Assembly: GCA_020736575.1 (NCBI GenBank)
Contig: JAGPYM010000008.1
Span: 248,001-312,000, forward strand
Source: Thelonectria olida
Taxonomy: Eukaryota > Ascomycota > Sordariomycetes > Hypocreales > Nectriaceae
Direction of reading: 5' to 3'
DNA: 64,000 nucleotides
Positions 1-64,000 of this stretch are shown in pieces. The notes beneath the pieces were generated by a model. That model was not told where the DNA came from, made no database searches, and saw only the letters and a list, made by a program, of their open reading frames with translations. Every line of letters starts with the position of its first letter. Position 1 is the first letter of the stretch. Made by a program: the position numbers and the translations under genes.

Positions 1-86
1 GCGGCTGAGGAGGATGTAGTTGAGGAAGAGGATGAGTGTGTGTCAGCGTGCGCCGACGACGACGCCTTTTCGAGATCGTCTGTCAT
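1..86 (-). CDS. Probable N-terminus of a protein running off the left edge
   Basis: On the minus strand an ATG at 86-84 opens a frame that stays open to the window edge (28 codons). The peptide starts MTDDLEKASSS and then becomes a run of Ser, Thr and His, as is common at the disordered N-termini of fungal proteins. Upstream there is pyrimidine-rich sequence on the coding strand, including a T-run (A-run at 113-127 on the plus strand), which suits a fungal 5' leader. No domain is visible, so the product cannot be named. It could also be chance. Confidence 0.4.
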   Translation of the reverse strand, partial: MTDDLEKASSSAHADTHSSSSSTTSSSA

Positions 87-1540
87 GGCGTTGGTAAAGT
101 CGATTGGGATCCAAAAAAAAAAAAAAAGGAGGTTTATGCGCAATTCATGAAGGGTTCGACGCCATTGAATCACAGCAAAAAGACGGGCGTAACATGAAGC
201 TATTCACAGCAAGCACATATACACACACCAAGAAACGAAAAAGAAAGAGTGGCAAACAACATCAACAGGGAAACAAGAGGATTGATAAGAAAAAGTAGGA
301 CACAACAGTTCACAGACCCAACAACGCATTTAGCGAAAACCCCCCGGTCATTCGACCCAGCTACTGCTATGGAGTTCCATCCATCCACCGATGCGGCACC
401 GATGCCGAGACAGCGGAGAAGACTCAAAAAGCTCGTCAGTCGGGGACTCACAAGCGCAATTGGCACAAGTGACACGGGAACAGCGTCGGACATTAAACGT
501 GGTGGGACACCAAGTGGAGGTTTTTTCTGTAAAGAAGAAGAAATCTGATTTTCCCTCTCCACCGAGTGAAATCTCTGGGCCGGGATGATACGAATAAGGG
601 GTGGGGGGCAAGAGATTGTTCCTGGCGAGATGGCCTCGTTCATGAGATGTCCCTTGATGCCCAAGTCATCGGATCATGGACTGCCAAGTAAGTACAAACA
701 CTGCCTACGCTCTTGAAAGGCGTCAATGACAACACCAACTCCAAGAACCGAAGGGTGGAGCAGCAGTTGGTCCTTTGCATGCATTGTAACCATGCACGCA
801 ATTCCTTCTTCCACAAGTTCTTTCTTCTTTTCCACTTCGGAGCCGTAATAACACAGCGTCCCCGCCCTTATCGCTGCCATCTCACTTCAGTTGCCCGATG
901 CTGGCAGCCAGATCCACGATGGCAGATAAGCAACAAAACACGACTCCGCCGACGCCGGTGCCGAAGCCCGTTTTCGGCCGGGAAATGGTGCTTCATGTGA
1001 CCCCCCATTCTGCCCGTTTTGGTGGCCTGCGGCTGATGGTTTGCATTAGTGGGCGGCTTCTCCAAGGTAAATTCCCTCCATGACTCTTTTGGGGGGGTTG
1101 AGAAAATCACTCCATGACTCGGTAGAGGGGCCTTGACGAAAGGGCAAAGTAGCATGGTCAATCAATGAACCGGATCCTGCTGAAGGAATAAGAATATCCT
1201 GCAGAGGTGACTCAATGACGCTCGAACCCCGTGGACGGTACGACCCGGGCGTTCATTCCTGGCTCCCGGCCCGTTCACGGCCCCACATGTCCCGAGACAT
1301 CGGACCTGACATCTCCTTGTTGCATAGCACCTTTGACTCTCAAGAACTGCTGTGAGTGTATGTCTTCATGTTGCTGCAAGGGCTGATCGGGACCGGGTGG
1401 CTATTCGAGACGATGTCGATTGTAGCTATACATTCTAGATGATGCAGAGTACAAGAGAGCTGGACATGTGTGCCTTGATGCCGTGTTACGGACAAAACCG
1501 ATATATATTGCCGACTCTGTTTCCACACCACCGATGCCTA
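87..1540. other. Intergenic, no gene recognised
   Basis: Several short frames of 60-150 codons overlap in both directions, but none shows a domain, plausible composition or splice structure. The right part is the 3' flank of the acetyltransferase gene, which ends at 1541; the left part is probably the promoter of the gene leaving the window. Confidence 0.5.
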
Positions 1541-2412
1541 CTAATTTCGCGTGTGTTCTCCATTTCCCTCGCCCTCTTCAATTTTCTGCTGCCGCTGATT
1601 CTTCTCCGGCCACCAAATCATCCCCGTAACCGTCACGCCCTCCCCGCCCGCCTGCTTCTCACCCTTGGCATTCACCTGGCCCTTGCCCACCGTGATCTCA
1701 TCGACAGTCTCGAACCCAAACCGCGTAAACTGCTGCGCCGAGTACTTGGTCGTGGCCTCGAGCCAAACCGGCTTGTTGACCTTGCGCGCCTCCTCCAGCA
1801 GCCGTTCCGTCATGGCCGAGTTGAGGCCTTGCTTGCGGCTGTCGGCTTTGGTCGCCGTGATGAGCACGTAGAAACAGTCTCGCAGTTTCGAGCCCGGGAG
1901 GACTCTGGCCTTGACCTTGTCGACGGATCCGAGGTACGAAACCAAGAGACGCTGTACACGTAAGTGAGCTGCGCTTCAAGCAGTGTGGATGGCCCCTTAC
2001 GAAAGTAGGCTTCAAGCCCCCGGCGATAGTCGCAGACACGCCGTCCGACTTCCAGATGGTGCGGAGGCCGTCGTACTTTTGTCCGGGCTCCGATACGCAC
2101 ATGGCGGATCCCCATTCGCGAGCGTCGAGGACAAAGCCGCCGCATTCCACGGCGGAGCGGATGACGGAGCGGATCATCAGCCAGAGCTTCTTGTGGCGGG
2201 CCTCGTCCGAGTCCTCGAGGAACATCCACGCGAAAAGGGGGTCATTGTAAAAGGCCGGGACAATGATGTCGGCGGCGTGCGGGAGTTTCTGCGCCCATTC
2301 CGAGTCTGTGCATTTATTATATGATGAACGTCGTCCTGATGGTCTCGGTGAAGTGATGTGTATGCGAACCTTTTCTGTTTAGACGGACCTCAATGGGCTG
2401 TTTTGCCGCCAT
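1541..2412 (-). CDS. GNAT-family N-acetyltransferase
   Basis: Predicted 252-residue protein from three exons: 2412-2370, 2305-2001 and 1951-1541, with introns of 64 and 49 bp. The first donor (GTTCGC) is weak; the second (GTAAGG) is good. The frame closes to 253 codons including the stop. The N-terminal third (FYNDPLFAWMF, then DEARHKKLW) and the C-terminal half (YVLITATKADSRKQGLNSAMTE, then LEATTKYSAQQFTRFGFE) match the fungal GNAT pattern of an acetyl-CoA pyrophosphate-binding turn followed by a late strand-helix pair. Such proteins transfer acetyl from acetyl-CoA to an amine; the substrate cannot be read from the sequence. The gene stands alone between gene-poor stretches. Confidence 0.8.
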
Positions 2413-3293
2413 TTTTGGAGTGGAGGGGGGCTTTATGACGGTTGGGGGAGATGGGCGAGGCTCTTATTATTGAACACTGTGCACTAAGAATTAATGCCCC
2501 GACTCGTTGGGCCTTGTTGATCAGGCATGTATGCTTGGGTCAAGATGCGTGACGGCGGCCAAGAATAGCAGTCATATGTAGTATGGTTCCATGGGAAGGA
2601 TTCTTTCCAGTCACGCGAGAATGAAGGGTTGAGGTTAGTCTCGATAAGCGAGATGAAGGAATTAACACAGCAGCTAGCACGAAGCACATCACTATGCGTA
2701 TGCCTGGAGCCAAGTGGCTATAGAGTCTGATTAATTCTTAGGTTGCACCATGCGCTCTAGAGTGGACCAGCATCATTCCAACGTTTTTCGTTTTCCCGCC
2801 TCAAAGCAATATCAAGTTATCGCTCAACTAGTTAGATATCTTGAAAGAGGTTTCTTCTTTCCTAGGGCTGGCCAACCTCTCTCGAGTCGAGCATCTGGAA
2901 ACACAGTCAGCACTAACAGGATAATCATCCTATTATTTGCCTTTCCAACAATCATACATGTTCCCTCTTTCCACCGTCCCTTGGCCACAGCAGGCCCTCA
3001 ATGCCATAGTTACCGAATATCGGTTACCCAGACATTATCCTTCTCCCGTCCAAGCTTACAAAGATACAAGCTCGTCTTGTTCATTCACCCATTCCTCCTT
3101 CCCATCTCACCAACTCGGCTCCTTCCCTCCGGTTCACCACGGAAGATGGCCCCACAACAACGGCCCCGCACACCCCGCCTGCAGCCCTAAATTGGCAATT
3201 TCTAGCCTCAACACCAAACACAGACGACAAGACAAGTCTCCAGCATCCACCACGAGCAACATGGAAACAAATAACGCACCCCAAAACATCGAA
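2413..3293. other. Intergenic between acetyltransferase and tRNA genes
   Basis: No supported protein gene. The right end is the upstream region of the first tRNA-Gly gene. The left end is the promoter of the minus-strand acetyltransferase. Confidence 0.5.
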
Positions 3294-3375
3294 GCGTGAT
3301 TGGTTTAGTGGTAAAATTCTCCGTTGCCATCCGAGCAGCGTCGGGGAGCCCTGGGTTCGATTCCCAGATCACGCA
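3294..3375 (+). tRNA. tRNA-Gly(GCC), copy 1, with 11-nt intron
   Basis: The 7-bp acceptor stem GCGTGAT/ATCACGC is perfect and is followed by discriminator A. The T arm is CTGGG-TTCGATT-CCCAG (an intact B box) and the anticodon stem is CTCCG/CGGGG. Between the anticodon-stem halves lie 18 nt instead of 7, fitting a loop TTGCCA-N with anticodon GCC and an 11-nt intron after position 37. The mature length is 71 nt, as expected for tRNA-Gly. A pol III T-run follows at 3387. Confidence 0.93.
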
Positions 3376-3386
3376 CTGAACCTTTC

Positions 3387-3391
3387 TTTTT
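3387..3391 (+). terminator. Pol III T-run after tRNA-Gly copy 1
   Basis: Five T residues 11 nt after the discriminator base, preceded by a second T-rich stretch. Confidence 0.6.
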
Positions 3392-3468
3392 GCCCTTCGC
3401 GATGCCTTCAACCCCCGAGTCTTGCGGGAATTCCCTCCTTCGAGATATCACGCCCTCCGAACATCAAA

Positions 3469-3550
3469 GCGTGATTGGTTTAGTGGTAAAATTCTCCGTT
3501 GCCATTCGTGCAGCGTCGGGGAGCCCTGGGTTCGATTCCCAGATCACGCA
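3469..3550 (+). tRNA. tRNA-Gly(GCC), copy 2, with 11-nt intron
   Basis: It has the same mature sequence as copy 1 (acceptor, D, anticodon and T arms identical), starting 175 bp downstream in the same orientation. The only differences inside the gene are two bases in the 11-nt intron (tccgag versus ttcgtg at its start). The eight bases before the gene also resemble those before copy 1, so the pair looks like a local tandem duplication. Confidence 0.93.
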
Positions 3551-3559
3551 TTCGATCAC

Positions 3560-3584
3560 AGCCTCGTGAGGCTGTCTCCTTTTT
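3560..3584 (+). terminator. Hairpin and pol III T-run after tRNA-Gly copy 2
   Basis: A 6-bp inverted repeat AGCCTC-GT-GAGGCT at 3560-3573 is followed by five T residues at 3580-3584. The T-run is the usual pol III stop; the hairpin may be incidental. Confidence 0.55.
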
Positions 3585-4630
3585 GCCGGTTCCCTATTTT
3601 TGTTCAGACTCACTGCATGAACACCCTAGAGACAACTTGGATCAGATCAAATCTTTAGAGATTTGAATTAGTCCATTACCCCATCTATAACTCTATCATT
3701 CTTGATATTCACCATGAGCGCTCTGGCTTCTTTCCATGCCCCTACCAGAAGGCTCATGGCGTTTCTCGGACGTACCCATCCTCACAGATTCCCGAGGCCT
3801 CAGTTATCCCGTCAGTCTACTACCTAGCTATTCCTCAGCCAATTGTAGCCAGTGACACCCAAGACTTGGCCGTGGCACTGGTAGCCCTTTGCTGTCACTT
3901 CGCTTCGCCTTCGTCTTTAGCTTGTCTGTTGCCACCAAGATAGTTCACATACAGGTGACGACACTTCTATTATGTGAGAGTCTTCCGTTCTAATCGTGGC
4001 GGTTAGTTTCGAGAACGCTATTGTACTCATGCCTTATCACATGCTCTCAAGTAAAAGTAACCAGTGGCCTCTTCCAATGTGGTTCAATATGCGATCAGCA
4101 AGACGGGACTTGGAATCATCAGACACTACACTATTGGGATGCTCTTACTCATTTCAGGCTTGCATTTGGGGAGCCAAAGAAGTTTCCAACCCTTTCATAT
4201 CTTAGTTAGCTGCATCTTGTCCTTCAACTTTGAGGATCCAGTCTCGAACAAGTGTATTTGTGCCGCTCTCCGCATCAGCATCGCCCTCAACGACTATATC
4301 TTCAACGCTTCCCTAGACCCGTTAACCCAGATGAGCTTGCGCAATTTCAACTAGTAGCTGGCTATAGCGAAAACTTGTCGTCTTCGCCAGGTGATTCGGC
4401 GTGCCAGACACGGCCAACTCGGCCCCCCAGCTCCAATACCACTGCCCACACCAGGAGGGACAGATGACGACGCAGACAAACCTGGAGAAACAACAGCCTC
4501 CCGAGCTGCCTACGAGTCGGCATACCGACGCAGAGACGCTTCAAGGAAACCGCGCACACGAGCTCAATAATGAAGAGGTTATTTCGTTAGTCCGACGGCC
4601 ATGCCCTCGAGACACTCTCAATCTCGATTT
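3585..4630. other. Gene-poor sequence left of the reductase relic
   Basis: No intact gene seen. A 37-codon frame with a mitochondrial-targeting-like composition starts at 3714 but has no continuation. The part next to 4630 may hold further unrecognisable remains of the pseudogene. Confidence 0.4.
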
Positions 4631-5010
4631 CGTACTCCCCATCACCTGAGCCAGGTCATGGTCAGTCGCGACGAAGACGGCAGCGACAGCATTTGTAGCA
4701 TTTGCATTGAACCCGCCGATAGGACCCTCCATTGCTAATTCTCTCATATTCTTGTCGACAAGGGCATCGACGAGCGCATGTCATGTTAGCATCAGACGCG
4801 CTGGGGTTGGGAGCGACAAACAACATGACCAGCAACACCAACAGGAATGGGCATATATACAGCCATATTGTCACAGCAACCGCCAAAAACTCGAGACCAG
4901 TCGTAGTTTCTGTACGGGACCTGGGGCTTCTCGAGGAAGCGTGTGGGATGCCTTGTCACTGGCGAGCGAGAGATGACGGCTCTGTAGGCCTCGACGGACG
5001 AACGAACTAC
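4631..5010 (-). pseudogene. Relic of HMG-CoA reductase catalytic domain
   Basis: Two fragments of class I HMG-CoA reductase lie in order on the minus strand but in different frames. Fragment 1 (about 5010-4797) encodes [24 protein letters not shown] and [10 protein letters not shown], which match the conserved start of the catalytic domain. Fragment 2 (4762-4631) encodes DKN then AMEGPIGGFNANATNAV then DLAQVMGST, which matches the later block around the NADP(H)-binding and dimer region. Only about 35 bp separate them, where a functional enzyme has roughly 200 residues, and the frame shifts between them. The N-terminal membrane domain and C-terminal end are not found. HMG-CoA reductase makes mevalonate for sterols and terpenes; this copy cannot. 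Confidence 0.8.
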
Positions 5011-8000
5011 ACTGCCATTATAAAGAAGTAAGGCATTCGATAGACTGAGCCATTGCTAAAATTGCATTATATTAGATTCTCTGGCATGATTGCATGGCGC
5101 CAAACATGTCCTGCGAATCGCCGCGGCAATGCCTTCAACCGAAGTCGGAACTCTAGGACCTGGCCGTCCTAATGTAAAGCGAGTTGTCGGCACTCTTCTA
5201 GTCTTGACGACAGATGTGACTCGTTCTCGGTAGAAGTCGTGAGGATGGACTATTAATCAATGCAATACGGTCCAATTTCACAGTGAAATTCGCGTGTCTT
5301 GGTCAAGAATATGCAGTTCACTCGATGGCGTTGTCCAGAACAGTTCCATAACCACCTGGCCGGGTTCCATTGAACGAGCCATCCCAAGAAGAAACGGATT
5401 GCCCAGTTACCATGATAGAATCAATCAATCAATCAATCTTCTCGAGATCAGCTCGATGTGGACAGCCTGACACCGAGTCAGTCAGGTAATACGAGCCACC
5501 AGCATCCCATCTCTCCGGCATTCCTCGCGGATTTCATTCCTAGTTTGTTCCTCGCGCCGCCAATAGTCCAGGCGAAGTCCGAATGTTCAGCAACTCAATG
5601 TGAGCGAAAAGCCTCGATCGTAACCATCGTCAAAGTCGCATTTGCACCTGTCTCCAAAAAGTGAGTGAGAGTGTCGATCACAAGAGACCATCCCAACCGC
5701 ACACGCACACGCACAGGGCCCGACTCACCGTTTGCCCACCCCTGCGGAAGCCCGCCCAGCGATGATCCCGTTTCCAAAAATATCGTGATTTTCAATTCAT
5801 CATCTTTTCAAAATGATGGCCGAATTATTTGTCCGTCAATGTGCCATCGCCGTCCAGGGCGGAAAAAGAAAAGAGCAAGGATCGGCATGCACCTCGAGGG
5901 AACCCGATGGCTTGGGAAGGGAAAAGATGAGCAATCTCTGCCTCACCCACGTCATTCCACCCTTCACGAGAGGTTTCAATTGAGGGGGTGAGGAGTGCGC
6001 GTTTGCCGATATGCTCAATGATGTAACTTGCAAGTGATCGTCCATCCCAAATGCCTTCTTGGGCTGCGGGCCCCCCGTTGAGGCTGCTTGGCCTGGCCTG
6101 TCGCCCGCCAGCATCTTTTCTGGAAGGACCCCTAAAACATGCATCGAGCACAGCCTCAACACCAAGGTATCTTCTCGTTTGATACGAGATGTGGCATGTA
6201 GCTGGAAACCCTGGGGGACTTGTCATTGGCGCCATGGTGGCGGCTGTCATGATGCGGCAGGCTCCATGGTCAGCAGATTGACATGTCGGGGACTGCGACT
6301 GCAACGTTCGAGGTAGTACAAGCCATCAACGGAGGGTTCAACTCGACCGAGTGATGTGGAATTGAATGATTCGCGAGAGTCTCTCGTGGCAAAATCAGCC
6401 TCGCGCGTTGTCGTTGGCTTCCGTCCAAGTCGAACTACACATCCCAGTGCTGTTGAGGCGCGAGCAGTGCCGAGTATCTGCACGAGTTTCAAAGATGCTG
6501 AGACCATGCTGTAGCTTGTAAGGCGATTGTTTTGATATATTTAGGGCCGAGATATCCTTCTATCGAAATGCTCAACTCATCGCTTGGTGAGAAATAGGGT
6601 TAGGGAGGTTGGCACGGTGTAGAAGTGCCTCCTTCTAGCTCACAGCACAGAAAGAGTCAGAAAACTACCTTCATCGTAGCATTAGGGCAAACAGCCACAC
6701 ATTGAAGAATCCACCGCTCTTCAAGAGGGTGCATTGGTCGCCCTTCAGCCGTTTCGACTGCAACACTATCCCCCAGTGCCGACATAAATTGAACCGTTGG
6801 TGGGGTTGCAACGGCTGACCTTAGCTGCAGTAAGGGCCTAATGATGGACAATATCCCATGCCATCAAGTAAATAATTGATGGCTTAACTCTCCGTGTTCC
6901 TGACGGTCGACAAGGTTTCCGCGGAAAAAATAGAAACAATCTCCTTATGGTTCAGGGCGATATGCCTATCAACTGGGAAATGTTCGTATCTGGCAGACTC
7001 AATGCAACAGCATCCACGACGCCATCGAGCACCGAAATAACTCGTGCGCTTCAAACGCGCATCTCGCCTATGATGCTGACAGCTGTTCAGCTATCCAAGT
7101 TCTTACGGGTGTGTGCGTGTAATTGAGACCCGTGTCTGTTTCCTGATGAATTACCCCTCAGCTTGGCGAGAATGTATCTTCATATCTTGACCAGGTGAGA
7201 GCAGCTAGTACATATCGTCAAGTTCTTGCCATGACGTGAATGCCTCTCAAGACGTCTGCTTTTGACTCATCCACAATGTCGGCTCGAGAGGAGTAGAAGT
7301 GATCGACAGTCGGAATGACGACCTGAAGTTTCATAACGACGCCACTGGCCGAGGCTTGGGCGTAGAGAGGACACGAGATTCGAGAAGCGTTTGTTTCAAG
7401 ATGCCGTAGTGCTTTGATCAGAGCATGCCACGTCGACAACGCTCGTCCTGATCTGTTCCCTGCCCCCAGATGACGGCCCGAGACTGTCTCGAAGGAGGCA
7501 AGAAGCGTGGGTGTGACCAAGCCTTGGCCGCCCTTGGCCCCCCTCCATGTTGGTTCTCTACTGCAGATGCAGCCGCAGACGCAGCCGCAGATGCAGAGAA
7601 GTGCAGACGGCCGTCTTGCGACTCTCGGGACTCTTGGGCCTGTCAGGTGGGTGGCTTCGGTGGGGTGTTGCGCGCGAGGGGGTTCCCCGGAAGTTTCAGC
7701 CTCGTGGAAAAAATTGACGCGGATGGAAGATGACGGAAAAGTAATGGTGACGTCATTTACGTCCCTTCGTGGATGCCCACCCCGCTCCTCTGACGGCATG
7801 GGATGCAGACCTCAAATCATGCCCATGTTACCAATGTCCGTTGCGTTGGTGTCTCTCTTTGCATGGCGCCGCCGCCCGGGTATGCCCATTTGGTTCCCGC
7901 AGACCAGACCCCAAGCAGAATGCCATCAGTGGCTTGCTGCAACCATCCAGCCATGCTTTACCTCGGCAAGGTTTGTTGACCGCCCTCCAGTCCTCGAGGA

Positions 8001-8976
8001 CTCGAGGACTCGAGATTGCCTCAATAGAGTGTCGAGGTCGTACTGGAGACCCGTTATCGTCCCTAACACGAAGGGCATTCAATTCGGGCCCCATTGTTCG
8101 AAGGCTGATCGCTAGGCTTCACCACTGTCGTCACATTTGCACATCTCGGAGTCGAGGACCCTTAAATCGCAAGGCTACTTACTGATTGGATCCGGGGAGC
8201 TAAAAATCGTAACCTGAATGGAAAAGCCATTACTAGCTCAGACGATGTCAATTCCCCTTTTGGTTTCTGCAAAACGAGGTGGCCCTGGTGGGGAGTGTCA
8301 ACGGTCACACTGGCCGGAGCGCCTATAATTTTTTTTTTTCTTCGCTATTGTGGGGTGTTTGGTGTCAACGAAGCACGAACTCTTCGATATGACGTAGTTG
8401 TCGCCATCTCGACAACGGTCGTGTGGAGGGGGGATTTCGTCAATCCGCCCACTAGACCCCTGACACTTACTTGGCTGAATCGCCCCTCGTACACATTCTG
8501 CAACCATGTATCCGACCATCATCGGGTTTGAAAACTTAACTGTTCCCTTCTGCTCGGTCATGATGAACTGACGGCTCTATTCATAGTTCTCCGGCACAAC
8601 GCTGGAGAAACTCTGGAAGCAAGAGCCAGGCCAATAATTCAGCTGATGATATAGTTAGGTTAGGATCTGACCAGGGTCCACGTTCCGCTCCGAGATGGGC
8701 TTCAACCTCAGGGACACCTGAGCAAGGTAGACCCTGGAATGTGGGAGGCCAGATACCACCGCCCGTTTCGCCCGAGAGCCATCATTTGACAACTGCACTT
8801 CAATGCTTCACATCGAATCGAAGCCGATAAACCAGTCAAGGGCAACTTCGGACAGAAGCGTACCCGTCGGCAGTCTTAAATTTGAGTGAGGGTGTGGGTT
8901 GTTGAAGTTGTTGGGGAAATAGCTTTGAGATGAGTTCCACTGCCGCAATTGCGTCTTCGAATACGCGGCTCAGTGC
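5011..8976. other. Gene-poor stretch, no gene recognised
   Basis: Overlapping frames of up to 200 codons occur on both strands around 5.8-6.3 kb and 7.2-8.1 kb, but their translations look like random GC-rich sequence. Small simple repeats are present: a TCAA run near 5425, a GCAGATGCAGCC-like run near 7563 and a TCGAGGAC triplication near 7995. Confidence 0.45.
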
Positions 8977-9438
8977 TCAGCATGCAGTCAGACGCCAGTC
9001 CACCTTTACTAAATAGCAGCTGATGGCAGAATCGTCCTGGCTCGTATCCTCATCCACTATTAAGAAGAATACATCTTCGTCTTCAGTCAGCCTTGTAAAT
9101 GTCATCTTCGCAAATGGTAGCCCAGTAATTTTGCACTGTTCGTATATCTGTTCCATTCCAGATGCCTTGGGCTGTCTAGGGTGGACGCTCTCTTGTTGTA
9201 TTTGCTCCATGCATAATAGGCAAAAGTCCTGGAGGGACGGCTCAGTGCCTGAATGAGGTTGAGCCCACCGGGAAGGGTGACCGATGGGTTGTGGGCTCAC
9301 TTGCGGAAGCCATGATATAATTTGGTCGAGAATAGCCAAATTGCCCACTGAATCTAGCATGACGAAGCGGAGATGATGGTTGATGCTCAGGGTTGCTTGA
9401 GATAGCCTCCAAAGGCAATCAAGCCACGCACTAGTCAA
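8977..9438 (-). CDS. Hypothetical open frame, possible decayed exon
   Basis: The minus-strand frame ending at 8977 is open back to about 9650 (some 220 codons) without a convincing ATG. The interval given is the part that follows a TTG at 9438. The translation has protein-like composition, with a hydrophobic mixed alpha/beta stretch (LRFVMLDSVGNLAILDQII) and an acidic C-terminal part (TEDEDVFFLIVDEDTSQDD). I do not recognise a family. It may be an exon of a gene with unseen neighbours, a relic, or chance. Confidence 0.25.
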   Translation of the reverse strand: MTSAWLDCLWRLSQATLSINHHLRFVMLDSVGNLAILDQIISWLPQVSPQPIGHPSRWAQPHSGTEPSLQDFCLLCMEQIQQESVHPRQPKASGMEQIYEQCKITGLPFAKMTFTRLTEDEDVFFLIVDEDTSQDDSAISCYLVKVDWRLTAC

Positions 9439-12400
9439 CGTTGCCAGCCACGGACCATTATTTCTACAACGAGTTTGTGGCCCTAGAGATGGGCTTGTTA
9501 AAAATAAGTGAGAATGTCGATCCTTTCCTGATTGACGACGGGCGTATTGAGATAGGCGTGGAAAGAAAAGCCCATGTCCCCTGTCGCTGTTAAGATATGT
9601 GATGCAATTATCAGTGCGGCTTCGTTGCTCAATTGCCCCTAGAAGTCATATTCTCTAGTATCACTAAATGTTGTGGAAGCAGTAAAGCCGTTGGTAAGTG
9701 ATGGCGAAAGCACCGCCTTCCATCTGAGAGGGTGGTGAGTAGATACTGGGCATGTAGGCTGGTTTTTCTTGGGCAGGACTTAGAATATGCGAAGCAGCAC
9801 ATGCCCCCCTCAATTCGGTGCGAGTGATGAAGATCACAAAAAGAGAACAATTCGTTGAGACCCACGTTGGAGCTAAACAGGGACGGTGATGGATGGTGTG
9901 GCGTCCACCAGGACATTGGGCCGTTTTGGGGGCCTGGGTGGACTCCGTGGTTTTTCCTCTGCTTGTGTTCAAAGAGAATCGAACCAGGCTAGATCAGGCA
10001 AAGCGGTGCAAGGAATGGTCTGATTGTGACGGCTTCAACAGGTTGATAATGGTGACGAGTTGGGCGGCTCCGAGGGTGCTTGGATGCGTTCGTTGTAATT
10101 CCTTTTGTATGAAAGTAGATAGTTGTGAATGCGATCGCTGGTGAGTTTATGCTTTGCACAGCCACAGGGGAACGGAGGCGACCCTGAGTGATACGTACTC
10201 GTACGACCCTTTCCTTTCTCCTTGTCCGGACTGGCGAGCCGGTTCTTCTCTGCAGCCACCTCCGTGTTGAGGCCGGGCTGGGTGGCGTTTGTCGAATTCA
10301 CACACAGCGTCGTGGTATTGTGCGAGAACTCTGTCAAGAGCCGGGAGACCTCACAGGTCAGAACGGCTCAAGTCTCGCCATCGGCTGTCGTGACAGGCAT
10401 CCCGGTCAAGTGGCTGGTCCTAAATGGGAAGGCTTGTTGGAGGGAAAGCTCCTGGTTGCTCCGTGCGCGCAGATATCCTCCAGAATGCCCACCAGAACTT
10501 CCTCCGTCATGGACTTCGTAATTACCACCGTTCGTTTTGATCCAGACAGGACCAATAGGCTTCGGGCATGCCAGAGTCCCATTGTGGCGGTATGGAAAAG
10601 GGTCGAAGCAATCAGCAGGAAGTGGTTCACAAGTGTCGCGCCGTTGCACCCAGCCGTGACTATTGGTAGTTTCCAACGGGTTTTTTGAGACCGTCGGGTC
10701 TTCTGGTCCCATTCTCTCGGGAAGATGAGTCTCGCCTAGCAATAGCATAGACTGCACAGTTCTATTGAAGGCTCAAATCCTCCACAAGCGACGGCGGGAG
10801 GGAGAAAATAACGGAGTCGTGAACATTGGCAATGAGAAATGGTCACCCGGTGGCCGTATGGACGCCCGATGGCGGCAGACTTAATGTTGGGCTGGAGAAA
10901 CCGATGACGCGGGAAAGATCCGATCCAGCTCGAAATCACAGTGGATTTGACCTCCACTCTCCACGATGTTGGAGGACAGATGGCGTTCCTGCGTAAGGGT
11001 GACCGCTGTTGGATAGCGAGGCATGGACTGGGGATGTCCTGGCGCGCCTGCTGAGGAGAAAGGTTTTCGCTGGGGAAGCCACTGAGAAGGGGCCGAGTGG
11101 GAATCTGGTGAGCGGCCCCCCTTGGGTCGGTACCTAGCTCAGTGGGGATAGAGGAAGTCTTCAGCAACCGTGAGCGCCGCCCACAACGCGTGTAAATCAC
11201 CCGTGGACACGAGCGATGGACATCTGTACGATCGATGACGAGGACGGGCTTGTGACAGAGATGGATGTGAGGTGTGCTGGCATCCTTCAGCACAACACAG
11301 CTCGGCAGAGATTTGCTCTCCGTCAACGTGCCTTCTTCGAACAGTCTCTCCGATGAATGCCTTTCATCCTCAGGTAGGTACCTATGCACCTGGCTACCTG
11401 CCTGCCTCCATTCGTAGGTTGTGGCGGATGCAGCTTGGGAAAGAGCAGAGGCGCCAGCGGGTGAAAAGGGAAGGTGAGGGGGGGCGTCATTGTAACCGCT
11501 GGAGGCGAACGACTGGGGGCTTTGTTGTCGCCGTTGTCCTGCACTAACAATTTCCATATCGACGATTCTCTCGTTGTCTTTCTGATTTCCCGCGCCTCTT
11601 TTCGACAGGGGTCGCCAAAACGCCGCACCGAGCACGGTCAGGGTCCCCTGCGAGACGATCCGTGTCAGTCCCAGTTCCGCCCAGACATTCACTTGCCAGT
11701 CCGCCGGAGCACGCTGGCGGCGCTGGATACCATGTTGCTGCTGTTCAGAGGAGCGAACAGCCCATCCCAACAAGAGGAGTTGCACGGCCCCCATTCAGAC
11801 GACAATGGTCGGCCTGGGCAAAAAGCGGATGAAAGTGCCATCCATGGGGTATCTCGGCCTTGATACCCTCGGGTCACCAAATGCCACTTGCCCCTCCCCT
11901 TCATTGGTGCTATACCGGTCGCGCAATATGGCCACGGGTCGCCGGGCAGGAGACGAGAGCCTTACCATCTCAAGCTATTTCGTCCGTCATTAAAGCAGCC
12001 TGGGACGCGATGACATCCCCCAAACTTTGGCTGCACACGACACCGCGAGTGAGCCATTATCCTTTCTCCTTATTGTTACTGACACCCCCCTTCCAAAGTT
12101 CCGCCATGAACAGCCGCCTCTCCGGCCGACAGAACCTCGTCCTCGTCCTATCTGCTGGTCCGGAGCACAACACCGGCACCGACCTGCCTCACAGCTACTG
12201 CACAACACCCACCCACACACCATTGTGGACTGTAGACTGTGGCTCACCCGTCACCCGTTCCATGCCTCCCCCATCAAAGGCCCCAGTGTTTGCAAACCAT
12301 CGCAGTCGGCAAAATCCAACGTCCAGACGGTGCAGACTCCCCGAGTCACATATCCGCATAGACCACGGCGTCAGCAGACCTACGAGAAGAGAAAGTCGAA

Positions 12401-13192
12401 AGAAACAACTGCCTTGCCAGTGGAGAGTCAACCAATCCATATGGAAGATCCCGCAAATGCACATCGATCCATCCACACACACACTCGCAAACAAACAAGC
12501 GCACACATGCTTGACACGATATTCTCACCTCGCCCACTTCCCTTGGTTTCTCCATCTCACACACCAAGAGCTCGATCCACGACACCGCCTCCACGCACAC
12601 CCCCAAGCTTAGGCCACATCCACTCGGTTGCTCCATCCACTCCATCCCGTCTCCAGACTGACGAAAGCCCTTCCCCACCACGCCTCTCTTATACCCATCC
12701 ATACCTTACCTCACCTTGCGCTTTGTCTGTGTGACCTACACCACCTTCGGTATCTTTCACAGCTCATCCCTAGCCTTACCTACCTCAACTTTTCTTTTTA
12801 TTTATTTATTTTTCAATCGCCTCAGCTCCCTCAAATTCTCCGGCTTGTCTCATCGCTCGCTTTTCACGACTCGCCCTGGAGAGGACTCTAAACCATCCCA
12901 CTTATACGATAAAACATCAGCATCCCGCGGGAAGCGCCTCTTCTCGTCCCACGCCCCTTACCCCTCCTGCGACGCGACCAGTCTCCTGCACCCTTTTCGA
13001 AATTTCCCTTCATTCTCTCTGGCATATTTCATGAATACCAACTACGCAAATCTATCAACCGCCTCCTAGGAAACTCGCGCGCGATCCTTGTCGCAAGATT
13101 GCAAGAATTTGATCACTAGACTTGCCCGATATTGTCTAAGAAACGCTGAGTGAAGCGACTGCTTGGAGCTGGCCAGCTTCCCTGATATTGAC
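9439..13192. other. Gene-poor stretch and leader of the CP2 gene
   Basis: The longest frame (352 codons, minus, 10736-11794) has no domain and an unnatural composition, so I do not call it. From about 12000 the plus strand turns C/T-rich with an AT block (CTTTTTATTTATTT near 12795) and many short upstream ATGs. This suggests promoter plus long 5' leader of the transcription factor that begins at 13193. TACCTACC-type motifs occur at 11372 and 12775. Confidence 0.45.
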
Positions 13193-15801
13193 ATGTTCCG
13201 ACAAAGGTAAGAGAGCGCTCCTTGTCGCAAGTCACAACTGGAGTCGCATGGGAACTGCCCTTCACGGGGATGTCTCTTGTCAATCTCCGTTGTTCACTGT
13301 TGTAATGGCAACGTTAACCTTCCTATAGAACAAGTTCGGCGAAGCCAGGGGACGAGTTGCTTGCCGAATTTCGACAGCAATTCCCTGAGGTGTCCGCCGT
13401 GACCTCCGCGACGACCGGCCGGGCGATATCGCAAACCGCAGGTGCCGACAATTCCATCATCCATGCGCCGCCACATGTTGAACGGTATGTTTTGCTGCCG
13501 ACCACGATTGCGTACACGGAGTCCTCTTCGATCGCTTGACCTGGCTCCTATAACAAGATAGCTGACTGCTTCCCATACAGATCCCATGGCATTGGGCATG
13601 ATGTTTTCCGAGATCAGGATCCGACGCCTCGGGCTACAAACGAACAGTGGAGGTTTACACCATCTCTCCTAGACCCAAACTCGATCTCATTCGCCAACTT
13701 CGCCAATGCGCCTCCGGGTTATTACACGCCTACTCCAGGCGGTACCAACACCTTATTCCATCCTCAAGCGGGCGACCTCCATACTCCCACGCTCGGTCTA
13801 GGAATGGGATTGGGAACACCATTGTCAATGCCAACTTCGGGAGGGGGAATGCACCCCGGCCCTGGAGCTGGGGTCATGGACATTCCTGGATTTCAACCTC
13901 TCCAGTCTCATCAGTTCCACCACTTCAATCCATTCATTCAAGCGCCTCCGCCCCAGCCAGCATTTGCGCCCTCAACTTTTGTCCACCGGGACACTGGTTA
14001 CGAGACCATGGACCAAGACAGCGGCCAAATGGACTCAGACGCCCCCGAAGAGCCCATGGCCTCCATCGATTCCGCCTTTCAAAACCCACCTGCCTTAGTA
14101 GGAGTCCAGAATCGCCCATTCTCTGACACACAAATATCTCACCCTCTGCCAGCCACCGCAGAAAAGTTCCGGTTTCACGCGACCCTGAATGCGCCAACTG
14201 CAATGATCAAACAGGCCGATGAGATTCCAATCACCTATCTCAATAAGGGGCAGGCCTACTCATTATCCATTGCGGACACCAACGCAACACTTCCTATTGT
14301 CCCTGGCACCAAATATCGCACGTTTGTACGAATTTCATTCGAGGATGAACAGCAGAGACAACGCCCAGGTGTCTGCTGGGGCCTTTGGAAAGAAGGTAGA
14401 GGAACCAATGAAGCACACCAAAGAGGTGGAAAACTCCAAGCGGTCGAATTTGTTGAGCCCGGGCAGCCCGTCGAAGGAGATGACAAGAAAACTCGCGTAG
14501 AACTTGAGTCATATTCATTTGATGGCTTCTCCGTTACATGGACACCTGGAACTATTGGAATCCCCGAAGTCAACATTGCAGTCAGGTTCAACTTTCTTTC
14601 AACCGACTTCAGTCACTCCAAGGGCGTTAAGGGTATCCCTGTGAGACTCTGCGCCAAAACTAACACAGTCTTATCTGATTCCTCGCCACCTTCTTCGGAC
14701 GTCAATCCGGAAGTATGCTTCTGCAAAGTCAAGCTCTTCCGAGATCACGGAGCTGAACGAAAGCTCTCCAACGATGTTGCGCACGTCAAGAAATCCATCG
14801 ATAAGCTCAAGCAGCAGATTGCGCAGGCCGAGAGCGGTTTGAAAGACTTTGGTAAGCGAAAGAGGTCGAACGCAGGATCGAAGGCGGGTGACATCCAGCG
14901 ACCCGGAAAGGTCATCAAGCACAAGCGAACATGGTCTATGTCCTCCGCCAGCTCCGCTGGTGGTGGTGGAGGACGGGTTTCCCTGGAAGAAGATTTGCAC
15001 TTCAAACTTCAGACACTCCAGGATATGTTCACAAGCACTCGGCCTGTTAGCATTCTCTTCCTTCGTGGGGAGGAATCCGACGATCCTGATCTACACCCCG
15101 TCTCGCTCCCTGGAGATATCTCACCCCGTACCAAAATCGAGGGGCGCGACGGTCCGAATTGGCAAGCCAGAAGCGGGCACAACTCAATGGCAGGGTCCAT
15201 GATCTCGCCATCCCCAAGCTCGCTATCGCTAGCGTCACAGACCTCTGGCATTGGCCCTGGGGGCCAATGGCAAAACTTTGATTCTGTTGCAACCGGCGAA
15301 ATGTCCCGCAAGGGTTCGGATCAGCCAATGAAGGTCGATAAGGCGGACGATGACGGAACTCTCAGCGGATGGATTGAGGCTCTTGGTGTCGACCCTGCAT
15401 ATCGACCTCCACTTGACCGAGAACCCAAACCCGTGGCTTGCTTCTACGTTATTCGTCGCAACCAGCAAGACCCTGGGAAGAAAGACTACCACAGGGCAAT
15501 TTACTTGATGCAAAGGTCTTTGAAAGAATTGACGCATCGGATCGCTGCCAAGTGGGGAATTGACCCATCTCAGGTCACCCGAACGATTCACATCACACAC
15601 AATGGCCTGGAGGTTGAACTGGATGACGACGTCGTTCGAGAACTGAAAGAAGGTCAAGATATGACTCTAGACATTGAGGAAATCCAACAATCTTCAGCGG
15701 TCAAGCAAGAATGGGAGATGGCCGTCGACAGTGACGGGTCTCCGAGCACAGAGGCCTCGGATAAGGTGGCAGGCGGATTCGTCCTGCGCCTTACCTTCTG
15801 A
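13193..15801 (+). CDS. CP2/Grainyhead-type transcription factor
   Basis: Predicted 796-residue protein from exons 13193-13206, 13329-13484 and 13581-15801. The first coding exon is only 14 nt (MFRQ plus two bases) but has a clean GTAAGA donor, and all joins keep frame. A Pro/Gly-rich N-terminal half leads into the CP2 DNA-binding domain at about residues 245-450 (FRFHATLNAPTAM, YLNKGQAYSL, RFNFLSTDFSHSKGVKGIPV, CFCKVKLFRDHGAERK). A short coiled coil follows. The C-terminus (about 674-760, FYVIRR to MTLDIEEI) looks like the ubiquitin-like dimerisation domain of Grainyhead proteins. In Neurospora the Grainyhead-like factor csp-2 controls cell-wall remodelling and conidial separation; a similar role here is inference. 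A long leader with short upstream ORFs suggests translational control. Confidence 0.9.
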
Positions 15802-18800
15802 TTTCTTTTTCCGTTTCTCTGGAGATGTGTTGGGAGTGCGGCAAATGGGCACCGAGATCTAGACTGGAACATGTATTGGTTACATTGGCTCCCCCGATCT
15901 CTCACCAGGTCGGGCTCATGATCGCACATGCAAAGAATGGGATTGTTTGTAAGGGGGCGTTTCACGACTATATTCTTTGAAGAAAAAAGATACCACAGCT
16001 GTCTTTGGAAGCTGTGGGTGGCGAGTGTTTGGTATGGTTTCTTTTCAGTTCTGCTGCTTTGCTCCAATACCCGAGGGACTGATGCGTTGGTTTCATGTTT
16101 TGGATTCACGTCACGACGGTGGGAAGATTTATACTCACAATATGATATCTTTGGGTTTCTACTTTGCCTCTGCGGCGGAAACGAGTCCTGGAGACGGTTG
16201 TCGCACTGAGCTCAGTTGGAAGGCTATGGGAGATGTACACGAGAGCCATGATGGGGGAATTGGATACCCTTGCAGCAATGATGGATAAGCGGTTTCTATT
16301 GGGATTTCTTTTCTTTGTTTCCTTCCCTGTTACGTTTCCCTCTATACTCGAGTCTGTGCAACAATGTATAATTTTGTTGGGCTTTATGACGAGAGGTGTT
16401 TCCTGTTTTACTCTGCCGGTAACGGCCATGTCGACTGCGACTATGCACTTTTACACGATACAACAGCTCCAAGGCACACGGCAACTGGAGTGACGAAGTA
16501 ATGCGAACAGGCAGGCGTTGTGCAAACGGCTGACGATGTCCTGTCAAATATCTCGAATATGTATTTATTTACCTTTATCTAATAATTTACCGTTAATCTC
16601 TGACAATTCAAGAAATGCGTGGCGGAGACGGCGTATCCGTATGGGGTCGAACTGTCGAGACTGCAGGGGAACGCATGATAGATTTTCAAAGTGATGGGTA
16701 GTCTATGTCGCAGGCCTCCAACTACGTACTGATGAAGTAGTTATGGCGTTTGTTGGGCCAGACCTCGGAGACTCCTGTCATGTAAATCATTACTTGATCC
16801 GACGTTTGGAAGGTGCAAACCCCTTCATTGCGTACCATGTACATGGATGCGTGGTGGGATGGAGTCGTGTAAGTAGCGCAACAAAAACGCGTGGGAAACT
16901 GCACCCATTGCAATGTTTCTAATTCGGAGATTAATGGATCACAACATGACGATTTTCAGGAATTTTGATGGACGGAGATTTTGCTCCGGTCACGTTTCAA
17001 AAAGGACGGCTTTGTTTTTGCTGCACCCGGCAGCGTCGACAAGCTGCTTGGCGGGAACATGCCGGCGATGCTGGCCTGTGGTTCGTCAGTCTGAATTGTC
17101 TGGACAGGGGAGGGTACATGTAATGTGCTGAACGTGCAGCGACGGAGCAGGGGGGTGAATGTATGTAACGAATGCTCGTGCAAATGCCAAACAAAGGCTC
17201 TCGCCACATGAGGCTGTGCAATCTCCGGGTCACTAGTTAGATGGGAAGAATGGGATTTGATATCAAACATTGACAACAAAGCAAAGTGATGTTGTGCTAA
17301 GCGAAGTATCGCAATGCAATTTGGCCATGCCGCCACAATCGCGGGAGAGGAAAGGATCAAGCCACTGCAGATAAACTGTGGCGAGGTGGCTTGCGCGTCC
17401 CCATCTCGGCAATCTAGAATGAGATAGACCCTTGGATACCGCCGGGATGATGCGTTAATGGGAGGCCTTTCAGCTGTGCTTGGGGTAACGACACATTACT
17501 TCATTGGACATGTCTCATGATCTTCATTTTCGGCAGTTGGTTGGCCCGCCCGGGGAAATAGGGACGAGCGGTCTAGTGAGCCGTCGAACAGGTCGGTGTG
17601 GCGAAGGAGGTTGCTTCGGTTCGCGGGTTGTTTACTGCGTAGCATGTTTAGGTTTCCGACTTGGCCCTATCGGTTGTTCGAGGCTGTTTCGATCGCTGTG
17701 GCATGTGTGGCTGATGAAGACACCGCGCAGAGATCGACGAAGTTGTGTGGATGGGGTCGTTTCTCGCCTTCCGACCAGCTTAGTTACCCCTTCTTTATCG
17801 GAGCTTGGGCCGCACGTTTCTCCTTGTCAAAGCGGGATCCCGTCCCTACCTGCAAAGAGCTTCCCCGTTGTCAATGGGTTAGGTAGGGATGCATGTGGCT
17901 GAGGATGTTGATTTCGTTTACCAGAACGTAGCATTGCTGCTGTGCAATTACTTTGCGTTGCCTTGAGTGCCCTGTCAAGTCTCACGGCATCAATAATCGC
18001 CTCGCTCGGTGACACCTCGTCTCAGGCAGCAGATACCCAACCCAACCCCCTCTTGTCCAACAGCAGAAACCTTCTTGGCGCTCATCTCTAATGACTCATC
18101 CCCCCAATTGATGAGTTGTCTCAGTTATGTCAATCCAGAATCACCAGCCACATCTGAGTTTGCGCCTCACACCATCTTGCCAGTCTCGAGGCGACCATCG
18201 TCGACACACGCAACCGCCCAGAACCCCAACCCGGCCCGAGGCGGCCACCTGCTCAGCTGGACAAGGATACTTCCCTTTCAACGGTCCCGACCCGAGACAC
18301 AGAGCCTAGACTTCTGACGGAAACGTGGTGCCGTGTGGCGCAGTGACGCCGATCGTGGGATATCCCGCACGCAAGAATGTGCACATGAGCCACAGCAACG
18401 TTGGGAGACGTGTGGCGATTCTGTAGGGCCGAGAACCGTCTGAACGTTAATCCATCAGTCGATCAGTTTGACTTGTTTGGGGCCTTGTTGTCAGGAAGTG
18501 CAGAAAAGGGAAGCAAGACCCTGGCCTGGATCGAAAAAAGGGGGCGTGTGCGTGTGCTTGTGGCCGAGGAGGGGGATCGACAAGAGTGTTGAGCCACAAG
18601 TCACTTTCTATCAGCGAGGGAACATGCATCTTCATTGGACGCTGTGGAAGCCCTCCTTGAGATTGGGGGTGTTGATATAGATTGCTGGAGAGCCTCCTCG
18701 AAGTCCCAGGTGACGATTCGCACAGGGGACGGCAAGTGTCACCCGAGAGAAGGCGGGAAGTCGTCGGGAGAAGCGATTCTGCTTTGCCAGGTGACGAAGA

Positions 18801-19947
18801 AGAAACGTACTTATTCTGTCATTCCTCTCGAGCGCGCGCTCGTGTCCAAGATGTCATCATGGAAGAGGTGGTTATTCTTCGGGTTGCATCTTCACAGTCA
18901 ACCTTGAGCAGTTCAGACCCTTCAGGGTCCCCCTCATGCAGAGCAACCCATCGACACAGCCAATGACGAGAGCAGATTTGACCAGCAAGCTTCCTGTTCA
19001 GGCAGGTTGGCAGCGGTTGACATGAAGCCGGTGTCAGGTCGTTATGGAGTCTCTTCAGGGACACGGGCGGGTTCAATGGTCAGTCGCCGTTGCATTCGTG
19101 AATCCCTCTTCAGGAGACACCGTCTATGAACGGAATTCTCGCCATACAAACGAACCTCAAGCGGGGTGAAGACGGTCAATTGGGTTCAGAATGTGCGCGG
19201 GGGGGAGAGGCTTGCGACAAGGCCAAAATACCAAGGACGGGAGGGATCTGCAAGTTGACGGGGAGAAGGGGGAGCAAGGTTTTGTCCGATTGAGACGGAT
19301 GCGGTCACCAAGTCCATTGAGTTTCTGACAGCGGCAAAGCAGCAGCAATGAGTTGGGCCATGCCCAAATTCAGTTTGTCTGATGATGCCATCGACGTCCA
19401 AGTGGACTGTTTGGTGCTCTGAGCCAAAGCTGGCGGCAGCTGCTTCCTTGCTTGCCCTGTGTATCCCGCGTCACAAGGGTTGGCAGCGGAGCCGAACCCG
19501 AGACGAGCTTGAAGGAGGAGCATCGTCTATGCAATTATGTACGCTCCAATGGATCGTGCGGTTTTCTGTCATGTTGCGCGGAAAACTGGTTGTTCTGAAG
19601 GCACCGGGCAAAGGAGCGTGCTGTCAATTGGGCAAAGGAGATGGCGATCGTGTTGATCGTAGCGTGAGGAAACTGGGTCAATTGGTGGTGCGGCTGGTCT
19701 GGTTATATTTCCATGTCGATGGGATTTATGACGTGATGGCTGGAGTGAGAATTGATCGAACTTGATTCGGTTCAGCTGCACTTGGGAGGTGAGTCGAAAT
19801 GAAGATGCATTCTGTTTGATTGCATCTCGAACGGGCGCATGTGAGTCCGTTCACGTATGGGGTGCGATCGTGCTATGCTACATCTTGGGAAGCTCCTTTG
19901 GGACGAGATACATCTCCTTTTGTCCCATGGAGGGTCAGGATGGCTAT
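15802..19947. other. Long intergenic region, no gene recognised
   Basis: Only short overlapping frames without protein character are present on either strand over 4.1 kb. The left few hundred bases are the 3' flank of the CP2 gene, and the right end is the 3' flank of the DUF167 gene. A TAGGTAGG motif sits near 17880. Confidence 0.45.
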
Positions 19948-20301
19948 TCATTCGACCGCCTTGTCCAGCAAGTCCCGAATCGTTTTCGCATACTCGTCGC
20001 CATCACCCTTGATGTCCCCCATGACGACCGTCTTGTCGCGTGACTTCAAGCCATGGGTAAGCTGCAAGCTGGACTTGGGAACGCCAAGGACAGAGCTGAG
20101 GACCTGGACGACGGCCTTGTTTGCCTCGCCCTCTCTGGCCTGGGCGGAAACGCAGAGCTCGATTGCCTCGTCCGTGATGCCGACGACGCCTTCGCGGTTC
20201 TTGCTCGCGCCGGGCTTGACGTGAAGCTTCAGATGGAGAGATCCGAGGGGGGATTTTTTGGTGCCGGTGACGAAGCGGATGGCTGCGCTAGGGGACGCCA
20301 T
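19948..20301 (-). CDS. DUF167 (YggU-type) family protein
   Basis: Single-exon 117-residue protein. I chose the ATG at 20301 because the DUF167 fold begins soon after it ([16 protein letters not shown]). Longer in-frame starts add about 70 low-complexity residues that do not fit the family. Core motifs are visible: [40 protein letters not shown] and [17 protein letters not shown], ending in a C-terminal helix. DUF167 proteins are small, widespread and of unproven function. The gene is divergent from the HAD protein gene, with about 550 bp between starts. Confidence 0.88.
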
Positions 20302-20855
20302 GGTATGGTGCATAGGTGAAGAAGCTGCTGCGGGATGCGTCAGGCGGAATGTCAATTCGTGAGGGGTAACGAAGTAATTCCCTTTTGGATGAGCATCACA
20401 TCCCGTTGTCCGGGGAATGTGTGACTTGATTGGTCGTCGATGCGCCCTCTTCTTACTTTTGGGTTTTTGTCGAGGGAAGCAAGAATTGAAACTTCTCACA
20501 AGCGGAATCATCTCAATCAATTCATGACACTGAGAGCGCCGTGGGGACCGTCATGAGCCACTGCAAGCTGCGGCGTCTGTCGCCTATAACCGCGCTGAAA
20601 CCGCAGCCCAGTGCCGCCCGCAGCAGCAGCGTTTGCTTCAGCGCCGGGGCCAGGGGACCTGTTGCCGCCAGCTTGGCGCTCGTGCCCCACCACGGCCTTG
20701 GGCTTGCATCCATCCTCCTCCATCAACATACCTCGACGGCAGCGCAAACAGCGGCCTCTGCATCGACCCTTTCGCATCCCCGCCACCCGCCCGCTCGCTG
20801 CTGTATGCTCGCTGCCATCCCTCGCCTTCGCAAATATTGCGCCGTGTCGAGCACC
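20302..20855. promoter_or_regulatory. Shared promoter of the divergent DUF167 and HAD genes
   Basis: The two start codons face away from each other across 554 bp with no gene between. In-frame upstream extensions exist on both sides but lack family similarity. No specific binding site was recognised. Confidence 0.5.
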
Positions 20856-22690
20856 ATGGCTTCAGCGTACAGCGCGTACCACGGCGCCGCCGCGACCGCT
20901 ACTAATGCTGCTCCCAATGTCGCCGCTCCTCAAGCTTCGCCAGCGTCAAATTTCACAATCACAGCTCTTAGTCGATGGTCCATCCTGAATAAGCCGTTAC
21001 CCGCCGTCGAAGACATCAAAGTGCTACATGTTTACGACTTTGACAACACCCGTGAGTGATGAGCAACAAGCTTTTGCTTCGCCATCAAATTTGCAGACTA
21101 ACCTTTTCGTCAACAGTATTTAAAACACCTCTCCCGAACCCAGTACTCTGGACCGGCCCATCAATCGGTCAACTCTCGAACCAGCAAGTCTTCGTCAATG
21201 GCGGTTGGTGGCACGACAGCCGAATACTCGCCGCGACAGGTGACGGTGTTGACAAGGAAGAGCCGCGCGCATGGGACGGCTGGTGGAATGATAAGATCGT
21301 CGAGCTCGTCAGGTTGAGCATGAGGCAGAAGGACGCTCTCTGCGTTCTATTAACCGGCCGCTCCGAACACGGCTTTGCTCACCTCATTCGAAAGATGGCC
21401 ACGGCCAAGGACCTCGACTTTGACATGATCGGCCTCAAGCCCAAGGTCAGTCCTACGAACCAACGTTTCGACAGCACAATGCACTTCAAGCAGCTATTCC
21501 TCGAAGCACTCATGGAGACGTACAAGCAGGCCGCCGAAATCCGCGTCTATGAGGACCGACCCAAGCACACCAAGGGGTTTCGTGACTTCTTCGCCGAATA
21601 CAACCGAAAACAAAACATCAAGCCCACTCGTGGACCACTCTCAGCCGATGTAATCCAAGTAGTTGATACCTCAACAACCTTGGACCCAGTTGTTGAGGTT
21701 GCAGAAGTCCAGCACATGATTAACATCCATAACAGCATGGTCTCCAAGCTGCCACCCCATACGCGACAGAAAGAGCTCAGGATTAAGAAGACTGTCTTTT
21801 TCACTGGCTACATGATCAACCCTGCAGATACCAAGAAGTTGATACAGCTCGCCCAAATACCTTCAAACATGCCTCATAACGAGCTCAAGTACCACGGGAA
21901 CAACATCCTGATCTGTCCCCGCCCCTGTCCGGCAAGCATTCTGGAAAAGGTTGGCGGCATGGGCAGCAGGATGAAATGGGAAGTCACTGGCACGGCATGC
22001 TTCGAGAATAGTATCTGGGCCGCGTGTCTGCGACCAGTTCCCGCTACAGCGAAATTCCACACCGATAACCCGAGTCCTTTTGTGGTCCTGGCTTTGAGAA
22101 AGGGGGCTCGTCCTATTGACGCCGGTAAGATTCAAAACTGGCAACCTGTGCCGCCTGAAAAAGCCTTTGTGTTCGAGACGGTCGTGAACGAAAAGGTAAT
22201 CTTGCGCATCGAGGCCGAGGACCCTCGGGAAGATGCATATGAAAGTCTGTTCGCCAACAAGACTTCTAAGAGGAAGCACATTCCAGAAGAAGAATGGGCT
22301 CAGAAGAGTTCCCAGCCTCACTACAGTGGCCGCAACGAGTCCAGAGGTTATCATACCGGTGGGCGTGGCGGTTCAGGACGCGGTCGCGGAGGCAATTCGA
22401 ATCGTGGTTTCCGTGGCTCTCGGGGAGGCGGCAGGGGAGGCCGTGGACGAGGTGGTTTTAACTACCGGTCACTTGACGACGTCGAGCCTAGAAACCAACA
22501 GGGCGGATATGGTCCTCAAGTCGATTATGACGATTCACACAAGCCGTCCGCTCAGTCTCAGGCTCCTCCGTCCGCCCCTGCAGGTCCTGCCGGTTGGACC
22601 ACGCAACCCCCTCGTGGCCCGGGTTCTCATGGACGACCCATGGGCGGCTACGGGGGGAACAACAGCTCGGATTTGCAGAACTACTATTAG
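20856..22690 (+). CDS. Swiss-Army-Knife RNA-repair-like HAD domain protein with RGG tail
   Basis: Predicted 589-residue protein from exons 20856-21051 and 21117-22690. The 65-bp intron splits the HAD signature: the join rebuilds DFDNTLF, with the putative nucleophile Asp at residue 61 and the second Asp at 63. After it come LLTGRSEHGF and YEDRPKHTKGF, further HAD-type motifs. This architecture matches the fungal family annotated as HAD domain of Swiss-Army-Knife RNA-repair proteins. The C-terminal ~130 residues are disordered and rich in RGG/GRG repeats, a typical RNA-binding tail, ending near GGNNSSDLQNYY. The role in RNA metabolism is inferred. The ATG at 20856 was preferred over upstream in-frame ATGs because it starts a compact N-terminus. 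Confidence 0.85.
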
Positions 22691-23121
22691 AGCTAGCTCC
22701 TGGTCTGGATCAGGGGCTTCTCAAGAACATACGATGCTATACACTCATCTTTAGTGAACGCCTGCAAGGAGAGGAAGACTTGAAGGCATTTGTCATACGT
22801 TGCGATACGCCATGTGTATCATGGTCTGGCTGGGTTCTGTGTATACTCGAGGGGACGATATTATACTCAAAGAACATCCTGGCAATGCCGGGGCAAGGCG
22901 TATAGGAAGGATGGCGAAAATGATACCTGCGGGAACATAATGAACACTTGTACGATGGGGATATCTTGGTTTGACTTGGCTGGCAAGGTGCCGCTCACAA
23001 ATTGTTCACTTCGAGGATCCGGGGGCTTTTCTTAGTAGACTAATCGAATCTGTTATTTTAAACTCCCGTCTCCATGTACCCTAACACTAATGAAAGCATC
23101 TACGAAACCCATTGATCACGT
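22691..23121. other. Convergent 3' flanks
   Basis: The region lies between two convergent stop codons and presumably holds the two 3' UTRs and poly(A) sites. No gene seen. Confidence 0.5.
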
Positions 23122-25396
23122 TTATTCATCGTCGCTGTCGTCCTCTTCTTCTGAGGCGTTTTCGAGCCACTCAACCAGCGGGCGACACTTGTCCTTCAGC
23201 ACGGCCATGCCTTCGCCTTCGACAGCACGCTCGTCTCCCCACCAGCCCAAGATACCCTCTTCCTCGATGATGTCGAGGTTGTAGAGCTGTTGCAGGAGAG
23301 CAGCGAGCAGGATACCAACCCGAGCTTGGTCTGAGCCCCTGGTGTGTACCAGGGCCTTTTGCAGAGCAATGATGAATTCGACCTGCTCAGGTTCGCCGCC
23401 GCCGACACCGACCTCGTCGATGAACTTGGTAGCGCCCTTTCGAGCCGTGAGGGCCTTCTCGGCAGCTTTGGCGGGCTCGTGGGGGCCGTACTCGGGAGTA
23501 AGGAGCTCGGCAGCGCGGCGGGCGAAGGAGGTGGCAACGGCACGGCGCATCATGGCATCGGAGGCGTCATTGGCAAGGCGGAGACCCATGAATTCGAGCT
23601 TGGCGGAGTCGAAATCACCCGTTTCAGCGCGAAGCGCGTCGAGAAGTCCATGCACTGCATCGTGATGGAAGGACATCCTGTCGCCAGCCTCGTCCGAGGC
23701 GAACGAGGAGAGACGTGAACGAATAGAAGCATCGGCATCGGCCGATGCAGCTTCTACGTCGAAAGATTCTTCAGACACATCGGAGGAGAGTGTTGAGATA
23801 GATGAGGTGGAGAGGTTAAGATCGGCGAGAGAGTAGATCAGTGACTTCTGGAGCAAGCATGGATCCTCTTCATCAAGCTCCTCGTCCTCTGGATCAGTGA
23901 AGAACGCAGCATTGGTAGCGGCACCGAGTAGGTTGGTATCAGGGGTCACGGTGGTGCCATGAACGGTAATGGATGAAATGATGGCGTTCTTGGGGAGTGA
24001 AGTTCCTTCACTGATCTTGACGCTAAAAGATAGGAGAGCACCAGCAGGGACGGTGCTGTTCTTGGCGACGACGGCGGAATCAGCAACGATGGAGCGAGAT
24101 ATTTTCGTTCCATCTTCGATTGTGACATCGTTCCAGATGTAGCAGTCTTCTAATACCACGTTCGCGCCAATCTTGCAATCCCTGCCGATGATGCTATTCG
24201 AGATTTTGCTTCTTGAGCCAATGGTGCTGTCCTGTCCAATGATTGAATTCGAGATTTTGGCGTCGTTGGCGTGGAAGGCGCCGTTTTCTACTACCACGCC
24301 GTTGATTTGGCGTTGATATGTCTGGCTCGGTACAAGGTTGCTCTCGGGGATAAAAGGGTACGTCCAGCGACTCAATACATCGCGGCTAATGGCATCGTAC
24401 AACTGCAGGTTGCTGGCTCGGGCAGCGTATCCTTCGTCGAAGATCTCGGCATAAATCATCTTGCCATTCAGTTCCCAATCCTTGAGTACTCCGTGAAGGA
24501 AGTTCCTCCTGGGAAGCTCGTAGTCGAAGCTTTCCGACCAGAGCGCCAGAACCTCAGGGGTGCAAATGTCAATCTGCGCATCGATGAGGTCGGATCGGAT
24601 CTCAAAGTCAGTCGATAACTCGTCGACGATTGTGGGATCCAATGACACGTAGTGATCGCTACTGACGGGGCTCATCTCGTCATAGTGTAGGCATCGCTGA
24701 GTCTTGTTGTCCACCACGAAGATGGGAGTGATTCCGTTCGCCTTAGTTCGGTGATCCTCCTGTCCTCCGCTTCGCAGGACCATTGTCATGATATTGGCTG
24801 CACTGGTTTCTCGTCGTTTACGATGCGCTGCCAGCGCGCCGTCCAGCATGATGTTGGATACGAGATCGCCGTGGACAATAATAAAGTCTCCGTCGACAAG
24901 TGATCGTTTGTCCAGGTCGCGCAGGACATCACCGACGGATCGCGCGTCAGCTACTCTAACGAACTGCAAAACGGAAAACGGGCATGTTCGCGACGCAATC
25001 GACCACCGGGAGCGGCTAATGTAGTCTTCGACCTGGTCGGTGTGGGCGCCGCAGTAGATGTAAACTTCGTTGACACCATTCATGGCAAGGAACTCCAGGG
25101 TATATTCGATCAGAGGCGTGTTGGCGAGAGGCAGGAGACACTAAACACCATGCTGTTAGTATAAAGTCGTCCGCGGCAATGGGTCGGCAAGGTTCTTACT
25201 CTTGGCTTCTCTGTCGTAAAGGGCCTGTATCTGTCTTGAAATGAGTCGGCAAGGACCTATGATAGTTAGTGGGTTTGCGCTGGCCGTGAAGCTACCCCGC
25301 GAGGGCACGTACAACAGCCTGGAGAACCTCCTCGCTCTTACTCTCGGCGCTCGCCTTGGCGGACTTTTTGCCCTTGCTATTCCCTTTGTGCGACAT
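23122..25396 (-). CDS. GCD6: Translation initiation factor eIF2B subunit epsilon
   Basis: Predicted 719-residue protein from exons 25396-25313, 25256-25200 and 25140-23122, all phase 0. eIF2B-epsilon is the catalytic subunit of the guanine nucleotide exchange factor for eIF2 in the cytosol. Domains in order: Lys-rich start; nucleotidyltransferase-like domain beginning VLADSFQDRYRPFT and CLLPLANTPLIEYTLEFL (residues about 29-250); left-handed beta-helix hexapeptide repeats such as ISNSIIGQDSTIGSRSKISN (about 330-440); acidic linker; and a C-terminal W2/HEAT domain ending in the acidic aromatic box (EEEGILGWWGDE, then LVEWLENASEEEDD). The length matches the family. Gene convergent with the HAD protein gene. 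Confidence 0.96.
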
Positions 25397-25678
25397 TGCG
25401 TGCAGGAAGAAAATGGTGTGTTGAAGCAGACCAGGATACGAGTTTGCGGGTGAAGTGGTCTCGGACCAAAGTTTGGGTCGGGTGATGGGCCTGTGACTCA
25501 ATTGCACCCACGCACGGGAAATTTGTCGCGTCGGTCAAGCTTCGGTGAGGCTCGGTGTATGGCGGGGTATCTGCTGACTAATCATATTTCGACACACGTC
25601 TGGGGTCGAGCTTGAACGTTCGTCGCGAGGAGCCTACCCTAGACAAATTGAGTGTGCCCGATTAGTGACTACTAGTGA
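25397..25678. other. Promoter side of the eIF2B-epsilon gene
   Basis: Short intergenic stretch upstream of the eIF2B-epsilon start. No specific element recognised. Confidence 0.4.
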
Positions 25679-26352
25679 TTATTCCTCAGATTGACTAACT
25701 TCGCGCAACATTCCTAGTTGGTCCATCGATTTCACGCTGCGAGAAATCAAGGTCCAGTGAATCCAATTAGGTAATCGAAGTGATAGGCTGTCAGGCGCCT
25801 CCGTTAGTGGAGTGATCGACAAATCCGGTGCTGACGTGGAGTGAGCTAGGTCGGAAATGGAGCCTGTGGCTTCTAGGGATTCATCATATTCGCGAAGTTG
25901 ATCTGCCAAGTCCTCGACCGCCCGTTTAACACTGTGCTTGATGACCATGCTCCCGCCCCAGCCGCATGCATGTACCAAGGAATTCCGAATAAAGAGCCTG
26001 ACGTTGTCGATAGACGACACCACCGAGGCTCCCGTCTGTGTCGGAAGCTCAAGAGCCGAGGAGGAAGTGGGAGTTGCCGGGGCATGGGATGCGTCATGCC
26101 CTTGGCCGTGACGTTGTGGAAATATCATTTACCGACCTTTGTTGACGTTGGTTTTCTTGCATCACGGCTTGCTTTTTGCTGTAATTGCGAACACTTGTGG
26201 CAGTATTTGGCGAGGGTGGATTGCCCAACCCATCTCAGCTCGAAGAACCGAGAACGAAGTATGCTCTGACATGACATAGGACCAAACTCCGACACCCCGA
26301 CAACGGCATGAGATTCCGAGACTGTCTTAGGGAACGGCTCGGTATCTCTCAT
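25679..26352 (-). CDS. Possible orphan gene in two overlapping frames
   Basis: Two minus-strand frames abut. A 75-codon frame from ATG 26352 (with YCHKCSQL) ends in a TGA that overlaps the ATG at 26128. That ATG starts a 149-codon frame ending at 25679 with protein-like helical segments (VKRAVEDLADQLREYDE; then WIHWTLISRSVKSMDQLGML). They could be joined by an intron from the GT after STK to the AG before TGASVVSS, which keeps frame but has a weak donor (GTCGGT). Otherwise this is a frameshifted relic. No family recognised. Confidence 0.3.
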
Positions 26353-29300
26353 TCACCAGGCTAGAGATGTGATAGATGGAGCGTGCTCAGGTATTGCGTG
26401 GCATAGGAATGACAACTAAGACAATGGCTCGGAGTTGTTGCAACTATTATCCAGTATTGGCCCGCTGTCTCATTTATTTGGTGGCACCCACCAAGATGAG
26501 GACGGGCCATTCGGTCGGCGGGAATTGAATCATCTCGGAATACTAGAGAGGGTCGTAACTGACATAACTGGCGCGAATTGGTGGTATTTCAAATTGCGAT
26601 AGGATAAATACGATCAACTAAATTATTATTGAAGTTGACTTACCCTTGAGCACACACACCTTCCCAAATCGCACGAGCCAGTCCAGGGAACCTAGGAGTC
26701 AAAGTACACATACACAGTGTGAAATACGTAAGGGTAAACATCGCACTGTATACTTGCCACCAACGCCCCCTGCGCTCCGCCCTAGGTTCCTCTTTCCCCT
26801 TCTCTCAGGTCTTTTAAACCACAATCCACAGACGACGCAAAGCAAAACCCCCAGACGCGATGAAAAAGACTTATTCAACCCTCATCTCCTGCCTTTGACG
26901 TGGCATACTTCCCCTTATCAAAACTTACGAATACGTGGCCATGCGTAAATCCGCAGCGCACATAGACAGCTCACCGACTCACGCCGTTACGGAGGGATGG
27001 CCTAGCTGTCAACCAAGTCAAAGACGAGGCCAGAAACGAAGCTGATGGCTGCAGACGGCAACCTGTAGCCCTACGAACCAGCTCGGCCCGCCAGCGGTAT
27101 GTGAGGAGCAGGTTTTGGCTGTAGCTCCGAACTAAGGAAAGCCACATCCTTGTCAGCGCCATCAGTCTTGCTCGCCTCAACCTGGGCGATCACACCTCCG
27201 GCTAGATCCGTGGGATGAGATCCGTATACCAGCTTTTGCATGCTGATGCTGACATTCCAACTGGGATGAACGGATGTTCGAAAGCATCTTCATCACTGTG
27301 TGTGCTGTCTCATCTCAATCCCCTCTCCATCTTGAATCGTCAATTCCAACGTGATAACAGAATGCAGAGCATGGAAGCGTTTTCCCTTCGGAATGACCAT
27401 CCTAATTGAACTAGTGCCGGCCCAAACTTTGATCCAAAGCCACTTAGACTTGGGCTGTGTTGCTTTCAAGCTTGTTGAATGTGCTAGTTTTTTCTTCTCC
27501 TTTGCCCCCTACTAACGCCAAACACCCTCCCTACATGGTGCAGGGCATCGTTGGTGCATCGCGTCTCTCAACTTGCCTTGGCTTGTGGGCAATGTGGCAC
27601 AATCCAGCCTGGAAGCAGCAAGCCGCATTCTCAAACCAGACGCTTGATTCGACTTCGATGGGCCACATACTTATCACATCACAGAGGGTGTGTCTCCTGG
27701 ACTTTGCACAGTCCTCAGCGCTCATCATGGTTCGATGAAAAAGCAAATGAGTCGCTACGATTTCATCCGTCCGACTGTGGGATACGAAGTACGTACATCC
27801 ATCAGCTGGTTGAGCGAAAAATTCGTGACAGTGCCGCAGGGATTAGGGGTTGATACTCAGCTTTGGACGCATCAGTGTCATGGCGAACGGATGCGCGCTA
27901 TCTAACTAACTGCCGACTCAAGCCTTGGAGGGATTGGATCTAGTAAATTGCCGGCTGAGCTGCAGCAGCAAACAAGGCACCTAGTTCCAGGGACAAGGGA
28001 GTCGGGGCGCCCAAACCACTGGGTCTGGCTGGCACTTGGGAGCCGGGAAGCAAACTCGTGTGTACATCGCCAACTCGAAGCAGGGGAAATTGGCCACATT
28101 CCTCAGACTGATTGGGTTTTCTTCAGGAACGCGGCTCCGCGAGCCCACGAGAAAGCCATTGCTTCCGCCTGGACCACCGTCGCAATGAAGGGCCCAGGTA
28201 TTGGGGAAGTGCTTCTGTGGTTGGCTCCGCCTGCATCACCCTCCCTGCATGAGACTATGTTACAGCTTCATTTGGCTCGTTCTTTTCGTACAAGGCGGGC
28301 CCACCGACATAAAGGCAACGCAGATGCCGGGAAATCAAATGGATGCGCCAAAGTGTTGTTCCCTTGCTTCACAAATTACCTATCTGAAGACGAAACGGTG
28401 ATTGTGAGACTGGTGCATGAAGCTATCGAATGAAAACGACTCGGGTTTGCAAAGGCGCTGAGAGAAGCTTCTTCCGTGCAGGACAAGATTGAGACACCGA
28501 GCAAAAACGATAGCGCCTGGCCCAAACAGGGGAATTACTCTTCGCATGAGTCCGAAAACGTTCGCGAGAGGGGGGGAGCGACGTGACTTGTCAAAAACGA
28601 AACGGACAATAGTCTGACGGGCACGCCGCCTCGAGTCAACCTTCGTGAAGCCGAAGAGCGCAAACCCCTGCTCATTGCGCAAACGGATCACTCAAGTGGC
28701 GCCGACACGACATGTCAAGCTCGAGCAAAAAGCGCAGGTGACAGGACCCTCCAGCGCGGATGGACAGCGACGGCGACAGCGTCCCATCCCATCTCCTCCA
28801 CCGCCCGCGACTTAACCTACGCATCCCCAATCGGTGGTCCCCATGAGCTGGGTCCTGACGGTGCGTGACGGCCCACACCACACAGTTGAGTCCGGGGCGA
28901 TCTTGGCTCACCAACCAACCACGGAAGACGATGGGCGGAGCTCTGGCCATAGAGGCCCCGTTGCAGCGACACCCCCCCACGGCCGCCAAACTTCTTTGCG
29001 CAATGGTCCTCCATTCCCACCGCGATCGCTCGTGGAACTAGTCCTCCCCTGGAAGGGCCCCCTCCATGGCCGAGGGCTCAAGCTTTTTCCTTGTTGGACG
29101 ATGTGGACATGGGCTGCCGTGGTGGCTTCGCTCCTGAGGTGCTGGGTCCCCCGTTCCCGGCTCCCCTGCTCTGCCAGAGGCTGCCGCCAGCCCCAGGACA
29201 GAGACGAGCTTGCCTGCCTGAGTCCTGGCTTGACCTGTCTTGTGCCGTCTTGGGCATTGACTCTTGGGGAGGGGAGCATGCGGACTGGCACTGTATGGTA

Positions 29301-29868
29301 CAGCTGCAGTGCCGACCACCAAGCACAAGCACAAGATGGCCTGTGTGTCCCACTCACGCTCGCACGCCCAGTCCTCGATCCTGAGATACAACTTTGGCCT
29401 GTCCCCGTTCCCCATTCTCCATCCCCCGTCGTCCCCCGTTCCCCGTCCCTGTCCCTCCAATTGCGACGGCCTTTCTTCATCGCCAGTATCCTTTTCTGAC
29501 GACGTGCCTCTCTCCGAGCCGCCACGTCTGCAAAGCTCTCGCACAGCGCTGTCGCCCCTTTACTGCCTCGCCTTGGTCTCCGATCAGCGCGTCCGACCAC
29601 CGACAGTTGCCCAATCTCGACGTCGCCGACCATCGTCCACCCGACCTTCGCGTTCCTTCAACGCTCGCTCTTCTGTTCTACCCGCGGGCGCCTGCTGCCT
29701 TTACCTCTTCGTCTGGCCTGAACGAATAGCCGGTTCAAACTCGTTTCGGCTCAACGGCTCCATAAACGGCTACCTACCTCAACGCCTTCGTCGACACTCT
29801 TGTCCATCGACCCAAACCCGCACCATCGAAACCCGCGTTCGAGAGCACACTCAGATCACACACTCGCC
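26353..29868. other. Intergenic region and leader of skn7
   Basis: No protein gene supported. Frames at 27948-28433 (plus) and 28908-29633 (minus) are long but uncharacteristic. From about 29390 the plus strand is strongly pyrimidine-rich (repeated CCCCGTTCCCC-like units near 29400-29460). This fits a promoter and long 5' leader of skn7. A TACCTACC motif lies at 29770. Confidence 0.45.
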
Positions 29869-32012
29869 ATGTCTGGAGGCGAGGCCACCCCGACAGGGGG
29901 CAGCAATGCCAGCGAATTTGTAAGTGGCGTTGGAAAAATCCCTGGATTTATGAGCTGAATACGCCGTTAACGCCTCCTTTCTAGGTTCGCAAGCTGTATC
30001 GGTACGCAAACTTCCGCAAATTCTGACGTCAACCTGGGGACGTCTTAAGCTGACTCCTTCTCTTAGAATGCTCGAGGACCCAGCTCACCAAGATGTTGCC
30101 CGCTGGGGAAAAGATGGCGACACATTTGTCGTAGTTGAGGTACGATATTTCTATTCACCCGCCTAGTTTCAACCGAGGTCTAATGGAGAATCAAGAATGA
30201 GAAATTCACCCGGTCAATCCTTCCAAAACACTTCAAGCACAGCAACATGGCCAGCTTTGTTCGTCAACTTAACAAATATGACTTCCACAAAGTGAGGCAG
30301 ACGAATGACAGCGGTTCATCCTCAAACGGCGCAAACGTAAGTATTGTTTCTGTTGCATGGCAATGGCACGCCTTTAACATTTGCGCTTAGACTCTTGAAT
30401 TCAAGCACCCTAGCTTTAGGGTTGGGAGCAAAGATGACTTAGACAACATCCGCCGGAAAGCGCCTGCACCTAGGAGAGCCCAGGCCACCGAGGACTTTAC
30501 CACCACGCATCATATCAGCGTCTTGACCGATCAGCTTACAGCAACCCAGCAGCAGGTACAGCAACTTCAGGAGCTGTACACTGAAATCTCGCAGACCAAC
30601 CGGCTGCTCGTCAACGAGGTTTTCGCTCTGCAAAAGATGGCGAATGCGCAGAAGCAATCTCAACATGAGATGCTCAATTTCCTCTCCCCCGATAGGAATC
30701 GCCAGCAAACACAGCAAATGCATCTCACCCCGACGTCATTGGACGGAGAAGATCCAGCGCCTGAGCTCCGACGGGCTCGTGAGCACTTGACCAATATCAC
30801 GTTTGACTCGATCGCGGACAGAGAACTTGAGCGCCTACAAGGTGTCTACGGGTCTCCCGCCGACTCTGCTATCGTCATGCAGCAGGCCCAGATGCATGTC
30901 ATGCATGATCCGATGAATGATATCAACCGATATCCTGTGTATCCCGTAGGCCAGACTGTCGGCATTGACCCCTTCCACTCTGATCATATTCACAAAATCC
31001 CATACGCCATTCCAAACGAAGCGGCTGCTGGAGCCGGAGCCGGAGCCGGAGCTGGAACTGGTACTGCTGGCGCTGCCACCTTGCAAGGACCTCCTGCCCC
31101 CCAGCCGATCAATATCGGCGCTTCAACGCCTCAAAACTCGGACCCCAACAACGGTGCTCTTTTGTGGGGAGCGAAGAAGCCAAGGATCTTCTTGGTTGAA
31201 GACGATCCTACCTGCTCTAAAATCGGAATGAAGTTTCTCAAATCGATGGGATGTGAAGTCGAACATGCGGTAAGTCGTTTCGTATGGTGGCTGTTGACGA
31301 ATCGTGGCTGACCGTGTTGTAGAACAATGGAGCGGAAGCTTACCAACGGATTTCGGAGGCGGGACGAGACTTCTTCGACATGATCTTCATGGATATCATC
31401 ATGCCTAGGCTCGATGGTGTCTCTACCACCATGTACATTCGCCAGGACTGTCCTTCGATCCCCATTGTTGCCATGACCTCTAACATCCGATCGGATGAAG
31501 TCCACTGTTACTTTGAACATGGTGAGAGCTGTCTGGTTGAGTTCGAGAGTGACTGACGCTGACTTGAATTAGGGATGAATGGTGTCTTGGCCAAACCATT
31601 CACCAAGAGCGGAATGCAGAAGATCGTAGAGAACCACCTCGGATACCTTCTTAAGAACTATGACCCAACCACGCAGACTGAGTCCGGATCGGGCTACGTC
31701 GTCGGCGGCGGGGGTTACATCAACCCACCTGGCTCTTTGGGCACGACGACACCAGCCAACTTGAAGTTTGAGACTACTCCCACACCTCCTGCCACAGGCG
31801 CCGCCTGGTCGCCTGGCCAGATACCGCAGGCCTCGCCAATGAACGGGATGGACCAGAACTTTGGCCTAGTTAACGGAGCGAACCAGTATGCCATGGCTCC
31901 CAGCAGTGCAACTCGAGCCACATTCCCTGGAGGCATATCTCAGCCCCAAATGAGCAGTGGGCGGATTGACGGCCAAAGCCCCCCAGAAAAGCGGCAGCGC
32001 ACTTATGCCTGA
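29869..32012 (+). CDS. skn7: Response-regulator transcription factor Skn7
   Basis: Predicted 599-residue protein from seven exons: 29869-29919, 29985-30001, 30067-30139, 30196-30336, 30391-31269, 31323-31521 and 31573-32012. The second exon is only 17 nt. Residues about 16-112 form an HSF-type DNA-binding domain ([52 protein letters not shown]). A coiled coil follows at about 136-192. A Gly-Ala repeat separates it from the receiver domain at 359-475, with acidic pocket EDD at 364-366, phospho-acceptor Asp411 in FMDIIMP and Lys461 in LAKPF. Skn7 takes phosphate from the HOG phosphorelay (Ypd1) and acts in oxidative and cell-wall stress. All key receiver residues are present. Confidence 0.96.
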
Positions 32013-34431
32013 ACGAAGCTAACGGTTGCATTCTCTGAACTTTGGTGATTTACCCTGTTGTTGACTAACGTCATGGAGTGCGGCGTTTCAAGGTGGGGAT
32101 GGCATTGCGACCATCAATTCGTTGACCTAGCGAGGGTTTCGGTGTGTTTTGTATAGGATTTGGGAGAAGGGACGTCGATTCGATTCATGAAGGACCCATT
32201 GAATGAACGAAGAGAGAGAAACGACCGGGAGGGAAGGGTTCCTGGCTGGCATGATATGGCGGCGCGTTGGATCTGATTTTGGGAATTCTTGACGAAACTG
32301 TTTGATACCTGAGCATAATATCATTCTCAATTGGGCGTCGCGCACGCTCGGGAAATCCAACGAGGCACATTCTCGCCAGTAAACCAGCTGTGAATGGGAA
32401 GTTTGGTGAGAGGCTGAGAAGTTGAAGATGTTGTCTCGTGGGTTGAGTGATGTGTTGAAGAAGTCGTCTGGATCCGAGGTTTCGCAACTATCGACAGAGG
32501 CAAAAGAACGGATTCTGGATTAAGACAGACAATTGTACGGACAAGAAAAAGAGGAAACAGAATTACAAAAACCAACAGCGGCCGGGAACAGCGGGAAACG
32601 GTCGGCAGATATAGTCAGGTAGGCTCTCAGGCATCCAGGGTGTGGCACAGGAGGTGCAGAGTCGATGGAGTTCTGGACCGTTACAACGGTGGGGTCGGGC
32701 TGGGTGGAGATTTTAGGCCCCCGACCGATGTTGAAGGATTTCTGCATCTCGACCGGGTCGACGTTTGTTTGGGCGACCTCTTTTTTCCCTTGGCTTTTTG
32801 CGTGTGTGCGGATGGGAAGTTGAGGGCCTGGAGCCTCTTGGCTGTGTTGTACAGACAGGGGGGACGCGGGAGGACGGGGCCAGAACACTTAGGTTACCTG
32901 CCTAGGGATTAGGGATGGGTGCACACACGCACAGAGCAAACCTCGCTTCGGAGGAGGGAATGAGAGGGTTGGTTCCTTGACAGAGTGACTGTACATATGG
33001 ATACACGTTCGTGCAATCCTGATTTGTCATCATGTCCAAGCATCGACAGTATGTCGTGAAGCACTAACCTATATGCCGGATCACCGCAAGGATGACCCAT
33101 GCCGCGCCTCAATGATTCAGAACATGCGGATACTGCGTAGTTATGAGTGAAGATTCGATTCGATTCGAATACATACAACTGCCGAAACAAAGGAAGAATC
33201 TCAAGCTGAAGCCAACATGTAGCTAACACCGGGAGGGAGGGGCGGCGAAATGACCTTGTCGTCATCGGCCGCTCGAGACCCTTCCTGGCTATACCCGGAT
33301 CGTATTACTTGCTGTCATTATTAGAAGCCTTGGGCTGCCCCCCTCCTTGGCAAAACTGCCATTGTCATTCTTAACTTCGCTGTTTACGGCCGAGATGTGG
33401 AGTTGCCTTGTTGGGCTTCTCGATCTCAATCAATTTGTGTACCCAGCGGCTCATTACTATTGGCCGTGGTAGTTTCTCTGTGTCTTGATGACGGCCCGTT
33501 TAGGCTGCTCGGATGCCAAACGTCTTCCTGGGTCTTCACTCGCGGCCGTGCGAGTGTGACAGACCGGAAAAGTGCTCACACCACTCGCTTCTCGGTTGAA
33601 AGAACTCGTTGGGGACCATGGGACCCTTGGTCTCACAGTACCTTGGGGTGGTACGGCCAAGTGAAGCCTTTGGAGCGGCCTATGATATTTCATTTCGACC
33701 CCGCGGAAAGGCTCTCAGTAAGCCATGTGCAACAGCGGAACGAACGACTTACAAACACGGACCGAAGTAAATGCCCCAACAATACAAAAAGAACTCAAGG
33801 TGGACGGTTACATCGCGGGACTGTGGGCTTCGACGGTCTATTGTGGTGAGTTGGCAACTCAAGCGTGGGTCTTTGGTTGTGGACATGCCGGCCGAGAAGG
33901 CTTTTGCATTGTGTTTCCCCATGCAATCGCCAGTCATAGCGAGGTCTCTTTGTCGTAGTCGCTGGTGCCGCAATGGTTGGGTAGCTTGGACATCGGGAGG
34001 AACGGTGAGCCGGTTTCAAGACGGTTAAGTAGTCTTCGAATTGTGACACTAGGGCCAAAAGCAACTCGGTTGGGGAGTGTACCTTTGGCGTCTCCCAAGG
34101 TCGTCAAGACCAAGATGGCTGCGGCTGCTATTGTTCTTGTCATGGACTCGCCTTTGCCGTCAGCTCCCCTGCTCAAGGCACATGAAGGGATGGAATGGAA
34201 AGGAGTGAGAATGAAGTACCTGGGCACTAAGATAGATACCAACTTGGAACTCGAATAAGTAACCGGTCAGGTAGGTATGTAGTGGTATCTTCGATGTTCA
34301 AGTCTGACAGGCATTGTGCCTGGTTAAAGCCAAACTGGAAGTTGTGGCTGCTGATTTCGTTAATGTTTCGATGACCCAGACTTCGTAGGTACGTACCTGC
34401 TTTGGAGGAGAGGGGGGCTAAAATTCGCTTT
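32013..34431. other. Intergenic region between skn7 and primase genes
   Basis: No gene recognised over 2.4 kb; short frames only. TACCTACC/GGTAGGTA-type motifs occur near 32889, 34268 and 34385. Confidence 0.45.
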
Positions 34432-34458
34432 ACGCGAAAAGACGCGTCTGAACGCGAC
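34432..34458. promoter_or_regulatory. MCB-like cell-cycle boxes upstream of primase
   Basis: A perfect ACGCGT lies at 34442-34447, flanked by ACGCGA at 34432 and AACGCGAC at 34451, 125-150 bp before the primase ATG. ACGCGT is the MluI cell-cycle box bound by MBF in yeasts, which drives G1/S expression of DNA-replication genes. Function here is inferred from the sequence and the downstream gene. Confidence 0.6.
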
Positions 34459-34582
34459 CAGTCCGACCACCACTTTCATTGAACATCACTGCGACAGCCA
34501 CCACGACCGACTTGAAGCTGCGTGGACAAATACTGTCATTTCTTGACATCCGAACCCCCTCACCACATCAACGCAAGGCGCA

Positions 34583-36174
34583 ATGCCTCATTCAATCGCA
34601 CCAGAAGCCATGTCATCCCCAGCACCCGTTAAGGACGAGCCTATGGAGGAGGAAACCGGCATCCCCAGCGAGGCAGCTCCCGCTCCCGCTCCCGCTCCAG
34701 CGCCCGCCGCCGATGTCGACATGGACGAGGACAAAGATACCAAGAAGGACATTAAAAAGCTCGAGGAATTGTTTGATGATGTTGAATCGGACGATGAGTA
34801 TCCTAGCTCTGCGACCATTGATGCCGCAGATATGAGGGCTTCAGATCCAGAAGTCATGCGAAGTTTCTATCAACGTTTATTCCCCTGGCGATTTCTCTTC
34901 CAATGGCTCAACCACAGCCCGACACCCACCAACGATTTCGCGAACCGGGAATTTGCCTTTACCCTCCAGAACGATGCCTACCTGCGATACCAATCTTTCA
35001 CAACCGCCGATCTGTATGTATATCGAACAAATCAGCCGAGGTCATTTCTTTGCTCACACGATGTAGTCTCCGAAAAGATGTTCTTCGCTTGATGCCGTCT
35101 CGTTTCGAAATCGGACCCGTCTACTCAGCCAACCCCCGTGATCGCAAAACCGTCAAGATCAAGCCTCTTGCCAAGGAGCTCTGCTTCGATATCGACTTGA
35201 CAGATTACGATGACGTTCGTACATGCTGCGACAAGGCAAACATCTGCAACAAGTGCTGGCAGTTCATGACCATGGCAATCAAAGTCGTCGACGCTTCTTT
35301 GCGGGAGGACTTTGGGTTCCAGCACATCATGTGGGTGTACTCGGGTAGACGAGGTGCTCACGCCTGGGTTTGCGATAAAAAGGTCCGGAGTATGGATGAC
35401 CAGAAGAGGAGGTCCATCGCAGGTTATCTGGAAGTGGTCAAGGGTGGTGCCCAGAGTGGCAAGAAGGTCAATCTAAGGAGACCACTGCATCCACATCTCT
35501 CGTAGGTGGCATTCTCACATTAATATTCAAACAGAAGCGCTAACCATCCTCATAGCCGAAGCCTCGACATCCTCAAGAACCACTTCTCGGAAGACGTCCT
35601 CGAGGTCCAAGATCCCTGGGCCAGTCGCGAGCAAGCAGAGAAGCTTCTTCAACTGCTGCCAGACCGCAACCTCAACGAGTCCCTCCGCAAGAAATGGGAC
35701 GCGGCCCCCGGACGTGCCTCTGCATCCAAATGGGCCGACATCGATGCTTTGGCTAAGACGGGTGCCAGCAAGAATCTCGATGCCAAGGCCCTTTTGGAGG
35801 CCAAACAGGACATCGTGCTCGAGTACACTTATCCGCGACTCGATATCGAAGTCAGCAAGAAGTTGAACCATTTGCTCAAGAGTCCCTTTGTCGTGCACCC
35901 CGGCACTGGACGGGTTTGTGTACCCATCAACACCAAGAAACTTGAAGAGTTTGATCCTCTCGCCGTTCCCACCGTCCAATCACTCCTGGCCGAAATCGAT
36001 GCATGGAAAGAGGAGGGCAAGGAAGAGGAGGGCGCAAAGAGCATCGCGGACTGGGAAAAGACGAGCTTGAAGCCGTACATCGACCAGTTCCGACAGTTTG
36101 TGAACAGCTTAATCAAGGATGAGCGGGATGTCAGGGTTAAGCGGGAGAGGGACGAGGGTTCTATGGATTTCTAA
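34583..36174 (+). CDS. PRI1: DNA primase small (catalytic) subunit
   Basis: Predicted 494-residue protein from exons 34583-35013, 35067-35501 and 35556-36174. It makes RNA primers in the nuclear DNA polymerase alpha-primase complex. A disordered Pro-Ala and acidic N-terminus of about 80 residues precedes the primase core. Core motifs: FYQRLFPW, REFAFTLQND, LMPSRFEIGPVYSANP, the catalytic CFDIDLTDYDDVRTCC with the Asp pair of the active site, a Cys cluster in CCDKANICNKCW (zinc site), and the nucleotide-binding SGRRGAHAWVCD. The C-terminal part (LEYTYPRLDIEVSKKLNHLLKSPF, then HPGTGRVCVPI) also matches. Upstream MCB-like boxes suggest G1/S control. It is convergent with TRM10, with 87 bp between stop codons. 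Confidence 0.96.
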
Positions 36175-36261
36175 AGACGTAATGACGGGCTGGCGCGATG
36201 ACACTGTATATGTACTTGGGATATGTATATTTGGCTGGCGTACTGTGGTATAATACAGGTT

Positions 36262-37494
36262 TTATGACTTTCCGACTTCTTCAGTATCTGGCTTTGGGAC
36301 TGTGCAATTGCTTTCAGCGCCCTTGGAACCATCTGTCTTTGTAACGTCATCATTGTCCTCCTCTGGTCCGTCTTCTTCCTTGTCTTCTTCCTCTTCGTCG
36401 TCGTCGCCGCCTTCCGCCCCGTTCTGCTTCCGTAGGTGACCTCCCTTCCGCTTAGGAATGATGCTGAGGAACGCCTCTCCCCAGCTCTCACACTCAAGCC
36501 ACTTGAGCATGATCTCGACGACGTGGTTCGTGGCAAGGACTTGTCGACTCTGCATCACCATGTACTGGCCGATGGGCAACCGCGCCGTCCGGATGCCGCG
36601 TTCCCGAGCCCGCTTGTAGCAGATGCCCTTCTCGCGGTTCTTGTCTACGAGCCCGCCAATGATGTAGCTCGTGTTGGGCTCAAGCCGGTCCAGCGTATAA
36701 GGGGAGTCGGATGATAGATACACGATGTCCTTGTATTCCTCGCAAGGCTCGGGCTCGGGCACAAGCAAGGGGAGAGGATCCGTTTCGTCACGGACCCAGG
36801 GGATCTTGTTATCGAGGCTTCTCTGTAGAGCCTCGGTCATGGTTCCGCCGTTGGTCTTCATGTTCTCCCGCGCCTTTTCCGCACACTCGATGAAATCGCC
36901 TTCGACGAACTCGATGCCCTTCCAGTTCTTGTGCTTGTCCTGGAGCACATCCCGGAACCGCTCTGCCAGCTTTCCATTCCAATCAGACACCCAGAGCTGC
37001 GTGCGGTACTTGGCCGTCTTGTTCTCCGAGTAGGACCTGGTGATCTGGCTGCCCAGGGAGATGAGCTCCTTGTTCATCATGCACTGCTCAAAGTCGCAGT
37101 CGAAGATGATGGAAACGGGGACGTTGATGGGGGCGGGCTTCCGCGGGGTGAGTGCGTAAGGGTCCAGGCCCTGGGCGACGAGTGCGGCCTTCTCCTCGCG
37201 CTTGCGGACTCTGCTGGCCTGGCGTTTCTCCTTGCGCACCTTGCGGCGATGGTCCGCGCCGTTCTCCCACTCTTGCTGTTTGCGCATGCGCTTCAGTGCG
37301 TTTTTGGATAGCGGTGCATGGGTTGGATATTCCGATGCTGCGGAACTAGCCTGGCCAGCAGCCGCGGCGTCATGACGCTGAGTTTCTGAAGGGTTATTCT
37401 CTTCTGGTTGTGGTTGTTGGGTGGAAGCTGTAACTTGTTCGAGTCCCTCCATGGGAGTTGGCTCAGAAACTTCGTTAGCTTGGACAGAGGCCAT
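36262..37494 (-). CDS. TRM10: tRNA (guanine(9)-N1)-methyltransferase
   Basis: Single-exon 410-residue protein. TRM10 methylates N1 of guanosine 9 in tRNAs using S-adenosylmethionine. A disordered N-terminus with LSKNALKRMRKQQEW and a basic KRQASR stretch leads to the SPOUT domain (about 125-345): IIFDCDFEQCMMNKELISLG, the SAM-binding region YLSSDSP and YIIGGLVDKNREKG, then KRARERGIRTARLPIGQYM and VLATNHVVEIMLKWLE. The C-terminus is an unusually long acidic Asp/Glu tail. The length and order fit fungal Trm10. Confidence 0.95.
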   Translation of the reverse strand: MASVQANEVSEPTPMEGLEQVTASTQQPQPEENNPSETQRHDAAAAGQASSAASEYPTHAPLSKNALKRMRKQQEWENGADHRRKVRKEKRQASRVRKREEKAALVAQGLDPYALTPRKPAPINVPVSIIFDCDFEQCMMNKELISLGSQITRSYSENKTAKYRTQLWVSDWNGKLAERFRDVLQDKHKNWKGIEFVEGDFIECAEKARENMKTNGGTMTEALQRSLDNKIPWVRDETDPLPLLVPEPEPCEEYKDIVYLSSDSPYTLDRLEPNTSYIIGGLVDKNREKGICYKRARERGIRTARLPIGQYMVMQSRQVLATNHVVEIMLKWLECESWGEAFLSIIPKRKGGHLRKQNGAEGGDDDEEEEDKEEDGPEEDNDDVTKTDGSKGAESNCTVPKPDTEEVGKS

Positions 37495-38090
37495 TGTGAG
37501 AACTCGCTTGTATAATGAGACTGAATTTAGTGGCGTGAAATAGGGTTCCTCATAAGCCAGCGGGGCGTTGTTGCGAAGCCTAGAACCTCTCGTATGTGTG
37601 AGTGACTAACACCCGGAGAATGAGGGAAGTGAAGTTGTAGGAAGGGATGAGCAATCGTCTGATGTGCTATTCCGTTTGGTGGAATGCGAATACGCTGAGA
37701 CAACCAAACAAGGATTATAGGCAACGAAGAATAACACCAATAACCCAGACTTCAGGCGAGTCCGTTGCTGAGCCAAACCCAGCCGATATATATAGAACTT
37801 GATCGATGGGATCCATTCAAGCTGACAGCTTTTGTGCTGAGTTTGGTGTTTTTCCTGTTAGTGGGCAAAAGTGGGACCTCGAACAGCGGTACGTACCGGT
37901 AGCTCTTCGAAAATAAAATGGTTGAAAATAATTCACTCGGAAGTCACAGACCAATCAACGCGGAGCAATTGAATGACCATCGTCACGTGGTTCAGTGGAT
38001 GCCGCTCCCTCGTTCCTCAGTTGCCAGAGCTCCGGCTTCAACTTCAGGATCGTAAGAACCACGCAGCTCCGTCCTCACCCGCCAAACGCC
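37495..38090. other. Divergent promoter region of TRM10 and complex I genes
   Basis: No gene seen. It separates two start codons facing outwards. No specific site identified. Confidence 0.45.
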
Positions 38091-38890
38091 ATGGAACGCG
38101 GCTTTTCTGCTGAGAGCCACGAGGCTCACCACGATGGCGAGCAAGTTTACCAACCCTTCGATACCCTCAACGACGCCGCCAAGGCCGGTCTCGTCGGTGG
38201 TGCGTCTGGTCTCTTCATCGCCTCGATCCGAAATGCCCTGGCCAAGCGCAACATCGGCGCCCTGAGCGTCTTCACCCGCGGGGCTCCTATTATCGGTCTT
38301 GCCAGTATGAATCCCGACTCGACCGCGCCAATTGAGGCTTTGCGGTGCTAATTGGACCGTGTAGCCGCTGCTCCCACTGCCTACGTTTTCTTCTCGCGAA
38401 GCTTCATGAACCTCCGCGAAAAGGACGACGCCTGGGGCCCTGCCTTTGGTGGTTTTATGATGGGCGCTGTCCTCGGCCTTCCATGTACGATCCCTATAAA
38501 CCTCATTTCGATGGATATATGAATCTAACCTTGGAGCAGCGCGGCGAATGCCTGTCGTGGTGGGTCTTGGTTCTGGTATCGCTGCTTTCCAGGGTCTGTT
38601 CTACTACCTCGGTGGCCGATATGACACCTTCAGAAAGGAGGAGGATGAGTTTGCGCGCAAGGAGACTATCCGAAGGACAACCAGAGTACCAATTGAGCAG
38701 ACCGTCTCGGAGATTGGTGAGGGCCGAGGTAAGTCGCGCACCTGGCCATGGATCTACGACAGCATGATTTCCTAACCTCTGTGCAGGAATCCAACCCTCC
38801 GGATACGACGAGCGACGAGCCGAGAGACTCAAGGAGAAATATGGTGTCGAAATTAACCCTGTTACCGCCACCATTGAGGGTAGTCAATAA
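38091..38890 (+). CDS. Mitochondrial complex I membrane subunit, NDUFA11/B14.7 type
   Basis: Predicted 208-residue protein from exons 38091-38304, 38365-38484, 38540-38728 and 38787-38890. It resembles the fungal 21.3-kDa NADH:ubiquinone oxidoreductase subunit related to mammalian NDUFA11, which belongs to the Tim17-like fold. Four hydrophobic, glycine-rich segments are visible: AGLVGGASGLFIASI, a segment around IGLATAAPTAYVFF, FGGFMMGAVLGLP and VVVGLGSGIAAFQGLFYYLG. A charged C-terminal tail follows with ERLKEKYGVEINPV. No cleavable presequence is seen, as usual for the family. It is an accessory subunit of the inner-membrane arm. The snoRNA-bearing units begin about 160 bp after its stop codon on the same strand. 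Confidence 0.87.
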
Positions 38891-39098
38891 GCAGCATGAC
38901 GGACGGGCGAACGGGGATCAATCGATTGTACATAACTCTTCCGGGCGGGGAAGAGATGTTACACTAGACAATTGGAGTTTTGTTTGTTTCCATGTGAAGC
39001 TCTTGAACTTGTGCTAGCTCAGCTTGGACAGTTGTGCAGCTATCCGACAAGGTATGTGCGACCATCTTCCATTTACCCGTCTAACCACGCACCCATTC

Positions 39099-39189
39099 GT
39101 TCTATGATGATTTGAGCAGAGGCTGTTTATGATCTCCATGATTCAACGCTCACCAATTTTCTATCTATCTACATTTACTTCCTGAGAAC
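39099..39189 (+). ncRNA. Box C/D snoRNA candidate, copy 1
   Basis: C box ATGATGA at 39104-39110, D box CTGA at 39182-39185, and a closing stem GTTC/GAAC (39099-39102 with 39186-39189). Length is 91 nt. An internal CTGT followed by TATGATC (from 39123) could be D' and C'. It sits 47 nt after the donor and 65 nt before the acceptor of an intron-like segment, the usual placement of intronic C/D snoRNAs. I could not assign an rRNA target. Confidence 0.65.
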
Positions 39190-39368
39190 ACACCCCACAC
39201 ACATGCTTATGATGTTGGCTTTCCTGTGGCGCAATGTTGCTGACCGTTCTGCAGTCATAGTCTCGAATTGAATCACTGGTCACAATGGCTTCAAGCCTTG
39301 AGTACTGAATTGGTATGTATTATTCTCTTCCTTGGTTTTGCTACCTCCAATTTCACTCTCCGATCCCT

Positions 39369-39459
39369 GTTCCGTGATGATTTGAGCAGAGGCTGTTTAT
39401 GATCTTCATGATTCGACGCTCACTATTTTTCTATCTATCTACATTTACTCCCTGAGAAC
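39369..39459 (+). ncRNA. Box C/D snoRNA candidate, copy 2
   Basis: C box GTGATGA at 39374-39380, D box CTGA at 39452-39455, closing stem GTTC/GAAC extendable by T-A. Length 91 nt. It differs from copy 1 in a few positions (for example GATCTTCATG for GATCTCCATG), but both boxes and the stem are kept. Confidence 0.65.
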
Positions 39460-39640
39460 ACGCCCATCACGCACTGTCTTAACGTTGGTTTTTCTTTGGC
39501 GCAATGCTGACCATGCCAAGTAACAGTTTTTTTTTAGTTCGGTCACTGACCACAATGGCTCCAATATCTTGACTGGATTGGTATGTATATCATTTTCTGC
39601 CCTCGGTCTCTGACATGCCCACTTCCGATTCCCAACCCTC

Positions 39641-39733
39641 GTTCTATGATGATTTGAGCAGAGGCTGTTTATGATCTCCATGATTCGACGCTCACCAAAT
39701 TCTATCTATCAATCTACATCTTTTCCTGAGAAC
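39641..39733 (+). ncRNA. Box C/D snoRNA candidate, copy 3
   Basis: C box ATGATGA at 39646-39652, D box CTGA at 39726-39729, closing stem GTTC/GAAC (39641-39644 with 39730-39733). Length 93 nt. The first ~45 nt match the other copies; the stretch before the D box has diverged. Confidence 0.65.
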
Positions 39734-40000
39734 ACTTCTGACCATGACTTATTTTAATGACTTGACTTGTTTATTACAGGCCGCTGACGTACCTGAAGTT
39801 AGATGCCAGTCGAAGGCGATGTATCCAACGGGTCCCTTCAGGGTTTGCGATATATTTTTGGTGTTAGGCGACGCATCGCAGACAAGACGTGTGTGGAATT
39901 CGTGACAGCCACCACTTGGAGCCCGGCTTCCAGGCCGCAGCCGGGACGGAGTGCTCACGTGTGACAGTTCACACTGCAGCTCATTTGCTTCAAGAGGTTT

Positions 40001-40232
40001 CCTATTTTGCATCGCTTAGACTTGCTCAGAGATGAATCAACTTGTCACTAACCAATAATATTCGTTTCCAAGAAAGTGTTTCTATCCTGCCATCATATGT
40101 GGTATCTATCCCATGACTTTTACCCGAATTAATCAAACACCTAACCAAGTATTATTCCCATCGTACCGTGTAAGTTATCCATCCCACAACACGTTTCATT
40201 TTGATGCCGATCGTAACCCTGGGCTGCCTATT
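40001..40232. other. 3' flank of MFS gene and of the snoRNA host
   Basis: AT-richer sequence with no frame of interest. It probably contains the 3' ends of two convergent transcripts. Confidence 0.4.
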
Positions 40233-41801
40233 TCAAATCTTGACAGGTTTGAACCCGACCTGGATGTAACGCGCCGCCAAAATTACAAAGACGCCGGCCA
40301 TCATGGTGCAGCCGCAGAACAACTGAAGTCCGAGGTAGTCGCCATTCTGTCTCCTAACAATGGCGCCACCGATGGGACTTCCAGTCAGGGCACCAAACGA
40401 CTGGATGGCAAAGGCAGTGCCCACGCGTGTGCCAATCTGGCGAATGTCGGAGATTTGGGCGATCAGAGTAGGCGCCAAACTAATGTAGCCGCCGGACGAG
40501 AAGCCAAAGATGATGGCGAAGACGAGGATGCCGGCGGTGGTGTCGACGGGGATCCAGACCGCCAGGCAGAAGATGGCCGAGACGAACATGATGAAGATCA
40601 TGACGTTGTATCGACCCAGCTTGTCAGCTATCAGGCCGGGGATGATGCGGCCGAAGATGCTCACGGCGTTGAGAATGGGCAGCAAGTAAGGCACGAGAGT
40701 CTGCGAGACGCCGGCGGCTTCGGCTTGCAAGATGACATAGTTGAAGGGCAGGAACATCCCCCACATGAAGAGGAAGAAGCCGGCAATGGTGACGGACATG
40801 CGCGGATCCTCGAGGCTGACGACGTACTCCATGAAGACAAAGGGCCTAGGCCGCGGGGGCAGCCGCGAGTGCACGGTGAGGCAGGCGATGGTCAGGAGGA
40901 ACAGGAACATGAAGGCCATGGTGCGCATCATCCAGGGGAAGCCGACGCTCTTGATCATCTTGTCCATCATAATGGGCAGGATGACGCCGCCGAGCGACGA
41001 CCCGGACACCATGATGCCGAAGGCGGCGGCGCGGCGCTTGAAGAACCACGTTACGAGGGATGACATGCACGCGTTGAAGACGGCGCTGGACCCGACGGAT
41101 GCGACGATGGCTTGCGAGAGGAAGAACTGGTAGTAGCTGGAGGACAGGGACACCATCATCAGGCCGAAGACGTAGGCGAGGGTGCCGCCGTAGAGGAGGT
41201 ATCGAGGGCCGTAGCTGTCGAAGATGCGGCCAAACTGTCACCGAGTCAGCACCTGTTCTTTTTCCTTCGCAAGAGGAAGTCGAGTGGAAGTTGGGCTTGG
41301 ACTTACAATGGCGCCGCAAAAGATCATAAAGAAGACCTGCACCGACATGATCCAGCTCACCGTCGAGCTGTCGTAGTGCCTCAACGGCCCGCCGACATAG
41401 TAGGCCTGGAACACTCCCACGCAGTTGACCAGGCCAAACGTGCAGAACAGCGCACACCAGCCGCCCAGCACGACGAGCCAGGCCTCGGTGCCGCCGTCGG
41501 GGAAGTCGGCGGGGGCCAAGCCCGGAGGCGGGCCGGCGGGCGGAGGGCCATCGGGCTTGTCTGGGGGAGCGAGGCCGGCGCGCTCGAGGTCGGCCTGCAC
41601 CGCGTTGGCGGGCTCGGGGTAGATGTTTGCGTCAGTTTCGTTGTTTTGCGAGGGGATGCGCTCCAGGGATTTGCGGTGGTGGTGCGATGTTGATGGGTCT
41701 GCGTAGGGCTGCTTTTCGTCGACGTCTTGGACTGTGGTGGGAGGTGGGATGGCCTTTTCGTTGACCGTGTCTGAGGACGATGAGGCTGTAGAACGAGGCA
41801 T
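40233..41801 (-). CDS. MFS transporter, monocarboxylate-transporter-like
   Basis: Predicted 498-residue protein from exons 41801-41307 and 41234-40233 with a 72-bp intron. A disordered, Pro-rich cytosolic N-terminus of about 100 residues precedes twelve predicted membrane helices. TM1 starts [20 protein letters not shown], followed by [11 protein letters not shown], the pattern of fungal MCT-type (MCH) members. The loop after TM2 has [14 protein letters not shown], a variant of the MFS A-motif. A second conserved loop is [20 protein letters not shown] between TM7 and TM8. Fungal MCH homologues include riboflavin carriers and many with unknown cargo, so the substrate is open. A plasma-membrane location is likely. 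Confidence 0.92.
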
Positions 41802-43313
41802 CTTGTGGGATTGTTGGGTTGTATCTCCCTCCCTCCCTCTCTTTTCCTCTTATGCCTTCTCGGAGAAGGACATGTGCTGTCTCACGCCTCCTCTTATTAA
41901 ATATAGAGAACAAGATGCGTCGGGAGTCAGGCACGGCAAAGAAGCGTCACGTCTGGTGTGTGAAAGGCCGGGGCCGATGCCGCTCTATGCAACGCCAAGC
42001 CGGGGTCGATGATGGACGGCGTCGGCTGCTAACGAGATTCGATGATGATGATGATGATGATCGAGGTCACAGAGTTTGCCTCTGAGAGTTGTCGTAGCAA
42101 GCAGGTAGGTGAAGCAACGAGTGAAAGGGGGGACGAGGGCCAACTATTTATTCAACCCTGTTCTTCTCCAGCTTCTCTCTCGGCTCGCCCTCAAGCTCGC
42201 GGTTCTACCGTTTTTTCTAATAGCTGCTAGGCTAAAAGCAAAAGAATCAACTACAAAAGACCAGGACATGGAAAGCCCGGCACCGAAACTAGGGCTTGTT
42301 GAGACGCCTTCGGGTCCGGGAGGGAGTGTGGGAGAGTGGTCCACCTCGGCTCGGGCTTTTCAACTGAATCGTTCTGTTCAACGGTTGAAGGTAAGAATTT
42401 GAGAAATGCAGATCGGATTTACTGGCTTTCTCTCACCTGCAAAGCCGAGCCTCATCAACCCTGGTTTCTCAGGTGCAGAGCGAGAGTCAGGGGTGTTGGA
42501 CGGCGGGTGGACGGCTGATTCAAGATGTCCTTGATGATGCTGGTGGATGGTGCACATGGTTGAATAGCTATCCTCGTTTGCCTTTGCATGGCTACCAGTT
42601 CACGACATGGCATGTTTGGCTGCTTGTTGTGTTTGATATCACAGACTGCCTGGTCACTTACACAGGCTCACCAGAGACAGCTCGACTTGACACTTCTCAC
42701 AACTTGCCCGGCCCCCATCCGTAGGGCTGCTTGCTCCAATCTCGGCTCCAGGAGTTAAGGCGAAAGGCCGAGGCGCGAACCTGGCGTCACTAGACCCAAC
42801 CTGGGGGATCGACGATCCACACGCACCGACGACGACAAGTTGGGCATCATTGTTTGATTGGCCGACGTTGTGGAAGACGTATTCTGACCTCTGACAGCTC
42901 AAGACCTGCAGCTAGAGATCGAAGGTATTGCTTATGAATCAACACCTCTAAAACAGCCTGATTCTCGACCACAAAGCCCAAGCGGGGACTGCGAATGGTG
43001 GACGCGACTGAGGACCAAAAGACGCGATATAAGTGCCAACTGTCCGGCCAATAGCCCGCTCGGATGTCACTTGTAAAAGCTCCGACGCCGAATACTCGCC
43101 CTTTTCTACTTCGTGTTACACAGGCAAACTAGGGTGGGATAACTTTTCGTCGTTTGGGTGAGATGGAACTTGATGCAACCATCTCAGCAACAAGAAATGA
43201 GACTACTGGTACATGATGCGGTTCCCTCTAAGTTATAATAATGACATGACTCACCGAGCATGGATATTCCGTCTAATCGCTCTCGGATCTCGGCTCCAAA
43301 CCCCCTCCCTGGC
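41802..43313. other. Intergenic between MFS and AIM24 genes
   Basis: No gene recognised. It includes a GAT microsatellite at 42042-42061 and a TAGGT motif near 42103. The left part is the MFS promoter. Confidence 0.45.
42042..42061. repeat. GAT trinucleotide microsatellite
   Basis: About six uninterrupted GAT units upstream of the MFS transporter gene. Confidence 0.8.
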
Positions 43314-44618
43314 TCACCTGATGACCTCCTTCAAGCTCTTGGAGTCCTCAAACGTCACCTTGCCGTCCTGCTGTACCTCTGCCACGTGGATGGCACTCGG
43401 CGCCTGCTCCGACTTGACCGGTTCAGCCTTCTGAACTGGCTCTCCGGCCTTCAGAGCCTTGGGCTTTTCGGGCACCTCCAATGCCGCCCCAAGAACACCA
43501 CCAGGAGCGTCCGCAACCTCGTTGACCTGCTCGTTGGTCAGGACGTCCGAGACGCGCACGCCTCGGCTTGACATGAGGAGAGTGGCAGGGCCATGGAACT
43601 GCAGGAACAGACGGTCGCCCCAAATCGTCCGTCGCGAGATGGTGCGCAAGCTGTAGAAAACACGACCGAGGAACTTGTAGGCTTCCGACTTCCGAACAGC
43701 GCCCAACCACTCCCATTTAGGAGTCAACATGGCCGGTAGCGAGGGGATCTGGAAACGAAGACTGGAGCTCTTGAAGCGGAAAGGCTGCGGGGGATGCCTC
43801 GACACTGAGTAGGCCACCACGCTGCCAGGGTGCGCGACGAACTCCTCGCCCTCGTTCAGCGTGAGCTTGTAGATCTGCCCCGGCGCAGAGAGAGCAGCCA
43901 AGCCTCGACCCCTCAGGTGAGTGTTGCCCCAGTGCGCCACTGCCAATTTCGATTGGATCTTTGACGACAGTGAGAGGGTGTGTCCAGTCCAAGCCAGCAG
44001 AGCATTGCGCTGCGAGACGATCCAATCTGTCGTTCCGTCGAGGTGCAAGACGGAGAAAGAAGTCACGGGCGACTTGGTCGAGATGAGGGCCGTGATGGGG
44101 GAGGTGGCCGTGATTCGCTGGTAGAGGAAGGGAACCCCGAGGAGAGCTCGAGGCGCGGGGTTGAGGATGGAGAGCGTCGATTGGGTCTGAAGTCTCAATG
44201 GTTAAATAGCTTGTCCAAGTCTGTTGGAGGTCTCAATGGCCTACATTTTCGGGCTTGCCAGCGACAGCGACCAATGTGCCCCGTCTAGTGTAGAGCTTCT
44301 GCGACGCTGAGAGAGTGACGGACAGAAGGGAATATGGGGTGCCGAGGACCTCGAATCGAGCATCTAGAAAGCATTGATGTTAGTCTCATGTCATGGCCAT
44401 CCTCAAAAGCAACGACACGGCGAAGACGTACCGGCAGGATCCCGAGAGTCGGCCGGAGCTCCAAAGGCATCCCCGCCGGCCTTGGGAGCGTCTGTGGTGG
44501 GCGCAGCGCTGATCTGGATGGCTCTGCATTGGCGACAGACGTACGAATACGGCGGCGAAGAGAACTGTCGCAGCCGCAGACCGCGCGCCGTCCTCAGCAA
44601 CGGCGATTGGCCTCGCAT
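43314..44618 (-). CDS. AIM24: Altered inheritance of mitochondria protein 24 (AIM24)
   Basis: Predicted 392-residue protein from exons 44618-44432, 44363-44245 and 44186-43314. The N-terminus [20 protein letters not shown] is basic and amphipathic, a likely mitochondrial presequence. The core matches AIM24: [77 protein letters not shown] and [19 protein letters not shown]24 is an inner-membrane-associated beta-structured protein needed for MICOS integrity and normal lipid composition in yeast. The C-terminal 80 residues are Lys/Pro/Glu-rich and disordered. Divergent from the kinesin gene, 377 bp between starts. Confidence 0.93.
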
Positions 44619-44995
44619 TGTGTCCGGGTCGAGCTTCGTTGCTCTCGTGGGATGTCACTTGTGCAGAGGTATCGACAGCTCGTGCGAATTGCGCCAGAAA
44701 ACCGGGCAGAACGGGCCACGGCTTTTCCCGTACCGCCGTGTCCCCGACGTCACCCATTCACGTGCTGTTGCTGGGCCAACCAGCTGTATTCTTAGCACGC
44801 TCCACCGCCTCCAAAACCTCCACCACCACCAACAAACCCTTGGCTATAGTTAGTCCATTCTGGCGATAACAAAACTAAACCTTCAGACACCTGCTATGCG
44901 GCCAGATTGGTAGGCTGAGACAGCTACTTTGCCCGTGACGCCCTCCCCGAGCCTCCCTTTACCACGCTACTCTTCTCCTCCTCACACATCCAGCC
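44619..44995. promoter_or_regulatory. Divergent AIM24/kinesin promoter
   Basis: 377 bp between two outward-facing start codons with C/T-rich tracts before the kinesin ATG (CTCCCTTTACC, CTTCTCCTCCTC). No specific site recognised. Confidence 0.5.
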
Positions 44996-47196
44996 ATGTC
45001 TGTCCGCGTTGTCGCCAGAATACGACCGCTCCTTGAGAAGGAGCTCGACAAGGACATCATTGTCCGCGCCGACACTGTCGATCCCAGCAAGCCAAACACC
45101 ATCGTCAAGATCCCGAACCCCAAGAATGAGGCCGAGGAGTTCTCGTTTGCCTTCAATGGCGTCTACGACCAGGCCACCACCCAGGAGCAATTGTTTACTT
45201 CAGAAGGTGCGAGCTTTTGGGGATCGGAGCCAGTCTTGACGAGTCCCGTGTCGTGTGTTAATCTGAGTGAGCAGTGGCCCCGTATTTGAAGTCTCTCTTC
45301 CAAGGAATCGACGTCACCCTCTTTGCTTATGGTGTCACCGGAACCGGCAAGACGCACACCATGCGAGGTGGACTGAAGCTGGCAGACCGTGGTGTGATTC
45401 CGCGGTTGCTGAGCGGTGTCTTTCGCAGAGGCAAGAAGATGATGAAGGACTCGCAGGGTGAGACAACGGTACAAGTCACATTGTCCTACTACGAGATCTA
45501 CAACGACAAGGTCTTCGACCTCCTCGAACCCCCCGAGAAGCGAACGCCCAGCGGCCTGCCTCTGCGCGCCGAGGGCAATGGAAGGACTGTCGTCGTTGGC
45601 TTGTCGGAACGATCGTGCGAAGACCTCAAGGACTTTGAGAAGCTGTACATCGAGGCCAACAACAACCGCGTCACGGCTGCCACGAAGCTCAACGCCCACA
45701 GCAGTCGAAGCCATGCTATCCTCCGAGTGAAGCTGACACAGATAACTGGCGACATGGTTCAGGAGAGCACCGCTTCTGCCATTGATCTTGCTGGATCCGA
45801 GGACAACCGTCGAACTGACAATGGCAAGGAGCGATTGGTCGAGTCCGCTGCCATCAACAAGAGTCTCTTTGTTCTCAGCCAATGCATCGATGCTATCTCT
45901 CGCGGCGACAAGAGGATCCCCTACCGTGAATCCAAGATGACCCGAATCCTGTCCCTGGGCCAGAACAAGGGCATCACCGTCATGATTCTCAACCTCGCTC
46001 CCCTCCGCAGCTACCATCTTGACACGCTCAGCAGTCTCAATGTGAGCTCTCGCGCGAAGCGCATCGAAGTTCGAGAAATTGAGAATGAGGTCGTTTTCAA
46101 ACAAGTTCCTAGAACGAACTCGAACCTCTCGAGCTCCAAAGCCACCCGCCAACCTCTCCGTCCTCTTGCTAATGCTGAGAATGCCCACAACGTTCATAAC
46201 GGCAACGTCGCGGCCAAGGCTGCTGATGTCAACAAGCCTGTCAAGGCTTTTAGCGTGTACACGGACAGCAAGCCGAAACCGATACTCGCTACCCGTCCCA
46301 TTGCCAACTCGAGCCTGGCTCGTCGGTCAAACACGGCCTCAAACAAGAGACCCTCTGAAAATGAATCTCAAATTGCAAGGCCGAGTAAGATCTCAAGACC
46401 TACAATTGCCTCATCCGTCACGGTTTCTGCCGCTCAGATTGAAGCAATGGTCGAGAAGAAGGTTAGCGAGGTCCTGGCTGCTCGCATGGCGGCTGAGAAG
46501 GCAGCTCAACAACCACCGGTACAAACTAAGTCAGATGTCAGCGAGGCGATGCAGCGGCGTTTGGAGGCTCTCGAGAGGCGCATTGAGAGCGACGAGTGGC
46601 GGGATGATGCCAAGTCGGATGGCTTGAGACTTTTGCTAGCCGCACGGCAACACAAGGAGCGAGGGGATGATGCGGGCGCTCTTAAGATGTACGAGATGGC
46701 CCTGTCATACTTCCCCAATCAGGCCAAGCTGCTCGGCAAGATTGAGAGGTTGAGGGCTCGCTTGGATGGATCAGCTGCTACTACCACGGCTTCTCCCTCC
46801 CCTGAAAAGAAGAAGAAGAAGCACCGACCCATTTACAACGACGATGACGTCGACTACCAGGAGGGCGAGGCTGACGTCGACGAGGAGCATTGTCCACAAG
46901 CTGCCCCCAAGAGCAGGTCACGGAAACTCAAGATCAAGACCCTCGACCTTCCCGAGGATGAAGGTCCTCCTTCACCTCGTGCGCAACAGCTCCTCGACAT
47001 TGTCAACTCGCGCGATCTTGAGCAGATCCGTGGACTCGTGGGCTTTGGTGCAAAGAAGGCTCGGGATCTTGTCGACTATCTTGAGCTCGTGAGCGCAGAC
47101 GATGGCGGCCGCATCGACAGCCTTGCACAGCTTCGCACTCTGCCTGGAATGGGGAGCCGAACTGTTGAGAGGGCATATGGTGGTTTGGCTGCGTAG
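44996..47196 (+). CDS. Kinesin-10 (Kid/KIF22-like) motor protein
   Basis: Predicted 710-residue protein from exons 44996-45206 and 45275-47196. The motor domain is N-terminal: it begins SVRVVARIRPLL and contains the P-loop GVTGTGKTHT at residues 90-99, switch I NAHSSRSHAI, switch II DLAGSE, the microtubule-binding INKSLFVLSQCIDAI and YRESKMTRIL. It ends at about 330. A poorly conserved middle with a short coiled coil follows. The last ~70 residues (AQQLLDIVNSRDLEQIRGL, GFGAKKARDLVDYLE, LPGMGSRTVERAYGG) form a helix-hairpin-helix DNA-binding module. That combination is diagnostic of kinesin-10 chromokinesins, which push chromosome arms in mitosis. AIM24 is divergent from it; the AAA ATPase gene is convergent. 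Confidence 0.9.
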
Positions 47197-47528
47197 ATAA
47201 GGGCGAGGCGCAGGGGCAAGGGGGAGGGGGAGCGTGGGCTTTTGGTATTGGGACAATTGCTTCGGTTTTTGCATAATACCCCCCTTGATCCGTTGGATGG
47301 TTTAGCAAAAGGCGTTTACGGAGCGGTACTGGGTTTTGAGTATAGGTTAGCTGGCTGCATTGGACGGCGTTTATATATGGCAAGGGGATCTGGTAGTAAT
47401 GCATTACATTCAACGTTCAAAACTATGGACTCGTCTTATCCTGTACATCTTGATTCTCATAGAAATCCGCCAAGTATAGTTCGGTTCATATCCACACTTC
47501 TCATAAATAGCTAGTATAAAAGCTCTCT
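47197..47528. other. Convergent 3' flanks of kinesin and AAA genes
   Basis: 332 bp between two stop codons. No gene; probably overlapping 3' UTRs. Confidence 0.5.
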
Positions 47529-50500
47529 TCATCCTGACTCATCGTTTCCTGAATTGGATCTCATGCTGATGACATCTCCCTCTAAATCTGAAGACTCAGA
47601 GTCATCGCCCTTGTCTTCATTTGCAGCGTCCTCAGTCTGTGCGAGGCAAGCATCGAATGCGGTCAACGAGTTCGCGACGGTGCGGAACTCATCCTTGCCG
47701 ACGACGAGCTCTGATGCCTCACTCCGACGAGCTTTGGAGTCTGCCAGCGCGAAAGCTGTCTGGAAGGCATTGTAAATCTGGCGTCCGTTCCAACGCATCG
47801 TCTTGTACGATTCGGCCGCGAATGCCAAGATGCCATCTTGCTGAATGGTGATTGCGGGCTTGCCGTCCTTGACCCGATCTTCGCTCTGCTTCTCGAGACG
47901 ACGAATGTTGATATTCCAGACCTTCTTCGACTGTGTCTTGCTCAAGGGCGGATAGGAGAGCGCCAAGTTGACACGAGACCGGAACGCATCGTCAATTGCA
48001 ACTCCGCGATTCACCGAGACGAAAAGAATGCCCGAATAGTGCTCCATGACACGCAAGAAAACTGTATTGGAGTGAGTGGACTTTCAAGCAACGAGAGAAT
48101 GGTGAACATACCTGAAACGAGAGCGTTTCGGTGCAAACTGTCACCCTATTAAACTTGAGAAGCTGTCATACATTGGAAGATATCGAGGGCGCTACTTACC
48201 CCCCGCTTCTGAAGGAACACATCGGCTTCCTCGAGAAGTAGGACACAGCCCCATTTGTGGGCGAGATCGAAGAGATCCTCGAGGCCGCGGTCGACGTCTG
48301 TGACGCGGCCGCCGAGTTCGCCTAGGACATGGATTGTAAGTGATGGGCCTTGATATCGATATTGAAGAGCTTACCGCAGGTGAGGTGAAACAGAGGGCGT
48401 TTGGTAGAGGCAGCAGCGCATTCTGTAACTGATTAACAAGAGAAGCTCCTATGAGGCGGGATTTGAGTCTCACCTGCTGTCGAGGTTTTTCCTACACCGG
48501 GTGGACCATGGAGAAGAACCACACATCCTTTGCCTGGTATATCTGAGCTATCTGTAGATGCGATTTATGACGTTCTGACTTACCTTTCTTGCTCAACAGG
48601 TTGGAGTCAACCCTCTTGCTGCCAACGTCGAATAGCTGAGGGTCCTCTCTAGGGTGAGCGTCAACCAGCGCCTGGACCAGCTCCTGGTGACCTTTGGGCA
48701 GCACGAGATCATCCCAGCCCGAATTATAAGAGACGGGCTTCAACAGATCAACATCGAATTTAGCTGGGCTCATGTTAGTGCATCTACTTTTCAAGGAGAG
48801 ATGTCCACAAACCCCATAGGCGATGACGCAGCGCATATCCGCTGACCGTGCTCGGTAACAAAAGAATATTGTCGTCCTTTTGCATAACTTCGATCAATTC
48901 GTTCAAGTCTCCTCTCTTTTTGACCTTTTCAATGTCATCCAGGAACTTGGTGAGCGTGTTGAATCCCTGCGTAAACTGCTTCTCCTGGATATCCGTGTAT
49001 ACATCCTGAGGAAGGCGAACTTCTCCACCGTACTCGTCGATGTAGGTGCGAGTATATCCTGACCGATACATCTCCATGACCTCGTTTCCCTTGGGGGGCA
49101 GCCAGCTCCTCGTCAATATGTCAAACTCGGCGGTGAAGTCGAGAAAGTCCAAGAAACCGCGCTGAACGGCCATCTTGAGATCCACGACAACTTGGCTGCT
49201 GGCATGAAACTAAAGGCATATTAGTATGTGGATTTATCATTTGAAACGGGCCGCGTACAACTTCACTACCCTCCCCGTTACCCATCGTCATCCCTTCATA
49301 TTGCCAATGCGAAACTGTAGTCAGCTTGATGTACTTTTCACCCCTCTCCTTCAACTGAGCCCGCAGGGGATGTGATTTGTGAATGGGATAGACCGTGAAG
49401 GATGTAACGTCCTTTTCCCCCTCAAAGGGGGGAAAATCGAACACAACAGGGCAAGCATGCCAAGTGGTGGTGTTCCATTCCACTATGTAGCAGGTCAGGT
49501 GAAGGGTGCTGTACTTGTCCGCGACGGAGTCCCGATGCGGCACATTGTCATCCAACGGCAGTGACTTGGTGCCACCAATCTGCTGTGCAAGTCCTCTTCG
49601 AAGCGGTCCACCGCCCACTGCAGAGAGTACACGACTCATGCGGTTGTAAGTCAGCCAAGGGTCGAAGTCAAGGCTCCGCTTCCCGCGACGACGGACGCGA
49701 GTGTGGTCACTGTAGACGATGGAGCCTGGATCAAAGAGCATCCACAGGTCTGGGAAGGTGATTTTGGAGCACTCGCCAAGTTGGATCTGGTTGTATGTGC
49801 GGATAGATGGTTCCAGATGCGTGTTCATAAAGTCCACCAAGAAGCGGAAGTGATCAAATGCGACTTTGGTCTCGTACACTGGCTCTGGTGCCGTAGAGGG
49901 CGTCGCAGACGGCGTTTCCTCGCTGAAAGATCGAAGCTACTGTTAGTGATAGGAATCAGCAACAGAAGTCACAATACGCACCCATATTTCTTCTCAAGCG
50001 AGCTGAGATGGTCACAGATGGCAGCAAAGTTCTGGATGAGCACTCGGAAGGGGGAAAAAACTTCCATGACATTCCTGGAGCGAACCCGGACTCCGAGCAG
50101 TCTCTCGAGAAAGACGCCAATGGGCTCGGAATCTAAACGAATGGTCCATATCCTCGCCTTTTCTGGAAGCACATCCACGGGACCTTTCTCGGGGCTTGGC
50201 TGTGAGCCCTGGACTGCTGGGGCGCTGTAGGCGACGCGAAGGAAGTGTCTTGCGTCGACTTCGGACCGAAACGTGCCCTGCCTCAAGGCATCATCGCGGC
50301 GGAAGTTGCCGTACTGGTCTAGCTGTTTGTTGAGGGCGTAGAATCTGGCCTTCAGTTCGAACTGGCGCTGTTCGTGTGGTTCCTCCACGATCCTGCCGAG
50401 GCGGTTTCTCGGCCGAAAGCTGCAGACGGGTTGCTGCCCGGATGGGGTCTTCCGCTGGGTATCTGCGGCGAGAGTTTCGGGGTCACCGTCACGGCTAGCT

Positions 50501-50625
50501 GGTCCATCAGGGGCCGAGGGTTGCTCCAAGGGTTGAAGCGTCGTCAGGTGTGCATCTTTGTCCTGGAGGTCTGGGACTGAGGCCATGGTGGTAGCGTCGT
50601 CGGCGGCGTCTTGCTCGCTGGTCAT
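47529..50625 (-). CDS. Filamentous-fungal AAA+ ATPase with DUF7025-type N-terminal region
   Basis: Predicted 893-residue protein from nine exons: 50625-49982, 49922-49259, 49209-48813, 48763-48584, 48533-48474, 48422-48375, 48321-48200, 48145-48112 and 48061-47529. All joins keep frame. The N-terminal ~530 residues carry the region common to this fungal family (FDHFRFLVDFMNTHLEPS, FPDLWMLFDPGSIVYSD, GEKDVTSFTVYPIHKSHPL). The AAA module begins with LVLPKGHQELVQALV. It has Walker A HGPPGVGKTST, a Walker B variant CVLLLEEADVFL, sensor 1 GILFVSVNR and an arginine-bearing DAFRSRV segment. A small helical lid and acidic tail end the protein. Cellular role and partners are unknown for the family. 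Confidence 0.88.
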
Positions 50626-51481
50626 TGCACGCTTTGGTCAGGTCGATCGATATAATGAACGAATGAGGGATTGATTGATTGGTTGGTTGGTGCCTTTACC
50701 GCGTCATCGAAAAGAAGCAGGAAAGGTGAATGTCTTCCACTATATATACATGTCCTAAGAAAACGGTGTGCACGATGGAAGTCATCGCTAGGCAGACACG
50801 AGGTGGTATTTCTCCAATCACATTAGCCTCATAAGGCAGAAAGTCACAGCCCCCGACTAGAGACGCACGAATGCATGTCAGCATCTAGTTAACTTATTCG
50901 AACTACCTGATCAGTCGGCAATTAAACTCGTGAGTATTTGCATATGTAGATATGCAAGTATCATGCCTCACTAGCGGTTGCTGCATCTTAACTTCCTTTC
51001 AACGCCGCCCGCTCCCCCAAACGCTTGCGTAATCGAACTTACCTTACCTACCTAGATACTTACCTACATGGAGAATCCCATCCCTCGTGACCTATTTTTA
51101 CCTAACTCGCGGTGGCTGGATCGGGACGCCCGATAATCGAACTTGCCCGTCGTGGCTACCTGCGTAGACATCATCACTAACATCGCCAACATCGTCGTCA
51201 TTGGAACACGGCGACTTCCTTCCTTCGCAATCGACACCTGCCCTGCGTTAGACGACCAAGAAAACGGGCATAAAAGGGCCTCTTCTTTCCCAGAATTCTG
51301 CCTTCATCCTTCTCTTCCCGTAAACCAAACCCATTCCAGATGTAGAAAAACGTAGGTAGGTACCAAAGTTGTGAGCTCATCGAGCATGTCAAAATAGATA
51401 ACAACAGCAACAGCCAACCTTCACTCGACAACCACACACCAACAGCCTCATATCGAACTCCACCACCTCCATTCAGCAAAT
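50626..51481. other. Promoters of the AAA ATPase and the repeat protein
   Basis: No gene seen. TACCTACC-type motifs are dense here: CTTACCTTACCTACCTAG from 51039, continuing TACTTACCTAC to 51068, and GTAGGTAGGTACC near 51352. Confidence 0.45.
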
Positions 51482-52691
51482 ATGCCAGCTGTCATCTCTA
51501 CCCTGCGAGACGGAATTCCGAAGCTCATAGGCGAGCTCCTGAAAAGAGCCAGCTGTGAGTGACCCTCTCCCCAAACCCTCGTGGTCATGCCTTCTGACCT
51601 TTCTCAGGGCATCGCATCAGCCTCGCCATGTCGGGGCTCTACTTCGGTTCCGCCATCCTCTATTGGTATTCCTGGAGACGCGGGATCTTCAGGACACTCC
51701 AGAACAGAGTCGAATGGCAACAAGGCTTCAACACCACCGGTTTGTTCTCCTGCTGCTGCTCCCACTTCTGTGCGCACGTGGGTGCTGACCAACCTTTCAT
51801 CTGACAGGCCGATTGGAGCCCTTGGTGGCCTACCAGAGAATGGAGAGAAGGCTCATGTATACTGTTGGCGTGACCGGCGTGCTGGGAGTTGCCTTGAGCG
51901 TTGGGTCTAGGATGGAAAGCGATCCTATCAACATCGTCTTATCCGTGCTCGCTCCTGTTCCTCTGATCATTGGTTCCGCTGTCACCAAAGCGGGAGGCGA
52001 TCGCGATAGCCCCAGGCCCGACAACCCATTGAGACGTTGGGATAACGTTCCAATCGAAGTCATCGAGTCTATCACGGCCGAAGACCACCTCAGTGAAGGC
52101 CTTTCTTGGTGTCCCGATGACGGGAGCCAATTCCTCCCCACCACACAGCAAACGGATAGGTTCCGGACACTGCTGGAGCGGCGGTTGCGAACACGCCGCA
52201 GGCGGTTGTCGGCATCCGCAAGAAGAAAAGCAGAACAGAATGGTGATGAACCCGTTCGGTGGCGTGCCCTTGACTGGGTCGGACGCCGACATGCCGTTGA
52301 CTTGAGCCGATATCTCCCTACCGAAATGCATGGAGAGCATGGAATCCCTCAAGATGAAATCATTCCCCTCATTGAATCCATTTACGCCAAAATGGCTGGA
52401 CCTTGCCCTACCGAAGAGCGTGCAGAGCTTGGAAAGTATGAAGATGAAGCCATTTCACCTTTTCAGCATACTCACATTGACTTCTTCGAACCCTACTCCA
52501 CCGAAGAGCATGCAAATCATCAACGTGAACCCATTGAGTGGCGTCCCATTGACTGGGCAGGAGTCGAACAATACGACCCTCCTCCGCGATATGCAGCCAT
52601 GGAAGAGCTCGAGAAATTGCGACGAAACATGGACAAAAAACAGGAGCAGGAGTTGCTCGCAGCATATGAGGCAGAGACAGACGTGTTTTGA
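51482..52691 (+). CDS. Membrane protein with four 30-residue repeats, family unknown
   Basis: Predicted 362-residue protein from exons 51482-51554, 51608-51739 and 51808-52691. I do not recognise a family. Hydrophobic segments lie at about residues 27-45 (ISLAMSGLYFGSAILYWY), 84-102 (MYTVGVTGVLGVALSVGS) and 108-126 (INIVLSVLAPVPLIIGSAV), so two or three membrane helices are likely, without an obvious cleavable signal. After a basic RRRRLSASARR stretch, about 120 residues consist of degenerate 30-residue tandem repeats. Unit starts (P/S)TE(E/M) recur at codons 52317, 52407 and 52497, exactly 90 bp apart. A fourth, earlier unit shares EPVRWRALDWVG with EPIEWRPIDWAG of the last. It looks lineage-specific. 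Confidence 0.65.
52227..52586 (+). repeat. Four degenerate 90-bp coding repeats
   Basis: CTACCGAAATGCATGGAG, CTACCGAAGAGCGTGCAG and CCACCGAAGAGCATGCAA mark unit starts at 90-bp spacing, in frame. The first and fourth units share the EP(V/I)xWRxxDWxG block. Confidence 0.7.
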
Positions 52692-53634
52692 GTTGGAGGA
52701 CAGGGCAACAACGATGGAGCAACAAGATGATAGGGACATACGAAGGGGAAGACGATGAGAATGGTGATGGAACAACGAAGCTATGGCATAGAGGAGGTAG
52801 AAGATGACAAGGATAGATGAAGGAGAAGGCAACGAGGAAGAAGATAGTGGTAAAGCAATAAGGGAATAGTGTCCGAATATTGGGAAATAGTGATGGTGTG
52901 GCAGGAACATAAACATAGCTGAAGGTTGATAGACCGATGTAGCATTGAGGGGAGGAGATCATGAAGAAGGGGGTGGCGTGAAGAGGAGTGTAACATTAAT
53001 ACAAGCACACAGAGTGGTAATGAGATAATTTACTTTTTTCCTATTTGGTTCGATTCTTTCACGAACCGCCTGCATTTCATATGTACAGGAGCAGCGCCTG
53101 GCAGTTGCCCGCCAGCTCTAAAAGATAGGTAGATAATCGTAGAAAGAAAAAACCGAGACAAAAAGGTAGGGAAATTTGACGCCGTGAGGAAAATTAGGTA
53201 TCGGTGATCAACCGACGACGCGTCCAACTGTATGCTCTTCGAAAAGCCCCCTTTAATATCCAACTCTTCTTTTTTGGAGATTAATATCCAAGATAAAATG
53301 GGGGTAAGAGACTGGGACGGCAAACAGAGTAGCCAAGAAGGGAAGAATTCGTCAAAAGCCGCCCCCCTACCAACACATATCCTCATGTGGCTTTGGGGGA
53401 AGAGACTTCGTCATCAATGCGCCCGAATGGGAACGATCCATCCATCAAACAAAACCCATCCCATCCGTACAGCTCATGTGCTGCATCCATGCTTACGCCT
53501 GCGCCTACTGTACGCCTAGGCCGTCGCGCTGAGTCCGTCAATCGTCCATGTGCCGTATCCTGCATTGAAGCGGGAATGGTGTTCTTTGCTTGTCCTTAAA
53601 TCCTTTTTTTTTATAGTTGAGTATTGCTGGTTAT
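52692..53634. other. 3' flanks of two convergent genes
   Basis: The first 300 bp are strongly purine-rich on the plus strand (GAAGAAG/GGAGAAGG-like). No gene supported; long minus-strand frames here are composition artefacts. Confidence 0.45.
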
Positions 53635-54024
53635 TTATCGGATCATGCTGGACCGTCGCTCCTTGATTGAAGGCATGTCGTTGCCGCTGTTGTAAGATCC
53701 GCCAAAGTGGGGGATGGAGCTGAAGCGGTTCAACCGCTTTCGTTCACGATCGACAGGAGCAGGAGACTCGTCGATGGACTCAGGCATGGGACCAGGAATG
53801 ACGGCAGTGGTCGTCACAACAGCCTTCTCGCCATGAAGCGCGTTGACGTTGGAAGAGCCCGTCGAAGATCCAGTGCTGTTGGGGGTCTGGTAGACGTACT
53901 CGCCGTCCACGTAAACAGCATTGGAGACGAAAGTAGAGCGTCGATGACGGCGACGGGTGTAGCGTTGCTCAAGGCGGAAAAGCTCCAGCTTGGCCTGGAT
54001 TCGGTCCATAAGACTCTTGCCCAT
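53635..54024 (-). CDS. Small basic protein of unknown function
   Basis: Single-exon 129-residue protein. The ATG at 54024 was preferred because the 25 upstream in-frame residues look non-coding. The N-terminus MGKSLMDRIQAKLELFRLEQ is an amphipathic helix followed by a very basic RYTRRRHRRSTF, then VSNAVYVDGEYVYQTP. The remainder is Ser/Pro-rich with HFGGSYNSGNDMPSIKERRSS near the end. I believe similar small proteins occur in other sordariomycetes, but I know no function and cannot confirm it here. The basic helix suggests binding to membrane or nucleic acid (inference). Confidence 0.65.
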   Translation of the reverse strand: MGKSLMDRIQAKLELFRLEQRYTRRRHRRSTFVSNAVYVDGEYVYQTPNSTGSSTGSSNVNALHGEKAVVTTTAVIPGPMPESIDESPAPVDRERKRLNRFSSIPHFGGSYNSGNDMPSIKERRSSMIR

Positions 54025-57000
54025 GATTGCGGTTGATTGGTGTTGTCGTTTAGGAGTTGGATTTTTCGGTTGATGAATTGCGCGTCGCCAGTCGTGCAAT
54101 TCGAGTTAGACAGACGTTGGAGCGGTGACGAGAATTGTGATTAGAGAGCTGCTTGAGATCCTGCAGTCAATGCGGATCGTTTCGTCTTGTCTCGGGTCGG
54201 AGTTGTGTCTTGGGTGATTGTTGTTGTGGTGGAGGCGTTTCAGGACTTGGCGACGCGGGGAGGGTTTGCAGTCTCCTTTCCTGGTTATTTGATGGCGCAA
54301 GGCGATTATAAAAGGAGGGTGCTGGACGTTTGTTCACAGAAGGGAATCACCTGGAATTCCAATCTTGATGGTCCGAGAAAAGGGATTCAAGCAAATGAGG
54401 GAACGTGGGTGGGAGGCTGGGGGTAGAAGAAGGAAGAGAGTCGAGAAAGAAATGGCTGGGCTAATGAGAAATGGAAAGAGAACCGGAGTGGTAGAGATGG
54501 AAGCAGCCCCTGTTTGGTTAGGGCGTGATAAGCCTGGAGGAGGGGGGGCAACTTGGGCCTGGGGGGAAAGAGCTTGGGGGGCCACCTAATTTAGTGGGCA
54601 AGAACCTGGTCTGGTAGGGAAGGCATGGGAGGCTAGGGGAGTCAGGAAGGCGAGCCCAGTGGAGGTCCAGGGGCCCGGCCGCTGAAATGCTGCGCGCCGG
54701 GAGGTCGCCGCCAGGTCTTCCATCTGCAGAACACCACCTGCACCCATCCATCCATGAATCATGGACCGTGGACCATTCCCAAAACCGGGCGGCCTTTTCA
54801 GCACTTGGACCTGGTTACCCAACAGGGGAGGCCCGGAAGGTGGACTCTGGCCATGGATTCTTCTTTCGTAGTGTGGGTTACGGGGGCAACGGCGGGTTGT
54901 GAATGGGTGCATGGACGAGAGTCTTGGGGCGATAACCCACCGCAGATGGAGCCAACTTCGCAACCCTCACTACTCTCGCAGACGGACGGGCCTAGGAGCG
55001 CGCCCATGCTGTCTTTGGCCACTCGGCCCGTTGCTGAGCCAGTTAGGCCTAGCAAGAAGAGCCTTTGCTGAAACCTGCAGTGCGGATGCAAACGGGAATT
55101 GGGGGACCGACGAGCGCATAGCTGCTACCGCGGATGGGATGGGAGAGGCGGGCGGGAGGGCTTTGGCTTCGTCTGTTCCAGCGCCTCTGATGGCATGGCG
55201 TCGAGTGGTTTGCCAACATAATTCATGCATGCCGGCATCTATCTATCAACTATCTGCCACATACGCACGTACGACGATGAAGACGAGATCAGGATTAACC
55301 AAGACGCCTCCTCGAATTCGGAAACAGGTCTCGTATTAAGCCTGGTTGTTGCCCGTCACCCCACAGACAACTGACGCAGTTGTACGGATATGTGCATACT
55401 GTACGCACGAAGCCAGTCCAGTAATCATGACAAAAGCACGCGATGTCATATAACTAATAACTAATAGAACATGGCCACAGTCAGATCAATTTTCAATTTA
55501 AACTCGCGTCCAAGCTTCGCGGTCCAACTCCCTCCCAACCTGTTTCCCATCACTGTCGTCCCCCCCCGTCTGGGCTTTCTTGAGCTCGTATGGCCCTTGA
55601 GCCCTTGACTAAAGCCCCAACAACACGCGTGGCGATTAAGCCCGAGGAGGAATAGCACGGCTGACTAGCTCAACGGCTCGGTTCAGAGTCAGGCTCATGC
55701 TCGTTCGTGCCTTGGTCGCATGCAAACGGGAAGGGAGGGCATCCTGCCGCATACAGGCCATCCCAACAAGACCAAGAGGCGAACCTGAGTTGAGTCCGCA
55801 CCGCACCGCAACCAGACCAACGCTGGGGCCCTTGTCATGACCGGAAGCGCTACTGGGTGGGTTGCAGCTGGCGGGTTGACGCAGGGGGAGACATTGGAGA
55901 CGGGACGGCCTGAGAGCGTCCATCGCGCCCACGGTTGGGTGACATGGGATGCATGGCGGACGAGTCAGTCGTCTGCAATGCGCATCACATCTCAATCATC
56001 GGTCGATTGTTGGGTCCAACAAGATGGATGAACAAATGAAGCGGTAGCTCTGGGATCTGCTGCGAGGTTAAGTGCCTTGTTCTCCAGATCGTCAGGCTGT
56101 TGCATTGCTTGGTATAGGCACGAATAGCATGACCACCATCACCAAGCCGGTTTCCCCTGATACCGGGCAATGAATGGGCTCCCTTTTTCTTCCCTCAAAA
56201 CGCACAGACTGGCCGTTAACAAGGGCCTTCCACAGGGAATCTCATCCACGTTCCATTGTCACCGGGATCACCAACGCCTTCTTCTTCGTCTTCTTTGTCT
56301 TTTCTCTCCAGTGAGTGGCGACCAAAAGGGCCCCCTCCCCGTGAAGACATGCATGGCATGGTTCATCCCACATGCTCCATCTGGCATGGCTCGGCCGCAC
56401 CAAACGGCCCAAGTGAGTCCTCCATCGCGCGATCCCAGCCTCCACGTGCGGCATTGCCCACCTTTTTGTTCCCTTCTGCTCCCTCTTTTGCGCCTTCTCC
56501 TCATTCTTCTGCGGTGCTTCGATGAAACGGCCCAGATGTGCAGTGCAGCCGACCAATCTGGAGCAAGCACCTATCCGAATACGCAGAGGGGTTACTTACC
56601 TACCTACCTATGCATGAAGTACGCATGGAGCGTCCGATGCTTTGAGACTTTGCATGTCATCAGAAACAAAGGCTTTCATGACAAGCTTCAATAGCCTGTG
56701 CTGCCTGTCAGTCGCTCGTCCAGCTCGCCGACTAATTTAGCTCCTATGTCCGCACTGAGCGACAAGAAGTTTAGCCGAGCTCCCATCGAATGTCATGAGC
56801 ACATTATCGCAGTGTCGCCGTCTTGCCCCCAAGCGGAAACGAGTCAGGGACCGTGGCAGATCGCCAGGCACGGACTTTGGGCCCGGCTGATGGAATGCTG
56901 GAACTGTGCTGCTTCGGGTCAAGGGGCGATTGACTACTGGTGAACTATCATCTCCAAGACCCTCTTGGACGAAAGTGCTTCGCGGAAAGTGTAGCGACGT

Positions 57001-58434
57001 TGCCGTCGACACTGGCGTGTCCTGTCATGAGGTGGCTTCGATTCTTCCACAACCAGCTTGGCTGTCGTACGTACTATGTATGAACATGTTCACTTTGCCA
57101 TAAACCGAAGAAGGGCTCTCCCGGGCTATTATAGGCTGCCTCTCGCGCAGGTTTCAGGGCGGAATCAAACAAGTCGTGACATAATTACAAATGCCCCCAA
57201 TTGATGATCGTCCTGCAGAGCAATTACTCAAATTGCGACCAACAGTCTATCGCCGACGAGTAGGCACAATAATTATACATCCTTGTTCTATCAGCAGCCT
57301 CAAATAAATCAATTGACTTGATGGCTCATTATCTAGCCATTGATGGCTGAATGCTGGAAGGTTGAGAACTGTGCCTGAGGCTAACAACAACGGGCAACCT
57401 CCTTCCCGGATGGAATGACCATTCTCAACACCACGTAAGGCACGTGAAACATCTTCCATCTGATGAGAGATCCGCGCATCTGTCTTTCTTTGTAACTCAC
57501 ACACGAACTGCTTCATCTCGAAATAAGCCGAATTCCATCCAAAGCAATCCCGTTCTACTCGCCCCTTATTTCCAGATTCACATTGAAAGTGCCGCGAAGA
57601 CTCATTTTACACAAGCGTACAACATCCAAGCTTGTTCCATCCTTACTTTCGGCCGGACGCATTCCCATTGTGTATGCATCTTCTTCAATTGGCTGCACAA
57701 ACCTGCGCTGTTGGGACTCTCGCTACGACCATCCGATTGATTTGCTGTCGTACAACCGGGGCCCGTCCACAGCATTGTCGTCTCGAGGGCGGATGCTGTC
57801 CCTCCCGCCTCGGCATGTGTGCTACTTGAATGGCGGATGCCAAGGCGTTTGCGTTGCACTGCAACAGAACGAAAGTGAATAATCTCGGATGCGAGGCTAG
57901 GTCAGAGATGGTTGAACAATGGACAATCTCTTCACACTTCCCAGAATGGCATCCGTATCGGCCTCAACATGAGCCGACGTTGATAGAGCATACTTACTAC
58001 CTGGCCCAATGGACTGATAGAAAGCGAGTCAACGGCCATAAACGCGTCCTCGAACATATACAAGAATAATAGCCAGGGCAGCATCCGAGACAGTCTCAGT
58101 CTGAGCTGTCAACTGCAGCAAGTGTGGTGAAGATTCAGCCCTCAGGGGTGACGTGATAACTTACTGCAATGGCTCTTGCAAACGAGCACGGCAGTATCGG
58201 CCGACAAATAAGTCGTTCCCTTCTGCCGTGTTGCAAGGATACACACGGATTACAACATGAACGACGTGTTGTGCCGAGATATTCAAATCTTGATCAATCT
58301 TCCGATGGTGCACCCGCAAAGACGCGCAAGTCTGGTCAAGTTAGACGAGCGCCCATATATTATGGCAACTCCTCAGATGTCTCCTCACTTCCCCTTTCTC
58401 TGTTCATCCCGAATAGATAGGCCTCTGTAAGACG
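54025..58434. other. Gene-poor 4.4-kb region
   Basis: Many overlapping frames under 175 codons on both strands, none convincing. The least unlikely is an 89-codon minus frame at 57247-57516. A TACCTACCTACC run lies at 56595-56611. The right end is the subtilase promoter. Confidence 0.45.
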
Positions 58435-61379
58435 ATGAAGCTCTCTTTCCTGCTACCAGCCCTTCTGGCAGCTACATCCGTGTCAGCCAAAGATCAGAGA
58501 CTATCTTCAGGGCCAGGTCATGCCACAGACAACCGAGGACACTCGAAAGCAACACGCAAGTTCATTATTGAGGTCGAGCAGGTGAGTACATTCTGGTCGT
58601 TGCTCCTCCTAGGTTATGGACTTACAACTCTAGAACCGAGGTCCCGGACACATCGCTCACCAACTACTCCCCACGCCAAACAAGAAAGGAGGCCACTACC
58701 GGGAATTCGACTGCAGCGATGTCTTCTCTGGACTGGTGGTCGAAGTCGATTCGGAAAACTCTGATTCTCTCCTCGAAATGGAGGGAGTAGTCAATGTTTG
58801 GCCCATGAACACCATCTCAACGCCGCGTCTCGAGAAATCATCAGATTTATCGTCGACAGTCATGGCCCGCAACTACTCACTTCATCGATGGACTGGAGTA
58901 GACAAGCTGCATGCCAAAGGTATTCGGGGCAAGGGTGCCACAGTAGCCATCATCGACACTGGCATTGACTATAACCACAAATCTGTACGGCCCTCGCGCC
59001 CTGTGTTTGTTTAGAGAAGTGATAGCTGATGATGACACAAGCTCGGCGGTTGCTTTGGCCCGGGATGCAAGATCGCTGGAGGATACGACCTTGTTGGTGC
59101 CGACTGTGAGTAAGCTCATCCTTATTCGAACGTCAGAAGCGAGACTCATGCCATCATAGGGGACTCGGAAAACGAAAAACGCCACCCAAAGCGACCAGAT
59201 GAAGACCCTATGGACTACCACGGTCACGGCACGCATGTTGCAGGCATCATTGGAGCCGAGAATAGCTGGTATGGATGCTCACATTACGAGCTTAATGCAT
59301 GTTCGTACTGTTTCGGAAACTAATACAGCCAGGCTCACTGGCGTTGCCCCCGACGCCGAACTGCTCATATACAAAGTATTCTCTGACGTACGAATTGACC
59401 AATCGAATTCTAAATCCTGGATATACTAACCGTTCAAAAAAAAACAGGATCCATGGGAGACTGACGAAGAAACCATCATGCAAGCTTTGTGCGACGCGTA
59501 CAATGCCGGCGTATGTTCCATTCCCCAACGTCATATCGAAGTGGGTTCTAATGTTGCTAGGCGGATGTCATCACCACAAGCATCGGACAGCCCAATGGGT
59601 ATTCTGACAACCCATGGGCGCTCTTGGGAAAACGCCTCGTGGATAAGGGTGTAGTTATCGTCACCTCAGCCGGCAATGAAGGAGAGACTGGCCCTTTCTA
59701 TTCCAGCATGGGAGCCATGGGCCACGGGGTCCTCGCAGTTGCGGCTGCCAATGTCTCTACTGATTCGCACTACAAGATGTCCGACAAGATCGTTACGCCA
59801 ATGCCCGCCTACTTCACTTCGTGGGGCCCCTCGAATGAACTTCTCCTCAAGCCCGATATTGCGGCCCCTGGGTTTCATATTATGAGCACTGTGCTGAACC
59901 AGAGCTACGATGAGTTGAGTGGTACATCTATGTCTGCTCCTTACATTGCGGGTGTCGCTGCCTTGTTCATCGGAGCCTACGGGGGACGCGAGTACTATGG
60001 GGCAGGGCTGGCCAAGATGCTCCATGATCGTATCGTCTCCAGTGGAAGGAGTCTTCCCTGGGTATCGAACCGGCTCATGCGCAACTTCACTGCACCACCA
60101 TTTCATGTCGGCACTGGCTTAGTGAATGCCTGGAAAGTCCTCGAATACAACACTCAGCTAGAGTATGAGCCATTCGCGTTGTTGGACACTGAGCGATTCA
60201 AACCGACGTGGAAGTTCAACATCACCAACAACGGGAACAAGAAATGCAAGTACACTTTCGAGCTCGAGCCTCAAGCTGGTGTCAACATCTTGGACAGCTA
60301 CTACGGCATTTCGCCCTTGTACGAGCTAAGGCCGATACATGCCATCCCTAATGTCACACTTCCAGACCCGGTCGTCGTTCGGCCAGGGAAGACAAGAGAG
60401 GTTGAGTGAGTCTTCTCGACGTCAAGTGCGGTTCGCAGCTAATATTCGGCATTGCAGGGTAACGTTTCAACTTCCTGACGTTGATGATGACTATCTTCCT
60501 CTGTACGGTGGCAAGGTTTGGGTTACTTCAACGCATGGAGAGAGGCTCGCAATTCCATATGCAGGTATGTTTGACTTAAAACCAATGTACCGTTATATGA
60601 TAGTAATTCCCCTTGTTTCACAGGCGCTGCTTACGACACCGAAAAGGCCTTCGACGACATGTTTATTTCGGACCCGGCGGTAACGGATATTGATGGTGAC
60701 TGGTCGTACGTAATTCCCAAGTCTGAATTGACTCTGTTCTCTAACTTCTCTTATAGATGGTCATTCAACACAGAGAAAGATTCTAACGACTTTCTCGAAA
60801 TCGGTGCTAGGCTTTCCTACGCATGCACCCATCTGCGATGGGATGTAAGTTTCTCGTCAACTCCATTTGAAGCTCTCCGACCAACACATCACCATAGATC
60901 TTTGAAGAGAATTGGTCCGAGAGCCTCTGGCATTTCCCACCCAAGATTGGCGAGCGCGGTTTCGTCGGCTCTGCAACCACCTACCGCGACTCGGATGAGT
61001 ATTGGTTCTTCAACCCAGCTGTCAATGACAAGGGCGACACAATCCCGTTTCCCCTGCGGCGTGTGCCCCGCGGATATCGGCTGTTCTGGTGGTTCGGCAG
61101 GCTCGCAAATGGCACTCAAATTGCGCCCGGCAACTATACGTGAGTAACGACTCTATATCTACGCCTTAAGCGATGACGACACTATAAACTGACGGGCTAC
61201 ACAGAATTCGCTTTGCAGCCTTGCGGCCGTATGGAAACCCCAACATCTCCAGCCATTGGGACATTATGTACAACCAACAGCCCAACATCCAAATCCTCCC
61301 CCTCAACACCACTACATCCAATTCGACTCGTACCTACAACCGGCCCCGCCAGCCGTCTGGATACCAGCTTCGAGAGTGA
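58435..61379 (+). CDS. Secreted subtilisin-like serine protease (S8 family)
   Basis: Predicted 775-residue protein from twelve exons: 58435-58581, 58634-58984, 59042-59105, 59160-59268, 59333-59387, 59448-59510, 59561-60405, 60458-60564, 60624-60705, 60757-60844, 60898-61139 and 61205-61379. A signal peptide is clear (MKLSFLLPALLAATSVSA). An inhibitor-like prodomain reaches about residue 145. The catalytic triad is visible: Asp in AIIDTGIDYNH, His in DYHGHGTHVAG, Ser in GTSMSAPYIAG; the oxyanion Asn lies in TSAGNEG. After the protease domain comes a beta-rich region with NITNNGNKKCKYTFEL and PDPVVVRPGKTREVEVTFQL, like the Fn3-type domain of vpr/C5a-peptidase-type subtilases. Several N-glycosylation sites are present. 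It should act outside the cell in protein degradation; targets are unknown. Confidence 0.92.
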
Positions 61380-61737
61380 GACATGAGCCTAGATAGACTT
61401 GAGGGGCCCAATTAGGGCGCAGTGTGGCGAGCAAGAGGATAACGGTAGAAAGTTGCTTAGATAGCATGCTTTTATATCTGGGAATGAAATCCACCGTGTT
61501 GCTTGATGTTTGTTTCAGCGTCGTTTTGACTGCTCTGGTATTCTGCCTGCCGGTCTCCATTATTTACGGAAGACTTTTCCTCCAAGCAGATCAAGCCATC
61601 TTGCATTATATCCCGAGGTCTTCAATAAGTCCTTGCGTATATGCCTTTGCCACAAGCATGCTCATCAATGCTAAAAACATCTATGCGAATCCATCGTTTC
61701 ATCATTATTTTGCATCAAAGCTACCCCGTCATTAACT
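61380..61737. other. Convergent 3' flanks of subtilase and ZIP genes
   Basis: 358 bp between two stop codons. A 103-codon plus-strand frame crosses it but has no protein character beyond a hydrophobic stretch. Confidence 0.45.
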
Positions 61738-63589
61738 TCAGGCCCATTTGCCCAAGACACTCATCAACACCAGACCGCTCACGAGGCCAACTCCGGCAAA
61801 AGCAACGGTAACCAAGTCGGCATCAGCAAGCTCGGCCTTTTTCCCATGGGGCCCGACCATCCAGTCGGCAGCCCACATCTCGACCAAGCCAACCCAGACG
61901 AGAATGCCGGCGGACAGGGCGTCGAGGGTGCCGATTGCAATGAGGGTGGAACGGTTGTTGCCGTTGAACTGCTGCAGGACGCCGATGCCGATGGCCATTC
62001 CTATGGGCGTGATGAAGGCGAAAAGAGCTGCAAGGCCGAGCTTCTTCTTCATGGTGAGACTCGGTGGGTTCGAGGATACGTCGAAGTCGCTGGAAGAGGA
62101 ATCGGTTGGAGGTACGGCCTTAGAGTCGGTAGTGAGGCTTTCGGGGGCGGAATGCGGGTTGGCCGTCACAACGTTGTCGGTAGTGGCGCCAATAGTGGCA
62201 ATACGGCTTCCCAAGGCAAGGCCTTCGAACATCTGGTGGAAGAGAATAACCACGAACAGGGTGAGGAAGTATTCGTCACCAGATACAACCAGGGTCAGGC
62301 CAATCACTATCGATGTGTTAGACGAATCTGGCTATTGCAGGTGGGGACGTGTAACATACGGAGCGAATGGAAGAGAATTCCCGCCTCCATGACAAGAACG
62401 CTGACAACTTCGGTCGACAAGAAGGACTTGGCGAGTTCCTTTTGGCTTAGTCCAGCGTCGGATTTGTTCTTGGACAGGACGACGCGCTGGCCGATGTATT
62501 CGACGACGAAGGACAGGAAGATGCCAGCCATGACAATGGCTGAAGTGGTCGCTTCGTAGCCTAGCTCACCGAGGCATTCATTTCCAAACATGAGTGAGGC
62601 ATGTGTGTATAACTAAATTCATAGTTAGCCGATGTGCTTCGAGTTCGTTGAAAACGGGGATCCATGTACGTGGATGAAGGCCGTGGATAGAATGATTCCA
62701 GTGCCGAACTGCTTCAAGACAACGAGAACCAGGTTCAGTTTGGAGGGCATCCAGTTCTGAAGGAATATGGGGCCGAAAACGCCTGCGAGTACTCGAGGTT
62801 AGTTGCGGGCGAGGCCTTGGCTTGGGAGGGAGGGAAGTAAGGGACATACCGAGGGAGCTGGTTGCGAGAATGACAAAGAGAAGACCGACACGAAGACCGA
62901 TGTTAAAGTCTCTATTGGGGGCTTCACATGAAGAGGCCGCTTCTGAGGACTCGCTTTCACTTCCGCCCGTGCAATGCCTAAGGAGACAACGTTAGACAAG
63001 AATGGATACGGAAAGGTGAGAACTGGATGTATACTTACTCAACACCAGCATGGAAATGGCAGTGCTGATTCTCGATAGAGCTTTCACTCTCGGTTTCCTC
63101 GTCGCTTTCGTGGTCGTGTTCTTCTTCTTCCTCGTGATCGTGGCCTTCTTCCGACTCGGCGCCCTCGGCGTGGACTTCTACGTCTTCGCCGTTGGAGTCG
63201 ACACAGAACCTGAGGGCAAGAATTAGCATGATGCATGAGGTCTCCACCGTTGGCCTTACATTTCCGAGCCATGGGAGTGGCAGTCGGTGTATTGCGCAGG
63301 GACATCGCCGGTAGCAGTGATGGTCACATCTACATGATACTCTGTCTCGCCGGCCATACAATGTCTACATCCCCGGGGTCAGCACGCCATGTTGAAGGGG
63401 GATACTGTTCCGTTGCAGGAGGAGAACAAACAGTTCGGATTCATGTAGATGACAACCAGTGATGGCTGTGACTGTAGGTTCTTCGGCAGAGGTCGCAGCC
63501 ACAGTCGTTTGCCTCGGGGCAAGACTGGCAGCCGTTGCAACCGTTGCAACCCCCAAGGCGACCAACGGAATGCGAGCTGTTGAGAACAT
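61738..63589 (-). CDS. ZIP-family zinc transporter with Cys/His-rich ectodomain
   Basis: Predicted 498-residue protein from seven exons: 63589-63432, 63364-63260, 63209-63039, 62977-62850, 62782-62670, 62612-62360 and 62306-61738. A signal peptide (MFSTARIPLVALGVATVATAA) leads to an extracellular domain of about 165 residues with metal-binding-like motifs: GCHLHESELHC, DCHSHGSEMFC, a His/Asp/Glu-rich block, then QHCHFHAGVEHC. Eight membrane helices follow. TM4 and TM5 carry the ZIP signatures VMEAGILFHSLLIGLTL and ILFHQMFEGLALGSRI. The cytosolic loop is Ser/Pro-rich rather than His-rich. Such proteins import Zn2+ (or related ions) at the plasma membrane. A palindromic element lies 70 bp upstream of the start. 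Confidence 0.93.
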
Positions 63590-64000
63590 GGCGTCTGAGG
63601 TTGGCTGGTGAATTTTGGCCGGGAGTGAGACAAGGGGCCGTTTCCGTGGCGGAGAAGGCTTAAGCTTAACGGTTAAGCATAAGGTTCAACGCGGGAGATC
63701 TCGCAGTAGCGGCGGGAGCAGAGGAAAGACGGGTTGTACCTTGTTGGCGTGTATGTGTGTGTCTGTATTTCGGCAACGAGATCCGAGAGAGAGAGGGAGA
63801 GAGAACTCGAAGAATTATGCCATCAAGGTGCGGGAGGGCACCTCAACTGATCAAGGGGGGGGGAGGAGTGTCGAGGGAGGGAATGACACGGCATGGGGCC
63901 CTTTCCACAGCGCGTGATTGGTAAACGACTCTCCATCCGGTCACCCATTGCAGCGTAGTGGTGCCAAGACGAGCGGATAGAATTGAGGTTTTTGTGAGCG
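63590..64000. other. Upstream region of the ZIP transporter gene
   Basis: Besides the palindromes it holds a GAGAGAGAGAGG tract (from 63783) and G-runs near 63856. No further gene seen to the window edge. Confidence 0.45.
63658..63678. promoter_or_regulatory. Overlapping palindromes upstream of the ZIP gene
   Basis: GCTTAACGGTTAAGC at 63664-63678 is a perfect inverted repeat (7-bp arms, 1-bp centre). It overlaps a second palindrome GCTTAAGC at 63658-63665. The position, 69-89 bp before the transporter ATG, fits a transcription-factor site or the leader. Confidence 0.45.

Follow-up and report, generated by a model that had tools for sequence, protein, structure and literature searches.

Three short introns predicted in tandem within a 64-kb stretch of fungal DNA (the whole stretch analysed, hereafter the window) each carry one box C/D snoRNA, and all three snoRNAs bear the same D' guide (Table 1). 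The boxes, the terminal stem, the guide and the splice signals are found in three copies, with uneven conservation along them. Very probably the locus is real; it is also in a good state of preservation and open to a functional interpretation. In the mechanism we propose, a pol II transcript would cross 39.0–39.8 kb, and its three introns would be removed by splicing; after debranching, exonucleases would shorten them as far as the ends closed by GTTC/GAAC. This would yield three C/D snoRNAs with an identical D' guide, each entering a fibrillarin snoRNP that would 2'-O-methylate one 25S adenosine—the CD28/snoR33/U95 site. The three copies would go back to a unit of some 270 bp that was duplicated in tandem, and either dosage or redundancy may explain why all of them are kept. 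That the locus is transcribed and its introns spliced, that the RNAs are trimmed, and that they pair with rRNA (of assumed sequence) and guide its methylation is what we infer here. Judged from the DNA, this explanation as a whole—three snoRNAs from a host transcript, one D' guide, 25S methylation and tandem duplication—is in our view highly probable.

Table 1 Features of the snoRNA locus and its surroundings (window positions unless stated otherwise)
Feature	Position	Strand	Details
Complex I B14.7/NUJM/NDUFA11-type gene	38091..38890	+	Upstream; three predicted introns; top-ranking PDB entry 7zm7 (chain J; E 2.9e-43)
Stretch between upstream stop codon and first donor	38891..39051	+	161 nt; either exon 1 of the host RNA or the upstream gene's 3' UTR
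Predicted intron 1	39052..39254	+	Splice signals GTATGT...TGCAG; 203 nt
snoRNA copy 1	39099..39189	+	GTTC 39099; C box ATGATGA 39104-39110; D box CTGA 39182-39185; GAAC 39186
D' guide, copy 1	39118..39128	+	AGAGGCTGTTT; then D' box ATGA 39129-39132
Predicted exon 2 of host RNA	39255..39312	+	58 nt; splice-site inspection
Predicted intron 2	39313..39537	+	Splice signals, GTATGT donor; AG candidates 39520, 39526, 39537; 214 or 225 nt
snoRNA copy 2	39369..39459	+	GTTC 39369; C box GTGATGA 39374-39380; D box CTGA 39452-39455; GAAC 39456
D' guide, copy 2	39388..39398	+	AGAGGCTGTTT; then D' box ATGA 39399-39402
Predicted exon 3 of host RNA	39538..39580	+	Start 39521 or 39527 with an earlier AG
Predicted intron 3	39581..39779	+	Splice signals GTATGT...TACAG; 199 nt
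snoRNA copy 3	39641..39733	+	GTTC 39641; C box ATGATGA 39646-39652; D box CTGA 39726-39729; GAAC 39730
D' guide, copy 3	39660..39670	+	AGAGGCTGTTT; then D' box ATGA 39671-39674
25S-like 61-base piece	L004 1501-1561 (G000:C96:264565-264625)		No further match beside it

The snoRNAs are 91–93 nt long, lie one per predicted intron on the + strand and follow each other at spacings of 270 and 272. Their C boxes agree with RUGAUGA in all three copies, as do the D boxes with CTGA, and each copy is closed by the GTTC/GAAC terminal stem. The sequence-only reading of this DNA had claimed three paralogous box C/D snoRNAs, one per intron, in three units of ~270 bp; both claims hold, with boxes, stem and donors present in every copy. 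When both strands of the 64-kb window were scanned for RTGATGA followed 40 to about 110 nt later by CTGA, with a 4-bp Watson–Crick terminal stem, these three copies on the + strand were the only matches, and the − strand of the window gave no match to this combination of C box, D box and stem. Sixty first-order Markov sequences held a mean of 0.35 matches over both strands (maximum 3), and three matches within 800 nt on the + strand occurred in 0/60. A BLAST search with copy 1 against the assembly (52.5 Mb, 165 contigs) led to three places, all at this locus, among the best candidates scored. A search of the assembly for C box, guide and D' box in combination likewise recovers the same three copies and gives no match on the opposite strand. 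This combined pattern also occurs at five places in bacterial and archaeal genomes and at one in viral contigs; these matches were judged by eye from their surroundings to be chance, and a stricter version of the pattern had 0 matches in the viral contigs. The lone snoRNAs fold no better than shuffled sequences (166, 133 and 159 of 200 were as good for the three copies)—poor folding of the lone RNA is usual for C/D RNAs.

That the locus is a chance assembly of motifs or a repeat of a non-snoRNA kind is set against several observations. Box C and box D are both short, and an Rfam search—a covariance-model search for C/D snoRNAs had been put forward as a check by the sequence-only reading—gave no family at the gathering score for this locus. 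The random expectation of 0.35 per window, the absence of three clustered matches from the random sequences, the conservation pattern described below and a guide common to a known C/D family nevertheless make this reading extremely improbable. A lax Rfam scan of 38900–39900 gave four matches, all at chance-level E, of which three are C/D families at copies 1 or 3. The top-scoring one, snoZ119 (RF00361), aligns end to end with 17.4 bits where the cut-off is 70; its E of 5.1 is slightly worse than that of an unrelated mir-2 match (4.5). We take RF00361 to be a plant family. It resembles the copies described here in bearing CAGAGGCUGUUU next to D', and its spacing to box C is near-equal, with one base fewer here. 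However, its D' box is CUGA while CAGAGGCUGUUU precedes AUGA in all three copies, and the remainder matches poorly and far under the cut-off.

The guide AGAGGCUGUUU stands before the D' box in every copy and suggests a target, which the sequence-only reading had left unnamed. Against a 25S segment of assumed sequence, the guide of all three copies would form 11 bp with one G-U at −17.8 kcal/mol; 0/2000 shuffles were as good, the segment tested having been picked for fitting the guide. Position 5 from D' faces an A in this segment. The target was placed by the 21-nt spacing of this A to a U further along the segment, which we take to be the snR62/U34 site. The same spacing separates Am1845—guided by CD28—from Um1866 in N. 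crassa (PMC2780460), and Am1871 from Um1892 in Arabidopsis, where excerpts of the source show these two in the same table rows as Am2815/Um2837, read here as the human column (PMC11542601). A placement of the target at yeast A2228 was rejected, as the published yeast sites did not all fit the assumed segment (wrong 25S part). Given the guide fit, the 21-nt spacing and a use of D' as in CD28, the three copies are most likely a triplicated fungal guide of the CD28/U95 type, as far as the assumed rRNA letters go.

N. crassa CD28 is given in the available portion of its description as an intronic RNA of 78 nt that acts on 26S-Am1845 by D' and is listed with snoR33 and human U95 (PMC2780460). It agrees with the copies described here in the predicted site, the position of the guide at D' and the intronic location, but it is listed as one gene instead of three in tandem and is shorter than the 91–93 nt found here. 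Its second guide—at D, for Am1859, and not listed for snoR33/U95—is not evident in our copies. Inspection for such a D-adjacent guide for Am1859 showed that the bases before D differ among the copies and misfit the assumed rRNA letters. A pairing of the bases before the D box with 25S past the target (10 bp, copies 1 and 2) was discarded, 125, 121 and 89 of 500 shuffles being as good.

Two patterns and one 172-base search brought up no 25S covering the target in the assembly, so that the target letters used here are assumed rather than read from this organism. The sole 25S-like stretch found there, 61 bases long and diverged (87% identity with the assumed yeast query), ends before the target; no Rfam family was called for it, and the 25S pattern had 0 matches in the viral contigs. 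A literature search with the guide and target letters gave no snoRNA paper by title among the matches listed. Methylation at the 25S adenosine equal to N. crassa A1845 looks optional: excerpts of the Arabidopsis source report Am1871 only in 21-day plants (PMC11542601), no mention of SnoR33, A1869, A1870 or A1871 was found in the accessible part of another Arabidopsis methylation paper (PMC8053127), and the N. crassa table gives no yeast counterpart for the CD28 site (PMC2780460).

The predicted introns span 199–225 nt, and their GTATGT donors, as well as the exon edges, match those of the sequence-only reading. A GC near 0.53, short introns with GTATGT donors and the PDB match of the upstream gene to a fungal complex I subunit together indicate a filamentous ascomycete. 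The CTGAC-type branch sites of that reading stand for introns 1 and 2 (39240 and 39507). For intron 3—with branch candidates at 39738, 39754 and 39762—the CTGAC at 39738 is far from the AG, and a TTGAC lies at 39762 instead. The acceptor of intron 2 is ambiguous, and with three possible AGs an alternative use of these acceptors appears plausible. The distance from donor to snoRNA is 47, 56 and 60 nt and that from snoRNA to acceptor 65, 67 or 78, and 46 nt for copies 1, 2 and 3, respectively. Splicing followed by debranching and trimming is the expected route for intronic C/D snoRNAs. In N. crassa, 45/55 C/D snoRNAs are intronic and lie mainly 41–60 nt from the donor, as stated in the available part of the survey (PMC2780460); the donor distances found here agree with this commonest range, in favour of the proposed explanation. 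The single U14 (SNORD14) match above the cut-off in the genome (L014 1501-1605; among the best 99 of 728 candidates, which were scored) starts 41 nt after a GTAAGT donor at L014 1460 and is probably intronic too.

The three snoRNA cores are 84/91, 86/95 and 82/95 identical in pairwise comparison (86–92%), with spacers at 53–67% on the 5' side and 46–68% on the 3' side—in line with the earlier claim that boxes and stem were kept while the spacers diverged, to which the guide can be added. Only two of the six spacer comparisons are clearly above shuffles—the 5' side of copies 2 and 3 (z 4.5) and the 3' side of copies 1 and 2 (z 5.4–5.7)—and the other four have z 2.3 or less. In the three-way core alignment of 94 columns, 15 are variable, and 0/15 fall among the 33 columns of the stem, the C-box core, the guide, D' and D (hypergeometric P = 7.6e-4, these element columns having been picked after the alignment was inspected). 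At its first position box C is A or G depending on the copy, inside the RUGAUGA consensus. As conservation was judged from three paralogs of one genome only, a gene conversion limited to the core could also have kept the cores alike.

Exons 2 and 3 have a 22-nt stretch in common as well as the exon end with the donor (z 4.1–4.5), and part of the 5' flank is common to copies 2 and 3; copy 3 has the core in common with the other copies, but not their 3' spacer. This pattern fits an unequal duplication of a roughly 270-bp unit. The earlier proposal that a unit of exon plus snoRNA intron was copied twice is visible in exon 2 versus exon 3, but does not visibly extend to exon 1: the stretch before the first donor shows no homology with exons 2 and 3 (z 0.9 and 0.7, with the start of exon 3 some bases off). 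A search of the assembly with exon 2 found only exon 2 itself and missed the partly similar exon 3, which marks its low sensitivity. Most N. crassa snoRNA genes are singletons, which the survey, in its accessible part, links to RIP recognising duplications above about 400 bp (PMC2780460); against this background a triplication is mildly unusual, and single 270-bp units fall, by our own inference, below the RIP length. No report of a tandem fungal array of one snoRNA was found by title or abstract opening in a limited search.

It might also be that one or two copies are productive and the rest are decaying duplicates. Between its guide and its D box, copy 3 has 3 bases inserted and 1 deleted, and its 3' spacer is a different one; for intron 2, three AGs are candidates for the acceptor. 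All three copies nevertheless retain boxes, guide, stem and donor, and we regard such decay as unlikely. A stronger rival concerns the host. The sequence-only reading had described a dedicated host RNA without a protein frame. The latter part is borne out: with RNA ends assumed at 38891 and 40100, no ATG frame in the predicted spliced RNA exceeds 53 aa, and the one of that length falls entirely within the last exon; three predicted introns, each with a snoRNA, and no long ORF after splicing give this RNA the make-up of a UHG-like host. A dedicated host is less secure, with the first donor 161 nt past the stop codon of the complex I B14.7-type gene on the same strand, and this gene is a possible real source of the host transcript. 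The gene was recognised by its PDB match, presumably from Chaetomium thermophilum; two of its single-exon pieces had no Pfam match. The downstream neighbour, an MFS transporter frame ending at 40233, lies on the opposite strand.

The introns would in that case sit in the 3' UTR of the complex I gene, and splicing would free the snoRNAs and mark the mRNA for nonsense-mediated decay, with no separate host. The shared strand and the little room that 161 nt leave for a terminator and a promoter speak for this, as do N. crassa ACA10 and ACA16, which the available part of the survey places in 3' UTRs of protein genes (PMC2780460)—these are box H/ACA and not intronic C/D RNAs. On the other side, the same source gives the N. 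crassa C/D clusters I–V their own UHG-like hosts (PMC2780460), and neighbouring fungal genes can overlap, so that 161 nt is not decisive. Taken together, a 3'-UTR host is possible, though we consider it the less probable arrangement. A bolder version, in which each splicing event on a complex I mRNA with three such introns would make a guide RNA and send the mRNA to decay, the dose being raised by triplication in ~270-bp units under the roughly 400-bp RIP length, appears quite improbable; if true, the gene would by its very structure trade a respiratory-chain protein against ribosome modification. A hairpin-like inverted repeat CTCTTCC/GGAAGAG at window 38936-38955, past the complex I stop codon and before the first donor, was seen by eye; it is shorter than the minimum of the repeat search and could be part of a 3' end, or chance.

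For the tandem intronic snoRNAs proposed here, the arrangement is of a familiar kind, with intronic C/D snoRNAs in non-coding fungal hosts and vertebrate tandem paralogs of the same host already published. In N. crassa, the C/D clusters I–V belong to UHG-like hosts, of which two are alternatively spliced (PMC2780460), and across fungi, 323/460 analysed cluster snoRNAs are predicted to be intronic, with 83 introns verified (PMC3596301). A review states—contrary to the N. crassa data—that most fungal snoRNAs are mono-intergenic, and notes large tandem snoRNA arrays in mammals (PMC11028025). In chicken, almost all snoRNA paralogs are ascribed to tandem duplication inside one host gene, according to excerpts of that study (PMC2653536). 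Fungal UHG-like hosts (N. crassa clusters I–V; clusters I–III across fungi) resemble our locus in having one C/D snoRNA per intron, short exons and no long frame, but these clusters carry different snoRNAs, whereas here one snoRNA is repeated. The vertebrate cis-duplicated paralogs and the SNORD115/116 arrays share with our locus the repetition of paralogous snoRNAs in one host; in comparison, the array described here is far smaller (three), fungal and of a conventional predicted rRNA target.

What is gained is a snoRNA locus missed by Rfam thresholds for which a definite target can be predicted, and an example of a filamentous fungus that keeps a single guide in three tandem copies. It might serve as a clean test case for whether the extent of methylation at one rRNA site depends on copy number, and it also bears on whether units below the RIP length are the way in which such fungi duplicate snoRNA genes.

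Elsewhere in the window, two tRNA-Gly (GCC) genes lie close together on the + strand (3294-3376 and 3469-3550). A 410-aa frame on the − strand (36262-37494) contains a tRNA (guanine-1)-methyltransferase domain (PF01746, E 1.3e-24) and is presumably TRM10.
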